Of a stretch of DNA of 64,000 nucleotides, positions 1 through 64,000 are shown piece by piece (the stretch's first letter is position 1; each line of letters begins with the position of its first letter). A model generated the notes under the pieces. That model was not told where the DNA came from. It did no database searches and was given only the letters and a program-made list of their open reading frames with translations. Position numbers and translations under genes: made by a program. This DNA comes from Beijerinckiaceae bacterium (GTDB taxonomy: Bacteria; Pseudomonadota; Alphaproteobacteria; Rhizobiales; Beijerinckiaceae): assembly GCA_019745195.1 (NCBI GenBank), contig JAIETL010000046.1, forward strand, positions 1-64,000, in the 5' to 3' direction.

Positions 1-276
1 CAGAGCGCCTGCGGCCAGAGCGCCGAGCGCGCCCGCTGCGATACCTCCGGCGATCGCTCCGCCGCGTCCGCCACGGTAGCCGCCGCGATAGCCGTAGCGC
101 GGGCCGCCGCGATAGCCGCCATAGCGGCGATACTGCACGGTCTGGACGAGGTGCTTGCCGCCATCGACGAGGGCAAGCGCGGCGCTGGAGGTGGCCGAAA
201 TCGGAGCGGCCGAGGCCGGAGCCGCGAGCAGGGTCGCGCCAGCCAGCGCAGCAGCGAGGGTCAGGGTCTTGAGCAT
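1..276 (-). CDS. Small exported Gly/Tyr/Arg-rich protein, truncated by the window edge
   Basis: The reading frame starts at an ATG at 276-274 with an AGAGGAG ribosome binding site just upstream, and runs off the left edge without a stop, so 92 residues are visible. Residues 1-23 form a clear Sec signal peptide (MLKTLTLAAAL, then ending APASAA). The mature part holds a run of YRGG/YGGYRGG-like repeats (about residues 50-72) and then an Ala/Gly-rich hydrophobic stretch (AIAGGIAAGALGALAAGAL) of the glycine-zipper kind. Proteins of this composition are common hypothetical exported proteins in Hyphomicrobiales. No function can be assigned. The signal peptide and the repeats are seen directly; an envelope location is inferred. 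Confidence 0.7.
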   Translation of the reverse strand, partial: MLKTLTLAAALAGATLLAAPASAAPISATSSAALALVDGGKHLVQTVQYRRYGGYRGGPRYGYRGGYRGGRGGAIAGGIAAGALGALAAGAL

Positions 277-545
277 GGGAAACTCCTCTTCTCTCAAAGT
301 AGCGAGAGGGCGTTGATGATTGCCGCGATCATTGTCGAGTTTATCTGCCTCGAATGTGGCTTGAAAGCGCCGATTGGCGACGATGGATAAAATTTCATGT
401 TTGGTTGACGCAGCGTCGCCCGCCGACAAGGCTTCGTTCGCGGCGAAACTGATGTTGGCGCTTGCGTCCGCGCCGCTTCCGCCCCATCTAGCAGCGGCGT
501 TTGACGCATTGCAGCATTGACCTTCGAGCCCCCTGGATTCTTGCC

Positions 546-1118
546 ATGTCACCTTCGGCCGAACCCTCGCAGACCCCTGTCGCCGGTCCGCTGAAGCCAT
601 TGCCGATGATCATCTTCGGCTCGCGCTGGCTGCAGGTGCCGCTCTATCTCGGGCTGATCGTGGCGCAGTGCGTCTACGTCTTCCTGTTCCTGAAGGAGCT
701 GATCCACCTCGTCACGCACGCCTTCACGTTCACAGAGCAGCAGATCATGCTGGTCGTGCTCGGCCTGATCGACGTGGTGATGATCTCGAACCTGCTGATC
801 ATGGTCATCGTCGGCGGCTACGAGACGTTCGTTTCGCGGCTGCGGCTTCAGGGCCATCCCGACCAGCCGGAATGGCTGAGCCACGTCAACGCCTCGATCC
901 TCAAGATCAAGCTCGCCATGGCGATCATCGGCATCTCGTCGATCCATCTGCTGCGGACCTTCATCGAGGCCGGCAACATCGGCGGGACGACACCGACGAA
1001 CTATACGACGACCGGCGTGCTGCTGCAGACGCTGATCCACACCATCTTCATCCTCTCGGCGATCGGCATCGCCTGGGTCGACAGGATGACGCTGGCGACC
1101 AATGGCAAGGGGCATTGA
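546..1118 (+). CDS. UPF0114 (YqhA-type) inner-membrane protein
   Basis: This 190-residue protein has three or four hydrophobic segments (near residues 28-50, 60-90, 120-145 and 160-178). It carries the family-typical stretches FGSRWLQVPLYLGL near the N-terminus, then IVGGYE, and a C-terminal block with the segment AIGIAWVDR. This matches the UPF0114/YqhA family, whose biochemical role is unknown. An in-frame ATG lies 15 codons upstream at 501, but the later ATG at 546 fits the family length (about 160-190) better. It stands alone, divergent from the exported protein to its left and convergent with the ATPase gene to its right. Confidence 0.8.
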   Translation: MSPSAEPSQTPVAGPLKPLPMIIFGSRWLQVPLYLGLIVAQCVYVFLFLKELIHLVTHAFTFTEQQIMLVVLGLIDVVMISNLLIMVIVGGYETFVSRLRLQGHPDQPEWLSHVNASILKIKLAMAIIGISSIHLLRTFIEAGNIGGTTPTNYTTTGVLLQTLIHTIFILSAIGIAWVDRMTLATNGKGH

Positions 1119-1275
1119 GAGCCCGCCCCGCAACTCCACTCCGGCGGCCGTCTGACTCAGGCTTTCTGCGCTTCCGGTGCTCACGGACATCAAGTCCGCC
1201 CCGCTCCGGTCTCGAAAACCACGCCAGCCGACTCGCCGGAGCGAGTTGCGCGACGGACTCTGCGCAGGCGAGTCG

Positions 1276-2814
1276 TTAGCCCCGCAAGCCGCGCGGCATC
1301 CCCGCCACGCGCGGTTGAGCGAGCCCCGGCGCGGTCTCCAGCCCCAGCGTCGGCAGAGCGAGCGTGCGCTGGCCCCTGAAGTCGACATGGGCGACGAGGA
1401 GCCCGCGCTCCTCGATATAGCCCAACAGGCGGCGCGCGCGGCTGGGTGAATGGCTGCCATAGATCGCCGCGAGGTCGGCGTCGCTGGGGCAGGGCGCGCC
1501 CTCGATCGCGATCCGCACGATCGCCAGGAACAGCGACTGCAGGTCTTCGGGCAATGTCACCGCCGCATCGAGCGCGTCGCGCCACGCCGGCTGGCCCGTG
1601 ACCTCGTCGCTCGCGCCGGCCCGCGCCACGGCGAGCCTGCGCCGGAACTCGTCGAGGCTCATCCCGCCGGAGCCCAGCCGGCGCATCCGGCAGCGCACCG
1701 TGAAATCCTGATAGAGCACCGCGACCTGCCGCGTGCGCGTCTCCGGATCGGCCATGAGTTCCGACAGGATCGCGGCCATCGCCGCCTCGCGCTCGGCCGG
1801 GTCCATCGGAACCTCGGGCTCAGGCTCGGGGGCGGCAGCGGGCCGCCAGCTCTCGATCTGGCGCAGCACGTCATTGGCAGGCGGACGCGGGCGCGGGGCG
1901 GGGCGGGCGGTCCGCGCGGCGGGGGCCGGCTCGTCGGGCCCTGCGGTGAAGATCAGCTTGCCGGCCTCTTCCGGGCCCTGCTCGGGCATCGGCATCAGGC
2001 CGGGCGCGCCGCCGCGATCGACCGATGTGGCGGGGCCGATCCGCAGCGGCAGCGGGCGCTTCGACAAAGCAGGGCCGAGCGCGACGAACTGGCCGCGCTC
2101 CAGATCGCGGAACATCTCGGCCTGGCGACGCTCCATGCCGAGCAGATCGGCGGCGCGGGCCATGTCGATGTCGAGGAAGGTGCGTCCCATCAGGAAGTTC
2201 GAGGCCTCGGCCGCGACGTTCTTGGCGAGCTTGGCGAGGCGCTGCGTCGCGATGACGCCGGCCAGCCCGCGCTTGCGGCCCCGGCACATCAGGTTGGTCA
2301 TCGCGCCCAATGACAGCCTGCGCGCCTCGTCCGACGCCTCGCCAGCCATGACGGGAGCGAAGAGCTGCGCCTCGTCCACCACGACCAGCATCGGGAACCA
2401 CAGGCTCCGCTCGACATCGAAGAGGCCGCCGAGGAAGGCGGCGGTGGCGCGCAACTGCTCGTCGGCGTCGAGATTTTCCAGATTCAGCACCACCGAGACG
2501 CGGTGCTGGCGCACGCGCAGCGCCACGCGCTGAAGCTCGGCCTCGCCGCATTGCGCATCGACGACGACATGGCCGAATTGCTCGGCGAGCGAGACGAAAT
2601 CGCCCTCCGGGTCGATCACCGCCTGCTGCACCAGAGGCGCGCTCTGCTCCAGCAGGCGGCGCAGCAGATGCGATTTGCCCGAGCCGGAATTACCCTGCAC
2701 CAGAAGCCGCGTCGCCAGCAGTTCGGCGAGGTCGAGCCATGCCGGCTGGCCGGCCGTGGTCAGGCCCATATCGATGGCGCTGGTCATGCGGTGCTTTGCG
2801 TCGCCCTGCTTCAC
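1276..2814 (-). CDS. HerA/DUF87-type P-loop ATPase
   Basis: A 512-residue ATPase. The N-terminal half has a Walker A motif GNSGSGKS (residues 41-48), a hydrophobic Walker B strand ending in VVVDEAQ (about 144-150), and the segment RGRKRGLAGVIATQR (about 178-192), which is characteristic of the HerA/FtsK-like ATPases annotated as DUF87. The middle (about 290-345) is Pro/Ala-rich and probably disordered, and the C-terminal 150 residues are of unknown fold. HerA ATPases move or process DNA with the NurA nuclease, but no nurA-like gene lies nearby, so its substrate is not known. A second ATG nine codons in (at 2787) is an alternative start. The last gene on its strand before a 157-base gap. Confidence 0.75.
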   Translation of the reverse strand: MKQGDAKHRMTSAIDMGLTTAGQPAWLDLAELLATRLLVQGNSGSGKSHLLRRLLEQSAPLVQQAVIDPEGDFVSLAEQFGHVVVDAQCGEAELQRVALRVRQHRVSVVLNLENLDADEQLRATAAFLGGLFDVERSLWFPMLVVVDEAQLFAPVMAGEASDEARRLSLGAMTNLMCRGRKRGLAGVIATQRLAKLAKNVAAEASNFLMGRTFLDIDMARAADLLGMERRQAEMFRDLERGQFVALGPALSKRPLPLRIGPATSVDRGGAPGLMPMPEQGPEEAGKLIFTAGPDEPAPAARTARPAPRPRPPANDVLRQIESWRPAAAPEPEPEVPMDPAEREAAMAAILSELMADPETRTRQVAVLYQDFTVRCRMRRLGSGGMSLDEFRRRLAVARAGASDEVTGQPAWRDALDAAVTLPEDLQSLFLAIVRIAIEGAPCPSDADLAAIYGSHSPSRARRLLGYIEERGLLVAHVDFRGQRTLALPTLGLETAPGLAQPRVAGMPRGLRG

Positions 2815-2902
2815 CCGTTCAGGCCGGCTCTTCTAGCATGCGCGCGCGGCATGGTGCGGCAGGAGAGCGCCGGCTTCCACAGCAAATCCGCCTGCCGCCG
2901 GC

Positions 2903-3175
2903 TCAGCGCGGGCAGCGCCGGGCGCGCTCCTCGCGGGCGATCTCGGCGACCGTGCGCCGCTGGTTGGCCGAGAGCGGCACGTCCTCGACAGCGTCATACT
3001 GGCAGCCGGCATTGCCGAAGGCGCGGATGCCGCGCTGCGTGCGGAAGCAGTAGCCCTGCGCCTTGTAGATCTCGTTGCGGGCGTACCAGAGGTCGTCGCA
3101 GGTCTCGGCGCGGGCCGGCTGGGGCAGGCCGATTGCACTGGCGAAAGCAAGCAACAGCAGGGCGGGACGGATCAT
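2903..3175 (-). CDS. Small exported YARHG-domain protein
   Basis: A 90-residue protein starting at ATG 3175, where a classical signal peptide begins (MIRPALLLLAFASAIGL, cleavage near PARAET). The mature part has LWYARNEIYKAQGYCF, which matches the YARHG domain (consensus around YARNEIYARHGY), and four cysteines that could form two disulfides. The function of YARHG proteins is unknown; they are usually extracytoplasmic. Extending the frame upstream to 3316 would add Arg-rich residues ahead of the signal peptide, so the shorter form is preferred. Confidence 0.7.
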   Translation of the reverse strand: MIRPALLLLAFASAIGLPQPARAETCDDLWYARNEIYKAQGYCFRTQRGIRAFGNAGCQYDAVEDVPLSANQRRTVAEIAREERARRCPR

Positions 3176-3236
3176 CGGAAGGCTCCGGTTCGGGCGATCG
3201 AAGTCTTGCGCGGCTGCGATGCGATCACAAGCGCGC

Positions 3237-4208
3237 TCAGCGGCTTTGCAGGATCGCCTCGACGATCTCCTGCACGTCGAGAGCCTCCCGAAGGGTCGCC
3301 AGATGATGCGGCTCACCGCGGGCCATGGCGACGACGCCCTCCAACTGGCGCTTGAGCGCGAGCGGGCGGGCCTTTTCGTTCGGCAGCGCGTCCTGCGCAG
3401 GCAGCCACGACCCGTCCGGCTGCCGGCGCTCGGCGATCGACCAGTCGCGCAGGCGCACTGCTCCGTTTTGGCCGCTGAGCGTCCAGAGATTGTGGTCGTC
3501 CTTGTCGGTCGTGCCGACGCCGCCCCTGAGCGTGACCGGCACGTCGCCGGCTTTCAGCGTCGCCGAGATCATGCGCTCCGAGAGGCCCGGCTCGGGAAAC
3601 GAGGCGCTGGCGGCGAGCCCATGCAGCGGGCCGACCATGCGGCGCGTCAGGAACAGGAAATGCGAGACGACTTCTCTGGTGAAGCCGCCCTGCGTCGCCG
3701 CGTCGAGCCAGGCGGCAGCGTCGGCCTGCCATGGGCGCGGCCACGCCTTGAAGCCGATTTCGATCGTCACGTCCGCGACCGGCCCGACCGCATCTTGCGC
3801 AATCCAGCCGCGCAAGGCAGCGACCGCCGGCGAAGAGGCGAAGGGGAAGTTGACCGCGCCGCGCGCACCGGCTTCCGCCACGAAGGCGCGTGCATCGTCG
3901 ACATCGACCGCCAGAGGCTTTTCGCAGAACACGGCTTTGCCGGCGGCGAGCGCCGCGCGGGCGTGACCGAGATGCGAGGCCGGCGGCGAGGCGATGTAGA
4001 CGCAGTCGCTGGCCGCGATCAGGGACGCTGCGTCGGGCAGGGCGCGGATCGCGGGCAGGGCGGCCGTGATTCGAGCCATGGCAGCCTCCGACGGGTCCCA
4101 GATGCCGGAGACCGTCATCAGGCCCGTAGGCTGGTCGAGGATGGCCCGCAGCAACCGCTCGCCCATGATGCCCGCGCCGATGATGCCGATGGAGAGGGGA
4201 GCGGTCAT
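3237..4208 (-). CDS. Gfo/Idh/MocA family NAD(P)-dependent oxidoreductase
   Basis: A 323-residue protein. The N-terminus has the Rossmann dinucleotide motif IGIIGAGIMGERLL (from residue 7), and about 90 residues on comes the family-defining EKP motif in FCEKPLAVDVDDA. The C-terminal half resembles the GFO_IDH_MocA substrate domain. These enzymes oxidise or reduce sugars, inositols or related polyols; the substrate cannot be told from sequence. The start is ATG 4208, where the Rossmann motif begins at its usual place; the frame remains open upstream but has no family sequence. Divergent from rsgA (160-base gap). Confidence 0.85.
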   Translation of the reverse strand: MTAPLSIGIIGAGIMGERLLRAILDQPTGLMTVSGIWDPSEAAMARITAALPAIRALPDAASLIAASDCVYIASPPASHLGHARAALAAGKAVFCEKPLAVDVDDARAFVAEAGARGAVNFPFASSPAVAALRGWIAQDAVGPVADVTIEIGFKAWPRPWQADAAAWLDAATQGGFTREVVSHFLFLTRRMVGPLHGLAASASFPEPGLSERMISATLKAGDVPVTLRGGVGTTDKDDHNLWTLSGQNGAVRLRDWSIAERRQPDGSWLPAQDALPNEKARPLALKRQLEGVVAMARGEPHHLATLREALDVQEIVEAILQSR

Positions 4209-4367
4209 GGCGGGCCTTCCGGGTTCTCGTCGCGAGACGGGGGTCGTCCTCTCTGCCGCCGGACAGGTCGTGCGTCTAGTCGTTGCCGGATGCTCGCGCT
4301 TGCCTCCGGGCGCAAACCCCGCTCTAGCATCGCGCATGACGACGACAGGGCAGGGCGGAATGGGATC

Positions 4368-5369
4368 GTGAGGGACCCGGACGAAGCAGCGTCGCTGGCC
4401 GCGCTCGGCTGGTCGGAGTTCTTCAGCGCGCAATGCGGGCCTGACGAGGCCGGGCTGATTCCCGCCCGCGTCGCGACCGTTCACCGCGCCCGCATGTCGG
4501 CGATTTCAGCCGCCGGGCCGATCCGGCTGGTGCTGCCGGTCCATGCCAGCACGGGCGACTACACCGTCGGCGACTGGGTCCTGGTCGAGCCGGGCACGGA
4601 CCTGCTGAAGCGCCGGCTGGAGCGCCGGACCGTGCTGTCGCGCCGCGTCGAGGGTGCCAAGTCGCCGCAACTCGCCGGGGCCAATATCGACACGCTGTTC
4701 ATCGTCACCTCCTGCAATGGCGATTTCAACGCCGCGCGGCTCGAGCGCTATCTGGCGCTCGTCAACGAGAGCGGGGCGCAGCCCGTGATCCTGCTGACCA
4801 AGGCCGATCTCGTCGAAGACGCGCAGGCCTTCGTCGACGAGGCCGCCGCGCTCCAGCGCGGATTGCCGGTCGCCATCGTCAATCCGCTCTCGGGCGGGGC
4901 CGCCGCCATGCTCGCGCCCTGGTGCGGGGCCGGCCGGACGGTTGCACTGGTCGGCTCTTCCGGCGTCGGCAAGTCGAGCCTCGTCAATGCGCTGACGGGC
5001 GCAGGCGAGGAAGCGCAGGAGACCGGCGACATCCGGGCGAGCGACGACAAGGGCCGCCACACCACGACCGCGCGTTCGCTCCACGCCATCGCGGGCGGCG
5101 GCTGGGTGATCGACACGCCGGGCATGCGCACGCTGCACGTCAGCGATGCCGCATCAGGTCTGGAGACGCTGTTCGCCGAGATCACGGAACTCGCGCCGGA
5201 GTGCCGGTTCCGCGACTGCAGCCATGAGCACGAGCCCGGCTGCGCGGTGCAGGCGGCCGTCGCGAGCGGCGCTGTCGATCCCGAGCGGCTGGCGCGCTGG
5301 CGCAAGCTCGACGCCGAGAACCGGGCGAAGACGCCGGTCGTCAGCGGACCGAGGGGCAGACGGCGCTGA
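4368..5369 (+). CDS. rsgA: Ribosome small-subunit biogenesis GTPase RsgA
   Basis: A 333-residue circularly permuted GTPase that checks late 30S maturation. Order of elements: an OB-fold-like N-terminal part (TGDYTVGDWVLVE, about 62-74), G4 as TKAD (144-147), G1/Walker A GSSGVGKSS (about 196-204), the switch region with GRHTTT, G3 DTPG, and a C-terminal zinc knuckle CRFRDCSHEHEPGC. This G4-G1-G3 order is diagnostic of RsgA. The start is taken as GTG 4368 because the nearest ATGs upstream are in other frames and there is no family similarity before it. Convergent with the SDR gene, 9 bases away. Confidence 0.92.
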   Translation: MRDPDEAASLAALGWSEFFSAQCGPDEAGLIPARVATVHRARMSAISAAGPIRLVLPVHASTGDYTVGDWVLVEPGTDLLKRRLERRTVLSRRVEGAKSPQLAGANIDTLFIVTSCNGDFNAARLERYLALVNESGAQPVILLTKADLVEDAQAFVDEAAALQRGLPVAIVNPLSGGAAAMLAPWCGAGRTVALVGSSGVGKSSLVNALTGAGEEAQETGDIRASDDKGRHTTTARSLHAIAGGGWVIDTPGMRTLHVSDAASGLETLFAEITELAPECRFRDCSHEHEPGCAVQAAVASGAVDPERLARWRKLDAENRAKTPVVSGPRGRRR

Positions 5370-5378
5370 CCCTCCGCG

Positions 5379-6119
5379 CTACGCCGGCATCTGCGGCGTC
5401 AGCACTTTGCCCTGCGGGAAATCGAATATCTTGCCGGTCTCGCTCCAGTCCGGCGAGGCGAGCCTGACCAGATGCGGCGCCAGTTCCTCCGGCGTCCGCA
5501 GCGTCTGGGGGTCCTCGCCCGGCATCGCCTCGGCCCGCATCCTCGTGCGCAGCGGGCCTGGATTGACGAGCATCACCTTGAGCGGCGTGGTCGCGGTTTC
5601 GGCGGCATAGGTGCGCGCCATCGCCTCGACGGCGGCCTTCGAGATCGAATACGGCCCCCAATAGGCGAGGCATTTATGCGCCGCGCCCGAACTCATCAGG
5701 ATGACGCGCGCCGCGTCCGAAGCCTGCAACGCCGGCTCGACCGACTTCAGCAGCCGCCAGTTCGCCGTGACGTTTGTGTCGAAGACTTTCGTCCATTCCT
5801 TGGGCGAGGCATGGGTCAGGGGCGTCAGCGGGCCGAGGATGCCGGCATTCGCCAGCAGGATGTCGAGCTTGCCCCAGCGCTGCAGCAGGGCGGGTCCCAG
5901 CTTCTCGATCGCCGCCGCATCGGCCAGATCGACCGGGACCAGCGTCGCCGCGCCGCCGGCCGCCCTGATCTCGTCATCAAGCTCCTCCAGCGCGCCGGTG
6001 GTGCGGGCAAGCGCGACGACATGGGCGCCGGCCTGCGCATAGGCGAGAGCGGCGGCGCGTCCGATGCCGCGCGACGCGCCGGTGACGAGCGCGACGCGCC
6101 CGGAGAGGGGGAGGGTCAT
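5379..6119 (-). CDS. Short-chain dehydrogenase/reductase (SDR)
   Basis: A 246-residue classical SDR: cofactor motif TGASRGIG (14-21), the NAG motif (LLANAG, about 87-92), catalytic Ser in LMSSGAA, and the YSISK catalytic Tyr-Lys pair. The Arg in ALARTTG after the second beta strand suggests NADP(H) preference. The substrate is unknown. In many Hyphomicrobiales an SDR of this kind follows purF, as here (156 bases downstream of purF on the same strand, with a palindromic repeat in the gap). Confidence 0.87.
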   Translation of the reverse strand: MTLPLSGRVALVTGASRGIGRAAALAYAQAGAHVVALARTTGALEELDDEIRAAGGAATLVPVDLADAAAIEKLGPALLQRWGKLDILLANAGILGPLTPLTHASPKEWTKVFDTNVTANWRLLKSVEPALQASDAARVILMSSGAAHKCLAYWGPYSISKAAVEAMARTYAAETATTPLKVMLVNPGPLRTRMRAEAMPGEDPQTLRTPEELAPHLVRLASPDWSETGKIFDFPQGKVLTPQMPA

Positions 6120-6151
6120 GACGAAATCCGTTCCGATCGTCTCATGCGAAC

Positions 6152-6258
6152 GTCATCCCGGACAAGCCGCGTGAGCGGCGCAGCTCCGGGATCCATCGTA
6201 AGACAAGACGGCGCTCTATGATGGATCCCGGAGCTGCGCTTCGCTTGTCCGAGATGAC
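6152..6258. repeat. Dispersed palindromic intergenic element, copy 1
   Basis: This 107-base element lies between purF and the SDR gene. Its outer arms GTCATCCCGGACAAGC and GCTTGTCCGAGATGAC are inverted with one mismatch, and inner arms (GCAGCTCCGGGATCCAT / ATGGATCCCGGAGCTGC) are perfect. It shares its central sequence (GGATCCATCGTA, then GACGGCGCTCTATGATGG) with the element at 48008-48104, so it is a true dispersed repeat and not just a local hairpin. Confidence 0.85.
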
Positions 6259-6274
6259 GGTGGATGGGTTTTGT

Positions 6275-7759
6275 TCAACCCGCTTCCGCGAGCAGCGAGA
6301 GCTGCTGCTTGGCGCTCTCGCCGATCACGTCGGTCAGCGAAGTCGGGTAGTCGCCGGTGAAGCAGTGGTCGGTGAATTGCGGGCGGGCGTTGTCGCGCCC
6401 GGCATGGCCCATGGCGCGGTAGAGCCCGTCGACCGAGAGGAAGGCGAGCGAATCCGCGCCGACGAATTGCCGCATCTCCTCCAGCGAATGGGTCGCGGCG
6501 AGCAGCTTCTCGCGGTCGGGCGTGTCGATGCCATAATAGTCCGGATGCGTGATCGGCGGCGAGGAGATGCGGAAATGCACCTCGCGCGCGCCCGCCTCCC
6601 GCATCATCTTGACGATCTTGAACGAGGTCGTGCCGCGCACGATCGAATCGTCGACCAGCACGATGCTCTTGCCTTCGACGACCGAGCGGTTGGCCGAATG
6701 CTTCAGCCGGACCCCGAGCTCGCGGACCTTCTGGGTCGGCTCGATGAAGGTGCGCCCGACATAATGGTTGCGGATGATGCCGAGCTCGAAGGGGATGCCG
6801 CTCGCCTGCGCATAGCCGAGCGCGGCGGGCACGCCGGAATCGGGGACGGGCACGATCACGTCCGCATTGGCCGGGGCTTCGGCGGCGAGCTGTGCGCCCA
6901 TCTGCTTGCGGCGCTCATAGATGCTGCGGCCCTTCACGATCGAATCGGGCCGGGCGAAATAGATGTACTCGAAGATGCAGGGGCGCTCGGGCGTCGGCGG
7001 GAAGGGCTTGTGGCTCTCGATGCCGCTCTCGGAGATGACGACGACCTCGCCGTTCTCGATCTCGCGGATGAATTTCGCGCCGATGATGTCGAGCGCGCAG
7101 GTCTCCGAGGTCAGGATAGGCGCGCCGTCGAGCTCGCCGAGCACCAGCGGGCGGATGCCGAGCGGGTCGCGCACGCCGATCAGCTTCTTGTTGGTGATGC
7201 CGACGAAGGCATAGGCGCCCTCGATCTGGCGGATGGCCTCGACGAAACGCTCGATGAAGCGGGGCTTGCGCGAGCGCGCGACGAGATGCAGCAGCACCTC
7301 GGTGTCGGAGGTCGACTGATAGATCGCGCCGTCGCGGACGAGGTTGCGCCGCAGGGTCAAGCCGTTCGTCAGGTTTCCGTTATGGGCCACCGCGAAACCG
7401 CCGCCATGAAGCTCGGCGAACAGCGGCTGGACATTCCGCAGGATGGTCTCGCCGGTGGTCGAATAGCGGACATGGCCGATGGCCTGCGAGCCTTTCAGCT
7501 TCTCGATCACCGCCGCTTCCGAGAAGGCGTCGCCGACGAGGCCAAGCCGGCGCTCCGAATGGAAGCGCGCGCCGTCGAAGGAGACGATGCCGGCCGCCTC
7601 CTGGCCGCGATGCTGGAGCGCATGCAAGCCGAGCGCCGTCAGCGCGGCCGCGTCGGCATGGCCGAAGATGCCGAAAACGCCGCATTCCTCCCGCAGCCTG
7701 TCGGCGTTGGGATCGAAGGGGGCGTCGGCTGCGCTCAAAAGCTGCATCGCGGGCTCCAT
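6275..7759 (-). CDS. purF: Amidophosphoribosyltransferase (glutamine PRPP amidotransferase)
   Basis: This 494-residue enzyme catalyses the first step of purine biosynthesis: PRPP plus glutamine to phosphoribosylamine. The catalytic N-terminal nucleophile is Cys26 (CGVFGIFGH), after a short propeptide that would be removed. The class II glutamine amidotransferase domain follows (LHALQHRGQEAAGI, then GHVRYSTTG), and then the phosphoribosyltransferase domain with the PRPP loop VLVDDSIVRGTTS (about 375-387). Length matches the family. It follows cvpA (70-base gap), the classical cvpA-purF order. The ATG four codons in is an alternative start. Confidence 0.97.
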   Translation of the reverse strand: MEPAMQLLSAADAPFDPNADRLREECGVFGIFGHADAAALTALGLHALQHRGQEAAGIVSFDGARFHSERRLGLVGDAFSEAAVIEKLKGSQAIGHVRYSTTGETILRNVQPLFAELHGGGFAVAHNGNLTNGLTLRRNLVRDGAIYQSTSDTEVLLHLVARSRKPRFIERFVEAIRQIEGAYAFVGITNKKLIGVRDPLGIRPLVLGELDGAPILTSETCALDIIGAKFIREIENGEVVVISESGIESHKPFPPTPERPCIFEYIYFARPDSIVKGRSIYERRKQMGAQLAAEAPANADVIVPVPDSGVPAALGYAQASGIPFELGIIRNHYVGRTFIEPTQKVRELGVRLKHSANRSVVEGKSIVLVDDSIVRGTTSFKIVKMMREAGAREVHFRISSPPITHPDYYGIDTPDREKLLAATHSLEEMRQFVGADSLAFLSVDGLYRAMGHAGRDNARPQFTDHCFTGDYPTSLTDVIGESAKQQLSLLAEAG

Positions 7760-7829
7760 GCGGCGGGAAAGGGCGTTCGGTAGGCTCGGATCAAGGCGAA
7801 TTTGCAGACGTCGGGGCCCGTATCGGGCA

Positions 7830-8519
7830 TCAGGGCCGGGCAGGAGTCGCAGGCGTCGCCGCCGGGCGGCTCGCCTCGATCGCGCGCTGCAGGCCGGCCC
7901 GGTCGGTCGCGTTGGGGGCTTCCGTGCGGCGCTGCGGATCGGCGGTCGGGTTGGCAGGTGCGCGCGGCTCTTCTGCCGGCGCGTCCACCGGCTCGTCGCC
8001 GGTCTTGGGCTTGAGCAACTTCTTGACGATGTCGGAATTGATGTCCTGCGGCAGCATGGTGAGCAGCGAGCGGCCGGTCTCCTCCAGCAGCGGCTTGGCC
8101 TTGGCCTCCCGCGCCCAGGGGGGTTGCATCTTCTCGGGCACCAGCGCCGTGAAGAACAGATAGCCGATCACCGCCAGCAGCAGGCCGCGGCCCGCCCCAA
8201 AGACGAAACCGAGCGTGCGATCGAGCGCGCCGATGCGCGAATCGAGCACGAAATCCGACAGCCGCGCCGTGATCAGCGAGACCAGGATCAGCGTCACCAG
8301 AAACAGCGCGGCAATCGCCGCGATCAGCGCGATCGTCTCGTTGGGAATATACTGCTTCACGATCGGCAGAAGCTGCGGATGGAAGGTCCAGGCGACGGCG
8401 GCGGCCGCGACCCATGACGCGATCGCCAGCACCTCGCGCGTGAGCCCGCGCACGGCCGCCAGCAAAGCCGAGATCAGAACCACGCCGATGACGACGAGAT
8501 CGAGGATGGTGACAGGCAT
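7830..8519 (-). CDS. cvpA: CvpA family inner-membrane protein
   Basis: A 229-residue protein with four predicted transmembrane segments in the first 150 residues (about 4-26, 30-48, 65-90 and 105-130) and a family-typical block RIGALDRTLGFVFGAGRGLL. The C-terminal 80 residues are Pro/Ala/Glu-rich and probably disordered. CvpA was named for colicin V production and is linked to envelope homeostasis; its molecular activity is unknown. The start is ATG 8519 (MPVTILDLVVIG), where the first membrane helix begins; the frame is open further upstream without family sequence. Lies between radA and purF on the same strand. Confidence 0.9.
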   Translation of the reverse strand: MPVTILDLVVIGVVLISALLAAVRGLTREVLAIASWVAAAAVAWTFHPQLLPIVKQYIPNETIALIAAIAALFLVTLILVSLITARLSDFVLDSRIGALDRTLGFVFGAGRGLLLAVIGYLFFTALVPEKMQPPWAREAKAKPLLEETGRSLLTMLPQDINSDIVKKLLKPKTGDEPVDAPAEEPRAPANPTADPQRRTEAPNATDRAGLQRAIEASRPAATPATPARP

Positions 8520-8661
8520 CAGGTGAGCCGCTTCGCTATGGTCGTCGGAATGGCCACGCAAGAAATGGGCTGGCCGCATGGATTTTGCTATACGCGCTTG
8601 AAGGCGCGGCGTCACCCATGTGAAATCCTGATTTCACAGGCCTTGAGATGGTGCGACATCT

Positions 8662-10056
8662 TCATTTCGCAACCTTGCGGGGCGCGCGCGCCGCGATCTC
8701 CGCGACCAGCTCCGTGACATGACTGACGCGCTTGAGGCTTAAGCCCGCGACGTCGCCCTGATCGCCGCCGCCGGGCAGCGTCGCGGATTCGAATCCGAGC
8801 TTGGCGGCCTCGCGCAGCCGCGCCGGCGTGACCGAGACGGGGCGCACGGCTCCCGACAACGCGATCTCGCCGAAATGCACGCCTTCGGGCGGCAGGATCG
8901 CGCCGGTCAGCGAGGAGACGAGCGCTGCCGCCACCGCGAGGTCCGCCGCCGGCTCGTTGACGCGCAAGCCCCCCGCGACATTGAGATAGACGTCGTGCTG
9001 GCCGAGCCTCAGGCCGCCATGGGTCTCCAGCACCGCCAGCACCATAGCGAGCCGACTGGTTTCCCAGCCGACGACGGCGCGGCGCGGGGTGCCCAGCGAA
9101 GTCGGGGCGACCAGCGCCTGGATCTCGACCAGTACCGGCCGCGTGCCCTCGATGCCGGCGAAGACGGCCGCGCCCGGCGCTGCCTGGTCGCGTCCGGCGA
9201 GAAACAGCGCGGACGGGTTCGAGACTTCGGACAGACCTTTCCCGGTCATCTCGAAGACGCCGATCTCATCGGTCGCGCCAAAACGGTTCTTCTGGCCGCG
9301 CAGGATGCGGAAGGCGTGCGCGCCCTCGCCCTCGAAGGAGAGCACGGCGTCGACCATGTGCTCGACGACGCGCGGCCCAGCGATCTGGCCGTCCTTGGTG
9401 ACGTGGCCGACGAGGATCATGCACGCGCCGCTCACCTTGGCATAGCGGATCAACGCCTGCGCCGAGCCGCGCACCTGCGTCACCGTGCCGGGCGCGCTCT
9501 CGACCTCGCCGGACCACATGGTCTGGATCGAATCGATTACCACCAGCGCCGGGCGCTCGCCCTGCGACAGCGTCGCGATGATGTCCTCGACATTGGTCTC
9601 CGCCGCGAGATCGACCGGCGCATGGGCGAGCCCCATCCGTTCGGCGCGCAGCCGGACCTGACCGGTCGATTCCTCGCCCGAGACATAGACGACGCGGCGT
9701 CCCGCCAGTGCGAGCGCGGCACAGGCCTGCATCAGCAACGTCGACTTGCCGATGCCGGGATCGCCGCCGATCAGCAGCACCGAGCCCGGCACGAAGCCGC
9801 CGCCCGTGACGCGGTCGAGTTCGCCGATCCCTGAGCGGATGCGGGGCGCGTCCTGCGTCTCGCCTTTCAGCGTCTCCAGCGCGAAGACGCGGCCTCTGGG
9901 CTTGGCCCCCGATGAGCCACGTGCGCCGGGGACCGGCGCTGCCTGCGCCTCCTCCGACAGCGAGGACCAGGTACCGCAGGAATCGCACTTCCCCTGCCAG
10001 CGGTGATAAACCGCGCCGCAGGCCTGGCAGATATAGGTAGGGCCGCGCTTGGCCAT
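8662..10056 (-). CDS. radA: DNA repair protein RadA
   Basis: This 464-residue RadA (Sms) is a branch-migration ATPase acting with RecA. The N-terminus has a zinc finger with Cys10, Cys13, Cys24 and Cys27. A RecA-like core follows with Walker A GGDPGIGKST, the Walker B strand ending VVIDSIQT, and the RadA-specific KNRFG motif (QKNRFGAT). The C-terminal part is the Lon-protease-like domain (LNVAGGLRVNEPAADLAVAA). The start is ATG 10056 (MAKRGPTYICQACG); extending upstream runs into a palindromic repeat, so the longer form is rejected. Follows alr and precedes cvpA. Confidence 0.96.
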   Translation of the reverse strand: MAKRGPTYICQACGAVYHRWQGKCDSCGTWSSLSEEAQAAPVPGARGSSGAKPRGRVFALETLKGETQDAPRIRSGIGELDRVTGGGFVPGSVLLIGGDPGIGKSTLLMQACAALALAGRRVVYVSGEESTGQVRLRAERMGLAHAPVDLAAETNVEDIIATLSQGERPALVVIDSIQTMWSGEVESAPGTVTQVRGSAQALIRYAKVSGACMILVGHVTKDGQIAGPRVVEHMVDAVLSFEGEGAHAFRILRGQKNRFGATDEIGVFEMTGKGLSEVSNPSALFLAGRDQAAPGAAVFAGIEGTRPVLVEIQALVAPTSLGTPRRAVVGWETSRLAMVLAVLETHGGLRLGQHDVYLNVAGGLRVNEPAADLAVAAALVSSLTGAILPPEGVHFGEIALSGAVRPVSVTPARLREAAKLGFESATLPGGGDQGDVAGLSLKRVSHVTELVAEIAARAPRKVAK

Positions 10057-10069
10057 CAGGCGAACCCCG

Positions 10070-10204
10070 CTGTCATTCCGGGGCTTCGCGATAGCGAAGA
10101 ACCCTGAACCCACGATGGGGCGAGACCCACGGACAGTGCGATCGAGCGCGCTCGCCCGGTCGTGGGTTCCGGTTTCGCGGCTGCGCCGCGCCCCGGAATG
10201 ACAG
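10070..10204. repeat. Palindromic intergenic element between alr and radA
   Basis: A 135-base element with perfect 14-base outer arms (CTGTCATTCCGGGG / CCCCGGAATGACAG) and a perfect inner pair (GAACCCACGA / TCGTGGGTTC). It starts 13 bases from the radA start codon and ends 20 bases from the alr stop. Its TGTCATTCCGGGGC end resembles intergenic repeats common in Hyphomicrobiales, but no second copy is present in this window. Confidence 0.75.
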
Positions 10205-10224
10205 GAGGTGGGCCCGCCACCGCG

Positions 10225-11355
10225 TCACGCCCCGACATAACGCCGCGCATAGCGCTTGCCGAGGCTGGTCAATATCTCGTAGCCGCTGGTCTTCGCGCCC
10301 GCGCCCACGGCCTCCAGATCGAGCGGGCCGCCGATCAGGGTGACGGATGCGCCGCGCTCCACCGCGCTTACCGGCGCATCGCTGACATCGACGATGATCA
10401 GGTCCATCGAGACGGTGCCGACAAAGGGGCAGAGCACGCCGCCGACCACGGCCGAGCCGCCCGTCGTCTCGTCGGTCCAGCTCGCATTGCGGGGATAGCC
10501 GTCGGCATAGCCGAGATGGATCGTCGCCAGCCGGCGCTTGCCCTTGGCCGTCCAGCGCCCGTTATAGCCGACCTGCGTGCCGGCCTCGACCTCGCGTAGC
10601 TGGATGATGCGGGCTTCCAGCGCGATCACCGGCAGCATGGGATTGGGCCGGCCCGGTGTCGGATTGCCGCCATAGAGCGCATAGCCCGGCCGGGTCAGAG
10701 CATAAGACGGGCAATCTCTGAGGAAGTGGCCCGACGAGTTCTTCAGCGAGGCCGGGATGCCGGGCAGGGCGGCCGCGATCTCGGCGAAGGCTGCGACCTG
10801 GCGTGCGTTGGCGGGGTCGGCCTCGTCCTCGGAAGAGGCGAAATGGCTCATCACCAGACCGATGCCGGCTGCCGCGATCACGCTGCCGCGTTCGCGGGCG
10901 AGGCTGAGGCCTTCGCCCGGCCAAAGCCCGAGCCGGTTCATCGCCGTGTCGACATGCAGCGCGGCGGGGCGGACCTGCGCGCCGCTCTGGCGGAACGAGG
11001 CCCAGTCGAGCAGTTCCTCATGCGAGCCCAGCACCGGCGAGAGAGCGTGCTGCGCATAGGTTCCGCAGGTTCCGGGCAGCAGGCCGTTCAGCACATAGAT
11101 CGTCGCTTCGGGAGCGACCGCGCGGGCGCGAATGGCCTCCGAAAGATGGGCGACGAAGAAGGTCTTGCAGCCGGCCGCTTTCAGCGCGGTGACGGCGGGC
11201 TCGATGCCGACGCCATAGGCGTTCGCCTTGACGACCGCGGCGGCCTCCGTCCCGGCGCGCGCGCCGAGCGTCCGCCAGTTGGCGACGAGAGCGCCGAGAT
11301 CGATGGTCAGCGTCGCTCCGGCGCTGCCGGCGTCGGGCGTGTCGAAGGCGCTCAC
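10225..11355 (-). CDS. alr: Alanine racemase
   Basis: This 376-residue PLP enzyme makes D-alanine for peptidoglycan. The PLP lysine lies in AAVVKANAYGVG (Lys43). HVDTAMNRLGL is the conserved barrel segment, and the opposite catalytic tyrosine region is GTQVGYNGRW; GTVSMDLIIVDV is the family C-terminal motif. The start is GTG 11355, whose last two bases overlap the dnaB stop in a GTGA junction, which implies translational coupling. No in-frame ATG gives the expected N-terminus. Confidence 0.95.
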   Translation of the reverse strand: MSAFDTPDAGSAGATLTIDLGALVANWRTLGARAGTEAAAVVKANAYGVGIEPAVTALKAAGCKTFFVAHLSEAIRARAVAPEATIYVLNGLLPGTCGTYAQHALSPVLGSHEELLDWASFRQSGAQVRPAALHVDTAMNRLGLWPGEGLSLARERGSVIAAAGIGLVMSHFASSEDEADPANARQVAAFAEIAAALPGIPASLKNSSGHFLRDCPSYALTRPGYALYGGNPTPGRPNPMLPVIALEARIIQLREVEAGTQVGYNGRWTAKGKRRLATIHLGYADGYPRNASWTDETTGGSAVVGGVLCPFVGTVSMDLIIVDVSDAPVSAVERGASVTLIGGPLDLEAVGAGAKTSGYEILTSLGKRYARRYVGA

Positions 11356-12839
11356 AGGTGGTCCGGCAGGCGCGATTCGTCGGCGCGGTCGGAGAAGCGG
11401 GTCACCTCGGCGTCGAACTGGAGCTGGACCGTGCCGGTGGGGCCATGGCGCTGCTTGCCGATGATCAGCTCGGCGAGGCCGTGCGCCGCTTCCATCTCGA
11501 CGATCCACTTGTTGTGTTCTTCGGTGCCGGGCCGCGGCTCCTTGCCCTTGAGATAATACTCCTCGCGATAGACGAACATAACAACGTCGGCGTCCTGCTC
11601 GATCGAGCCAGATTCGCGCAGGTCCGAGAGCTGCGGGCGCTTGTCGTCGCGGCTCTCGACCTGACGCGAGAGCTGGGAGAGCGCCACGATCGGCACGGCG
11701 AGTTCCTTGGCGAGCGCCTTCAGGCTGGTGGTGATTTCGGTCAGCTCCTGCACCCGGTTCTGGCCGTTCTTGGCCGAGCCGGAGAGAAGTTGGAGATAGT
11801 CGATGAACAGGATGTCGAGGCCCTTCTGGCGCTTCAGCCGCCGGGCGCGGGCCATCAATTGCGCGATCGAGATGCCGCCGGTCTGGTCGATGTAAAGCGG
11901 CAGTTTCTCGATCTGCGCGGCGACGTCGGTCAGACGGGCGAAATCGGCCTCGGTGATGCGGCCCTGCCTGATCTTGTAGGAGGAGATGCCCGACTGCTCG
12001 GCGACGATGCGGGTCGCAAGCTGGTCGGACGACATTTCGAGCGAGAAGAAGCCGACGATGCCGCCATCGACGCTCTTGATCGAGCCGTCCTCCTGGCGCT
12101 CGCCGCGCCAGGCCTTGGCGATGTTGAAGGCGATGTTGGTGGCGAGCGAGGTCTTGCCCATGGCCGGGCGGCCGGCGAGGATGATCAGATCGGAACCCTG
12201 CAGCCCACCCATGCGGTGGTCGAGATCACGCAGGCCCGACGACAGGCCCGACAACCCGCCGGCGCGCTGATAGGCGTTGGCCGCCATGTCGATGGCGGTG
12301 CGCAGCGCGCCGTCGAACTTCTGGAAGCCGCCCTCGTAGCGGCCCTTTTCGGCCAGTTCGTAGAGCTTGCGTTCGGCCTCCTCGATCTGCTCGCGCGGGG
12401 CGAGGTCGATGGGCGAATCATAGGCGACGTTGACGAGGTCCTCGCCGACGCCGATCAACTGCCGCCGGATGGCGAGGTCGTAGACCGTGCGACCGTAATC
12501 CTGAGCGTTGATGACGGTCGTCGCCTCGGCGGCGAGGCGGGCGAGATATTGCGAGGCGGTGATGCCGCCGAGATCCATCTCGCCGACGAAGGTCTTCAAA
12601 GTGATCGGGCTCGCGATCTTGCCGGCCCGAATCAGGCTCGCCGTCTGGTCGAAGATGCGCTGGTGGATGGGCTCGTAGAAATGGTCCGGCAGCAGGAAGT
12701 CCGAGACGCGGTAGAAGGCGTCGTTGTTGACCAGGATCGCGCCCAGCAGCGCCTGCTCGGCCTCGATGTTCTGAGGCTGGACGCGGTAGTCCGGCTCGCG
12801 GGCGTCGAGGCGGGTGACGAGGGCGGTTGCTGGGGCCAT
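11352..12839 (-). CDS. dnaB: Replicative DNA helicase DnaB
   Basis: A 495-residue hexameric helicase that unwinds DNA at the replication fork. The N-terminal DnaB domain begins at PQNIEAEQALLGAIL (about residue 22). The RecA-like C-terminal domain has Walker A AGRPAMGKTS, Walker B LDILFIDYLQLL, the segment KALAKELAVPIVALSQLSR, and the arginine-finger region near SDLRESGSIEQDAD. In related genomes it follows rplI; here a VapBC pair separates them. Overlaps alr by four bases. Confidence 0.97.
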   Translation of the reverse strand: MAPATALVTRLDAREPDYRVQPQNIEAEQALLGAILVNNDAFYRVSDFLLPDHFYEPIHQRIFDQTASLIRAGKIASPITLKTFVGEMDLGGITASQYLARLAAEATTVINAQDYGRTVYDLAIRRQLIGVGEDLVNVAYDSPIDLAPREQIEEAERKLYELAEKGRYEGGFQKFDGALRTAIDMAANAYQRAGGLSGLSSGLRDLDHRMGGLQGSDLIILAGRPAMGKTSLATNIAFNIAKAWRGERQEDGSIKSVDGGIVGFFSLEMSSDQLATRIVAEQSGISSYKIRQGRITEADFARLTDVAAQIEKLPLYIDQTGGISIAQLMARARRLKRQKGLDILFIDYLQLLSGSAKNGQNRVQELTEITTSLKALAKELAVPIVALSQLSRQVESRDDKRPQLSDLRESGSIEQDADVVMFVYREEYYLKGKEPRPGTEEHNKWIVEMEAAHGLAELIIGKQRHGPTGTVQLQFDAEVTRFSDRADESRLPDHL

Positions 12840-12967
12840 GGGTGCCGTAGATCGGATCAGGTTGAGCCTGTGTCATTATCGGGATTTGACAGCGACGCGA
12901 GTCGGGAATCGGATTTGCACCGTAATCCACAAGCGTGGTCGAGATTGACAGGAGCATGTCACGCTGT

Positions 12968-13003
12968 CTGCCATCAAGCCATCAGTTGCCATCTTGATGG
13001 CAG
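12968..13003. promoter_or_regulatory. Inverted repeat upstream of vapBC, probable operator
   Basis: Perfect 11-base inverted arms CTGCCATCAAG (12968-12978) and CTTGATGGCAG (12993-13003) surround a 14-base spacer. A further half-site, CTGCCATC, occurs at 13024-13031. The element lies 59 bases before the antitoxin ATG. VapB antitoxins normally repress their own operon by binding such palindromes, so this is probably the VapBC operator. The repeat is seen; its function is inferred. Confidence 0.55.
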
Positions 13004-13062
13004 GCGCTCCGCAGCCTAATATTCCTGCCATCCTGTGATCCCGATGTACGGAGGAGATTGAC

Positions 13063-13311
13063 ATGGCCGAACCACAACTCTCTGTCCGAAGCGCGCGGGC
13101 GCGCGACATCGCTCATAGGCTTGCACAGCGCGAAAAACGCACTGTTGCGCAGGTCGTCGAACGAGCGCTGGAGCGCTATGAGGCAAGCGAGACCGGTCGA
13201 GAACCAGCGGCCCAGTTTTACGCTCGTCTGCGCGCAGAGTCCGCGACTGATATTGATCTGGAAGCCGTCATTCGTGAAAATCGTAAGCCGAATCCCGGCA
13301 TCGATCTGTGA
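13063..13311 (+). CDS. vapB: VapB-type antitoxin
   Basis: An 82-residue, mostly helical, charged protein just ahead of a PIN-domain toxin, overlapping it in a GTGA junction. The N-terminal part (SVRSARARDIAHRLAQRE, then KRTVAQVVERALERYE) resembles ribbon-helix-helix/Rv0623-type antitoxins that bind DNA as dimers; the C-terminal part should wrap the toxin. There is an excellent ribosome binding site (GGAGGAG at 13050-13056). The call depends on the toxin and layout more than on a motif of its own. Confidence 0.72.
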   Translation: MAEPQLSVRSARARDIAHRLAQREKRTVAQVVERALERYEASETGREPAAQFYARLRAESATDIDLEAVIRENRKPNPGIDL

Positions 13312-13721
13312 TCTTCGTCGATACCAATCTCATCTCGGAAACCCTGAACATCGTGCCGACACGTCACGTCGAAGCATGGCTTGCGCGTCATGACGAGGAA
13401 CTCGCGCTATCGTCCGTCGTGATCGCCGAGGTCGCCTTCGGTATTCAGAAGATCAGGCCTGACGAGCGAGCCAAACGGCTGGAGGGCGGTCTTCAAACGC
13501 TGCGACGACGTTTCGCCGGTCGCATCTTCCCGTTCACCGAAGAAGCGGCGTTGACTTATGGCGAGGTAATGGGGCGGGCAGCGCGGCGAGGCGTCCAGAT
13601 GTCTGGCGCCGACGGCATGATCGCAGCCATCGCCTTGGTGAATGGCGGCCAACTCGCAACGCGCAACGTCAGAGACTTCAAGGACACGGGGCTGACGATC
13701 ATCAATCCTTGGGACATTTAA
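13308..13721 (+). CDS. vapC: VapC-type PIN-domain toxin (FitB-like ribonuclease)
   Basis: This 137-residue PIN-domain protein has the acidic metal-binding set expected of VapC ribonucleases: Asp5 (FVDTN), Glu41 (VIAEVAFGI), Asp102 (SGADGMIAA) and the C-terminal ATRNVRDF around 117-124. Pattern and length fit the FitB/VapC subfamily, which cleaves tRNA or rRNA when free of antitoxin. It starts at GTG 13308, overlapping the antitoxin stop. The pair is on the plus strand inside an otherwise minus-strand conserved block, and its codon use looks more AT-tolerant than that of the neighbours, which suggests acquisition. Confidence 0.85.
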   Translation: MIFVDTNLISETLNIVPTRHVEAWLARHDEELALSSVVIAEVAFGIQKIRPDERAKRLEGGLQTLRRRFAGRIFPFTEEAALTYGEVMGRAARRGVQMSGADGMIAAIALVNGGQLATRNVRDFKDTGLTIINPWDI

Positions 13722-13736
13722 TCGGGCTGCGGCCAC

Positions 13737-13766
13737 AAAAAAGCGCCGCGATCGCTCGCGACGCCT
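13737..13766 (-). terminator. Rho-independent terminator after rplI
   Basis: Read on the minus strand, GCGTCGCGAGCGATCGCGGCGC forms an eight-pair stem with one G-T pair, followed by six T residues (plus-strand A run 13737-13742). It lies 27 bases past the rplI stop. On the plus strand it could also weakly end vapBC. Confidence 0.7.
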
Positions 13767-13793
13767 TTCGTTACTCCGACCGAAGCCCAAATC

Positions 13794-14357
13794 TCAGCGA
13801 TCGTCCTCGCCGGCTTCCGCCAGCGCCGCGCCGACTTCCAGCCCGAGATCGTCGAGGTCGAACTCCTCGCGGGCCGTGACATTCTCGCCGCGGACCTGGC
13901 GCTCGGCTTCTTCCTTCGAGCGGGCGACGTTGATCGTCACCGTGACCGAAACCTCCGGGTGCAGCACGACCGGGACGGTGTGCAGGCCCAGCGTCTTGAT
14001 CGGCGCGTTGAGGGTGATCTGGCTGCGGCCGACATGGAAGCCGTCGGTGGTCAGCGATTCGGCGATGTCGCGGGTCGAGACCGAGCCGTAGAGCACGCCG
14101 GATTCGCCCGACTGGCGCAGGATGACGACGGAGTGGCCGTCCAGCGTCTCGGCGACCTTGTCGGCTTCCGACTTCAGCTCAAGGTTGCGGGTTTCGAGCT
14201 CGATCTTCTGGCTCTCGAAGCGCTTGCGGTTCTCGTCGGTGGCGCGCAGCGCCTTGCCACGCGCAAGCAGGTAGTTGCGGCCGAAGCCGTCGCGGACACG
14301 GACGACTTCGCCCATCTGGCCGAGCTTGGCGACGCGTTCGAGCAGGATCACTTCCAT
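13794..14357 (-). CDS. rplI: 50S ribosomal protein L9
   Basis: A 187-residue L9 with the conserved N-terminal RNA-binding domain ([19 protein letters not shown], then [16 protein letters not shown]), the long connecting helix and a C-terminal domain. As usual for Hyphomicrobiales, it is about 40 residues longer than the E. coli protein, with an acidic tail ([20 protein letters not shown]). It follows rpsF, rpsR and the DUF2232 gene in the conserved order and ends the operon at a terminator. Confidence 0.97.
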
Positions 14358-14390
14358 GGTCTTATCTCCTTTGAGAGCGGTTGGGTTGTG

Positions 14391-15335
14391 TCAGGCGGTT
14401 GGAGGCGGGGGTGGAGCGGCGCGCTTGCGCAGGCCGAGCAGGGAATCGAGGAGGCCGGCGAGCGCCAGCAGGGGCGTCACGATCGCCTGCATCACGACGA
14501 GCGCGACATAGACGGAGACCAGCATCGGCGTGCGCCACGCCTTTCCGCGCGAGATGTCGTGCAGCATCGCCAGGCCGCTGAACATGCAGGTCGCAAACAG
14601 CGCGCCGGTCATCGCCGCGCCTGCGACGCCGGCAAAGCCACCAAGCGAGGCTGCGACCAGCGCGAGCGCCAGGATCAGCAGCGCCTGGCGCGGCAGGGTC
14701 GTCGAGGGAATAAAGGGCCAGGGCCGGGGCAGACGGCCCGAGAGTTGCACCGCCTTGGCGGCGAGCCAGAGATTGGTGGTGATCGTCATGACGAAGGATG
14801 CACCGATGCCGATCGGCACCGCCGGGGCGAGCGTCTGGGCGAGGTCCTGCACCTTCGTGTCGGCCGGCAACATGATCATCCGGGTGCGCACCATCTCGCC
14901 GAGCAAATTCTCGATGATGCGGACGATGACCGCGCGATAGGCCTCGAAATCGGTGGTCATGATCAGCGCGCTGCCGACGGTAGCGAGCGCGGCCGTGCCG
15001 GCTATCCAGACCAGCAGGTTGCCGAGCGGATACCATTCGACATGGGCCGCTCCGTCGTCGCGCGCCAGCAAGGCGAGATAGGCGATCCACCACGCGGGCA
15101 AGGCTATGATGATCGCAAACGCGATGCCGGCGGTGAGGCTGAGCGAGACGGCCACCGCCGCGCTTCCGGCCGCGATGGCGACGAGTCCGGCGCGGTGGTT
15201 CCAGCCGAGCGCGGCGATGAAGATCGGGAGGGGAGCGGCCGAATAAAGAAAGACGGCCAGCGGCGATCCCGTGATCACCACCGAGAACAGGAGGGCCGCG
15301 ACGAGCCCTGCTCCTATGCCGACGATCGGTAACAT
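14391..15335 (-). CDS. DUF2232 membrane protein of the rpsR-rplI cluster
   Basis: A 314-residue integral membrane protein with about eight hydrophobic segments; start at ATG 15335 (MLPIVGIGAGLVAAL). It occupies the position between rpsR and rplI where Hyphomicrobiales carry a DUF2232 protein. In other bacteria DUF2232 proteins sit beside ribosomal or sporulation genes; the function is not known. The upstream frame extension is Arg-rich and not membrane-like, so it is left out. The C-terminus ends in a Lys/Arg/Pro tail. Confidence 0.8.
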   Translation of the reverse strand: MLPIVGIGAGLVAALLFSVVITGSPLAVFLYSAAPLPIFIAALGWNHRAGLVAIAAGSAAVAVSLSLTAGIAFAIIIALPAWWIAYLALLARDDGAAHVEWYPLGNLLVWIAGTAALATVGSALIMTTDFEAYRAVIVRIIENLLGEMVRTRMIMLPADTKVQDLAQTLAPAVPIGIGASFVMTITTNLWLAAKAVQLSGRLPRPWPFIPSTTLPRQALLILALALVAASLGGFAGVAGAAMTGALFATCMFSGLAMLHDISRGKAWRTPMLVSVYVALVVMQAIVTPLLALAGLLDSLLGLRKRAAPPPPPTA

Positions 15336-15493
15336 CAATCTCGTCCTGCTGTCCCGCTGCTCGCTGGCCTGATTGGCCCGGCAGGGTGAGAGGCTTCGCC
15401 TCAACGATCCCGGAGGAGTTTCACCACCGGGCGACCTGGAAGTTCAGTGAGACCGGCGGAGCCGAGGCTCCGCCGGGTTATCTCGAAACCCGC

Positions 15494-15739
15494 TCAGCGG
15501 ATGACGTAGGGCAGCAGGCCGAGGAAGCGGGCGCGCTTGATCGCCTGGGCGAGCTCGCGCTGCTTCTTGGCGGAGACCGCCGTGATGCGCGACGGCACGA
15601 TCTTGCCGCGCTCGGAGATGTAGCGCGAGAGCAGGCGCACATCCTTGTAGTCGATCTTCGGAGCGCCTTCGCCCGAGAAGGGGCAGGACTTGCGGCGGCG
15701 GAAGAAAGGGCGACGGGCGCCGGCTGATGCAGTGGACAT
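15494..15739 (-). CDS. rpsR: 30S ribosomal protein S18
   Basis: An 81-residue S18 showing the family signature across [19 protein letters not shown] and [20 protein letters not shown]. It binds S6 on the small-subunit platform. It starts three bases after the rpsF stop, so the two are translated together. Confidence 0.97.
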
Positions 15740-15742
15740 GGA

Positions 15743-16222
15743 TCAGGCCTCCGCGCTTATGGTTTCGGGAGCGGCTTCGTCGTCGCGGCGCGGACGGTCG
15801 CGACGCGGGCCGCGATCGCCGCCACGGTCGAAACGGTCGCCGCCGCCACCGGGGCCTCCGCGGTCGAAGCGGTCGCCCCGTTCGCCGCGGTCGTCACGGT
15901 CGCGCTTCTGCAGCATGGCCGACTGGCCTTCCTCGAGTTCCTCGACGCGGATGGTCAGGAAGCGGAGGATGTCTTCGTTGATGCGCATCTGGCGCTCCAT
16001 CTCCAGCACGGCGGCGGAGGGGGCGTTGATGTTCAGCAGCGAGTAATGCGCCTTGCGATTCTTCTTGATGCGATAGCCCAGCGACTTGACACCCCAGTAC
16101 TCGACCTTGGGGACAGAGCCGCCATTCGCCTCGATGATGCCCTTGTACTGTTCGACAAGAGCCTCGACCTGCTGCGCGCTGACATCCTGCCGCGCCATCA
16201 GCACATGTTCGTACAATGCCAT
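15743..16222 (-). CDS. rpsF: 30S ribosomal protein S6 with RGG-like tail
   Basis: This 159-residue S6 has the ferredoxin-like core in the first 100 residues ([52 protein letters not shown]). The C-terminal 50 residues are low-complexity Asp/Arg/Gly with an imperfect duplication of GGDRFDRGG, an RNA-binding type of composition. First gene of the rpsF-rpsR-DUF2232-rplI operon. The frame is open upstream of ATG 16222 but not family-like. Confidence 0.96.
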
Positions 16223-16568
16223 GATTGGCCTTTCTGTTTCACCCTGCTTCGCCCGGCGCGGAGCCCTCCGAGCCCTGGAACAGGCCCGACAGGATTTCAT
16301 CGAAGGCGGAGACACGGGATGACGGCTCGCGAGACGCGAACCTGCGGCGAAGACCTCGCAAAGAGGACAAACGCCGCCATCCGTTCAGCCCCCGGCCGAA
16401 CAAGCAGAGGCGCTCGTTACAGGTTGCGGGCGCGTCGCGCAACCTGAATCGGCCGCTTTGTCGTGCGGAAGCTGCCGGAAATTGCATCACGCTGCTTGAC
16501 TTGCCCCGGCTGGCGATGTGACTGCGCCGTCTCGATGACCAAAGCGTGACAATCGAAGGTTCCGAGGC
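16223..16568. other. Divergent intergenic region between rpsF and fabD
   Basis: This 346-base stretch has no supportable gene and should hold the promoters of the rpsF operon (minus) and of fabD (plus). The only clear structure is a perfect 9-base inverted repeat (CAGGTTGCG / CGCAACCTG, 16420-16446, loop of nine). A TTGACT resembling a -35 element occurs at 16496-16501, but no convincing -10 follows. An autoregulatory rpsF leader is possible but cannot be confirmed by eye. Confidence 0.5.
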
Positions 16569-17513
16569 ATGACGACTGCGTTCATCTTTCCCGGCCAGGG
16601 TTCTCAAGCCGTCGGCATGGGCAAAAGCCTTGCCGATGCCTTTCCCGCCGCCCGCGCCGTCTTCGACGAGGTCGATGCGGCGCTGTCGCAGAAGCTCTCG
16701 GCGGTGATGTGGGACGGCCCGGCCGACGAGCTCACGCTGACGGCCAACGCCCAGCCCGCCCTGATGGTGGTGAGCCTGGCGGTCATGCGCGTGCTCGAAG
16801 CCGAGGCCGGGCTCGACCTGAAGCGCGATGCGGCCTTCGTCGCGGGCCATTCGCTCGGCGAGTATACGGCGCTGGCGGCGGCGGGAACCTTCAGCATCGC
16901 GGACGCGGCGCGGCTGCTGCGGATTCGCGGCGAAGCCATGCAGAAGGCCGTGCCGGCGGGCGCAGGCGCGATGGCGGCGCTGCTCGGCGCCGAACTGGAA
17001 CTGGCGCAGGCGATCGCCGGCGATGCCGCGCAGGGCGAGGTCTGCGAGGTCGCCAACGACAATGGCGGCGGACAGGTCGTGCTGTCGGGCGCCAAGGCTG
17101 CCGTCGATCGCGCCATCGCGCTCTCGGCCGAGCGCGGGGTCAGGCGTGCCATGCTGCTGCCGGTGTCGGCGCCGTTCCACTGCGCGCTGATGCAACCCGC
17201 CGCCGAGGCGATGCGGGCGGCGCTTGCGGAAATCGCGATGGGCGCGCCGTGCGTGCCCGTTATGGCCAATGTCGGGGCCGCGCCGCTGAGCGATCCCGAT
17301 GCGATCCGCGCCTCGCTGGTGGCGCAGGTCACCGGCACGGTCCGCTGGCGCGAATGCGTCGCCGCCATGGCGGCGGCGGGCGTCACGGATTTCGTCGAGG
17401 CCGGCTCCGGCAAGGTGCTGGCCGGTCTCGTCAAGCGAATCGCCGCGGGGGCGGCGACCGCCTCGGTGGGAACCGCAGAGGATATTGCGACTTACAAGTC
17501 CCGGAACGGGTAA
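16569..17513 (+). CDS. fabD: Malonyl-CoA:ACP transacylase
   Basis: A 314-residue enzyme that loads malonate onto acyl carrier protein. It has the N-terminal FPGQGSQ, the nucleophile elbow VAGHSLGEYT with the active serine, and the catalytic histidine in PVSAPFHCALM. The length is standard. It leads the fabD-fabG-acpP-fabF cluster, 31 bases ahead of fabG. Confidence 0.97.
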   Translation: MTTAFIFPGQGSQAVGMGKSLADAFPAARAVFDEVDAALSQKLSAVMWDGPADELTLTANAQPALMVVSLAVMRVLEAEAGLDLKRDAAFVAGHSLGEYTALAAAGTFSIADAARLLRIRGEAMQKAVPAGAGAMAALLGAELELAQAIAGDAAQGEVCEVANDNGGGQVVLSGAKAAVDRAIALSAERGVRRAMLLPVSAPFHCALMQPAAEAMRAALAEIAMGAPCVPVMANVGAAPLSDPDAIRASLVAQVTGTVRWRECVAAMAAAGVTDFVEAGSGKVLAGLVKRIAAGAATASVGTAEDIATYKSRNG

Positions 17514-17544
17514 GACGGCAGAACGCCGGACAGGGGGAAACAGG

Positions 17545-18282
17545 ATGTTCGATCTGACGGGCAGAAAGGCCCTGGTCACCGGCGCGACCGGCGGTCTGGG
17601 CGGCGCCATCGCGCGCACACTTTATGCACAGGGCGCTCATGTCGCGCTTTCAGGCACGCGGGTCGAGGCTCTGGAGGCGCTGGCGGCCGAGCTCGGCGAG
17701 CGGGCCGTGGTTGCGCCCTGCAATCTGTCGGACAAGGACTCGGTCGAGGCGCTTGTGCCCGCGGCGGAAGAGAAGCTCGGCGGGCTGGACATCCTTGTGA
17801 ACAATGCCGGCGTGACGCGCGACAACCTGTTCATGCGTCTCAAGGACGATGACTGGGATGCGGTCATCGCGGTCAACCTGACCGCCGCCTTCCGGCTGTC
17901 GCGCGCCGCCGTGAAGAGCATGATGCGCAGGCGTTACGGCCGGATCATCTCGATCGGCTCGGTCGTCGGCACGATGGGCAATCCCGGACAGGGCAACTAT
18001 GCCGCCTCGAAGGCCGGGCTGATCGGCATGTCGAAGGCGCTCGCAGCCGAAGTCGCCAGCCGCAGCATCACCGTCAACGTGGTCGCGCCGGGCTTCATCG
18101 AGTCGCCGATGACCGAAGGACTCACCGACAAGCAGCGCGAAGCCATCCTGTCCGACGTTCCGATGGGCAGGCTCGGCTCTGGCGGGGACATCGCCGCGGC
18201 GGTGCTCTACCTCGCCAGCAACGAGGCCGCCTATGTGACCGGGCAGACGCTGCATGTGAACGGCGGAATGGCCATGATCTGA
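17545..18282 (+). CDS. fabG: 3-oxoacyl-ACP reductase
   Basis: A 245-residue NADPH-dependent SDR that reduces 3-oxoacyl-ACP in fatty-acid elongation. Motifs: TGATGGLGG cofactor loop, NNAG, catalytic Ser in ISIGSVVG and the YAASK pair; the C-terminus GGMAMI is typical of FabG. The ATG at 17545 is preceded by a purine-rich GGGGGAAACAGG. Lies between fabD and acpP, which identifies it as the cluster's FabG and not a random SDR. Confidence 0.96.
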   Translation: MFDLTGRKALVTGATGGLGGAIARTLYAQGAHVALSGTRVEALEALAAELGERAVVAPCNLSDKDSVEALVPAAEEKLGGLDILVNNAGVTRDNLFMRLKDDDWDAVIAVNLTAAFRLSRAAVKSMMRRRYGRIISIGSVVGTMGNPGQGNYAASKAGLIGMSKALAAEVASRSITVNVVAPGFIESPMTEGLTDKQREAILSDVPMGRLGSGGDIAAAVLYLASNEAAYVTGQTLHVNGGMAMI

Positions 18283-18404
18283 GCGGCTTATGGCCGTTTG
18301 CAGAGGTCAGGAATCTCAATTTCGGACCGGACCGCGGTGCTCTCGCCAGCCCCGCATCGCTGTGTTAATGAGCGGCCGCACGTCGCCGCAGCGCGGCATG
18401 GGGG

Positions 18405-18433
18405 CTTGACGGGAACCCGGTTGTTGCGTTTGT
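18405..18433 (+). promoter_or_regulatory. Possible acpP promoter
   Basis: CTTGAC (18405-18410) is a perfect alphaproteobacterial -35 hexamer, followed after 17 bases by GTTTGT, a weak -10 match. It sits in the 268-base gap between fabG and acpP; acpP commonly has its own strong promoter. Tentative. Confidence 0.3.
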
Positions 18434-18550
18434 GCAGGCTTCAAGTGTCCCGGCCCGCCGGCCTTGGTTTGGCCGAGCGGGACGCAGGCGTGCTGTGCAA
18501 TCCACGCGTCGCGATCCAGCGGTGTGTTTCAATTTTTAAGGAAGAGACCC

Positions 18551-18784
18551 ATGAGCGATGTCGCCGAGCGCGTGAAGAAGATCGTGGTCGAGCATCTGGG
18601 CGTCGATCCCGAGAAGGTCGTCGATGAGGCCAACTTCATCGAGGACCTGGGCGCGGACAGTCTCGACACCGTCGAACTGGTGATGGCGTTCGAGGAAGAG
18701 TTCGGCGTCGAGATTCCCGACGATGCGGCCGAGACGATCGTCAAGGTCGGCGATGCCGTGAAGTTCCTTTCGAAGACCGCCTGA
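18551..18784 (+). CDS. acpP: Acyl carrier protein
   Basis: This 77-residue acidic protein carries the phosphopantetheine attachment motif [12 protein letters not shown] (active serine in DSL). It has the expected four-helix pattern from [18 protein letters not shown] to the end. It carries acyl chains in fatty-acid, lipid A and lipoate synthesis. Starts at ATG 18551 after an AAGGAAGAG ribosome binding site. Confidence 0.97.
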
Positions 18785-18822
18785 TCGGCGTTCTCACGGG
18801 TCGCCGCGTCGCACGAAGCGCC

Positions 18823-20109
18823 ATGGTCTCACGCAATTTTCCGATGCGGCGTGTCGTCGTCACCGGTCTTGGCATGGTGACCCCGCTGGGTTGCGGCGTC
18901 GAGCCGACCTGGACGCGACTGCTCGCCGGCGCCAGCGGCGCCGGCCCCATCACCTCGTTCGACGCCAGCGACCTGCCGGCGCGCATCGCCTGCAACATTC
19001 CGCGCGGCGACGGTTCCGACGGCAGCTTCGATCCCGACCAGTGGATGGAGCCCAAGGAGCAGCGCAAGGTCGATGACTTCATCGTCTTCGCGATGGCGGC
19101 GGCGAAACAGGCTCTCACCGACGCCGGCTGGAAGCCGCAAAGCCGCGAGGACCAGATCGCGACCGGCGTCGCCATCGGCTCCGGCATCGGCGGGCTGGGC
19201 GGCATCTACGAGGCCTCGATCCTGCTCAAGGAGCGCGGCCCGCGCCGGCTTTCCCCCTTCTTCATTCCGGGCCGCCTGAGCAATCTGGCGGCGGGCTACG
19301 TCTCGATCGAGCACGGGCTCAAGGGTCCGAACCATTCGGCCGTGACCGCCTGCTCGACCGGGGCCCATTCGATCGGGGACGCCGCCCGGATGATCGCGCT
19401 TGGCGACGCCGAGGTGATGGTCGCCGGCGGCACCGAATCGGCGATCAATCGCCTGGGCATCGCCGGTTTCTGCGCCTGCCGGGCGCTCTCGACCGATTTC
19501 AACGACACGCCTGAGAAAGCCTCGCGCCCCTATGACAAGGACCGCGACGGCTTCGTCATGGGCGAGGGCGCGGGCGTCGTCGTGCTCGAGGAACTCGATC
19601 ACGCTCTTGCGCGCGGCGCGCGGATCTACGCCGAGGTCATCGGCTACGGCATGTCGGGCGACGCCTATCACATCACCTCGCCGGCCGAGGATGGCGACGG
19701 CGCCTATCGCTGCATGGAGATGGCGCTGAACCGCGCCGGGATCGCGGCGAGCGATGTCGACTACATCAACGCGCACGGCACCTCGACGCAGCTTGGCGAC
19801 GAGATCGAACTGCGCGCGGTCGAGCGGCTGCTGGCGAATGCACCGCGGCGTCCCGCCATGTCATCGACCAAATCGGCCACCGGGCACCTGCTCGGGGCGG
19901 CTGGCGCGATCGAGGCGATCTTCTCGATCCTGGCGATCCGGGACCAGGTCGCGCCGCCGACGATCAATCTCGACAACCCCTCCGTGGAGACGCAGATCGA
20001 CCTCGTTCCGCATGTCGCCAAGACAATGGCGATCGAGACCGTGCTGTCGAACTCCTTCGGTTTCGGCGGGACCAACGCCTCGCTGGTGATGAAGCGGTAT
20101 GGCGGCTGA
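18823..20109 (+). CDS. fabF: 3-oxoacyl-ACP synthase II
   Basis: A KAS II condensing enzyme of 421-428 residues. The catalytic Cys lies in TACSTGAHS, with the two histidines in INAHGTSTQLGD and KSATGHLLGAAG; the C-terminus has NSFGFGGTNASLV. Elongates acyl-ACP with malonyl-ACP. The conserved N-terminus MRRVVVTGLGMVTPLG begins at 18844, so that ATG may be the real start, and the upstream ATG at 18823 adds seven residues. Follows acpP by 38 bases. Confidence 0.96.
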   Translation: MVSRNFPMRRVVVTGLGMVTPLGCGVEPTWTRLLAGASGAGPITSFDASDLPARIACNIPRGDGSDGSFDPDQWMEPKEQRKVDDFIVFAMAAAKQALTDAGWKPQSREDQIATGVAIGSGIGGLGGIYEASILLKERGPRRLSPFFIPGRLSNLAAGYVSIEHGLKGPNHSAVTACSTGAHSIGDAARMIALGDAEVMVAGGTESAINRLGIAGFCACRALSTDFNDTPEKASRPYDKDRDGFVMGEGAGVVVLEELDHALARGARIYAEVIGYGMSGDAYHITSPAEDGDGAYRCMEMALNRAGIAASDVDYINAHGTSTQLGDEIELRAVERLLANAPRRPAMSSTKSATGHLLGAAGAIEAIFSILAIRDQVAPPTINLDNPSVETQIDLVPHVAKTMAIETVLSNSFGFGGTNASLVMKRYGG

Positions 20110-20252
20110 ATGCGTCGGCCGAGCGCAAGCGCGGTTTCGCCATAATTTTCGCCCATGCCTGATGGGGCGCTGAAATCGGACTCGACCTCGACGCCGGCCT
20201 GCGTCACGACTTGAACCAGGATCGGGGTCTGAACCCCGCATTCTCCGTCGCC

Positions 20253-20281
20253 GATCCGAATCCTGATCGATCCGAATCCTG
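20253..20281 (+). repeat. Short direct repeat upstream of mltG
   Basis: GATCCGAATCCTG occurs twice with a period of 16 bases (20253-20265 and 20269-20281) in the gap before mltG. It may mark a slipped duplication or a regulator's paired sites. Confidence 0.45.
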
Positions 20282-20312
20282 TCTGATACTTGCCCTGCGA
20301 GCGTCCCAACCC

Positions 20313-21701
20313 GTGACCCAGCCCCCCCGCGTCGCCCCCAAGAGCCCGAGCGAGGCGCTGAAGCCGGTGGCTCCGCCTGCGCCGCCGCCCAAGGCGCGCC
20401 GCCGTCGCCGCAGCCCGTTCATCGGTATGCTCAGCGGCCTGTTCACGGCGCTGCTGGTCGGGGCCGGGCTCATCGGCGCGATGATCATGGTGATCAACGG
20501 CCAGAGCCGCGCGCCGGGTCCGCTCGCCAGCGACCGCGTCCTGATCATCCCCAAGGAAAGCGGCCTGACCGAGATCGCCGACCTGCTGCAGCGCGAGGGG
20601 TTGATCGAGCATCCCTGGGCCTTCCGCGTGTCGGCTCTGGTCACCGGCAACTGGACCAAGCTCAAGGCCGGCGAGTTCCTGTTCAAGGCGCGCGCCAGCC
20701 AGCAGGAGATCCTCGACATCATCGCCGACGGCAAGGCCGTCGAACATGCGCTGACGATCCCCGAGGGTCTGACGAGCGAGCAGATCGTGGCGCGGCTCAA
20801 GGAGAACGATCTCCTGTCGGGCGAGGTGATCCAGGTGCCGCGCGAGGGCACGATCCTGCCCGACACCTACAAGTTCCAGCGTGGCTCGACCCGGCAGGCG
20901 ATCATCGACCGCATGACCCGGGACCAGCGCCGCATCCTCAACGATGTCTGGGCCAAGCGCCCGGCCGACCTGCCGATCAAGACGCCGCAGGAACTGGTGA
21001 TCCTTGCCTCGATCGTCGAGAAGGAGACCGGCCGCGCCGACGAGCGCCCGCGCGTCGCCGGCGTGTTCATCAACCGCCTCAACCGCAAGATGAAGCTGCA
21101 ATCGGATCCGACGATCGTCTACGGCATCGTGGGCGGCAAGGGCACGCTCGGCCGTCCGATCCTGCGCAGCGAGATCACGGCCGCGACGCCCTACAACACC
21201 TACGCCATCGACGGTCTGCCGCCGGGTCCGATCGCCAATCCCGGCCGCGCCGCCATGGAGGCCGTGGTCAACCATTCGCGCACCAAGGACCTCTATTTCG
21301 TCGCCGATGGCAGTGGCGGGCACGCCTTCGCCGAGACGCTGGAGCAGCACAACCGCAATGTCGGGCGCTGGCGGCAGATCGAGGCGGCGCGCCGCGAGCC
21401 CGGCAAGCCGCCGGCCGAGGCCTCCGTCGACAAGGTCGAGCCGCCGGCCGCGCCCGACACCCGCACCGAGGCGCCCGGCGCGCAGCGCACCGGCCTCGCA
21501 CCGGCCGAGGTCGAGACCTTCCCCGTGCCGGCGAACCGACGTGGCCCACCGACCGTCCAGCCTGGCGGCGCGGTGCAGGCCGGGGCCGCCGGGACGCGGG
21601 CGCGCGCCTTCGATGCGTCCGAGGGCACGGCGCGCGATCCGCTGCTGAACCGCAGCTTCGACCTGAACACGCCCAAGCAGATTCCCGCGCTGCGGCCCTG
21701 A
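20313..21701 (+). CDS. mltG: Endolytic murein transglycosylase MltG (YceG)
   Basis: A 462-residue inner-membrane enzyme that cuts nascent glycan strands and helps set their length. A basic stretch (KARRRRRSPF) precedes one membrane helix (about residues 38-60). The YceG/MltG domain follows, with the catalytic glutamate in ILASIVEKETG and the conserved segments LQSDPTIVYGI and YNTY. The C-terminal 110 residues are Pro/Ala/Glu-rich and non-conserved. The start is uncertain: GTG 20313 gives a family-like N-terminus, while a TTG at 20211 would add 34 unconserved residues. Confidence 0.9.
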   Translation: MTQPPRVAPKSPSEALKPVAPPAPPPKARRRRRSPFIGMLSGLFTALLVGAGLIGAMIMVINGQSRAPGPLASDRVLIIPKESGLTEIADLLQREGLIEHPWAFRVSALVTGNWTKLKAGEFLFKARASQQEILDIIADGKAVEHALTIPEGLTSEQIVARLKENDLLSGEVIQVPREGTILPDTYKFQRGSTRQAIIDRMTRDQRRILNDVWAKRPADLPIKTPQELVILASIVEKETGRADERPRVAGVFINRLNRKMKLQSDPTIVYGIVGGKGTLGRPILRSEITAATPYNTYAIDGLPPGPIANPGRAAMEAVVNHSRTKDLYFVADGSGGHAFAETLEQHNRNVGRWRQIEAARREPGKPPAEASVDKVEPPAAPDTRTEAPGAQRTGLAPAEVETFPVPANRRGPPTVQPGGAVQAGAAGTRARAFDASEGTARDPLLNRSFDLNTPKQIPALRP

Positions 21702-21806
21702 GCCGTCATCCTCCGCGCGGCGGCCAGCAGGTCCTGTCGCGCTTGCCCCCGACCAGCACCAACATTACGGTCCCGCCGCATCGCGGCGGCGCGGATAAGG
21801 ACAGCC

Positions 21807-22688
21807 ATGGCCATCGAGAGCATGACGGGTTTCGCCCGCACGGCGGGCGCTGTGGGTATCCACGCCTGGGCCTGGGAAATCCGCAGCGTCAACGGGCGCG
21901 GCCTCGACATTCGCGTGCGCGTGCCACCGGGCTTCGAGGTGCTGGCGGAAGCCGCGCGCAAGCAGCTTGGCGCGGCCTTTGCGCGCGGTACGCTCCACTG
22001 CAACCTCTCGCTCAGCAGCGACGCGGGGCCGCCACGTCTGCGCATCAACGAGGCGGCACTGGCTGGCCTCGTCGACGCGGTCGCGCGCCTGCCTGCCCAT
22101 GAAGGCGTCCGCCCGGCGAGCTATGACGGCCTGCTCGCGATCCGTGGCATTGTCGAACTGGCGGATGAGGCGCAGGACGCGCTCACCGTGCTGGAGACGC
22201 CGGTTATGGCCGGGCTCGGCGAGGTCGTGGCGGCCCTGAAACAGGCTCGTGCCGCCGAGGGACAGGCGCTGGAGACGATCGTCACGGGCCAGCTCGACGC
22301 GATCGCGGCGCTGACGCAACAGGCAGAAACCCATCCGGCGCGCGGCAATGACGCAATCCGCGCGCGCCTTGCGGCGCAGGTCGCGGCGCTGCTTGAGGCG
22401 AGCCAGGCGCTCGATCCGCAGCGGCTGCATCAGGAGGCGGCGCTGCTCGCCGTCAAGGCGGATATCCGCGAGGAACTCGACCGGTTGAAGGCCCATGTCG
22501 CGGCGCTGCGCGTGCTGCTGGCCCAGGGCGGACCGATCGGCCGCAAGCTCGATTTCCTGTCGCAGGAGTTCGGCCGCGAGGCCTCGACGCTGTGCGCCAA
22601 GGCGGGCGACGCGAGCCTGTCACGCATCGGGCTCGATCTGCGCACGGTCGTCGACCAGATGCGCGAACAAGTGCAGAATGTGGAGTGA
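21807..22688 (+). CDS. yicC: YicC family endoribonuclease-type protein
   Basis: A 293-residue protein with the family-defining N-terminus MAIESMTGFAR and SVNGRGLDIR, and the C-terminal DUF1732 block KLDFLSQEFGREASTLCAKA, ending in VDQMREQVQNVE. YicC proteins are involved in RNA turnover in E. coli and stationary-phase fitness. It lies between mltG and gmk, the conserved order in Hyphomicrobiales. Confidence 0.93.
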   Translation: MAIESMTGFARTAGAVGIHAWAWEIRSVNGRGLDIRVRVPPGFEVLAEAARKQLGAAFARGTLHCNLSLSSDAGPPRLRINEAALAGLVDAVARLPAHEGVRPASYDGLLAIRGIVELADEAQDALTVLETPVMAGLGEVVAALKQARAAEGQALETIVTGQLDAIAALTQQAETHPARGNDAIRARLAAQVAALLEASQALDPQRLHQEAALLAVKADIREELDRLKAHVAALRVLLAQGGPIGRKLDFLSQEFGREASTLCAKAGDASLSRIGLDLRTVVDQMREQVQNVE

Positions 22689-22694
22689 GGCATA

Positions 22695-22735
22695 GGATTC
22701 AGATTCTAGGTCGAATCGACCTAGAATCTGAATCC
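22695..22735. repeat. 41-base near-perfect palindrome between yicC and gmk
   Basis: Two perfect 20-base arms (GGATTCAGATTCTAGGTCGA and its reverse complement) flank a single central A. Starts seven bases after the yicC stop. AT-richer than its surroundings and with no T-run, so it is not a standard terminator. Confidence 0.85.
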
Positions 22736-22755
22736 GTCTCCAAAACTTGAAAGCA

Positions 22756-22806
22756 AGAGCATGATGTCGTCCGAAAACCGGTTCCCACTTTTCGGCATCA
22801 TGCTCT
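22756..22806. repeat. Hyphomicrobiales-type intergenic palindrome abutting gmk
   Basis: Perfect 11-base arms AGAGCATGATG / CATCATGCTCT enclose an inner pair CCGAAAA / TTTTCGG. The sequence around CCGAAAACCGGTTCCCACTT is recognisable as a repeat type seen widely between genes in rhizobial genomes. It ends one base before the gmk ATG, so it occupies the region where a ribosome binding site should be. Confidence 0.8.
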
Positions 22807-22807
22807 G

Positions 22808-23455
22808 ATGGTCGAGCAACCCCGCCCGGCCCGTCGCGGCCTGATGCTGATCCTGTCCTCGCCGTCAGGCGCGGGCAAGTCGACGCTGACTCGCACTCTT
22901 TGCCAGCGTGAGACCAATCTCGATCTCTCGGTCTCGGTGACGACGCGAGCGCGACGCCCGTCCGAGATCGACGGCGTGCATTACCGCTTTATCGAGCGTC
23001 AGGCCTTCGATGACTTACGCGCGCATGACGATCTGCTGGAATGGGCCGAGGTCCACGGCAATTGCTACGGCACGCCGCGCAGGCCCGTCGAAGCCGCGCT
23101 GGCGCAGGGCCGCGACGTGCTCTTCGATATCGACTGGCAGGGAACCCTGCAGATCGTCGAGAAGGCCCGCGCCGACGTGGTGACGATCTTCATCCTGCCG
23201 CCGTCGATGGCGGAGCTGCGCTCCCGGCTGGTGCGACGCGCCGAGGATGCGACAGAGGTCATCGCCAAGCGTCTGGCCAATGCGCGCGACGAGATCGCGC
23301 GCTGGAGCGTCTACGACTACGTCATCGTCAATGACGATCTGAACGCGGCCTATGAATCGGTCCGCTCGATCCTCGTCGCCGAGCGCCTGAAGCGCAGCCG
23401 CGCCACGGGTCTGGGCGATTTCGTCGAGACGCTGCTGACCGAAAAGCTGCCCTGA
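22808..23455 (+). CDS. gmk: Guanylate kinase
   Basis: This 215-residue enzyme phosphorylates GMP to GDP. P-loop [11 protein letters not shown] (about 17-27), GMP-binding segment [17 protein letters not shown], and the lid region [14 protein letters not shown]. The ATG at 22808 directly follows a palindromic repeat and has no Shine-Dalgarno sequence; an ATG 12 codons in (22844) would leave a minimal but complete kinase. The N-terminus [13 protein letters not shown] resembles relatives, so 22808 is kept. Confidence 0.95.
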
Positions 23456-23471
23456 ACCCAGACTCCGCGGC

Positions 23472-24320
23472 TCAGCGCAACCCGGCCATCGCGTTCGCCA
23501 GCGCGACGAAGCCTTCGACCGGGATCTCCTCGGCGCGCGCGGTCGGTGCCAGCCCCGTAGCCTCTATCATGGGCAGCGGGTCCGGCGTCACCGCTTTCAG
23601 GCTCTGGCGCAGCATCTTGCGGCGCTGCCCGAAGGCCGCCAGCGTGATCCGTTCCAGCAGTCGCCGGTCGCAGGGCTCAGGGCTCGGGCGCGGCACCAGA
23701 TGCACGACCGACGAGGTGATCTTGGGCTGCGGCACGAAGGCGGTCTTCGGCACGTCGAACAGGATTCTCGCCTCGCAGCGCCAGCCGGTCAGAACCGCGA
23801 GCCGGCCGTAATCGGCGCGCTGCGCGGGCGTCGCGACGATGCGCTCGGCAACCTCGCGCTGGAACATCAGCGTCAGCGAGGTCCACCAGGGTGGCCAGGG
23901 GTCGAGACTGAGCCAGCCGACCAGCAAGGGCGTGCCGATATTGTAGGGCAGGTTGGCGACGATCCGCACCGGCTGGCCACCGAGCAGGCGCGACAGGTCG
24001 ACCGCGAGCGCGTCGCCATCGACGACCTCCAGCCGGCCGGGATAATGCGCCGCGATCTCCGCCAGCGCCGGCAGGCAGCGCCGGTCGCGCTCGACGGCGA
24101 TCACTTTTGCCGCGCCATTGGCGAGTAGGGCCCGCGTCAGGCCGCCGGGGCCCGGGCCGATCTCGACCACCGTCTCGCCGTCAAGCGGGCCGGCCGCGCG
24201 GGCGATGCGGCCGGTCAAATTGAGGTCGAACAGGAAATTCTGGCCGAGGGACTTCTGCGCCATCAGACCATGGCGCTCGACCACCTCGCGCAGGGGCGGC
24301 AGATCGTCGATCTGGCTCAT
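23472..24320 (-). CDS. rsmA: 16S rRNA (adenine1518/1519-N6) dimethyltransferase
   Basis: This 282-residue KsgA/RsmA methylates the two adjacent adenines in helix 45 of 16S rRNA. SAM motif I is [15 protein letters not shown] and the catalytic motif IV is [17 protein letters not shown] is the family N-terminus. The start codon overlaps the pdxA stop (ATGA), so the two are coupled. Convergent with gmk. Confidence 0.96.
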
Positions 24321-25327
24321 GCCGGAGCCCTTGCGGAGAACGCGGCCATCCGCGCCGCGAGCTTGAGAGCCGCGCAGAGGCTGTCTGGCCGCGCGAGGCC
24401 CTTCCCGGCGATGTCGAAGGCCGTGCCGTGGTCGGGCGAGGTGCGGATGAAAGGCAGCCCGAGCGTGACGTTGACGCCGTCGTCGAAGGCGATCGTCTTG
24501 ATCGGGATCAGCGCCTGGTCGTGATACATTGCCAGCGCAACATCGTAGCCGGCCCGCGCGCGGGCATGGAACATCGTGTCGGCCGGGTAGGGACCGCGCG
24601 CATCGACGCCGCGCGCACGCAGGCGGGCGATGGCGGGCGCGACGACAGCATCGTCCTCCAGCCCGAGCGCGCCGCCCTCGCCGGCATGCGGGTTCAGCCC
24701 GCTGACGGCGAGACGCGGGGCGGCGATGCCGAAGCGGCTCTTCATCTCGGCTGCCACGATCAGGCCCGTCTCGACGATGAGGTCGGTCGTCAGCAGGCCC
24801 GGCACCGCGCTCAGCGGAACATGGATCGTCACCGGCACGACGGCGAGATCCTCGCTCCACAGCAGCATCACGGGATGGGGTTTGCTCCCACCATCGGCCT
24901 CCAGATGGGCGAGATACTCGGTATGCCCGGGATGCTTGAAGCCGGCCGCGTAAAGCACTGATTTCGCGATCGGATTCGTCACCACCGCCGAGGCTTGGCC
25001 GGCCCTGACGGCGCCGACCGCGCGGTCGATCGCCGCGATCGTGCCCGGCGCCGTGGCCGGGTCGGGGCGGCCCGGCGTCACGGGTTCACGGAACTCCAGC
25101 GGGATGACCGGAAGGGCGGCGGCGAACTGCGCGCCGACGTCGTCCCAGTCGCAGGCGACCAGCGGCACGTCGAACGAAAGCGACCGGGCGAGGCCGCGCA
25201 GATGGTCGATATCGGCGATGCAAGCGAAGGGCGGCAAGGCCCTCTCGTCACGCTGGAGCCATGCCTTCAGCGCCAGTTCCGGCCCGATGCCGGACGGGTC
25301 GCCCTGCGTCAGCGCCAATGGCCGCAT
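24317..25327 (-). CDS. pdxA: 4-hydroxythreonine-4-phosphate dehydrogenase
   Basis: A 336-residue NAD-dependent enzyme of pyridoxal phosphate synthesis. Family signatures: [15 protein letters not shown] at the N-terminus, the metal-site segment [10 protein letters not shown] with its histidines, LNPHAGEGG, and the C-terminal [11 protein letters not shown], then [12 protein letters not shown]. Start is ATG 25327, which gives the usual length; ATG 25363 would add 12 residues. In relatives surA stands between lptD and pdxA; here only 71 bases do. Confidence 0.95.
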
Positions 25328-25398
25328 CGACGGGGAAAACTGCGGCACCGGACGCCTCTGCATGGGTGGATCCGGCGACAAGGCCGTGCCGGAGGCGC

Positions 25399-27927
25399 TC
25401 AGCGGACGCCGTCGCCCGTCGCCGAATCGAGGTTCTGCTGCAGGGCGACCTCGCCCAGCGTCCGCAGTTCGAGCCTGAACAGCACCGTGCGCGAGTCCTT
25501 CGTCGCGCCTGATTGCCGGTCGGCATAGTTCTGCGAATATGCGATGTCGAAGATCGTGCATTCGTCGGTGTAGTTGATGCCGAACGAGGTCGATGCGGTC
25601 TGGAACAGGCCTGTCCGGGGATAGGTCGGCGGCGTGCCGACGGGCGAGAGCTGATAGGCCGCCAGCGCGTCGCGATAACGCTCCCGATCAAATTTGTACT
25701 TGTCGAGGTCGAACAGCACGCCGGCGCGCAGACGCCAGTTCTGCGTCACGGCGATCGAGGAGTTCAGCGACAGGCCCTCGCGCCGGCGGTTGATGCCGAG
25801 ACTGGGCTGCGGCTCGTAGCGGCTGTAGCCGACCGAGGCCGAGACGATCTTGGTCGAATAGGTCGCGGCCGCATCGGCGCGCTGAACCTCGAAGGTGGTC
25901 TCGTTCAGCCGCGTCGCGCCGCTGAACAGGAGACCGCTGAACGGGGAGAACTGGGCGCGGGCGACGATGTCCGAACGGTCCGTGTCAAGGCCGGAATCGA
26001 TGCCAGCATTGACCAGATCGCCGCGCGCGAAGGAGTTGCGGCCCCCGATATGGTAGGACTGGCCGAGCAGGGCGTTGGCATAAGCCTGACCGCCGAAACG
26101 TCCGGTATAGAGCGCGCCGACATTGAGGCGCGAGCCGCCCTCGAGCCGGTCGTAGCCGGAAAACTTGCCGCTCCACTCAAACAGGTTGGTGTCATCGAAC
26201 ACCAGGCTCTGCGAATCCTCGTTGGCGATGCGCAGGCTCGAGGTCTCGTTGGGCCGCGCCACGATCTGCGCGACTGGCTCGATGATATGGGTGCCCCAGC
26301 CGGTCCGGGCGACGAAGGGGTAGCGATACATCAGGCCGACCGCCGGCATGGCGCGGCCGAAGACCTCGTTGGAGGTGTCGGCGATGGTGGCGGCGTATGC
26401 GTTGTAATACTGCGTCGTCGACGGGTTGATCGAGAACACGTCGGCCCGCAGCGAGGCATAAGGCGTCCAGACCTGCCCGATCGGATCGATGAAGTTGCGC
26501 CGCCAGGACACTTCCGCGGTGGCGCGCGAGACGTTGCCGGCGAGGCCGCGCACCAGACAGGTGCTCTTCTGGTAGACGGCGCAACCGTCATAGAGTGCGC
26601 CGCTGCTGGCGGTGTTGATCAGCGTCGCCGTCTGGCGCGGGATCTGCTGATAGGCCGCAGCTTCGCGATGCAGACTGGTGACGTTGACGTTGAAGGCGAT
26701 CTCGCCGCCTAGGAAGGACGGCTTCTCGATCCGCTTGTTGTAGTCGAGCGAGGGCAGCACGACCGGCTGCTGCTTCTGCCAGTCGTTCGAGGTCAACGGC
26801 TGGAAGTAATAGCCGCGCAGGTCGAACCACGCCGAAGGGCTCTGGCCGTTGAGATAGACCGTCGAGATCGACTCCTGGAGATAGGTCGTCGAACTGACGC
26901 TCTCGTTGGTGATGCGGTAGTTCCGGTAGAACCAGCGGTCGGTCGACATCGCGACGTTCCAGCCGAAATTCCAGCGCGGATTGAGGAAGAACTTACCGTT
27001 GGACTCGATCGAGCCGCGGAACTCCTTGTTGCCCGCGCCGAAGGGGGCCGCGAGGAAAGCCTCGGGCTCCTGCTGGTTGATGCCGCTGGCGCGGATCAGA
27101 TAGGAGCCGTTCGCCATCCGGTGGCGCCATTCCGCCTGGCCGAGGAAACCCTGGCGCGTCAGATAGGTCGGCGTGATCGTGACATCGTAGTTCGGCGCGA
27201 GATTGAAGAAATACGGCACCGAGACGCCGAAACCGAGCGCCTCGGTGTTGAGATAGCGCGGTGCGAGCACGCCGGTCTTGCGCTTCACCGTCGAATCCGG
27301 ACCCGACATATAGGGCAGGTAAGCCATCGGGACGCCGAGGAATTCGAGACGGGCGTCCTCGTAATAGATCGTCTGTTCGGACTTCTTGTGAATGATCCTG
27401 GCGGCGCGGACCTGCCAGAAGGGCGGCTTCTCGGGCGCATCCTTGCAGGCCTCGCAAGCCGTGTAGATACCCTTCTCGAAGACGAAGGTCTCGCCATCGG
27501 TGCGCTCGGCGCGCGGCGCGGAGAACCGTGTCCTGTCCGGGTTCTGCACCTGCAGGGAATCGATGAAGCCGTCGCGGAAATCATCCGTCAGGTTGAAGCG
27601 CTCGCCGGTGATGACGGTGCCGTTGGCCTCGGTGATGCGGGCGTTGCCGGTGGCGACGACGCGCTTGCTGCCACGGTCGTAGACGACGCGGTCGGCCTCG
27701 ATGGTGCGGCCCTGATAGAGAATCTGCACCGAGCCGACGGCGGCCACGGTGTTGTTGTCGTTGTTGTAGATCAGTTCCCTGGCGTCGACGACCATCCGCT
27801 CCGGCGGCTTGGCCGCAGCCGAAGCGGGCGCCTGCGCCAGCGCAGGATACGCCAGCATGAACGCCAGGCTCGAGGCGAGCGCGGTCGCTGCAGCGTAGCG
27901 AGCCATGCGTCTCACGCCAGATGCCAT
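25399..27927 (-). CDS. lptD: LPS-assembly outer-membrane protein LptD
   Basis: This 842-residue protein inserts LPS into the outer leaflet together with LptE. It has a signal peptide (residues 1-31, ending PALAQA), a periplasmic OstA-like domain ([20 protein letters not shown] onward to about residue 130), and a C-terminal beta-barrel rich in alternating aromatic strands. The conserved signature [20 protein letters not shown] is present. Cysteines in [10 protein letters not shown] and near CAVYQKSTC could form disulfides. Upstream of pdxA, downstream of lptG. Confidence 0.95.
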
Positions 27928-27963
27928 ACGCTCAATCCTAAATTAACCATAGGCACAGTACGT

Positions 27964-29049
27964 TTACCCATCTTCCTGATGGAGGAGAGCCAGAGCGCCG
28001 AGCATCGTCCCCACAACAGCCGGCAGCCAGGCGGCGATCACGGAACCGACGATTCCGGCCGACCCTAGCTCCTCCGACAATTGCGTCGCAACATAGAGCA
28101 CGAAGCCCGCCGCCACGCCACCTACCACCAGTCTCGTCACACCACCAAACCTGAAAAATCTTAAGGAAACGGATGCCGCCACGAGGACCATGGCGACCAG
28201 CAGCAGCGGCCGCGCCATGAGCGACTGGTAGCGCAGCTCGTAGCGGGTGGTGTCGAGGCCGGCATTCTTCGTCCGTTCGATCACGGTCGGCATCGACCAG
28301 AAGCCGACGGCGTCAGGCGGTGTGAAACTTTGCCGCATCTGCTCGGGCTCCAGCGTCGTCGCGACGAGATAGGTCGGGTAGCTCTGTGGCTCTTCCATGG
28401 CGGAGATGACGCGGGCGTCGCTGAGCTCCCAGTAGCCCGGCCGCAGTACCGCCTGCCTGGCATCGATTCGCTCGCTGAAGCCCCCGCCTGGACCAAACGA
28501 GAAGATCGCGACCTGGGACAAACCGTCGCCGTCGGGCAATGCGCCGGCCGCGCGCACGATCGACTGCCCGTCGACGCTGTGCTGCCTGAGCCAGATCTCC
28601 TGATTGGCCGGCTGGGTTCCGCGCACGAACAAGCGCGCCTCCAGCAGCGTCGCATTGCGCTTCAGCTCGGCCGCCACGGGATTGTAGACCAGGATCGAGA
28701 ACAGCCCGATCAGCCCCGCCACCAGCGCCGCCGGCTGCAGGAACTGCCAGGCCGAGACGCCGACGGAGCGGGCGACGACGAGTTCGAGCTTCCGGCTCAG
28801 CGTCAGCAGCGCGAACATCCCGCCGAAGAGCGCCGCAAAGGGGAAGATCTGCTCGGCCACGGCCGGCGCACGGTAGAGCGCGAGCCGGACGATCTGCGCC
28901 GTCGTCGCCACGGGGGAATCGCCGGCGCGGCGCATCAGTTCGACGAAATCGAGCGTGCCGATCAGGAAGAAGAAGGTCCCGAACACGCCGAGGATGGCGC
29001 GCGCGAAGCGCTTCGTCAGATAGCGGCCGAAGGTCGAGGTCAGCAGCAT
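27964..29049 (-). CDS. lptG: LPS export ABC transporter permease LptG
   Basis: A 361-residue permease with the LptF/LptG fold: three N-terminal membrane helices, a periplasmic beta-jellyroll region (about 130-265), and three C-terminal helices. The N-terminal pattern FGRYLTKRFARAILGVF, and FAALFGGMFALLTLSRKLEL, is typical of LptG. Its ATG shares one base with the lptF stop (TGATG), so the pair is coupled. Works with LptB and LptF to extract LPS from the inner membrane. Confidence 0.94.
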   Translation of the reverse strand: MLLTSTFGRYLTKRFARAILGVFGTFFFLIGTLDFVELMRRAGDSPVATTAQIVRLALYRAPAVAEQIFPFAALFGGMFALLTLSRKLELVVARSVGVSAWQFLQPAALVAGLIGLFSILVYNPVAAELKRNATLLEARLFVRGTQPANQEIWLRQHSVDGQSIVRAAGALPDGDGLSQVAIFSFGPGGGFSERIDARQAVLRPGYWELSDARVISAMEEPQSYPTYLVATTLEPEQMRQSFTPPDAVGFWSMPTVIERTKNAGLDTTRYELRYQSLMARPLLLVAMVLVAASVSLRFFRFGGVTRLVVGGVAAGFVLYVATQLSEELGSAGIVGSVIAAWLPAVVGTMLGALALLHQEDG

Positions 29050-30239
29050 CAGGCGCGCCTGAGACGCGCCGTCAGGCCGTTGATCGGGGCCAGCAGCGGC
29101 GCCGCGAGCCGCGCCAGCACCGGCCGCAGCCGCTCGCCATAAAGGATCAGCGCCACGGAGAGGACGATCGCGCCGATCGGCAGCAGATAGAGCAGGAGCG
29201 CCGCCGAGGGCGAGCGCACGCTCGCCGTCCAGGCGGCATAGGCCCCGATGCGCGTCGCTCCCACGATGAAGATCGCGGCCTGGATCGCGCTGGCGCGGCC
29301 CTGCCGCGTGGTGCGGGCTTCACCTACGAAGGCGAACGCGATCAGCATGAAGGCGATCGGATAGAGCGGGGCGGAGAGGCGGTTGTGCAGCTCGGCCCGG
29401 AAGCGGCCTTCCTGCGTCTTGTAGTAATGCTCGTTGCGGTCCTGGTTCAGCAGCGACCAGGTGGTGCGTTCGCGCGGCTTGTAGATCACCTTGTCGCCGC
29501 TGCCTTCGCCGGCGCCGCCGGTGGCGTCGCCCGACAGCGCCGACAGGTTCAGCGCATAACGATCAAAGGAGATGATCGAGGTCGTGTCCTGCTTGTTCTC
29601 GCGCTGGATCGTGCCGCGCTCCAGCATCAGGAAATTCTGGCCGTCTACGTCCGCCGTGCGGCCGCGCTCGGCGACATAGATCGCCGGCTGGTTCGGATCG
29701 CGCCGGTCCTGCATGAAGATACCGACCAGCGCATCGCCCGAGCGCTCGCGATAATGGAAGGTGACGCCGGATTCGAGCGAGACGAACTGACCTTCCTTGA
29801 CGACATTGGCAACGAAATCGGCCCGGATCGTCGTGATCAGGTCGCGCAGCGCGCGGAATCCCGAAGGCATCACCGACAGCGACATCCAGCCGACGAGCAG
29901 CGAGACGGCGATCGTCAGCACGATGAAGGGTTTCGTCAGCCGGTAGGGCGCGATGCCGGCCGCGTTCATCACGATCAGCTCGGAATCGCCGTTCAGTCGG
30001 TTCAGCGTGTAGAGCGTCGCCATAAACAGCGCGACAGGCGCGATGCCGGCGATGAGCGCCGGCAGCGAGAGCAGCGTCACGGTGAAGAAGATCAGGACCG
30101 TCTGGCCCTTGCCGGTGATCAGATCGACCTCGCGCAAAGCCTGCGTCACCCAGATCACGCTGGTCAGGCCGATCAGAAGCACGATGGAGGCGACCGTCGC
30201 GATCTTCAGGATGTAGCGGTCGAGGCGGGTCAGGATCAC
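29049..30239 (-). CDS. lptF: LPS export ABC transporter permease LptF
   Basis: A 396-residue paralogue of LptG with the same layout; N-terminus [20 protein letters not shown], and the coupling-helix region [16 protein letters not shown]. Starts at GTG 30239. Forms the inner-membrane LPS extractor with LptG and LptB. Divergent from pepA, with 173 bases between for both promoters. Confidence 0.94.
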
Positions 30240-30412
30240 GCGGCGGCTTTCGGTCGCTGGTCTGCTGGAAAGGCCCGGTTCGACGGGCGCATTTGGACGC
30301 TTCGGCGCTTACACCCTATGGTATAGGCGCAATCATGGCGCAAACGGGAATCGTTTGTGTTCCCGTCGTTAAACCCCTCCCATGCCCCGTTTCGCAACAT
30401 CGTGAGCCGTCC

Positions 30413-31906
30413 ATGTCGCAGCGCCTGAAGCTCGAGGTCAAAGCCCTGAATGCGATCGCAGCCGAGGATATCGTCATCCTCGTCGGCGATGCGCTGACGC
30501 CGCCGCGCGCGGCCGAGGAATGGCTCGGCGAAGGCGCGCATGGCCTGCTGGCGCGAGGCGCCGCGGCGGAGCGCTTCAAGGGCAAGGCGCTCTCGGGCCT
30601 GACGCTGCTCGCGCCGGACGGTGCGGGATATCAGCGGCTGATCGTCATCGGCGTCGGGCCGGCTTCGGAGCGCGCGACGCTCGATTTCGCCAAGCTCGGC
30701 GGCACGATCGCCGGCCGGCTCGGCCATGGCCGCGGCGCCGACGTGATCGCGGCGCTGCCCGAGGGCGAGATCTCCGCCGACGAGATCGCCGAGATGGCCT
30801 TGGGCATGCGGCTGCGCGCCTATGCCTTCGACCAGTACAAGACGAAGAGCAAGGAGCCCGAAAACGCCGAGCCCTTCACCGTCACGCTGCGCGTCGCCGA
30901 TCCGTCGACGGTCAAGAAGGCGCTGAAGGCGCGCGAGGCGGTCGCCGCCGGCGTCGAGATCGCGCGCGACCTCGTCAACGAACCGCCCAACGTCCTCTAT
31001 CCCGAGGAGTTCGCAGACCGCGCGGCCAGGCTGGAAAAGCTCGGCGTCGAGGTCGAGATCCTCGACGAGAAGCAGTTGAGGAAGATCGGCATGCGGGCGT
31101 TGCTTGCTGTCGGCCAGGGCTCGCGTCGCGAGAGCCGCGTCGTGGTGATGCGCTGGAACGGCGCGAAATCGTCCGTCCAGCCGGTCGCGTTCGTCGGCAA
31201 GGGCGTGACCTTCGACACCGGCGGCATCTCGATCAAGCCCGGCGGCGGCATGGAGGACATGAAGGGCGACATGGCGGGCGCAGCCTGCGTCACCGGGCTG
31301 ATGCATGCGCTGGCGGCCCGGAAGGCGAAGGTCAACGCCATCGGCGTGATCGGCCTCGTCGAGAACATGCCCGACGGCAACGCCCAGCGTCCGGGCGATA
31401 TCGTCACCTCGCTGTCTGGCCAGACCATCGAGATCATCAACACTGACGCGGAAGGCCGTCTCGTTCTCGGCGACGTGCTCTGGTACACGCAGGACAAATA
31501 CAAGCCGCGCTACATGGTCAATCTGGCGACGCTGACCGGGGCCATTCTGGTGGCGCTGGCGCAGGAAAACGCCGGGCTGTTCTCCAACAGCGACGAACTC
31601 GCCGAGCGCCTGACGGCCGCCGGCAAGGCCACCGGCGAGACCGTCTGGCGCATGCCGCTTGGCAAGGCCTACGACAAGATGATCGATTCGAAGTTCGCCG
31701 ACATGAAGAACACGGCCGGCCGCCATGGCGGCTCGATCACGGCGGCGCAGTTCCTGCAGCGCCATGTCAACGACTGCCCCTGGGCGCATCTCGACATCGC
31801 CGGCACCGCCATGGGCTCGCCGTCGAGCGAGACCAACCGCTCCTGGGGCTCCGGCTGGGGCGTGCGCCTGCTCGACCGGCTGGTGAGCGAGCACTACGAG
31901 GGATGA
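30413..31906 (+). CDS. pepA: Leucyl aminopeptidase (M17)
   Basis: A 497-residue dinuclear zinc aminopeptidase. The family signature [10 protein letters not shown] is present, with metal ligands in [16 protein letters not shown] and the DMAGAA segment. The N-terminal macro-like domain spans about residues 1-170. ATG 30413 is chosen; the frame is open 40 codons further but unlike the family. Removes N-terminal residues from peptides in the cytoplasm. Followed by holC after 7 bases. Confidence 0.96.
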
Positions 31907-31913
31907 TCTGCCC

Positions 31914-32366
31914 TTGACCGAAATCTTGTTCTTCCATCTGCAGTCGCGTCCGCTCGAACAGGTTCTGCCGACCATTCTGGAGCGGGCGCTGTCGCGCGGG
32001 CAGAGGGTCGTGGTCGAGGTTTCGAGCGAGGAGCGGCTGAGCGCGCTGGACGACCGGCTCTGGACCTATTCCGACGAGGGCTTCCTTCCCCATGTGACGG
32101 CGGCCGAGCCGGATGCGGCCGCCAACCCGGTCGTGCTGACGACGCAGGCGCATAACCCCAACGCGGCGCAGGTCCGCATCCTGGCCGACGGCGTCCGCAT
32201 TCCCGACGCATTGCAGGGCTATGAGCGCGTCGTGCTGATATTCGATGGTGACGATCCCGACGCGCTCAACGCCGCGCGCGCGGATTGGAAGACGGTCAAG
32301 GCCTCGGGCCAGAGCGCCAGCTACTGGCAGCAGGACGAGGCGGGCCGCTGGGAGAAAAAAGCGTGA
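31914..32366 (+). CDS. holC: DNA polymerase III chi subunit
   Basis: A 150-residue HolC: N-terminus TEILFFHLQSRPLEQVLPTI, WTYSDEGFLPH, and the C-terminal YERVVLIFDGDD. Links the clamp loader to single-strand binding protein. Start is TTG 31914, seven bases past pepA; the sequence at the start matches relatives. pepA-holC is a standard pairing in alphaproteobacteria. Confidence 0.9.
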   Translation: MTEILFFHLQSRPLEQVLPTILERALSRGQRVVVEVSSEERLSALDDRLWTYSDEGFLPHVTAAEPDAAANPVVLTTQAHNPNAAQVRILADGVRIPDALQGYERVVLIFDGDDPDALNAARADWKTVKASGQSASYWQQDEAGRWEKKA

Positions 32367-32773
32367 AAATGCCTGCCCTGCTCGCCTGCGCGTTCGCGCT
32401 CGGCGGCTGCTCCGTCGATATCGGCGGCTTCTCGTTCATGTCCGAAACGCGCGATGGCCGCACCACGACGACGACCAGCAGCGCCACCGCGCGGGTCTCG
32501 ACGCAGGAGGCGCGGCTGACGGCCGAGGGCGAATGCGACGCCGACGTCTCGCTCGACCCGGCGACGCGTCCGCTGCCGCCGGCGATCGCCGAGGGCATCA
32601 CCGAATGCGAACTGGTCAGGCTGAAAGGGTCGAGGCCGACCGACGTGCTGATCGGCGAGAGCGGCAAGGGCCAGCGGGAGACGCAGGTGCTCTATTCCGA
32701 GCCCGGCGGCCGCGAGATCTACCTGTTCACGGATAACCGGCTGGCGCGGATCGTGAAGCCGGGGCAGGGGTGA
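32363..32773 (+). CDS. Small predicted lipoprotein
   Basis: A 136-residue protein starting at GTG 32363 in a GTGA overlap with holC (an ATG two codons later is possible). Residues 1-15 are a lipoprotein signal ending in the lipobox LGGC (LACAFALGGCSVDIGG), so Cys16 should be lipidated. The mature part begins with a Thr-rich stretch (TTTTTSS). No known domain is recognised. Coupled translation with holC is probably positional. Confidence 0.7.
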   Translation: MKMPALLACAFALGGCSVDIGGFSFMSETRDGRTTTTTSSATARVSTQEARLTAEGECDADVSLDPATRPLPPAIAEGITECELVRLKGSRPTDVLIGESGKGQRETQVLYSEPGGREIYLFTDNRLARIVKPGQG

Positions 32774-32809
32774 GCGGGCGACGATGCTCGCTCGAACCAG
32801 TGGCAACGT

Positions 32810-33784
32810 TCAGCGGACGTTCCTCGGTCGTTGCATAAACGTAGCGAGGGCTCCGATCACGCCATCGGCGAGCGGTCGATCCGGATCCTCGTAGGTCGCG
32901 ATGTTGGCGGCCCGGTCATCGGATGCGACCGCCTTCAGGACATGGTTTGCGTCGGGAAGTAAGACCATTTCGGCGTCCGGGCGGGCATCGTGCAACCGTT
33001 CCGCATCCCGTCGCCCGACCTGGATATCGCGAAGTCCCTGGAGGATCAGCGCCGGCCCCGCATAGGTCGCGATCAGCGTGGCCGGGTCGTGCGCGAAAGC
33101 GCTGATCAGGAAACCTTGCGTCTCGGGTCGAAACAGCGGACGCAGCGCTGGATCGATATCGTCCGGCGCGACATGCTGCCCAGCCTCGAGCCGCGCGATG
33201 ATCGTATCGGCCTGTTCGCGGATGGGCGCGTTGGCGGGATTCGACCCGATCTGCTCGCGGAGCACATCGCCAAGTTTGCGTCCCGTCGCCGAGACCAGCA
33301 GCAGCCCGCAGATGTCGGGCGCCTGCTGGGCAGCAACGAGGGTCGCCAGACCGCCTTCGCTATGACCCAGCACCCATATGCATGGAGCGCCCATCCTTCG
33401 GCGGATGGTGGCAACCCAGGTTCGGATGTCGGCGGCGTAGTCCTCAATCGTGACGGCGTTGGCGTCCGGGATAGCACGAGCGCTGCCGAACATGCCCCGC
33501 TTGTCGATCCGCACGCTCCCGATGCCTAGCGCGGCGAGCCCTTCCGCGATCAGGCGGTAGGGGGATGCCCGGACGCCGAGCGGGCTGTTGCCGTCGCGAT
33601 CGGTCGGCCCTGAGCCCGGGACGATGAGAACGACGGCGGCACTGGCGTTCGACGGTTCGAGCGCGGTTCCCGAGAGCGGCCCTGCGGGACCGGGGGCCTC
33701 GATCACGTCAGCGCCGCTCATCGGCGCTGCCTCCGGTCGAGAAACGGCAAGTGGCAAGAGGCAGAGCAGTACACAGCATTTCAT
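32810..33784 (-). CDS. Exported alpha/beta hydrolase
   Basis: A 324-residue alpha/beta-hydrolase with a signal peptide (MKCCVLLCLLPLAVSRPEAAP). Visible parts: oxyanion-region IVPGSGPTDRDGNS, nucleophile elbow GHSEGG with the catalytic serine, an acid in LQGLRDIQVGRRD and the catalytic histidine in LPDANHVLK. Resembles periplasmic serine aminopeptidase/lysophospholipase-like proteins; the substrate is unknown. The upstream frame extension is Arg-rich and dropped. Convergent with the lipoprotein gene. Confidence 0.82.
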   Translation of the reverse strand: MKCCVLLCLLPLAVSRPEAAPMSGADVIEAPGPAGPLSGTALEPSNASAAVVLIVPGSGPTDRDGNSPLGVRASPYRLIAEGLAALGIGSVRIDKRGMFGSARAIPDANAVTIEDYAADIRTWVATIRRRMGAPCIWVLGHSEGGLATLVAAQQAPDICGLLLVSATGRKLGDVLREQIGSNPANAPIREQADTIIARLEAGQHVAPDDIDPALRPLFRPETQGFLISAFAHDPATLIATYAGPALILQGLRDIQVGRRDAERLHDARPDAEMVLLPDANHVLKAVASDDRAANIATYEDPDRPLADGVIGALATFMQRPRNVR

Positions 33785-33828
33785 CCAGCGCTTGATCAGA
33801 GAGTCCCATCGTCGTCGCCGGGCTGGCG

Positions 33829-35706
33829 TCAAGCGCTCTCCAGCTCCTCGCTCAACCCGAGCCACTCTTCCTCCGCCGCGGCAAGCGCCTCCGCCAGCTC
33901 CGCCCTTTGCCGCGAGAGCAAAAGCGCCTTGCCGGGGTCGCGGGCGAAGGCCGCGCCGTTGCCGAGAACGCCGTCGACCTTTTCGATCAGGCCCGTGAGC
34001 TTTGCGATCTTCGCCTCGGCGAGGTTGAGCTTCTGGCGCAGCGGGCCCTGCGCGGCGCGCTTCACCGCCGCGCCCTTGCGTTCGTCGGCCTTGGCTCCGC
34101 CGGCAGGCGCAGTCTCGGCCTGCTTCTCGCGTCGCGCCGCCTTCGCTCCGCCGAGCACCAGCGTGCGGTAATCCTCCATGTCTCCGTCGAAATTCTTCAC
34201 CGTCCCGTCGCCGACGATCCAGAGCCGGTCGGCGCAGGATTCGATCAGGAAGCGGTCATGGCTGACGAGGATGACGGCGCCGGGATAGTCGTTGATCGCG
34301 TTGACCAGAGCGGTGCGGCTGTCGATGTCGAGATGGTTGGTCGGCTCGTCGAGGATCAGGAGGTGAGGGCCCCCTAAAGCGGCAAGCCCGAGCATCAGCC
34401 GGGCCTTCTCGCCGCCCGACAGGTTTTTGACCGGCGTCTCGGCCTTTTGCGCCGGAAAGCCGATCTGGGCCGCTTTCGAGCGCACCTTCGCCTCGGGCGC
34501 ATCCGGCATCAGGTCGCGCAGATGGGCGACGGGCGTGTCCTCAAGCCGCAACTCGTCGAGCTGGTGCTGGGCGAAATAGGCGGTCTCCAGCTTGGACGAT
34601 TTGCGCATCTCGCCCGAGAGGGGTGCGAGCCTGCCGCCGATCAGCTTGCAGAAGGTCGATTTGCCGTTGCCGTTCGAGCCGAGCAAAGCGATGCGGTCGT
34701 CCGGCAGCAGCGTCAGGTTGAGCCGCGACAGGACCTTGCGTTCGCCATAGCCGGCGCTGGCGTCGTTCAGCACGATCATCGGCGGCGCGAGCGGCCGCTC
34801 GGGGCCGGGCAGGCTGAAGGGCTGGACGTCGCGATCGACGATGGTCGCGATCGTCTCCATCTTCTCCAGCCGCTTGACCCGCGACTGCGCCTGCCTCGCC
34901 TTGGTGGCCTTGGCCTTGAAGCGGTCGACGAAGGACTGCAGGTGCTTGCGCTCGGCGTCCTGCTTTTCCTTCGCCTTGGCGAGCTGCATCTGCTTCTCGG
35001 CGCGCTGCTTGGCGAAAGAGGAGTAGCCGCCGCGATAGATCGTCAGCTTGCCCTGGTCGAGATGCAGGATGTGATCGACGCAGGTGTCGAGCAGTTCGCG
35101 GTCGTGGCTGACGACCAGCACGGTATGCGGATAGCGCTCGAGATAGTCGTAGAGCCAGAGCGTGCCTTCGAGGTCGAGATAGTTGGTCGGCTCGTCGAGC
35201 AGCAGCAGATCGGGCTGGGCGAACAGCACGGCCGCCAGCGCGACGCGCATGCGCCAGCCGCCGGAGAAATCCGAACAGGGGCGCTGCTGCGCCGCCTCGT
35301 CGAAGCCGAGACCGTGTAGGACCGTCGCGGCGCGGGCCGGGGCGGAGTGGGCGTCGATATCGGCGAGCCGCGTGCCGATCTCGGCGATGCGCAGCGGGTC
35401 GGTCGCGGTCTCGGACTCCCGCAGCAGGGCGGCGCGCTCGGTGTCGGCGGCCAGCACGACCTCGATCAGCGTTTCGGGGCCGCCGGGCGCCTCCTGCGCG
35501 ACGCCGCCGATGCGCCGGCCCTTGGGCAGATGGACGCTACCGCCTTCGGGCGACAGGTCGCCGGTGATGATCCGGAACAAAGTCGTCTTGCCGGTGCCGT
35601 TGCGGCCGACGAGGCCGACGCGCGCGCCGTCTGGCAGCGACGCGCCGGCATGGTCAAGCAGCAGGCGCTCGCCGAGCCGGTAGGTGATGTCGTTGAGGGT
35701 GAGCAT
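33829..35706 (-). CDS. ABC-F family ATPase
   Basis: A 625-residue soluble ABC-F protein with two nucleotide-binding domains and no membrane part. NBD1 has Walker A GRNGTGKT and signature FSGGWRMRVALA; NBD2 has Walker A GSNGNGKST and signature LSGGEKARLML. The linker (about 240-300, Lys/Arg/Gln-rich helices with KAKEKQDAERKHLQSFVDRF) acts at the ribosomal E site. The C-terminal part (about 530-625) is a charged coiled coil as in Uup. Probably a translation factor or ribosome rescue protein; Uup-like is the best guess. Confidence 0.9.
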   Translation of the reverse strand: MLTLNDITYRLGERLLLDHAGASLPDGARVGLVGRNGTGKTTLFRIITGDLSPEGGSVHLPKGRRIGGVAQEAPGGPETLIEVVLAADTERAALLRESETATDPLRIAEIGTRLADIDAHSAPARAATVLHGLGFDEAAQQRPCSDFSGGWRMRVALAAVLFAQPDLLLLDEPTNYLDLEGTLWLYDYLERYPHTVLVVSHDRELLDTCVDHILHLDQGKLTIYRGGYSSFAKQRAEKQMQLAKAKEKQDAERKHLQSFVDRFKAKATKARQAQSRVKRLEKMETIATIVDRDVQPFSLPGPERPLAPPMIVLNDASAGYGERKVLSRLNLTLLPDDRIALLGSNGNGKSTFCKLIGGRLAPLSGEMRKSSKLETAYFAQHQLDELRLEDTPVAHLRDLMPDAPEAKVRSKAAQIGFPAQKAETPVKNLSGGEKARLMLGLAALGGPHLLILDEPTNHLDIDSRTALVNAINDYPGAVILVSHDRFLIESCADRLWIVGDGTVKNFDGDMEDYRTLVLGGAKAARREKQAETAPAGGAKADERKGAAVKRAAQGPLRQKLNLAEAKIAKLTGLIEKVDGVLGNGAAFARDPGKALLLSRQRAELAEALAAAEEEWLGLSEELESA

Positions 35707-35859
35707 CGAGGCGGTTTAGGCGGGCAGACGGGACGGCGCAATCGGCAAACCGGGACATCGGCCATGTCACAGTCTCGCCACGATGTCGCCATGCGGGGGC
35801 CGGAGCCGGGCTTCACCCAAGGTAACAGTAGGTATCATTCGATTCGCCGAGAGCACAGC

Positions 35860-35976
35860 ATGCCGTTTCCCCGCAAGTTCGACAGTCAGCGCCGCCTGTC
35901 CTTCGCGGCTTTGGCGCTCGTCTTCCTGTCCACGATCATCGGCAGCGCAGCGGCGCTCGCCGCGCTGCTGCCCTGA
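35860..35976 (+). CDS. Possible 38-residue single-pass membrane peptide
   Basis: An ATG at 35860 opens 38 codons: a basic N-terminus (MPFPRKFDSQRR), then one hydrophobic helix (LSFAALALVFLSTIIGSAA). Upstream GAGAG could act as a weak ribosome binding site. It sits between the ABC-F gene (divergent) and the broken chemoreceptor. Support is composition only. Confidence 0.35.
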   Translation: MPFPRKFDSQRRLSFAALALVFLSTIIGSAAALAALLP

Positions 35977-36032
35977 TGCAATCTTTACGGGCCTCGGCAG
36001 GGCTCGCTTTCAAACAACGTTAACGCAATCGG

Positions 36033-38209
36033 GTGTCTCTTGGCGAAACGGGACATGATGTCCCGCCGGAGTTCCACCACTTGTTCAGCCTCAGGATCAG
36101 GCTTCCCGCCGCGATGCTGGCGCTTGCCTGTCTGGCGGCGCTGGTCGTCGGCATGTCGGCCTATCGCGCCGTGGCCGAATGGGCCCGGGAATCGGTGCGT
36201 GAGCGGCTGAGCGATCTGGCCGAGAGCCATGCCGGCGCGATCGAACGCCGCTGGGCGCAGGTCAGGTCCGAGCTTTCGGTCCAGGCGCGCAGCGCCTACA
36301 CGGTTTCGGCGGTCGACGAGATCGGCAAATGGATGGAGCTCGGCGCCTATGACATGCGCCGTATCCTCGATCATTATCAGGCCGGCGGATCGCCCGAGGA
36401 GCGCGAGGCGCGCACGGGCCGGGACCATCAGCACGGCTACTCCTGGCGTCATGTGCCGATCCATGAAACCTATCGCGCCGCGCTGAAGCAGTTCGGCTAC
36501 GCCGATATGTATCTCGTCTCCGCCAAGGGGCGGGTGGTCTACAGCGTCAGGAAGGGCCCGGAGTTCGGCCGCCTCGTCAGCGAGGCGGACCTTGTCGACA
36601 CCGGCTTGGGCAAGGTGGTCGCGGCGACACGCTCGCTCCCGGCGGGTGAGCAGGCGGTCGTCGATTTCGCGCCTTATGATCCGGCCGGCGGCGAGCCGCG
36701 CGCCTTCATGGCGCAGCGCTTCGCCAATACGGAATCCGGCGCGGAGAACGGATCCGGCACGCTCGTCATCGCGCTCGACACCGGGATCATGGACGCTGTC
36801 CTGGCGATCAACGCCAGCGGCCTGCGCAATGTCGCAACCTATCTGGTCGGCGCGGACGGTTTCATGCGCTCGAACCCGGCCCGCCGGCTCGTCGGCGACG
36901 CGCCGGGGGCCGTGCTCGATCCTGCCCTGTTGGGGCCGGGAAAGAGCGGCATGCTGACGATGACCAGCCGCGACGGCGCGGACCTGCTCGTCACCGGCCG
37001 GCCGGTCAGGGTCGGCGACTGGACCTGGCTGCTCTGGCTGACCGAGCCGGAGAAAACCGCCTTTGCCGTCGTCGTCACGATCCGCAACGCGATGCTCGGC
37101 GCGGCGCTGATCGTGATCGGGCCGCTTCTCGTTTTCGCGCTTTTGCTGGGCCTCTCCGTGGTTCAGCCGATCAGGGGCCTGTCGCAGGCTCTGGCTGGCG
37201 TGGCCGACGGGCGAACCGACCTCGACATTCCAGGCGCGCAGCGCAAGGACGAGATCGGCGCCATCGCGGCCTCGGTCCAGCGCATCCGCGAAAACCTGAT
37301 CCGCGAGGAGGCGGGGCGTCTGGCGGGCCGTGAGGAGGCCGATCTAGAAGCGAGCCGCCAGCGCAGCGCGCTGCTGCGCGACCTCGCCAGCGATCTCGAA
37401 CGCTCGATCCTGAGCGTCACCACTGCCGTTTCGTCGGCCGCCGAGGAACTCAGCGTCACGGCGAGCGAACTGTCCAACGGCGCCCTGCAGACGCAGGCGA
37501 ATGCCGGCACGGTCCACGATCGACCTCGCGCGCCATCGCCAGCATCCGCTCGATCGAAGGGGCGGCGCAGGATCTGCGTAGCGCGATCGACAAGCTCGAC
37601 AGTGATGTGCAGTCTTCTGATCGCAGCGCGCGCTCGGCCCGCGACTATGCCGACCAGATGGGGGCGGTGGTCGAGTCCCTCGCATCGGGCGCAGCCCGCG
37701 TCTCCGACGTGACCGGGATGATCTCCGACATCGCCGCGCAGACCAACCTGCTTGCGCTCAACGCCACGATCGAGGCTGCGCGCGCCGGCGAGGCGGGCAG
37801 GGGCTTCGCTGTCGTCGCCTCCGAGGTCAAGGGCCTTTCGGGCCAGACGGCGCGCGCCATCGAGGACATCTCGCGGCAGATCGGCGGCATGAACCAGGCG
37901 ACGACGGCGACGGTCGAAGCCATCGCAGGCATTCGCGGCATGATCGGGGATCTGAGCGACACGGTTCGCCGCACCGCCGAGACGATGCGCCACCAGCAGG
38001 GCGCGGCTCACGCGATCGTCACCGAGGTCGGCACCGCGACGGCCGCCTTCAGCCGCATCGGCGAGGCGACGAGCCTCGTCTCCTCCGCCTCGCAGCAGAC
38101 CTCGGACGCCGCCGGCGCGCTGTTGCGCGCCTCGTCCGAGCTGACCGGCCTGGCCCATGGGCTGAAGGCGCGCGTCGACGAGTTCATCCTGCAAGTCAGG
38201 GCGGCGTGA
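36033..38209 (+). pseudogene. Methyl-accepting chemotaxis protein split by a frameshift
   Basis: One chemoreceptor in two frames. The first part (from GTG 36033) has a membrane helix (about residues 24-44), a large extracytoplasmic sensor region probably of dCache type, a second helix (LIVIGPLLVFALLLGLSVV), a HAMP domain, and the start of the signalling helix up to [11 protein letters not shown]. In that frame the sequence turns to nonsense near 37515 and stops at 37712. In the next frame the helix resumes with [18 protein letters not shown] and runs through the hairpin tip [20 protein letters not shown] to the end at 38209. A net change of one base between about 37510 and 37528 explains it. 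There is no homopolymer there. It may be a real lesion or a sequence error. Confidence 0.85.
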
Positions 38210-38249
38210 CCGGCTTGCAGGCACGGCAGGCAGGGGCTAACCCTTCCTG

Positions 38250-38753
38250 ATGAGCCGCACAGCCTTCTATCCCGGGTCGTTCGATCCCGTCACCAATGGC
38301 CATCTCGATGTGATCTCGGGCGCCTGCCGGCTCTGCGACCGGCTGGTCATCGCCATCGGCGTCCACCCGGGAAAAGCGCCGATCTTCACCGCCGAGGAGC
38401 GCGGCGACCTGCTGCGCGAGGTCGCGGGGCCGATCGCGCGTGACGCAGGCGTCTCCATCGAGGTGGTCAGTTTCGACAAACTGGCGATCTGGGCGGCGCG
38501 CGAGGCCGGGGCGACCCTGTTCGTACGCGGCCTGCGCGATGGCTCCGACCTCGACTACGAGATGCAGCTCGCCGGCATGAACCGCACGATGGATGGCGGG
38601 ATTCAGACCGTCTTCCTGCCGGCCTCGACCGGGGTGCGGCCGATCACGGCGACCCTGGTGCGCCAGATCGCCGGCATGGGTGGCGACGTTTCCCCGTTCG
38701 TGCCGCCTGCCGTGAACATGCGGCTCAGGCAGAAGTTCGGCAAGACGGGCTGA
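38250..38753 (+). CDS. coaD: Pantetheine-phosphate adenylyltransferase
   Basis: This 167-residue enzyme performs the penultimate step of CoA synthesis. The nucleotidyltransferase signature is [16 protein letters not shown] (T/HxGH type), with [12 protein letters not shown] and the C-terminal ISSTRVR-like position represented by [16 protein letters not shown]. The family's usual Ser-Ser-Thr is Ala-Ser-Thr here. Length is standard. Follows the chemoreceptor by 40 bases. Confidence 0.94.
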
Positions 38754-38895
38754 GCGACAACCTGTCCCCGGCCGCCATCGCAGCCTTCGGCTGCCCGATT
38801 AGCATTTGCATTTGCATTCCAGCGATGGCGATGCTGTCTGCGCCATGACCGACTCAGGCGCTTCGTCTCGCGCCATCATTCCACGAGTTCCTCCG

Positions 38896-40227
38896 ATGCG
38901 TCTCTCCCGCTACTTCCTGCCGATCCTGCGCGATGCGCCGCGCGAGGCCGAGATCGTCTCGCACCGGCTGATGCTGCGCGCCGGCATGATCCGCCAGCAA
39001 TCGGCCGGCATCTACTCCTGGCTGCCGCTCGGTCTGCGCGTGCTGGAGAAGATCAACCGGATCGTGCGCGAGGAGCAGAACCGGTCGGGCGCGATCGAAA
39101 TCCTGATGCCGACGATCCAGTCCGCCGATCTCTGGCGCGAGAGCGGGCGCTACGACGCCTATGGCAAGGAGATGCTGCGCATCACCGACCGCAACAAGCG
39201 CGAGATGCTCTACGGACCGACCAATGAGGAGATGGTCACCGACATCTTCCGCTCCTACGTCAAGTCCTACAAGGACCTGCCGCTCAACCTCTACCACATC
39301 CAGTGGAAGTTCCGCGACGAGCGCCGGCCGCGCTTCGGCGTGATGCGCGGGCGCGAATTCCTGATGAAGGACGCCTATTCCTTCGACATCGATCAGGCTG
39401 CTGCGCGCCACGCCTATAACCGCATGTTCACGGCCTATCTGCGCACCTTTGCACGGCTCGGCCTGAAGGCGATCCCGATGCGGGCCGACACCGGGCCGAT
39501 CGGCGGCGATCTCTCCCACGAGTTCATCGTGCTGGCCTCGACGGGCGAGAGCCAGGTCTTCTGCCACAAGGACTATCTCGATTTCGAGACTCCGGCAGCC
39601 GATACCGATTTCGACAGCGTCGAGGGGCTGCAAGCGATCGTCGACAAATGGACCAGCCTTTATGCCGCCACCGACGAAATGCATGACAAGGCGTCTTACG
39701 AGGCGATTCCCAGCGACGCGCAGGTTTCGGCGCGCGGCATCGAGGTCGGTCACATCTTCTATTTCGGCACGAAATACTCCGACCCGATGGGCGCGACGGT
39801 CACCGGGCCGGACGGCGCGCAGACGCCCGTCCATATGGGCTCATACGGCATCGGGCCGAGCCGGCTGGTGGCGGCGCTCATCGAGGCAGGCCATGACGAT
39901 GGCGGCATCGTCTGGCCCGACGAGATCGCCCCCTTCGACGTCGCGGTGCTGAACCTCAAGGCAGGCGACGCAGGCACGGACGCGGCCTGCGAAAATCTGT
40001 ACAAGTCGCTGCTGGCGAAGGGCTATGACGCGCTCTACGACGACACCGACGAGCGGCCGGGCGGCAAATTCGCCACCGCCGATCTGATCGGCGTGCCCTG
40101 GCAGATCATCGTCGGCCCCAAGGGGCTGACTGACGGCAAGGTCGAGATCAAACGCCGCGCCGGTGGTGAACGCGAGAGCGTCCCGCTCGAGGCCGCGCTC
40201 GAGCGCTTCAAGGGCAAGGCGGCGTAA
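38896..40227 (+). CDS. proS: Proline--tRNA ligase, short alphaproteobacterial type
   Basis: A 443-residue class II synthetase. Motif 1 region: [20 protein letters not shown]; motif 2: [25 protein letters not shown] (one block about 140-165); motif 3: [14 protein letters not shown]. The editing (INS) domain found in E. coli ProS is absent, as in other alphaproteobacteria. The C-terminal anticodon-binding domain has [16 protein letters not shown] 38896 gives the family N-terminus; the upstream frame is not conserved. Heads proS-lolC-lolD-dnaE. Confidence 0.96.
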
Positions 40228-40252
40228 TGAATGTTTCGCAGTCTTTCCCAAG

Positions 40253-40365
40253 CCCTCATCCTGAGGAGCCGCGAAGCGGCGTCTCGAAGGATCCTTCAGT
40301 TCGTTCGGTCGGCACCTTCTGGAGCATCCTTCGAGACGCGCCTGCGGCGCTCCTCAGGATGAGGG
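40253..40365. repeat. Palindromic intergenic element between proS and lolC
   Basis: Outer arms CCCTCATCCTGAGGA / TCCTCAGGATGAGGG are perfect 15-base inverted repeats; inner pairs GTCTCGAAGGAT / ATCCTTCGAGAC also match perfectly. This CTCATCCTGAGGAGC type of sequence recurs in many Hyphomicrobiales genomes. No second copy lies in this window. Confidence 0.8.
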
Positions 40366-40387
40366 CGGTGGGTGCGGAGACGCGGCC

Positions 40388-41689
40388 ATGAGCGTCGCCG
40401 TCGAAACGCCGGTCGCAGCCGAGCCGCAGCCGACCGGGACGCGCGCCTTCGCGGGCTTCGAATGGCTGCTGGCCGGGCGTTATCTGCGCACCCGCCGGCG
40501 CGAGGGCTTCGTCTCGGTCATCGCCGGCTTTTCGTTCCTGGGCATCCTGCTCGGCGTCGCGACGCTGATCATCGTGATGTCGGTGATGAACGGTTTTCGC
40601 AAGGAGCTGTTGGAGAAGATCGTCGGCGTGAACGGGCACATCTTCGCCACCCCGATCGACCGGCCGCTCGACGACTACATGGCGGTGGCCGAGCGGCTGC
40701 GGAAGGTGCAGGGCGTGAAGCAGGCGATCCCGCTGGTCGAGGGACAGGCGCTCGCCTCCTCGCAGACCGGCAATGGCGGCGTGCTGGTGCGCGGCATCCT
40801 CGAATCCGACATCAAGGCGATCCCCTTCGTCGGCGGCAATGTCCGGCGCGGCACGCTTGACGGTTTCGATGCGGGCGGTGGTGTCGCCATAGGCCAGCGG
40901 CTGGCCAATTCGCTCGGGCTGACGGTCGGCGAATCGATCACCATCGTCTCGCCGCGCGGGGCCTCGACGCCGTTCGGGACCGCGCCGCGCATCAAGGCCT
41001 ATCCGGTGCAGGCGATCTTCGAGATCGGCATGACCGAGTTCGACGCCTCGTTCGTGTTCATGCCGCTCACCGAAGCCCAGGCCTATTTCAACCGTGACGG
41101 CGACGTGAACGTCATCGAGATCTTCGTAGACAACCCGGACAGAACCCAGCAGGTGCGCGACGCGATCGAGGCCGATGCGCCGCGCCCGCTGGTGCTTTCG
41201 GACTGGCGGCAGCGCAACCGGACCTTCTTCAACGCGCTGGAGGTGGAGCGGAACGTGATGTTCCTGATCCTTGCGCTGATCGTGCTGGTGGCGGCGCTGA
41301 ACATCGTCTCAGGGCTGATCATGCTGGTGAAGGACAAGACGGCCGACATCGCGATCATGCGCACCATGGGGGCGACGCGCGGCACGGTGCTGCGCGTCTT
41401 CCTGATCACGGGGGCGGCGATCGGCGTGTTCGGAACGCTGGCGGGGCTCGCGCTCGGCGTTGTCTTCGCCAACAACATCCAGTCGATCATGGCGGGGCTC
41501 AACTGGCTGCTCGGCGCCAATCTCTGGGACCCGACCGTGCGCTTCCTCAGCAATATTCCGTCGGTGATCGACTGGCGCGAGGTCTTCAGCGTCGTCGTGA
41601 TGGCGCTGACGCTGTCGCTGCTGGCGACGCTCTACCCGGCCTGGAAGGCGGCGCGTCTCGACCCCGTCCAGGCGCTGAGAATGGGCTGA
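40388..41689 (+). CDS. lolC: Lipoprotein-releasing ABC transporter permease LolC/E
   Basis: A 433-residue permease of the FtsX/LolE type. One membrane helix near residues 38-65 ([20 protein letters not shown]), a periplasmic domain (about 70-280), and three C-terminal helices. The family pattern [20 protein letters not shown] follows the first helix. As in many alphaproteobacteria one gene stands for LolC and LolE, probably as a homodimer. Four bases ahead of lolD. Confidence 0.93.
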
Positions 41690-41693
41690 CGGC

Positions 41694-42383
41694 ATGGCGC
41701 GCGAGACACCAGCGCTCTTCCTCTCCCAGGTCGAGCGCTTCTATCCCCAGGCCGACGCCCCGCTCGAAATCCTGCGCAAGGCGGATTTCGCGCTCTGGCC
41801 GGGCGAACTCGTGGCGCTCGTCGCGCCGAGCGGCACCGGCAAGTCGACGCTGCTTCACGTCGCGGGCCTGCTGGAGAAGCCCGACGGCGGCGAGGTCTAT
41901 GTCGGCGGCATGGCCACCGCCAAGCTCGACGATTCCGGTCGCACCCGGCTGCGCCGTACCGAGATCGGCTTCGTCTACCAGTTCCACCATCTGCTGCCGG
42001 AGTTCACCGCGCTGGAGAACGTCGTGCTGCCGCAGCGCATCCGCGGTCTCGACAAGGGGCTGGCGGAGGAGCGGGCGGCCGAACTGCTGACGTTCCTGGG
42101 CCTGGGCGAACGGCTCGACCATCTGCCAGGCGAACTGTCGGGGGGCGAGCAGCAGCGCGTCGCCATCGGCCGGGCGATGGCCAACACGCCACGCCTGCTG
42201 CTGGCCGACGAGCCGACGGGCAATCTCGACCCGGTCACCTCGCTGCACGTCTTCTCGACGCTGGTGGCGCTCGCGCGGGCCTCGGGGCTGGCGGCGCTGA
42301 TCGCGACCCATAATCTCGATCTCGCCCGCCGCATGGACCGGCAGGTGACGATCCGCGACGGGCTGGTGGTGCCGCTGGATTGA
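41694..42383 (+). CDS. lolD: Lipoprotein-releasing ABC transporter ATPase LolD
   Basis: A 229-residue ATPase: Walker [11 protein letters not shown]-loop in [17 protein letters not shown] (the LolD-type FHHLLPEF), signature [14 protein letters not shown], Walker [13 protein letters not shown]. Powers extraction of outer-membrane lipoproteins from the inner membrane with the adjacent LolC/E. Confidence 0.95.
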
Positions 42384-42488
42384 GGCGGTGCGGCTCCTCG
42401 AATGGTTGTCGCGTTAACCTTCAGCCAACCTTGTTTACCGCCTGTTAACCGCCATCCATTTGTGCAGGATGGAACTGACGCACCGGTA

Positions 42489-42531
42489 TTGACGAGAACA
42501 AAACATGAATTAAAGTGAACATAGACAGAAC
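42489..42531 (+). promoter_or_regulatory. Promoter with LexA (SOS)-type boxes
   Basis: A -35 TTGACG (42489-42494) and a -10 TAAAGT (42511-42516) are separated by 16 bases. A perfect alphaproteobacterial SOS box GAAC-N7-GAAC (GAACATAGACAGAAC, 42517-42531) follows the -10 directly. A second, near-match (GAAC-N7-GAAT, 42496-42510) lies in the spacer. A bound LexA would block this promoter. The motifs are seen; regulation is inferred. Confidence 0.65.
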
Positions 42532-42545
42532 ATCAGGAGGCGACG

Positions 42546-42656
42546 ATGGTTGCGATGCGTAAGGTTGCGGCAGGTCTGGCGGAGCTGGCCTCGCTCGGGC
42601 TGTTCCTCGGCATGATCTGGCTCTGGGCGGCGTTGTTCTCGGCGGCGCAGCTCTGA
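42546..42656 (+). CDS. 36-residue single-pass membrane peptide, SOS-type promoter
   Basis: ATG 42546 is placed five bases after a perfect AGGAGG (42535-42540). The peptide has a short basic N-terminus (MVAMRKVAAGLAE) and one hydrophobic helix rich in Trp, Leu and Phe (SLGLFLGMIWLWAALFSA). It starts about 23 bases after the expected transcription start of the SOS-type promoter and ends 127 bases before dnaE. Strong ribosome binding site, promoter and composition together support a real gene. In layout it resembles SidA, the small SOS-induced inner-membrane division inhibitor of Caulobacter; sequence homology to SidA is not claimed. Confidence 0.65.
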   Translation: MVAMRKVAAGLAELASLGLFLGMIWLWAALFSAAQL

Positions 42657-42783
42657 CGCTTCGGTCCGAGCCATCCACAGCCCGCCTGCGACTGCGGCAT
42701 CTGGCTGCTGGACGCCGTGCGCGCGGGCACCCCAAATGATCGCGACGTGAAGCGAACGAGTCGCGCTGCGAGGCGAGGGGCGG

Positions 42784-45700
42784 ATGATGGGCCGGGACGA
42801 CAGCGAAAGGCGCATCCTGTCCGAGATCGGCTTCGTGCATCTGCATGTCCATTCGAGCTATTCGCTGCTCGAAGGCGCCATGACGATCCCGACCATCGCG
42901 AAGATGGCGGCCGCCGACGGGCAGCCGGCGCTCGCCCTGACCGACACCAACAACCTGTTCGGCGCGCTGGAATTTTCGGAGAAGCTGGCGGGTGCCGGCA
43001 TCCAGCCGATCGCCGGGGTGCAGCTCTCGGTCGATTTCGGGGACGAGGCCGAGGGCGGGCGCAAGGGACCGCTGAACCAGACTCCGCCGCATCTGGTGCT
43101 GCTGGCGATGAACGAAGCCGGCTACGGCAATCTGATGAAGCTGGTGACCGAGGCGTGTCTGGCGAGCGGCGGCTCGGGCCAGCCGCTCGCGACGGTCGAG
43201 CGGTTGGCCGCCCATAATGATGGGCTGATCGCACTGACCGGCGGCCATGGCGGGCCGGTCGATCTCGCCTTGCGCAACGGGCAGGCGGCGCAGGCGAAGG
43301 CGCGGCTTTCTACATTGGCAGACATCTTCGGCGACCGGCTTTATGTCGAGATCCAGCGTCATGGCGAGGATGGCGAGGGCGCCATCGAGGCGCAGCTCCT
43401 CAAGCTCGCTTACGATGCCGATCTCGCCATCGTCGCGACGAACGAGCCCTTCTTCGCCAAGCCGGCCGATTACGAGGCGCATGACGCGCTGCTGGCGGTC
43501 GCGGCCGGGCGGCTGGTCTCGGATGGAGAGCGCCGCCGGGTCACGCCGCAGCACCATTTCGCCAGCCGCGCCGAAATGAAGCGCCGTTTCGCCGACCTGC
43601 CCGAGGCGCTGGCCTCGACTGTCGAGATCGCGATGCGCTGCACCTGGCGCGTGGGCCTGCGCAAACCGATCCTGCCGCGCTTCGGCGGGGAGAATGGGCT
43701 CGACGAGGCGGTCGAACTGGAGCTGCAGGCGAAGGCCGGGCTCGCGGCGCGCCTCGCCAAGCACGGCCCGTCGCCGGGTTTCGACGTGGCGGCCTATGAG
43801 GCGCGGCTCGATTTCGAGCTCTCGGTCATCGCCCGGATGAAGTATCCCGGCTATTTCCTGATCGTCGCCGACTTCATCAAATGGGCCAAGGATCATGACA
43901 TCCCGGTCGGGCCGGGCCGCGGTTCGGGCGCGGGCTCGCTCGTCGCCTATGCGCTGACGATCACGGATGTCGATCCTTTGCGCTTCGGCCTGCTGTTCGA
44001 GCGTTTCCTCAACCCCGACCGCGTCTCGATGCCGGACTTCGACATCGATTTCTGCCAGAACCGGCGCGAAGAGGTGATCGATTACGTCCAGCAGCGCTAC
44101 GGCAAGGAGCGCGTCGCGCAGATCATCACCTTCGGCACCTTGCTGGCGCGCGGCGTTCTGCGCGATGTCGGGCGCGTGCTGGAGATGCCTTACGGCCAGG
44201 TCGACAAGCTGACCAAGCTCGTGCCGCAGAATCCGGCGAAGCCGATCTCGCTGGTCGACGCGATCAAGGGCGAGCCGAAACTGCAGCAGGCTTCGGAGGA
44301 AGAACCGATCGTCGCGCGACTTCTGGAAATCGGCCAGAAGCTCGAAGGGTTGCACCGCCACGCCTCGACCCATGCGGCCGGCGTCGTCATCGGCGACCGG
44401 CCGCTGGAAGAACTGGTCGCGCTCTCGGTTGATCCGCGCACCGGCATGCGCGTCACCCAGTTCAACATGAAATGGGTCGAGCAGGCCGGGCTGGTGAAGT
44501 TCGACTTCCTCGGCCTGAAGACGCTGACGACGCTGACGACAGCCGTCAAGCTGATCAAGCAGCGCGGCATCGACGTCGATCTGGCGAGCCTGCCCTTCGA
44601 CGACCCCAAGAGCTACGAGATGCTGGCGCGCGGCGAGGTGGTCGGCGTGTTCCAGGTGGAAAGCGCCGGCATGCGGCGCGCGCTGGTCGAGATGAAGGCC
44701 GACCGGATCGAGGATCTGATCGCGCTGGTCGCGCTCTACCGGCCGGGCCCGATGGACAATATCCCGAGCTATTGCCGCCGCAAGCTCGGGCAGGAAGCGC
44801 CGACCTATCTCCACCCGAAGATGGAACCGATCCTCGCCGAGACGCATGGCATCATCGTCTATCAGGAGCAGGTGATGCAGGTGGCGCAGGCGCTCTCGGG
44901 CTATTCGCTCGGCGAGGCGGATTTGCTGCGCCGCGCCATGGGCAAGAAGATCAAGGCCGAGATGGACGCCCAGCGCGACCGCTTCGTGAACGGCGCGGTC
45001 GAGGGCGGCATCAGGAAGGACGTCGCCTCGGAAATCTTCGACCTGCTGGCGAAATTCGCCGATTACGGCTTCAACAAAAGCCACGCGGCGGCCTATGCCG
45101 TCGTCGCCTTCCAGACCGCCTACCTCAAGGCGAATTTCCCTGTCGAGTTCATGGCGGCGTCGATGACGCTCGACATGGGCAACACCGACAAGCTCTCGGA
45201 ATTCCGCCGCGACGCCGAGCGCATGGGCATCAAGGTGTTGCCGCCTGCGATCAACCGCTCCGGCGTCGAGTTCGACGTCGCAGACGGCGCGATCCACTAC
45301 GCGCTGGCCGCGATCAAGGGTGTCGGTGGGGCGGCGGTGGCCTCCATCGTCGCGGCACGGCAGGCGGGCGGGCCGTTCAGGGACCTCGCCGATCTGGCGC
45401 GGCGGATCGACACCAGACTGGTCAACCGGCGCACCATCGAGGCGCTGATCGCGGCGGGCGCGCTCGATGCGCTGGAGCCTGAGCGGGCGCGCGCCATGGC
45501 GGCGATCGATGGCATGCTGGCGCTCTCGAACCGGACCCGCGAGGCCGCGCTCGGCGGCCAGTCCGAGCTGTTTGGCGGCGGCGGCGTGCAGGAGGCTTTT
45601 CGTATTCCCCCGGTCGAGCCCTGGTCGGCGGCCGAGCGTTTGCGCCGCGAGCACGAGGCGGTGGGCTTCTTCCTCTCGGGCCATCCGCTCGACGACTATG

Positions 45701-46266
45701 CACACGTCCTCAAGCGGCTGCGCGTGCAGCGCTTTTCCGAGTTCGCCCAGACTGTGCGCGCCAACGGCACCGGCGTCGCCAAGGTCGCGGTCTCGGTGAT
45801 CGACAAATCGGAGCGGCGGACCAAGTCCGGCAACAAGATGGGCATCGTCCAGCTCTCGGATTCGAGCGGGCAGTTCGAGGCGATCCTGTTCTCGGAGGGG
45901 CTGCAGCGCCATCGCGACCTGCTGGAGCCGGGCCGTGCGCTGGTCTTGCGGCTCTCGGCCGTGCTCGATGGCGAGGAGGTGCGCCCGCGCATCGAGGAAG
46001 TCGAGGTGCTCGACGATCTTGCCGCCCGTCAGAAGCAGGACCTCTTGGTCTATCTGCGCGACGACAAGGCGCTGGCCTCGATCGCCGAGCGGGTGCGCCC
46101 GCGCAGCGACGGCATCAGGGCCGAGGGCAAGATCGCGCTCGTCATGATCCTCGACGACGGCGCGCAGGAGGTCGAGATCGAACTGCCGGGGCGTTATCCG
46201 GTCAATCAGCAGATCGCCAACGCGGTGCGCGCCGCGCCCGGCGTTATCAGCGTGGAACTGCGCTGA
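42784..46266 (+). CDS. dnaE: DNA polymerase III alpha subunit
   Basis: This 1160-residue replicative polymerase has a PHP domain at the N-terminus (FVHLHVHSSYSLLEGAMTI), a palm with the catalytic acidic motif MPDFDIDFC, the PGRGSGAGSLVAYAL loop, and a fingers segment FNKSHAAAYAVVAFQTAYL. A helix-hairpin-helix region and an OB fold (about 960-1060) follow. Length is typical of DnaE1. Two adjacent ATG codons (42784, 42787) are both possible. Downstream of the SOS-type promoter and small peptide; whether it shares that transcript is unknown. Confidence 0.97.
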   Translation: MMGRDDSERRILSEIGFVHLHVHSSYSLLEGAMTIPTIAKMAAADGQPALALTDTNNLFGALEFSEKLAGAGIQPIAGVQLSVDFGDEAEGGRKGPLNQTPPHLVLLAMNEAGYGNLMKLVTEACLASGGSGQPLATVERLAAHNDGLIALTGGHGGPVDLALRNGQAAQAKARLSTLADIFGDRLYVEIQRHGEDGEGAIEAQLLKLAYDADLAIVATNEPFFAKPADYEAHDALLAVAAGRLVSDGERRRVTPQHHFASRAEMKRRFADLPEALASTVEIAMRCTWRVGLRKPILPRFGGENGLDEAVELELQAKAGLAARLAKHGPSPGFDVAAYEARLDFELSVIARMKYPGYFLIVADFIKWAKDHDIPVGPGRGSGAGSLVAYALTITDVDPLRFGLLFERFLNPDRVSMPDFDIDFCQNRREEVIDYVQQRYGKERVAQIITFGTLLARGVLRDVGRVLEMPYGQVDKLTKLVPQNPAKPISLVDAIKGEPKLQQASEEEPIVARLLEIGQKLEGLHRHASTHAAGVVIGDRPLEELVALSVDPRTGMRVTQFNMKWVEQAGLVKFDFLGLKTLTTLTTAVKLIKQRGIDVDLASLPFDDPKSYEMLARGEVVGVFQVESAGMRRALVEMKADRIEDLIALVALYRPGPMDNIPSYCRRKLGQEAPTYLHPKMEPILAETHGIIVYQEQVMQVAQALSGYSLGEADLLRRAMGKKIKAEMDAQRDRFVNGAVEGGIRKDVASEIFDLLAKFADYGFNKSHAAAYAVVAFQTAYLKANFPVEFMAASMTLDMGNTDKLSEFRRDAERMGIKVLPPAINRSGVEFDVADGAIHYALAAIKGVGGAAVASIVAARQAGGPFRDLADLARRIDTRLVNRRTIEALIAAGALDALEPERARAMAAIDGMLALSNRTREAALGGQSELFGGGGVQEAFRIPPVEPWSAAERLRREHEAVGFFLSGHPLDDYAHVLKRLRVQRFSEFAQTVRANGTGVAKVAVSVIDKSERRTKSGNKMGIVQLSDSSGQFEAILFSEGLQRHRDLLEPGRALVLRLSAVLDGEEVRPRIEEVEVLDDLAARQKQDLLVYLRDDKALASIAERVRPRSDGIRAEGKIALVMILDDGAQEVEIELPGRYPVNQQIANAVRAAPGVISVELR

Positions 46267-46425
46267 ACGCGGGAAAAATGACGCGGCAACGGCCCAACCG
46301 GCCGTTCACGCACTTGTGCGAACCCGTGAGCAATGATCCTGATGATGCGGGAGCTGCCGCGATCGGGAGCGTGAATTCGTCACGCACTGCGACAAGGGGC
46401 GGTGCTCCTCTGCCGGGGGGCCGAC

Positions 46426-47148
46426 GTGAAGCACTACATCGCGCATATTCCGATGAGCCTGACCGTGCCCGATGCGATGCATTGGGCGATAAAGGACGTG
46501 CTGGAGGGCGAGTACGAGGCTGGGTTCGACGGCGTCGGCCTCGACATCCTCGATATCGGCGCGAATGTCGGTTCGTTCGCGCTCTGGGCCACCGCGCGCT
46601 GGCCGGGCAGCGTCGTGACCTCCTACGAGCCGCATCCCGGCACCTTTGAACTGCTCAGGCAGAATACGCATTTGCGCCGCGACATCGTGCCGGTGAACGC
46701 GGCGCTTTTTCCCGGCAGCTCGAAGACGGCGAGCTTCGTCAGCCGCTTCGCCGGCGATGGTGAATCGGGGCTAGCCTCCTATGCGGGGGACACATTCGTG
46801 GCGGGCGCGATGGTCGAGCGCTACGAGGTCGCGGTCGTCGATCCCGCCAGCCTGCCCTCGGCCGACGTGGTCAAGATCGACATCGAGGGCGGTGAGGGCG
46901 ACGTGCTCGACCAGCTCGACCTGTCGCAGACCTCGCTGGTGCTGCTGGAATACCAGAACCGCAAGAACCGCGATCAGCTCGCCGCACGGCTGAAGGCCGA
47001 TTTCGAGCTGATCGACACCCATGAGCACGCCTGGGACCCGCTGCTGGAGCAACGCTGCTACCGGCCCGATCTTGCCGGCGACGTCTATGGCCGGATGTTC
47101 GCGGCCCGCAAGGGCGTGACGCGGATGACGCGGGCGGCCAAGGCGTAG
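46426..47148 (+). CDS. FkbM family SAM-dependent methyltransferase
   Basis: A 240-residue methyltransferase. SAM motif I: LDILDIGANVGSFALWA; the acidic motif after strand 2 is SYEPHPGTFELL; VVKIDIEGGEGDVL is the FkbM-type motif with the segment LLEYQNRKN. FkbM enzymes O-methylate sugars or polyketides; the acceptor is unknown. Start GTG 46426 has a GGGGGG ribosome binding site; GTG 46402 is less likely. It stands alone. Confidence 0.85.
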   Translation: MKHYIAHIPMSLTVPDAMHWAIKDVLEGEYEAGFDGVGLDILDIGANVGSFALWATARWPGSVVTSYEPHPGTFELLRQNTHLRRDIVPVNAALFPGSSKTASFVSRFAGDGESGLASYAGDTFVAGAMVERYEVAVVDPASLPSADVVKIDIEGGEGDVLDQLDLSQTSLVLLEYQNRKNRDQLAARLKADFELIDTHEHAWDPLLEQRCYRPDLAGDVYGRMFAARKGVTRMTRAAKA

Positions 47149-47165
47149 CTACTAAGTCAGATAAA

Positions 47166-47208
47166 GCGCGGGGAACCCCTCTCGTTACAGGAGAGGGGTT
47201 CCCCGCGC
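47166..47208. terminator. Perfect 18-base hairpin downstream of the FkbM gene
   Basis: Arms GCGCGGGGAACCCCTCTC / GAGAGGGGTTCCCCGCGC pair perfectly around a seven-base loop. It starts 17 bases after the stop. No T-run follows (CTGCTTCTTCC), so it may be a terminator of atypical form or a mobile palindrome. Function inferred. Confidence 0.5.
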
Positions 47209-47255
47209 CTGCTTCTTCCAGCACAGTGCCTGGAGCACGACCGCGGAGGCATGCC

Positions 47256-47984
47256 ATGACCAACCGCTTCACCATCGACCGCCGCCATCTCATCCTCGGC
47301 GCGACCATCCTCACCGCCGCCGCCGCGACCCGTCCCCTGCAGGCCCAGGAGAAACCGATGATCGACGCTGCGACCGCGCTCATCGTCGTCGACGTGCAGA
47401 ACGATTTCTGTCCCGGCGGCAGCCTCGCCGTGGCGAAGGGCGACGAGGTCGTCGCGGTGATCAACGCGCTGGGCAAGCGCTTTTCAAACATCGTGCTGAC
47501 GCAGGACTGGCACCCGGCCGGGCACTCCTCCTTCGCTTCGAGCCATCCCGGCAAAAAGCCCTTCGAGCTGATCCAGATGCCCTATGGCCCGCAGGTGCTC
47601 TGGCCCGACCACTGCATCCAGGGCACGAATGGCGCGGAGTTCCGCGCCGATCTAGCTTTGCCGACCGCGCAGACCATCATCCGCAAGGGTTATCGCCCGC
47701 AGATCGACAGCTATTCCGGATTTCTGGAGGCTGACCGCAAGACGCCGACGGGGCTGGGCGGCTATCTCAAGGAGCGCGGCGTGACGCGCGCCGTGGTCGT
47801 CGGGCTCGCGACCGATTTCTGCGTCAACTGGACGGCGCAGGACGCGACCAAGGCCGGCCTGCAGACGCTGGTCGTGGAGGAGGCGTGCCGCGCCATCGAT
47901 CTCAACGGCTCGCTCGACAAGGCCTGGGCCGATATGGCGGCGCTCGGGGTGAAGCGAGTCAGGGTGGGGGAACTGTCGGGTTAG
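47256..47984 (+). CDS. pncA: Nicotinamidase with N-terminal Tat-like signal
   Basis: The enzyme converts nicotinamide to nicotinate for NAD salvage. Catalytic residues of the cysteine hydrolase family: Asp in VVDVQNDFCPGG, Lys in IIRKGYRP and Cys in LATDFCVNWTA; the metal site is QDWHPAGHSSF. Uniquely, residues 1-36 read as a twin-arginine-like signal (DRRHLILGATILTAAAA, then PLQAQ). ATG 47256 has GGAGG six bases upstream. A second in-frame ATG at 47358 starts the conserved enzyme and also has AGGAG six bases upstream, so a cytosolic form is possible. 242 or 208 residues. Confidence 0.9.
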   Translation: MTNRFTIDRRHLILGATILTAAAATRPLQAQEKPMIDAATALIVVDVQNDFCPGGSLAVAKGDEVVAVINALGKRFSNIVLTQDWHPAGHSSFASSHPGKKPFELIQMPYGPQVLWPDHCIQGTNGAEFRADLALPTAQTIIRKGYRPQIDSYSGFLEADRKTPTGLGGYLKERGVTRAVVVGLATDFCVNWTAQDATKAGLQTLVVEEACRAIDLNGSLDKAWADMAALGVKRVRVGELSG

Positions 47985-48007
47985 GATTTTTCGCCTGGAA
48001 CTACTGC

Positions 48008-48104
48008 GTCATCCCGGACAAGCGGCGAAGCCGCGCTGATCCGGGATCCATCGTAGGGCATCGACGGCGCTCTATGATGGATCCCGGGGCAAGCCCGGGA
48101 TGAC
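48008..48104. repeat. Dispersed palindromic intergenic element, copy 2
   Basis: A second copy of the element at 6152-6258: same outer end GTCATCCCGGACAAGC and same core (GGATCCATCGTA, then GACGGCGCTCTATGATGG). The right end differs (GGGGCAAGCCCGGGATGAC). It overlaps the 3' end of the DoxX-like gene. Confidence 0.85.
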
Positions 48105-48497
48105 GGCGTGGCTGGATTCGACGCGCTTTCGCCGCCACGGCCAGTCGATGACTCCGCCGACATAAAGCGCCCACCAGATCAGCACCGGCTGCAGCGCGAG
48201 CCTCGGCCCGTGATACCACCAGCTTGTCGGAAGCGAAGGAATCACAATGCCTTCCAGCGCATGCTTGATGTTGGCGGGCCAGACGCAGAGCGCATAGAGC
48301 GCGAGCCCGGTGCCGGCGGCGTATCGCACGCGCGGGACCAGAAGTCCGAGCGCGCCCGCCAGCTCGGCGACGCCGGTGAGGATGATGACCTCGCGCGGCG
48401 CAGGAACCCATGACGGCACGATCGGCAGAAAAGCGTCGGGCGCGCGCAGATGCGCGATGCCGGCGGCGAGATAGAACGCCGCCATCAGCCAGCGCAT
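48072..48497 (-). CDS. DoxX-like inner-membrane protein
   Basis: A 141-residue protein with four membrane segments (MRWLMAAFYLAAGIAHL; VIILTGVAELAGALGLLV; AAGTGLALYALCVWPANIKH; and one near LQPVLIWWALYVGGVI) in the DoxX pattern. A GTG at 48515 overlaps the multicopper oxidase stop (GTGA) and could be the true start, six codons earlier. The last 11 codons and the stop lie in the palindromic repeat (48008-48104), so the C-terminal tail AVIPGLPRDPS is repeat-derived. Some DoxX proteins work in redox or sulfur stress; role here unknown. Confidence 0.8.
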   Translation of the reverse strand: MRWLMAAFYLAAGIAHLRAPDAFLPIVPSWVPAPREVIILTGVAELAGALGLLVPRVRYAAGTGLALYALCVWPANIKHALEGIVIPSLPTSWWYHGPRLALQPVLIWWALYVGGVIDWPWRRKRVESSHAVIPGLPRDPS

Positions 48498-48511
48498 GAT
48501 GGCGCGGCCGT

Positions 48512-49963
48512 TCACGTCACCTCGAACCAGGTCCACAGGCCAAGGTCGAAGCGCTCCAGCACCGAGGAGGAGATCAGCCATCTGCCGGGATTGTCGGCGA
48601 TGAAGGCGATATGGAGCTTCCGGTTCTCCGGGATCTGCACCGTGTCGAGGAAATAGGGCTCCCAGCCGTCGTCGAGCGGGTGCAGCAGCCGGAACGCGTG
48701 GCCATGGACATGGAGCGGCTGCAGGAAGGCGGTGCGGTTGTCGATGGCGAGCACGATCGGCGTTCCGCGCCTGACGCTGAACAGCGGCTTGCCGAGATCG
48801 CCGGCCCCGCCATTGAGCCGCCACGGCCGGGCGAGGTCGAGGCCGGCGAAGTCCAGTTTCGCCTCGGATGTCAGCTTCGCGCCGCCCTCGATCACGATCT
48901 GCGGGCGGCGGGCGTCCTGCAGGCGCACGCCGGCGGGCAAGGCGGGATTGGGTTTCAATGCGACAGGCTCGGTCGCGGGTCGCTTCGCCTCGCCCTCCGC
49001 GACCAACCTTACCAGAGGCACGCCTGCGCCGATCAGCGCGGTGACGCTCGCGACCGCGCCGGGCTCTTCCGGCATGTCGACGACGAGGTCGTAGCGCGAG
49101 CCGGGTGCGAAGGGCAGTTGCGCGCGCACCGGCTCGAAGGTGTCGGTCGGCTGGCCATCCACCGCGATCACATGCGCCTTCACCCCGTCGAAGCGCAGCC
49201 GCATGATCCGGGCATTGCAGGCATTGGCGAGGCGCAGGCGGAGGCGAGAACCCGGCCTGACTGCGATGCGCTGCGGCGGCGGCCCACCATTGACGGTGAG
49301 CCAGCTGCCGAGGCGGCCGGCGGCGGCGTTGGCCTCGCTATGTGGCGCAAAGGGTCGGATCACGTGGTCGTCGCCGAGCAGCCAGTCGCCGACCAGCACG
49401 GGCAGGTCGAGATCGACCGGCAGCGGGGCGGCCTCCTCGACGATGAGCATGCCGGCGACGCCGCGCCCTGCCGGCTCCGACGAGCCGCCCATGACCATGG
49501 CGCGATACAGGATGGTTCCGGAATCGGGCGGTGTCAGGTGATAGTCGAAGCTGCCGCCGGGGTTGACGGGCGGCTGGCTGAAGCCGCCGACGCCGTCCTG
49601 CGCCGCTGCGCCGCCGCGCAACCCGTGCCAGTGCAACGCGAGCGGCAGGGCGGTCCTGTTCTCCAGCTTCAGCCGCAACGTTTCGCCCTGCCTGATTCGA
49701 AGGACCGGGCCGGGGCTGACGCCGTTCAGGGTCAGGATTTCGGTCTCTCCGGCTGGTGCGGGCCGCAGGCGGGCCCTGCCGGGAGCGATAACCAGCGGGC
49801 GCGCAGGCGGCTCGGCGGCGAAGCTAAGCGGGGAGGCGGCCGTCTGGGCGGCGGCCTTGCCGGTCAGCGCGCTAGCCGCCGCCGAGCCGAGTCCTGCAAG
49901 AGTCGCGCGGCGGGTCGGGCGGGGGGGCATGGCGGGGCGCTTGTCGATCATGGTCGCAGGCAT
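48512..49963 (-). CDS. Multicopper-oxidase-fold protein with degenerate copper sites
   Basis: A 483-residue three-cupredoxin protein with a Tat signal (RPTRRATLAGLGSAAASAL). It keeps the first copper motif LALHWHGL and the His-x-His of the third (PLHVHGHAF). But the second motif, usually YHPH or YHSH, reads LYRAMVMG. The fourth, usually HCHILEH, reads ISSSVLERF, so the type 1 Cys and His are missing. The first His of the third motif is Gln (LQPLH). It cannot be a normal laccase or cuprous oxidase. It may be a structural protein like FtsP/SufI. Cotranscribed with the DoxX-like gene. ATG 49951 is an alternative start. Confidence 0.88.
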   Translation of the reverse strand: MPATMIDKRPAMPPRPTRRATLAGLGSAAASALTGKAAAQTAASPLSFAAEPPARPLVIAPGRARLRPAPAGETEILTLNGVSPGPVLRIRQGETLRLKLENRTALPLALHWHGLRGGAAAQDGVGGFSQPPVNPGGSFDYHLTPPDSGTILYRAMVMGGSSEPAGRGVAGMLIVEEAAPLPVDLDLPVLVGDWLLGDDHVIRPFAPHSEANAAAGRLGSWLTVNGGPPPQRIAVRPGSRLRLRLANACNARIMRLRFDGVKAHVIAVDGQPTDTFEPVRAQLPFAPGSRYDLVVDMPEEPGAVASVTALIGAGVPLVRLVAEGEAKRPATEPVALKPNPALPAGVRLQDARRPQIVIEGGAKLTSEAKLDFAGLDLARPWRLNGGAGDLGKPLFSVRRGTPIVLAIDNRTAFLQPLHVHGHAFRLLHPLDDGWEPYFLDTVQIPENRKLHIAFIADNPGRWLISSSVLERFDLGLWTWFEVT

Positions 49964-50148
49964 AAGGTCTGCGCCGCGATCTGGCGAGAGATTGCTGGAG
50001 CCGGGCGAGGGCGCGCGCCCAGCCGTTCAGACACCCGCTTTCGCAAATCCGTCGCATTTTTTTGCTGCATGCACCGGCGCAAATGCGTATAGCACCGGCG
50101 CCCTATGATGCAGGCGTCCGCGTTTTGCGGGTGTGGCGCGGCGGGTCG

Positions 50149-50233
50149 GCGGGCGTGGCGGAACTGGTAGACGCACTGGTTTTAGGTACCAGCGGCGAAA
50201 GTCGTGGGGGTTCGAGTCCCTCCGCCCGCACCA
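50149..50233 (+). tRNA. tRNA-Leu (anticodon UAG)
   Basis: An 85-base type II tRNA with acceptor stem GCGGGCG/CGCCCGC, anticodon stem CTGGT/ACCAG with loop TTTAGGT (anticodon TAG), a long variable arm, T-loop GGTTCGAGTCC and encoded CCA at 50231-50233. Reads CUA leucine codons. It precedes tig. Confidence 0.96.
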
Positions 50234-50372
50234 CAGGCGTGCGATCGCATCACGACTTGGGCGTGATGCGTGAATCGTTCGCCCCAGACCGGAATTTCGC
50301 GAGCGCGGCGGCCGTCACGAGGCGTCGTGCTTTGGACATTTGAAGACGAGACCTTTTGGCGGATCGAAAACG

Positions 50373-51809
50373 ATGAACGTGACCGAAACCCTCTCGCAGG
50401 GCCTCAAGCGCGAATTCCAGGTGGTGCTGAACGCCGCCGACCTGAAGACCCGTCTCGATGACGGCCTCCAGGGCCTGCAGGGCAAGGCGAAGATCAACGG
50501 TTTCCGCCCCGGCAAGGTGCCGGTCGCGCATCTGCGCCGTCTCTATGGCCGCTCGGTCATGGCCGACGTGCTGCAGAACGCGGTCAACGAGGCCAACCAG
50601 AAGATCGTCACCGACAACGGTCTCAAGCTCGCCTTCGAGCCGCAGATCAAGTTCCCTGAGAACAAGGACGAGATCGAGGCCGCGATGGAGGCCAAAGGCG
50701 ATCTCGCCTTCACCGTCGCGCTCGAAGTGCTGCCCAAGATCGAACTCGCCGATCTGTCGGACGTCTCGCTCGTCAAGCCGGTCGCCGAGGTGCCCGACGC
50801 CGATGTCGACGCCGCGCTGGAGCGTATGGCCAGCCAGAATCGCAGCTTCTCCAGCAAGGGCGAGAAGGCCAAGGCGGAAACAGGCGACCGCCTGATGATC
50901 TCCTTCGTCGGCACGCTCGACGGCGAGCCCTTCGACGGCGGCACGGGCGAGGGCATCCCGCTCGATCTCGGCGCGGGCCAGTTCATCCCCGGCTTCGAGG
51001 AGCAGCTCGAAGGCGCCAAGGCCGGCGACACCCGCACCGTCAAGGTGACGTTCCCGGAAAATTATGCGGCGGCGAACCTCGCCGGCAAGCCGGCCCAGTT
51101 CGAGGTCACCGTCACCGAGGTGCAGGCGCCCGAGCCGGTCAAGATCGACGACGAACTCGCCAAGGCCTTCGGCATGGAGTCGCTCGATTCGCTGAAAGGA
51201 GCGATCCGCGAGCAGATCGGCCGCGACTTCGGCGCGCAGTCGCGCCGCAAGCTCAAGAAGAGCCTGCTCGACGCGCTCGACGCCAAATACACCTTCGAAC
51301 TGCCGCCGACGCTGGTCGAGCAGGAGTTCGGCTCGGTCTGGAGCCAGGTCGAGGTCGACATGAAGGAAGCCAAGAAGAGCTTCGAGGACGAGAACACGAC
51401 CGAGGAGGCCGCCAAGGCGGAATACCGCAAGATCGCCGAGCGCCGCGTGCGTCTTGGTCTCGTCCTGGCCGAGATCGGCGAGCAGGCGAAGGTCCAGATC
51501 TCCGACGACGAAGTGACGCAGGCGCTGGTCGAGCGCGCCCGCCAGTTCCCCGGCCAGGAGAAGCAGGTCTGGGAGTTCTATCGCAAGAACCCGCAGGCTT
51601 TGGCCGAAATCCGCGCGCCGATCTTTGAGGAGAAGGTCGTCGATCATCTGCTCGAGCAGGTGAAGGTCGCCGACGAGAACGTGAGCCGCGAGGCGCTCTA
51701 CGCCGACGAGGACAGCGACGAGGCCGCCGCCGAGGCGAAGCCGAAGAAGGCTGCCGCCAAAAAGGCCAAGAAGGCGGACGCCGCCGCTGCCGACGACGCC
51801 AGCGCCTGA
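50373..51809 (+). CDS. tig: Trigger factor
   Basis: A 478-residue ribosome-bound chaperone with a peptidyl-prolyl isomerase domain. The N-terminal ribosome-binding domain includes the signature [18 protein letters not shown]. The FKBP domain (about 165-250) contains [19 protein letters not shown]. The C-terminal helical domain ends in an Ala/Lys-rich tail ([19 protein letters not shown]). ATG 50373 gives the family start; the 11 upstream codons are not conserved. Leads tig-clpP-clpX-lon. Confidence 0.96.
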
Positions 51810-51839
51810 ACGGCGCGGCAACCTTAACCCGAACAATCG

Positions 51840-51876
51840 CGCCGCCGGCTTTCGGGCCCGGCGGCGTTTCCCTTTT
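51840..51876 (+). terminator. Rho-independent terminator after tig
   Basis: Perfect 9-base arms CGCCGCCGG / CCGGCGGCG with a nine-base loop, followed by TTTCCCTTTT. It begins 31 bases past the tig stop. Confidence 0.75.
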
Positions 51877-51984
51877 CAGCGGGCTCCGCCGTGCTTATGT
51901 GGATGATCTCCACAAGACCGCCTGATTCTCACCCGCTCTCTCTCGCGTCGCGTTTCCGACGCCGCCACCCCAGGGACATCCTCC

Positions 51985-52620
51985 ATGCTTCGCGATCCGA
52001 TCGAGACCTACAACAATCTCGTCCCGATGGTGGTCGAGCAGTCGAGCAGGGGCGAGCGCGCCTTCGACATCTATTCGCGCCTGCTGCGCGAGCGCATCAT
52101 CTTCCTGACCGGCCCGGTCGAGGACTACTCCGCCTCGCTGATCGTGGCGCAGCTCCTGTTCCTCGAGGCCGAAAACCCGAAGAAGGAGATTTCCTTCTAC
52201 ATCAACTCGCCCGGCGGCGTCGTGACCTCGGGCATGTCGATCTACGACACGATGCAGTTCATCCGCTGCCCGGTGACGACGCTCTGCGTCGGCCAGGCCG
52301 CCTCGATGGGCTCGCTGCTGCTGACCGCCGGCGCCAAGGACATGCGCTTCGCGCTGCCCAACGCCCGCATCATGGTCCACCAGCCCTCTGGCGGCTTCCA
52401 GGGCCAGGTCACCGACATCCTGATCCATGCCCGCGAGGTCGAGAGCCTGAAGCGCCGGCTGAACGAGATCTATGTTAAGCACACCGGCCGCAGCTATGAG
52501 GATATCGAGGCGGCTCTGGAGCGCGACAACTTCATGACCGCCGAGGCGGCGCGCGACTTCGGCCTGATCGACAAGGTCATCGACAAGCGGCCCGAGGATG
52601 CGGTTCCCGGAGCGGCCTGA
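51985..52620 (+). CDS. clpP: ATP-dependent Clp protease proteolytic subunit
   Basis: A 211-residue serine protease subunit with the catalytic triad Ser107 (GQAASMGS), His132 ([10 protein letters not shown]) and Asp181 (ERDNFM). Forms the two-ring chamber served by ClpX or ClpA. Separated from clpX by 284 bases, so clpX may have its own promoter. Confidence 0.97.
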
Positions 52621-52904
52621 GGCGGCCGTCGCGCCTGCGACGTCACCACCCGTTGCCTGTGGGTTGGCGTAGGCTTCCGGAAGGGCCATATTGCATGACA
52701 TCCGGCCCCATGTTTGCATGGGGAATCGAGCGAGCGCAGCGACGCCGCCATCAAGTCCGGTTTTGGGTCAGCCTTGCGGTTCGGATGTGCCGGATCGACG
52801 CGTTAACCGAATGATCGCGATCTCGGCGGCTATTATGACGGAGAGACGACGGTTGCATCCGCCAAGGCTGATGTGGACTCCGGCTCCGGGAATGGAGATG
52901 GACG

Positions 52905-54173
<1,269 letters not shown>

Positions 54174-54200
54174 GACGCGCTCCCTGACCGACGTTTGCAG

Positions 54201-54226
54201 AACGCGCGCCGATTGGCGCGCGTTTT
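54201..54226 (+). terminator. Rho-independent terminator after clpX
   Basis: Perfect 10-base arms AACGCGCGCC / GGCGCGCGTT with loop GATT, followed by TTGCGTT. It starts 28 bases after the clpX stop, separating clpX from lon transcription. Confidence 0.8.
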
Positions 54227-54300
54227 GCGTTCATCGGACGATGGTGGGACGATGATCGAGGCTGCGACGACACGGCTTGGGGATGCGCTGTGCCGGCTCG

Positions 54301-54329
54301 CTTGAAAGCGCGGCGTTAAGTCTCCACTT
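54301..54329 (+). promoter_or_regulatory. lon: Putative RpoH (heat-shock) promoter of lon
   Basis: CTTGAAA (54301-54307) matches the RpoH -35 perfectly. After 14 bases comes CTCCACTT (54322-54329), which matches five of seven fixed positions of CCCCATNT. It lies between the clpX terminator and lon and would give a leader of about 135 bases. lon is a typical RpoH target. Confidence 0.6.
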
Positions 54330-54471
54330 TATCTGCACCTGCGAGAATCGCATGCCTGTCGAGGGTGCGATGCGCGGGGGCGGGCGGGGCGATGGTCGCC
54401 CCGGGACGCATACGTCGGAATGCTTGCGCCCATTGCGGGGAGGCGTCCGGCGCAACCACAAAGGACGCATC

Positions 54472-56898
<2,427 letters not shown>

Positions 56899-56921
56899 GG
56901 CCGAGGCGTTTTAACGACATG

Positions 56922-56954
56922 AGCCGCCGATGCGAAAGCGTTGGCGGCTTTTCG
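56922..56954 (+). terminator. Rho-independent terminator after lon
   Basis: Stem AGCCGCCGATGC / GCGTTGGCGGCT (12 pairs including two G-T) with a GAAA tetraloop, followed by TTTTCGTTTT. It starts 24 bases after the lon stop. Confidence 0.82.
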
Positions 56955-57018
56955 TTTTGCTGCACCGGAGATCGGGATCGCCTGCGGCCTGCCGAGCCGT
57001 AGCCCGCAGGGCGAAGGC

Positions 57019-57094
57019 TGGTGGGCGGTGACGGGCTCGAACCGCCGACCCTCTCCGTGTAAAGGAGACGCTCTACCAACTGAGCTAACCGCCC
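57019..57094 (-). tRNA. tRNA-Val (anticodon UAC)
   Basis: A 76-base tRNA on the minus strand: acceptor GGGCGGT/ACCGCCC, D arm GCTCAGTTGGTAGAGC, anticodon stem TCTCC/GGAGA with loop TTTACAC (anticodon TAC), T loop GGTTCGAGCC, and encoded CCA (plus strand TGG at 57019-57021). Confidence 0.96.
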
Positions 57095-57291
57095 CGCCAG
57101 TCGTTGCCTATCAAATGCCGGCGCGCGAGGCCAGTCCGGTTTCGCATGGACCCGGACCGTGTCGTGTCCCGGCGTGGCTGTCCCGGCAAAAACGTGCCGG
57201 CGCGTCGATTTGCCGGCGCTGCGCGCTTGACACTTACCGTGCAGCGCCATAATCCGAACCCCGCTGGGGGCCGAGGCCTTCACTGCCCTGC

Positions 57292-57368
57292 GCGGGCGTA
57301 GCTCAGTTGGTTAGAGTGCCGGCCTGTCACGCCGGAGGTCGCGGGTTCGAGCCCCGTCGCCCGCGCCA
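57292..57368 (+). tRNA. tRNA-Asp (anticodon GUC)
   Basis: A 77-base tRNA: acceptor GCGGGCG/CGCCCGC, D arm GCTCAGTTGGTTAGAGT, anticodon stem CCGGC/GCCGG with loop CTGTCAC (anticodon GTC), T loop GGTTCGAGCCC, discriminator G and encoded CCA at 57366-57368. The 259 bases to the next gene show no further feature. Confidence 0.96.
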
Positions 57369-57627
57369 TTTCAATCAAAAACTTAGCCAAGTTGGCGGGC
57401 CTTCGGTTGCACTTTTCCGAACCCCTCGGTTACGCTTTTCGATCCGATTTGTTCTTTCCGAGCTTCGCTTGGCCCTCCCGGCGGCTGGCGTCGATGGCGC
57501 GGACTGCAGCGATCAGAGGCTACACCGCGACGTGGGTCACGACGCGCGGGCAGCCGAAGCGCTCATACCCACGGTCAAGCGATCCTGAGCCGGATCGCAG
57601 CAAAAGCTGACATCGAGACAAGGCATT

Positions 57628-58611
57628 CTACCAGCGCAGCGCCGCCGTGTGGACGGGCGCATCCCAGAGACGGTGCAGTTCGTCGTCCAGCGCCGTCACC
57701 GTCAGCGAACAGCCAGCCATGTCGAGCGAGGTGACATAGGAGCCGACCAGTCCGCGCGCGACGCTCAGGCCGCGCCCGGCCATGATGCGCCTGGCGGCGT
57801 TGGCCATCACATAAAGCTCCATCGCCGGCGTGCCGCCGAAGCCGTTGACCAGAAGCAGGCAAGGCGCTCCGCGTTTCAGGTCGAGATCGTCCAGGATCGC
57901 GCCCATCATCTCCTCGGCGATCGCGTCGGCGCTGGCGAGCTTGACACGGCGGCGTCCGGGTTCGCCATGGATGCCCACGCCCATCTCCATCTCGTCCTCG
58001 GCCAGTTCGAAGGTCGGCGTCCCGGCGGCGGGCACGGTGCAGGAGGTCAGCGCGACGCCCATCGAGCGGGTGCGCCGGTTGACCTCGTCGCCGAGCGCCT
58101 TCAGCGCCGCGAGATCGCGGCCCTGTTCTGCCGCTGCGCCAACCATCTTTTCGACGATCATCGTGCCGGCGACGCCGCGACGCCCGGTCGACCAGGTCGA
58201 TTTCGGCACGGCTACGTCGTCATCGGTGACGACCGTCGCGACCGGGGCATCCGCCATTTCGGCGGCCATCTCGAAATTCATCACGTCGCCTTCGTAGTTC
58301 TTGACGATGAAGAGCACGCCGGCGCCGGTATCGACCGCCTGCACCGCCGCCAGCATCTGGTCGGGAGTTGGCGAGGTGAAGACCTGGCCGGGGCATGCCG
58401 CGTCGAGCATGCCCGCGCCGACGAAGCCGGCATGGAGCGGCTCATGGCCGGAGCCGCCGCCCGAGACCAACGCCACCTTGCCCGGCTTCAACGCCTTGCG
58501 CCGGACGAATTTCGCGTCCTCGCCGAGGGCGAGGATGTCGCCATGGACGGCGGCAAGCCCATTCAGGCTTTCCGACAGCATCGTATCGGCAGCATTGATC
58601 AGCTTCTTCAT
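57628..58611 (-). CDS. dhaK: Dihydroxyacetone kinase subunit DhaK
   Basis: A 327-residue DhaK. The GGGSGHEPLHAGFVGAGML segment (51-69) forms the substrate loop, and His215 in MGVGIHGEPGRR is the residue that binds the substrate carbonyl covalently. In PTS-dependent systems DhaK holds the triose or tetrose while DhaL-ADP, rephosphorylated by DhaM, gives the phosphate. Last gene of the operon; its ATG overlaps the stop of the HTH gene (ATGA). The true substrate could be a related ketose. Confidence 0.93.
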   Translation of the reverse strand: MKKLINAADTMLSESLNGLAAVHGDILALGEDAKFVRRKALKPGKVALVSGGGSGHEPLHAGFVGAGMLDAACPGQVFTSPTPDQMLAAVQAVDTGAGVLFIVKNYEGDVMNFEMAAEMADAPVATVVTDDDVAVPKSTWSTGRRGVAGTMIVEKMVGAAAEQGRDLAALKALGDEVNRRTRSMGVALTSCTVPAAGTPTFELAEDEMEMGVGIHGEPGRRRVKLASADAIAEEMMGAILDDLDLKRGAPCLLLVNGFGGTPAMELYVMANAARRIMAGRGLSVARGLVGSYVTSLDMAGCSLTVTALDDELHRLWDAPVHTAALRW

Positions 58612-59066
58612 CGGCTTCCTCCCGGCATCCCATCGTCGTCGTCATCGGCCGCGCCCGGAAGCAGCGCGGCGAGCCCGCGCGCGACGTCGATGACGATCCG
58701 CTCGGCCCGCGCGTTCATCTCGGGCGTGCCGAAATCCGGCAACTCGACCACCAGCCGCCGCATCGGCCGGGCCGTCTCGACGACTTCGAGCCGGCCCGGA
58801 TGAGCGGCGCGATAGGCGCAGAGGAAGGCCTCGCGCTCCGGCGGCGCGAAATGGCAGAGGTGGAAGATCGTCTCCAGATGCTGCACCGGCACGGGCGTGG
58901 CATAGGAAGGGCTGATGATCTGGGAGATGAAACTGCGGTTCTTGCCGAGCGCCGCCGCCAGTCTCTGGCGTGTGCCCGACGGGCGGTTTTCGATGACGGC
59001 GCGCAGGATCGCCTTGTACTCGGCGAGCGGGGAGGGCTCGGGCGCGACGGCTTCTGGGCTGGTCAT
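58608..59066 (-). CDS. Helix-turn-helix-like protein of the dha operon
   Basis: A 152-residue protein coupled on both sides by ATGA overlaps to the enzyme I gene and dhaK. Residues 15-80 look like a lambda-repressor-type HTH (GTRQRLAAALGKNRSFISQI, then the helix around VQHLETIFHLCHF). The C-terminal half has an unrecognised region and an acidic tail (ADDDDD). Probably a regulator of the operon or a PTS-linked sensor. No clear family can be named. Confidence 0.6.
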   Translation of the reverse strand: MTSPEAVAPEPSPLAEYKAILRAVIENRPSGTRQRLAAALGKNRSFISQIISPSYATPVPVQHLETIFHLCHFAPPEREAFLCAYRAAHPGRLEVVETARPMRRLVVELPDFGTPEMNARAERIVIDVARGLAALLPGAADDDDDGMPGGSR

Positions 59067-60670
59067 GCGGCTGGCCCCGGCGCGGCGAGTTCGACCTCGC
59101 GGATCGCGGCCTTCGTCACGGCCAGCAGGCCGGGCGAGACCGACAGCGTGCGCAATCCCGCGCGCAACAAGGCGGCGATCAGGCGTGGGTCGCCGCCAGC
59201 GTCGCCGCAGAGGCTGACCTCGCGGCCGCTCGCCGCGCCATGCGCGGCGACACGGGCAATCATGGCGAGCACGCCGGGATGCAGGACATCGGCATAGGGC
59301 GCGACCTCGGAGCCGTCGCGGGAGGCGGCCGTGGCATATTGGGTCAGGTCGTTCGAGCCGATCGAGAAAAAGGCCGCATCGAACGCATCGACCGCCATGG
59401 CGGCGGCTGGCACCTCGACCATGATGCCGAGCGCGGGCAGGGCGCAGGCTCCGCCTTCGGTCAAGAGTTCTCCCACCACATCCTCGAGCAGCGCCCGCGT
59501 CTGTTCCAGCTCATGCGGCGCTGTCACCATCGGGAGCATGATCTTGAGCGGGCCAAGCGCCGCGGCGCGCGCCAGCGCCCGGAGCTGAATGCGAAACACG
59601 TCCGGGTGGCGCAGGGACAGCCTGATTCCGCGCAGACCAAGGAAGGGGTTGCTCTCGCCGGCGATCGTGTAGCCCGGGATCGGCTTGTCGCCGCCAGCGT
59701 CGAGCGTGCGGATCGTCACAGGGCGGCCGGCGGCCCAGCCCAGCAACTGCGCATAAAGCTCGTACTGGAGCGCTTCATCACGCAGCGCCTGCTCGACCAA
59801 AAATTCGGTCCGGGTCAGGCCGATCCCGTCGCAGGCCGCGACCGGGAACCCCGCGACATCGGCCATGCCGGCGACATTGATCATCACCGCGACCGGCGTG
59901 CCGTCGCGGGTCAGGGCCGGCTCGCCCATCCGGGCCTCGGCCCTGGCCCGCGCCGCGCCGAGTGCGCCTGCCTGCGACCGCGCTTTTGCAACGCTGTCTG
60001 GCGACGGCCCGGTCACAACAGTTCCCGCCGCACCGTCCACGACAATAACGCCGAACACGCTCCGCCAGTCGGGCCCGATGCCGACCACCATCGGCACGCC
60101 TCGGCCGCGCGCCAGCATCGCGACATGGCTGGACGGGCTGCCCGCGCCCAGCACGATGCCGCCGCCCTGCGACCAGTCGATGCCAAGAAAGGCCGATGGC
60201 GAGAGGTCCTCCCCGACGATGACGGAGCCGGTTTTCGCCTGCGTCAATTCGGGCAGCCCGAGGATGTGACGCAGCACCCGGTCGCGTATATCGGCGAGAT
60301 CGGCCGAGCGGGCCCGGAAATACGGATCGTCGGAATTCTCATATCCGCCGATCTCCTCGGCCATGGCCTGCCGCCACGCCGTCTCAGCCGGCTCCCCGCG
60401 TTCGATCGCGGCGTAGGCGCTTTCGGTCAGGGCGTCGTCATCGAGCAGCGCTATCTGGAAACCGACGATGTCGGCGGCCTCGCCCTCGAGGCTTCCCGCC
60501 AGAGCGGTGACGGCTTCCAGCGCGGCGGCCACGGCGTCCGCCAGGGTTTGCCTCTCGCTCGCGACTGGACCCTTCGCTCGCGTCGCCTCGCCGATCGCGC
60601 GAAAGATCGCGGCAGGCCCGAAGGCCAGGCCGGGCGAGGCGGGCAGGCCGGACAGGCGTCGTTCCACCAC
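59063..60670 (-). CDS. Phosphoenolpyruvate-protein phosphotransferase (enzyme I)
   Basis: A 535-residue enzyme I: N-terminal domain with the phosphorylated His182 in GAGSPSSHVAMLARGRGVP, and a full C-terminal PEP-binding TIM barrel (GIGLTRTEFLVEQ; RTLDAGGDKPIPG; GSNDLTQYATAASRD; CGDAGGDPRL). It is somewhat shorter than E. coli EI (about 575). In E. coli the enzyme I-like part of DhaM is only the phosphohistidine domain; here a complete, separate EI is in the operon. Three bases after HPr. Confidence 0.92.
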   Translation of the reverse strand: MVERRLSGLPASPGLAFGPAAIFRAIGEATRAKGPVASERQTLADAVAAALEAVTALAGSLEGEAADIVGFQIALLDDDALTESAYAAIERGEPAETAWRQAMAEEIGGYENSDDPYFRARSADLADIRDRVLRHILGLPELTQAKTGSVIVGEDLSPSAFLGIDWSQGGGIVLGAGSPSSHVAMLARGRGVPMVVGIGPDWRSVFGVIVVDGAAGTVVTGPSPDSVAKARSQAGALGAARARAEARMGEPALTRDGTPVAVMINVAGMADVAGFPVAACDGIGLTRTEFLVEQALRDEALQYELYAQLLGWAAGRPVTIRTLDAGGDKPIPGYTIAGESNPFLGLRGIRLSLRHPDVFRIQLRALARAAALGPLKIMLPMVTAPHELEQTRALLEDVVGELLTEGGACALPALGIMVEVPAAAMAVDAFDAAFFSIGSNDLTQYATAASRDGSEVAPYADVLHPGVLAMIARVAAHGAASGREVSLCGDAGGDPRLIAALLRAGLRTLSVSPGLLAVTKAAIREVELAAPGPAA

Positions 60671-60673
60671 GCC

Positions 60674-60961
60674 TCACTCCTCACCGAATTTGCGCTCGAC
60701 GATGTCGATCAGCGCCGCGACAGCGGCGTCGGCATCGGCCCCGCTGGCTTTGAAATGCAGCACCTCGCCCTGCGAGGCCTTCACCCGCATGATCTTCACG
60801 GGGCTCTTGGCGTCGGTCCACGGGCCGGCCGCGCTGGTCGCTACCTCGATGCGGGCGGCAAAGCGCTTGGCGAGCTGGGTGAGCTTCACCGACGGGCGGG
60901 CATGAAGCCCGACCGTATTGATGAGCCGGGCGCTGGCCGTCACCTCCTGCATGTCCGTCAC
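60674..60961 (-). CDS. HPr-type phosphocarrier protein
   Basis: A 95-residue HPr with the active-site histidine His20 in NTVGLHARPS. Around the usual serine-46 position it reads DAKSPVKIMRVKASQG, close to the family DAKSIMGLM. It relays phosphate from the neighbouring enzyme I to the EIIA. 41 bases from the EIIA gene. Confidence 0.9.
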   Translation of the reverse strand: MTDMQEVTASARLINTVGLHARPSVKLTQLAKRFAARIEVATSAAGPWTDAKSPVKIMRVKASQGEVLHFKASGADADAAVAALIDIVERKFGEE

Positions 60962-61002
60962 GTCCTTCCAGATTGTCCCGTCACGTTGTCCCGCCGGCCA
61001 TT

Positions 61003-61401
61003 TCAGGCCGACATCAGTTCCTCGGCGGTGGCGCGAACCACCGCAAGCGCCGATCCACCCGAGGCTTCCGTCGCCGCCATCACTGCGCCCTCGACGATCG
61101 GCGCGTTGCAGATCACGATCCGCTCGCGCCGCTCCTCCGGCATCATCTCGACCGCCATCTCGCTATTGGTCTCGGCTCCGCCGAGATCGACCAGGATCGC
61201 GACGCCGGCCTCCGACCAGGCCCGGTCGATCGCGGCCATGATCGCGGCGACGTCGGTGCCGAGCCCGCCCTCGGCATTGCCGCCGACGCTGGCGAGCGGC
61301 ACGTTGTCGCCGACCATCTGGCGCACCATGTCGGCCGCCCCCTCGGCGACCTTGGCCGAGTGCGACACGATCACGATTCCCACATTCGGGTTGGCTGGCA
61401 T
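61003..61401 (-). CDS. dhaM: PTS EIIA component of DhaM type
   Basis: A 132-residue mannose-type EIIA: N-terminus VGIVIVSHSAKVAEG with the phosphorylated His14, and the conserved GGLGTDVAAIMAAI and VDLGGAETNSEMA segments. It is DhaM without the HPr and EI domains fused in E. coli. ATG 61401 gives the family N-terminus; upstream extension is Arg/Ser-rich. Four bases from dhaL. Confidence 0.9.
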   Translation of the reverse strand: MPANPNVGIVIVSHSAKVAEGAADMVRQMVGDNVPLASVGGNAEGGLGTDVAAIMAAIDRAWSEAGVAILVDLGGAETNSEMAVEMMPEERRERIVICNAPIVEGAVMAATEASGGSALAVVRATAEELMSA

Positions 61402-61405
61402 GGCT

Positions 61406-62008
61406 TCAGGCTCCCAGGACGCCGCAGATGGCCCCGACGAGCAGCGCCGACGAGTGCGCCCCGGGGTCGACATGGCCGATCGAGCGCTCGCCCAGGAACG
61501 AGGCGCGCCCGCGAATGGCTTTCAGCGGCGCGGTCGCCGCTGCAGCGTCATTGGCGACGCGCGGCAGACGCATACCGAGATCGGTCTCGCCGGCGGCCAG
61601 CGCAGCCTGCACGGGGGCGAGCACGTCGAGCATGGTCTTCTGGCCGAGCTCGGACTTGCCGCGCGCCTTCACCGCCTCGATCGCCGCGCCCAACGCCCGC
61701 GCCAGATCCGCAATCGTCGGCTCGGCTGGCAGCGCTTTGCCGAGGCTCATGAACAGCGTGCCGTAGAGCGGGCCGGACGCGCCGCCGACCTTCATCACCA
61801 GCGTCGTGCCGATCGCCTTCAGCGCCTCGGGCAGCGGCTTGGCTACGATTGTGTCGGCATCGGCCAGCACCGCCTCGAAGCCGCGCTTCATGTTGAGACC
61901 GTGATCGCCGTCGCCGATCGCCTGGTCGAGCGCCGTCAGTTCGTCGGCATAGGCGACCACAGTCGCCGTCATCGCCTCGATCAGCCTTCGCTTCAGTGCG
62001 TCATCCAT
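61406..62008 (-). CDS. dhaL: Dihydroxyacetone kinase ADP-binding subunit DhaL
   Basis: A 200-residue DhaL. The Mg-ADP-binding acidic cluster is DQAIGDGDHGLNM, with GGASGPLYGTLF, and the C-terminal HVDPGAHSSALL. Keeps a bound ADP that DhaM rephosphorylates. Lies three bases from the ABC gene upstream. Confidence 0.93.
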   Translation of the reverse strand: MDDALKRRLIEAMTATVVAYADELTALDQAIGDGDHGLNMKRGFEAVLADADTIVAKPLPEALKAIGTTLVMKVGGASGPLYGTLFMSLGKALPAEPTIADLARALGAAIEAVKARGKSELGQKTMLDVLAPVQAALAAGETDLGMRLPRVANDAAAATAPLKAIRGRASFLGERSIGHVDPGAHSSALLVGAICGVLGA

Positions 62009-62011
62009 CGC

Positions 62012-63037
62012 TCACCTCGCCCGCTGGCCGTCGGCGTCGAAGAACAAGGGCCGCTGCAAGTTCACAGCCACCTCGTCGCCGACGGAGAGCCCTTCATCGG
62101 GATCGATCAGGCTGACGATCTGCTGCCCGCCCATGGCGATGTGCAGATGGTTCTGGTCGCCGAGCCGCTCGATCCAGGTGACCTTGCCTGTGCTCTGGCC
62201 AGTGACCGCGCCGTTCTTCGCCCTGGCGATGGCGAGATGCTCGGTGCGCGCGCCGATCACCTCTGCCGTCGCCGGTGCATCGATATGCGCAAACAGCGCG
62301 CGCGGCATCAGGTTGATGCCTGGGCTGCCGAGCCGCGTCGCGACATAGGTGTCGGCCGGATCCTCGTAAATGGCGCGCGGGCTGCCGATCTGGACGAGCC
62401 GGCCCCGGTCGATCACGCCGATGCGCGAGGCCAGCGTCATCGCCTCGGTCTGGTCGTGGGTGACGTAAAGCATGGTCGCGCCAAGATCCTGCTGGATGCG
62501 CTTCAGTTCGACGCGGAGTTCCGAGCGCAGCTTGGCGTCGAGCGAGGACAGCGGCTCGTCCATCAGGGAGATTGCCGGACGCCGCACCAAAGCGCGACCG
62601 ATCGCGACGCGCTGCATCTGGCCGCCCGACAGTTGCGTCGCGCGGTTGTCGAGCTTGTCTGCGATCCGCAGCAGGCCCGCCACCTCGCCGACGATGCGCT
62701 TCACCTCGGGCTCGGGCGTGCGCCGCGTCGGCGAGCGTAGGGGGAAGGCGAGATTGTCGAAAACGCTCAGATGCGGATAGAGCGAGTATTGCTGGAACAC
62801 GAAAGTCACGTCGCGGGCGGCCGGCGGCAGGGCCGTGACATCGACGCCGTCAATGAGGACGCGTCCGGCATCGGGGCTCTCCAGCCCAGCGATGAGGCGC
62901 AGCGCAGTCGTCTTGCCGGCTCCGGTCGGTCCGAGCAGCACGACGAACTCGCCGTCGGCGATGGTCAGCGACAGCTCGGCGATGGCTACATTCGCGCCGA
63001 ACCGCTTGGTCACCTGCGAGAGCGCGATCTCAGCCAT
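62012..63037 (-). CDS. ABC transporter ATPase, polyol/sugar type (second of pair)
   Basis: A 341-residue MalK/UgpC-like ATPase: Walker A GPTGAGKTT, Q-loop FVFQQYSLYPHLSVFDN, signature [14 protein letters not shown], Walker B ISLMDEPLSSLD, then a C-terminal OB/TOBE domain. ATG 63037 overlaps the upstream ABC gene by eight bases. Two tandem, non-identical ATPases recall the GlpS/GlpT pair of the rhizobial glycerol ABC importer; the association with dha genes makes a polyol or ketose substrate likely. Confidence 0.87.
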   Translation of the reverse strand: MAEIALSQVTKRFGANVAIAELSLTIADGEFVVLLGPTGAGKTTALRLIAGLESPDAGRVLIDGVDVTALPPAARDVTFVFQQYSLYPHLSVFDNLAFPLRSPTRRTPEPEVKRIVGEVAGLLRIADKLDNRATQLSGGQMQRVAIGRALVRRPAISLMDEPLSSLDAKLRSELRVELKRIQQDLGATMLYVTHDQTEAMTLASRIGVIDRGRLVQIGSPRAIYEDPADTYVATRLGSPGINLMPRALFAHIDAPATAEVIGARTEHLAIARAKNGAVTGQSTGKVTWIERLGDQNHLHIAMGGQQIVSLIDPDEGLSVGDEVAVNLQRPLFFDADGQRAR

Positions 63038-64000
63038 GGTTGCGCCCCGTCGCAGCCGCCTCATGCAGCGCCGAGCGGATCGCCTTGCCCGTCGCGGCGT
63101 CGAACAGCGAGAGCCGCTCGGGCTTGAAGGAAAGGCTGACCCGGTCGCCCGCTCTGGCGCCCAGATGGGCCGGCAGGCGCGCCTTCAGCGTCCCGCGCGG
63201 CGTGGTCAGCGTGACGATCTGGTTGGTGCCGAGATACTCCGCGCCAAAAATTTCGGCCGGCAGGGCCGCGCTCGTTGCGCCGGGCTCGCCGATGACGATC
63301 TGCTCGGGCCGGACTCCGAGCGCCAGCGGGCCGGCTCCGCGTGTCTCTCGCAGCGCCGGCAGGGCGACCGCCGTGCCGTCGATCGTCACCGCGGTAGCCC
63401 CCGTCGTCGTCGCTCCGTCGAATCGGACGAAGTTCATCGACGGCGAACCGATGAAATCGCCGACGAACATCGAGTTCGGCCGGTCGTAGATCTCCTGCGG
63501 CGATCCGAGTTGCTCGATGACGCCCTCGTTCATCACCGCGATGACGTCGGCCATCGACATCGCTTCGAGCTGGTCATGCGTGACATAGACCGTCGTCGCC
63601 TTCAGCCGGTCGTGCAGCGCCCGGAGCTCGCCGCACATCAGATGCCGGAACTCGGCGTCGAGCGCGCCGAGCGGCTCGTCCATCATGAAGGCTTTTGGTT
63701 CGCGCACGATCGCGCGGCCGAGTGCGACGCGCTGACGGTCGCCGCCCGAGAGCCCGGAGACCGGCTTGTCGAGCATGTGCTCGATGCGCAGCGTCCTCGC
63801 CGCCCCCTCGACGCGCCGTCGGGTCTCGTCCTTGGGCACGCCCATCGAGACCAGCGGGAAGGCGATGTTCTTGCGCACGTTCATATGCGGGTAGAGCGCG
63901 AAGAGCTGGAACACCATGGCGATGTCGCGCTCGCGGGCCCGCTTGAAGGTGACGTCCTCTCCGTCGAGCCGGATCGAGCCCGAGGAGGGCAGCTCCAGCC
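63030..64000 (-). CDS. ABC transporter ATPase (first of pair), 5' end missing
   Basis: The frame is open to the right window edge, so the N-terminus with Walker A is outside. The visible 322 residues start within the domain (LDGEDVTFKRARERDIAMVF), carry the Q-loop FQLFALYPHMNVRKN, signature LSGGDRQRVALGRA, Walker B FMMDEPLGALD, H-loop VYVTHDQLEA and a C-terminal TOBE domain. It is clearly different in sequence from its neighbour, so the two probably form a heterodimer. Permeases and a binding protein would be expected beyond 64000. Confidence 0.87.
   Translation of the reverse strand, partial: LELPSSGSIRLDGEDVTFKRARERDIAMVFQLFALYPHMNVRKNIAFPLVSMGVPKDETRRRVEGAARTLRIEHMLDKPVSGLSGGDRQRVALGRAIVREPKAFMMDEPLGALDAEFRHLMCGELRALHDRLKATTVYVTHDQLEAMSMADVIAVMNEGVIEQLGSPQEIYDRPNSMFVGDFIGSPSMNFVRFDGATTTGATAVTIDGTAVALPALRETRGAGPLALGVRPEQIVIGEPGATSAALPAEIFGAEYLGTNQIVTLTTPRGTLKARLPAHLGARAGDRVSLSFKPERLSLFDAATGKAIRSALHEAAATGRNHG

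Follow-up and report, generated by a model that had tools for sequence, protein, structure and literature searches.

A LexA-type promoter and a candidate SidA-like membrane peptide at the dnaE locus of Bosea and other Alphaproteobacteria

SidA of Caulobacter crescentus is described as a 29-residue inner-membrane protein that interacts with FtsW (PMC4211646), and in models reported in 2026, which are not of high confidence, it was placed on TM7 of FtsW (PMC13396833). The SOS box of Caulobacter is given as GTTC-N7-GTTC, the complement of GAAC-N7-GAAC (PMC9578287). Among the matches listed by a literature search, no paper on SidA outside Caulobacter was found. A locus of the soil bacterium Bosea is compared here with this system. 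It lies in a 64-kb stretch of DNA, referred to as the window, in which the original prediction had read TTGACG and TAAAGT hexamers 16 nucleotides apart, a near-match SOS box in the spacer and a perfect one right after the -10, and then AGGAGG and the ATG of a 36-residue peptide. All of these elements were found again at the following positions, together with the two flanking genes.

41694..42383, + strand: lolD-like ABC ATPase gene, the usual upstream neighbour (best NCBIfam model TIGR02211, LolD)
42489..42494, + strand: -35 hexamer TTGACG, from the promoter scan; TTGAC is kept in 25/25 genus loci
42496..42510, + strand: LexA-type box 1, GAACAAAACATGAAT, GAAC-N7-GAAT with 1 of 8 positions mismatched, within the -35/-10 spacer
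42511..42516, + strand: -10 hexamer TAAAGT, 16-nt spacer from the -35; recovered under the scan rule in 17/25 genus loci
42517..42531, + strand: LexA-type box 2, GAACATAGACAGAAC, a perfect GAAC-N7-GAAC that abuts the -10
42535..42540, + strand: ribosome-binding site AGGAGG; the equivalent place is purine-rich in the genus loci displayed
42546..42656, + strand: 36-codon open reading frame with ATG at 42546, predicted SidA-like single-helix peptide MVAMRKVAAGLAELASLGLFLGMIWLWAALFSAAQL
42784..46266, + strand: dnaE (dnaE1), DNA polymerase III alpha, the conserved downstream neighbour, from Pfam and NCBIfam

Since box 1 fills the spacer and box 2 begins directly after the -10, the starts of the four half-sites lie 11, 10 and 11 bases apart. 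A promoter scan of positions 42300-42900 returned the peptide promoter as its sole site, with 0.1 expected, and no terminator-like site was found in the same interval. The product of dnaE scored 1450.9 bits against the replicative alpha model NF004226 (cut-off 1002), whereas its 630.9 bits against the error-prone model fell below that model's cut-off of 939. An imuA-imuB-dnaE2 mutasome cassette with DnaE2 as the neighbour was considered and ruled out by these NCBIfam scores, which make the downstream polymerase DnaE1. The lolD-like gene reached 233.6 bits against TIGR02211, under the cut-off of 307.75. A little past the peptide stop, at 42671-42680, stands CCATCCACAG, which contains a weakly DnaA-box-like TCCACA, two mismatches away from the DnaA-box consensus TTWTNCACA; the site was seen within 2 mismatches in 20/25 genus loci.

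The box by itself was rejected as evidence, because its count in the window is within chance: GAAC-N7-GAAC occurs three times against 1.49 expected, and 17 of 100 shuffles reach three. Genome-wide, 125 matches were counted versus 73 for the reversed motif. The significance of the promoter and peptide derives from conservation and not from box frequency. In the genus, 25/25 recA loci have GAAC-N7-GAAC in the 250 nt upstream of the gene (reversed-motif control, 1/25), as do 25/25 of the lexA loci examined (control, 0/25); a split lexA match in one genome (G008, L064/L065) and two recA loci (L334, L356) were excluded from these counts. Because the identical box precedes recA and lexA in Bosea, GAAC-N7-GAAC at the peptide promoter is very probably a LexA operator there. 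The earlier description of the promoter as LexA-type is thus supported at the level of sequence by the same direct repeat at both regulatory genes. Other AT-rich GAAC-N7-GAAC boxes in the window's own genome (G000) mark candidate SOS genes, at C14:80241-80282, C16:58470-58484, C45:32034-32048, C2:33256-33270 and C5:2165-2179.

The peptide is encoded in 26/26 Bosea genomes searched, namely all 25 of the first set and G326; one further Bosea genome, G041, lay outside this search. In the 25 aligned genus loci the frame is always exactly 36 codons long with an ATG start, a DnaE motif follows 162-242 nt past its stop in 25/25, and a LolD motif was found upstream, within the stretch taken, in 21/25. 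For the peptide gene, the 286 pairs with finite dN/dS have a median of 0.22, and all 300 of 300 pairs from the 25 loci have a pN smaller than their pS; judged by this pattern of substitution, the gene is under purifying selection in the genus. The 43-nt promoter array of -35, box 1, -10 and box 2 is free of indels across the 25 genomes, with a mean pairwise identity of 82% versus 44% for the 43 nt immediately upstream. Box 1 departs from the motif at no more than one of eight positions in 25/25 loci and is perfect in 12, and box 2 does so in 22/25 and is perfect in 18, so that at least one perfect box is present in 20/25 loci and none in 5/25. In G326, one position of box 1 is mismatched, whereas box 2 is present in degenerate form.

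Beyond the genus, a search with profile A2 over 337 genomes of the class gave convincing matches only at the window's own locus, in G060 and in G107. Sequence search being too weak at this length, a locus-based approach was used, in which the stretch upstream of dnaE was surveyed for perfect boxes within 600 nt, with the reversed motif and the spacings N5, N6, N8 and N9 as controls, and for hydrophobic frames of 22-60 residues after the box. Four of 227 loci (L177, L199, L424, L435) were excluded for a misplaced start of the dnaE frame, and 37/149 order, 225/315 class and 8/38 Caulobacteraceae genomes with dnaE were left outside the survey. A perfect box was found at 64/110 order loci (controls 3-8), and a box with a hydrophobic frame behind it at 58/110 (controls 0-3). 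The corresponding numbers were 18/83 (controls 0-4) and 15 (controls 0-1) for the other loci of the class, and 18/30 (controls 0-2) and 17 (controls 0-1) for Caulobacteraceae; the frames behind the boxes encode 24-47 residues. A search of relatives for the small frame and its SOS box upstream of dnaE had been suggested with the original prediction; on these counts the arrangement is conserved in the genus and at more than half of the order loci surveyed, and the prediction was not refuted.

A profile of 86 distinct peptides added 19 members beyond the box-bearing set, in 9/52 order, 0/68 other class and 10/13 Caulobacteraceae loci, and a box with no more than one mismatch lies within 600 nt in 18 of these 19, a count that has no chance control. 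The peptide is thus counted at 67/110 order, 15/83 other class and 27/30 Caulobacteraceae loci, totals in which the box-bearing loci are also the training set of the profile, and no such peptide was found in the upstream stretch scanned at 43/110, 68/83 and 3/30 loci, respectively. Among the antisense frames of the dnaE-upstream stretches, one matched the 86-peptide profile. It belongs to the dnaE locus L405 of an order genome (G120), where the cassette is inverted relative to dnaE, with two GTTC-N7-GTTC boxes and an opposite-strand frame ending in VRDVAALGALTAFATMLAVVVGGA, and it looks like a true family member in inverted orientation. In one group of the order (L081, L082, L086, L087, L089, L092, L094-L096), box 1 reads GAAC-N7-GAAC and box 2, about 18 nt on, GTTC-N7-GTTC, so that the orientation of the operators varies by lineage while the doubling is retained. 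At seven Caulobacteraceae loci (L281, L288, L293-L296, L303), two SOS-like boxes lie 17-18 nt apart, each one mismatch off perfect.

The Kyte-Doolittle mean over 19 residues peaks in the window peptide at 1.89, for residues 14-32, and the peptide is predicted to be an inner-membrane protein with one helix. The family shares a core [RK][DE]xxAL-x-[SA]-hydrophobic-xx-F...W; among 56 aligned peptides the D/E is present in 51, the A three residues on in 44, the F in 50 and the W in 40. Of the 86 peptides, 74 contain [DE]xx[AS][ALFSMVI], whereas 200 shuffles gave a mean of 21 and a maximum of 33. Lysine and arginine are commoner before than after the core in 43/56 peptides, which suggests that the N-terminus is inside. 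Searches of the submitted peptides against Pfam, PHROGs, plasmid and phage collections gave no useful match; one peptide had two sub-cut-off Pfam matches, and a Caulobacter 29-mer had one weak PHROGs match (E 0.0098). When members outside Caulobacteraceae were searched singly, 8 against NCBIfam and Pfam and 20 more against NCBIfam (some shared), no model was reached at cut-off.

The copy in Caulobacteraceae could be linked to the published gene. Family f104 was identified as Caulobacteraceae by its CtrA: 39 of its 40 members match the C. crescentus CtrA query, with 86-100% identity in 36 and 84% (a fragment, G720) or 80% (G723, G735) in the others, against identities of at most 85% in other families with a match. 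At 14/17 box-bearing loci of this family the frame upstream of dnaE encodes 29 residues, and two copies searched singly scored 70.8 and 66.6 bits to the NCBIfam SidA model NF033228, against a cut-off of 35. In G736, where CtrA and the query are 100% identical, the 29-mer (L300) lies between dnaE and a divergent gene for an inosine-uridine nucleoside hydrolase. This context agrees with the published tags, in which dnaE is CC1926 (PMC1839093), sidA is CCNA_02004 (PMC10769358) and CCNA_02005 is a nucleoside hydrolase (PMC3667746), where the CC and CCNA series would be joined through recN (CC1983 = CCNA_02062). By its 29 residues, its NF033228 scores and the context in G736, the Caulobacteraceae gene upstream of dnaE is identified as SidA. 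The likeness to SidA had been put forward earlier as an analogy; with a gene scoring as SidA at the same dnaE site, it is stronger than proposed.

The connection between this SidA and the Bosea peptide is less direct. Composition could mimic homology in single-helix peptides, which are short and hydrophobic, and the shuffle controls used here cover composition and leave helix patterning uncovered. With a profile built from 56 Hyphomicrobiales peptides only, Caulobacteraceae peptides scored a median of 24.0 bits versus 0.7 for shuffles, and 15/16 beat all 300 shuffles. Without its Bosea row, the Hyphomicrobiales profile placed 11/11 of the Bosea peptides submitted (of 21 distinct) above all shuffles. 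In the reverse direction, a Caulobacteraceae-only profile recovered 25/56 Hyphomicrobiales peptides above 99% of shuffles, and none of the 11 Bosea peptides beat that level. The window peptide gave no match to NF033228 at E<=0.1 or at E<=10 and thus lies below the curated 35-bit SidA cut-off. In set A3 (56 peptides, 12 from Caulobacteraceae), 13 matched NF033228 at E<=10, one of which, the Hyphomicrobiales peptide of L258, scored 13.2 bits (E 0.067), below the cut-off. Because NF033228 does not match the window peptide and the Caulobacteraceae-only profile misses Bosea, the link goes through intermediates and synteny, and the Bosea peptide is not placed in the curated SidA equivalog. It is best read as a divergent, positionally orthologous SidA-type peptide, set apart from that equivalog.

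A mechanism can be proposed in which the window peptide is probably a divergent orthologue of Caulobacter SidA, namely a LexA-repressed, SOS-induced inhibitor of division in the inner membrane that would most likely act on FtsW. During normal growth, LexA on the two operators bracketing the -10 would keep the promoter shut; after DNA damage, RecA would trigger LexA self-cleavage, the promoter would open and the 36-residue peptide would be made. In the inner membrane the peptide would then form one helix. Its N-terminal end, which carries R/K, would most likely lie inside, and the conserved face [D/E]xxAL...F...W would bind a membrane protein of the divisome, FtsW being the most likely one. Bound to FtsW, it would hold septum synthesis, at the level of the late divisome, until repair is complete. 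For Bosea we infer LexA binding, damage induction, membrane insertion, FtsW as the bound target and division arrest. An effect of the peptide on the replisome, which had been suggested alongside a halt of division, found no support, with L405 bearing the cassette inverted relative to dnaE.

Other explanations of the locus were weighed against this SidA-type reading. That the box is LexA-like by chance, or the reading frame spurious, agrees with its frequency within the window, which is no rarer than expected, yet boxes conserved in genus, order and class against spacing and reversed-motif controls make this hardly credible, and it can be regarded as already refuted at sequence level. The frame could instead act mainly as a leader, in which the SOS promoter serves dnaE and translation of the short frame tunes dnaE after damage. 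In its favour, the peptide gene and dnaE point the same way, 42300-42900 contains no terminator-like site and, under a simple consensus rule, no promoter-like site separates the two genes in 25/25 genus loci. However, the selection acts on the amino-acid sequence, as the dN/dS indicates, the helix motif persists class-wide, one order genome carries the cassette with its boxes inverted relative to dnaE (L405), and the homologue in Caulobacter has been published as an inhibitor of division (PMC4211646), so that a role chiefly as a leader appears unlikely. Read-through from the peptide promoter into dnaE is itself possible, on account of the missing promoter-like and terminator-like sites, and the inverted copy shows that such a cassette need not feed dnaE.

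A further explanation is that the peptide would depolarise the membrane, with metabolism slowed or persistence favoured, without being directed at the divisome. TisB is a small, hydrophobic, single-helix peptide of the SOS response, like DinQ. The Bosea peptide has these properties, being small, hydrophobic, single-helix by prediction and apparently SOS-controlled, as is DinQ of E. coli (PMC3567139); but locus and profile tie it to SidA, which was modelled in contact with FtsW TM7, in models not of high confidence (PMC13396833), and a TisB- or DinQ-like action is accordingly improbable. A wider proposal, tentative and on balance doubtful, extends the SidA-type reading: SidA would be just the Caulobacter branch of an SOS checkpoint peptide ancestral to alphaproteobacteria and retained at dnaE, and the LexA promoter would also read through into dnaE. 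If that were true, one damage signal would stop division and raise synthesis of the replicative polymerase.

The SidA-type reading would provide a positionally fixed candidate for the brake on division during the SOS response across much of Hyphomicrobiales and in some other members of the class, and with such a candidate fixed at dnaE, the question of what halts division there after damage becomes directly testable. Furthermore, a comparison of about 100 divergent sequences from a single locus reveals the helix positions that have been retained and that may be important for binding a target. Since members outside Caulobacteraceae reached no NCBIfam or Pfam model at cut-off, annotation may overlook them.

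Among described systems, YneA, ChiZ and SosA of other phyla are larger than the Bosea peptide. They resemble it by description, as damage-induced small membrane proteins that act late in division (PMC13396833), and a list of unrelated genes includes YneA and ChiZ alongside SidA (PMC4211646). DidA of C. crescentus, also likened by description, is a damage-induced single-helix division inhibitor as well, but it has 71 residues, is SOS-independent, being activated by DriD and not controlled by LexA, and interacts with FtsN (PMC4211646). In comparison with SidA of C. crescentus, the Bosea peptide has 36 instead of 29 residues, a conserved WxWAA segment, a longer C-terminus and no match to NF033228, whereas the two have in common the position directly upstream of dnaE, the GAAC-N7-GAAC operators, the size class and the predicted single helix with its [RK][DE]xxAL...F core.
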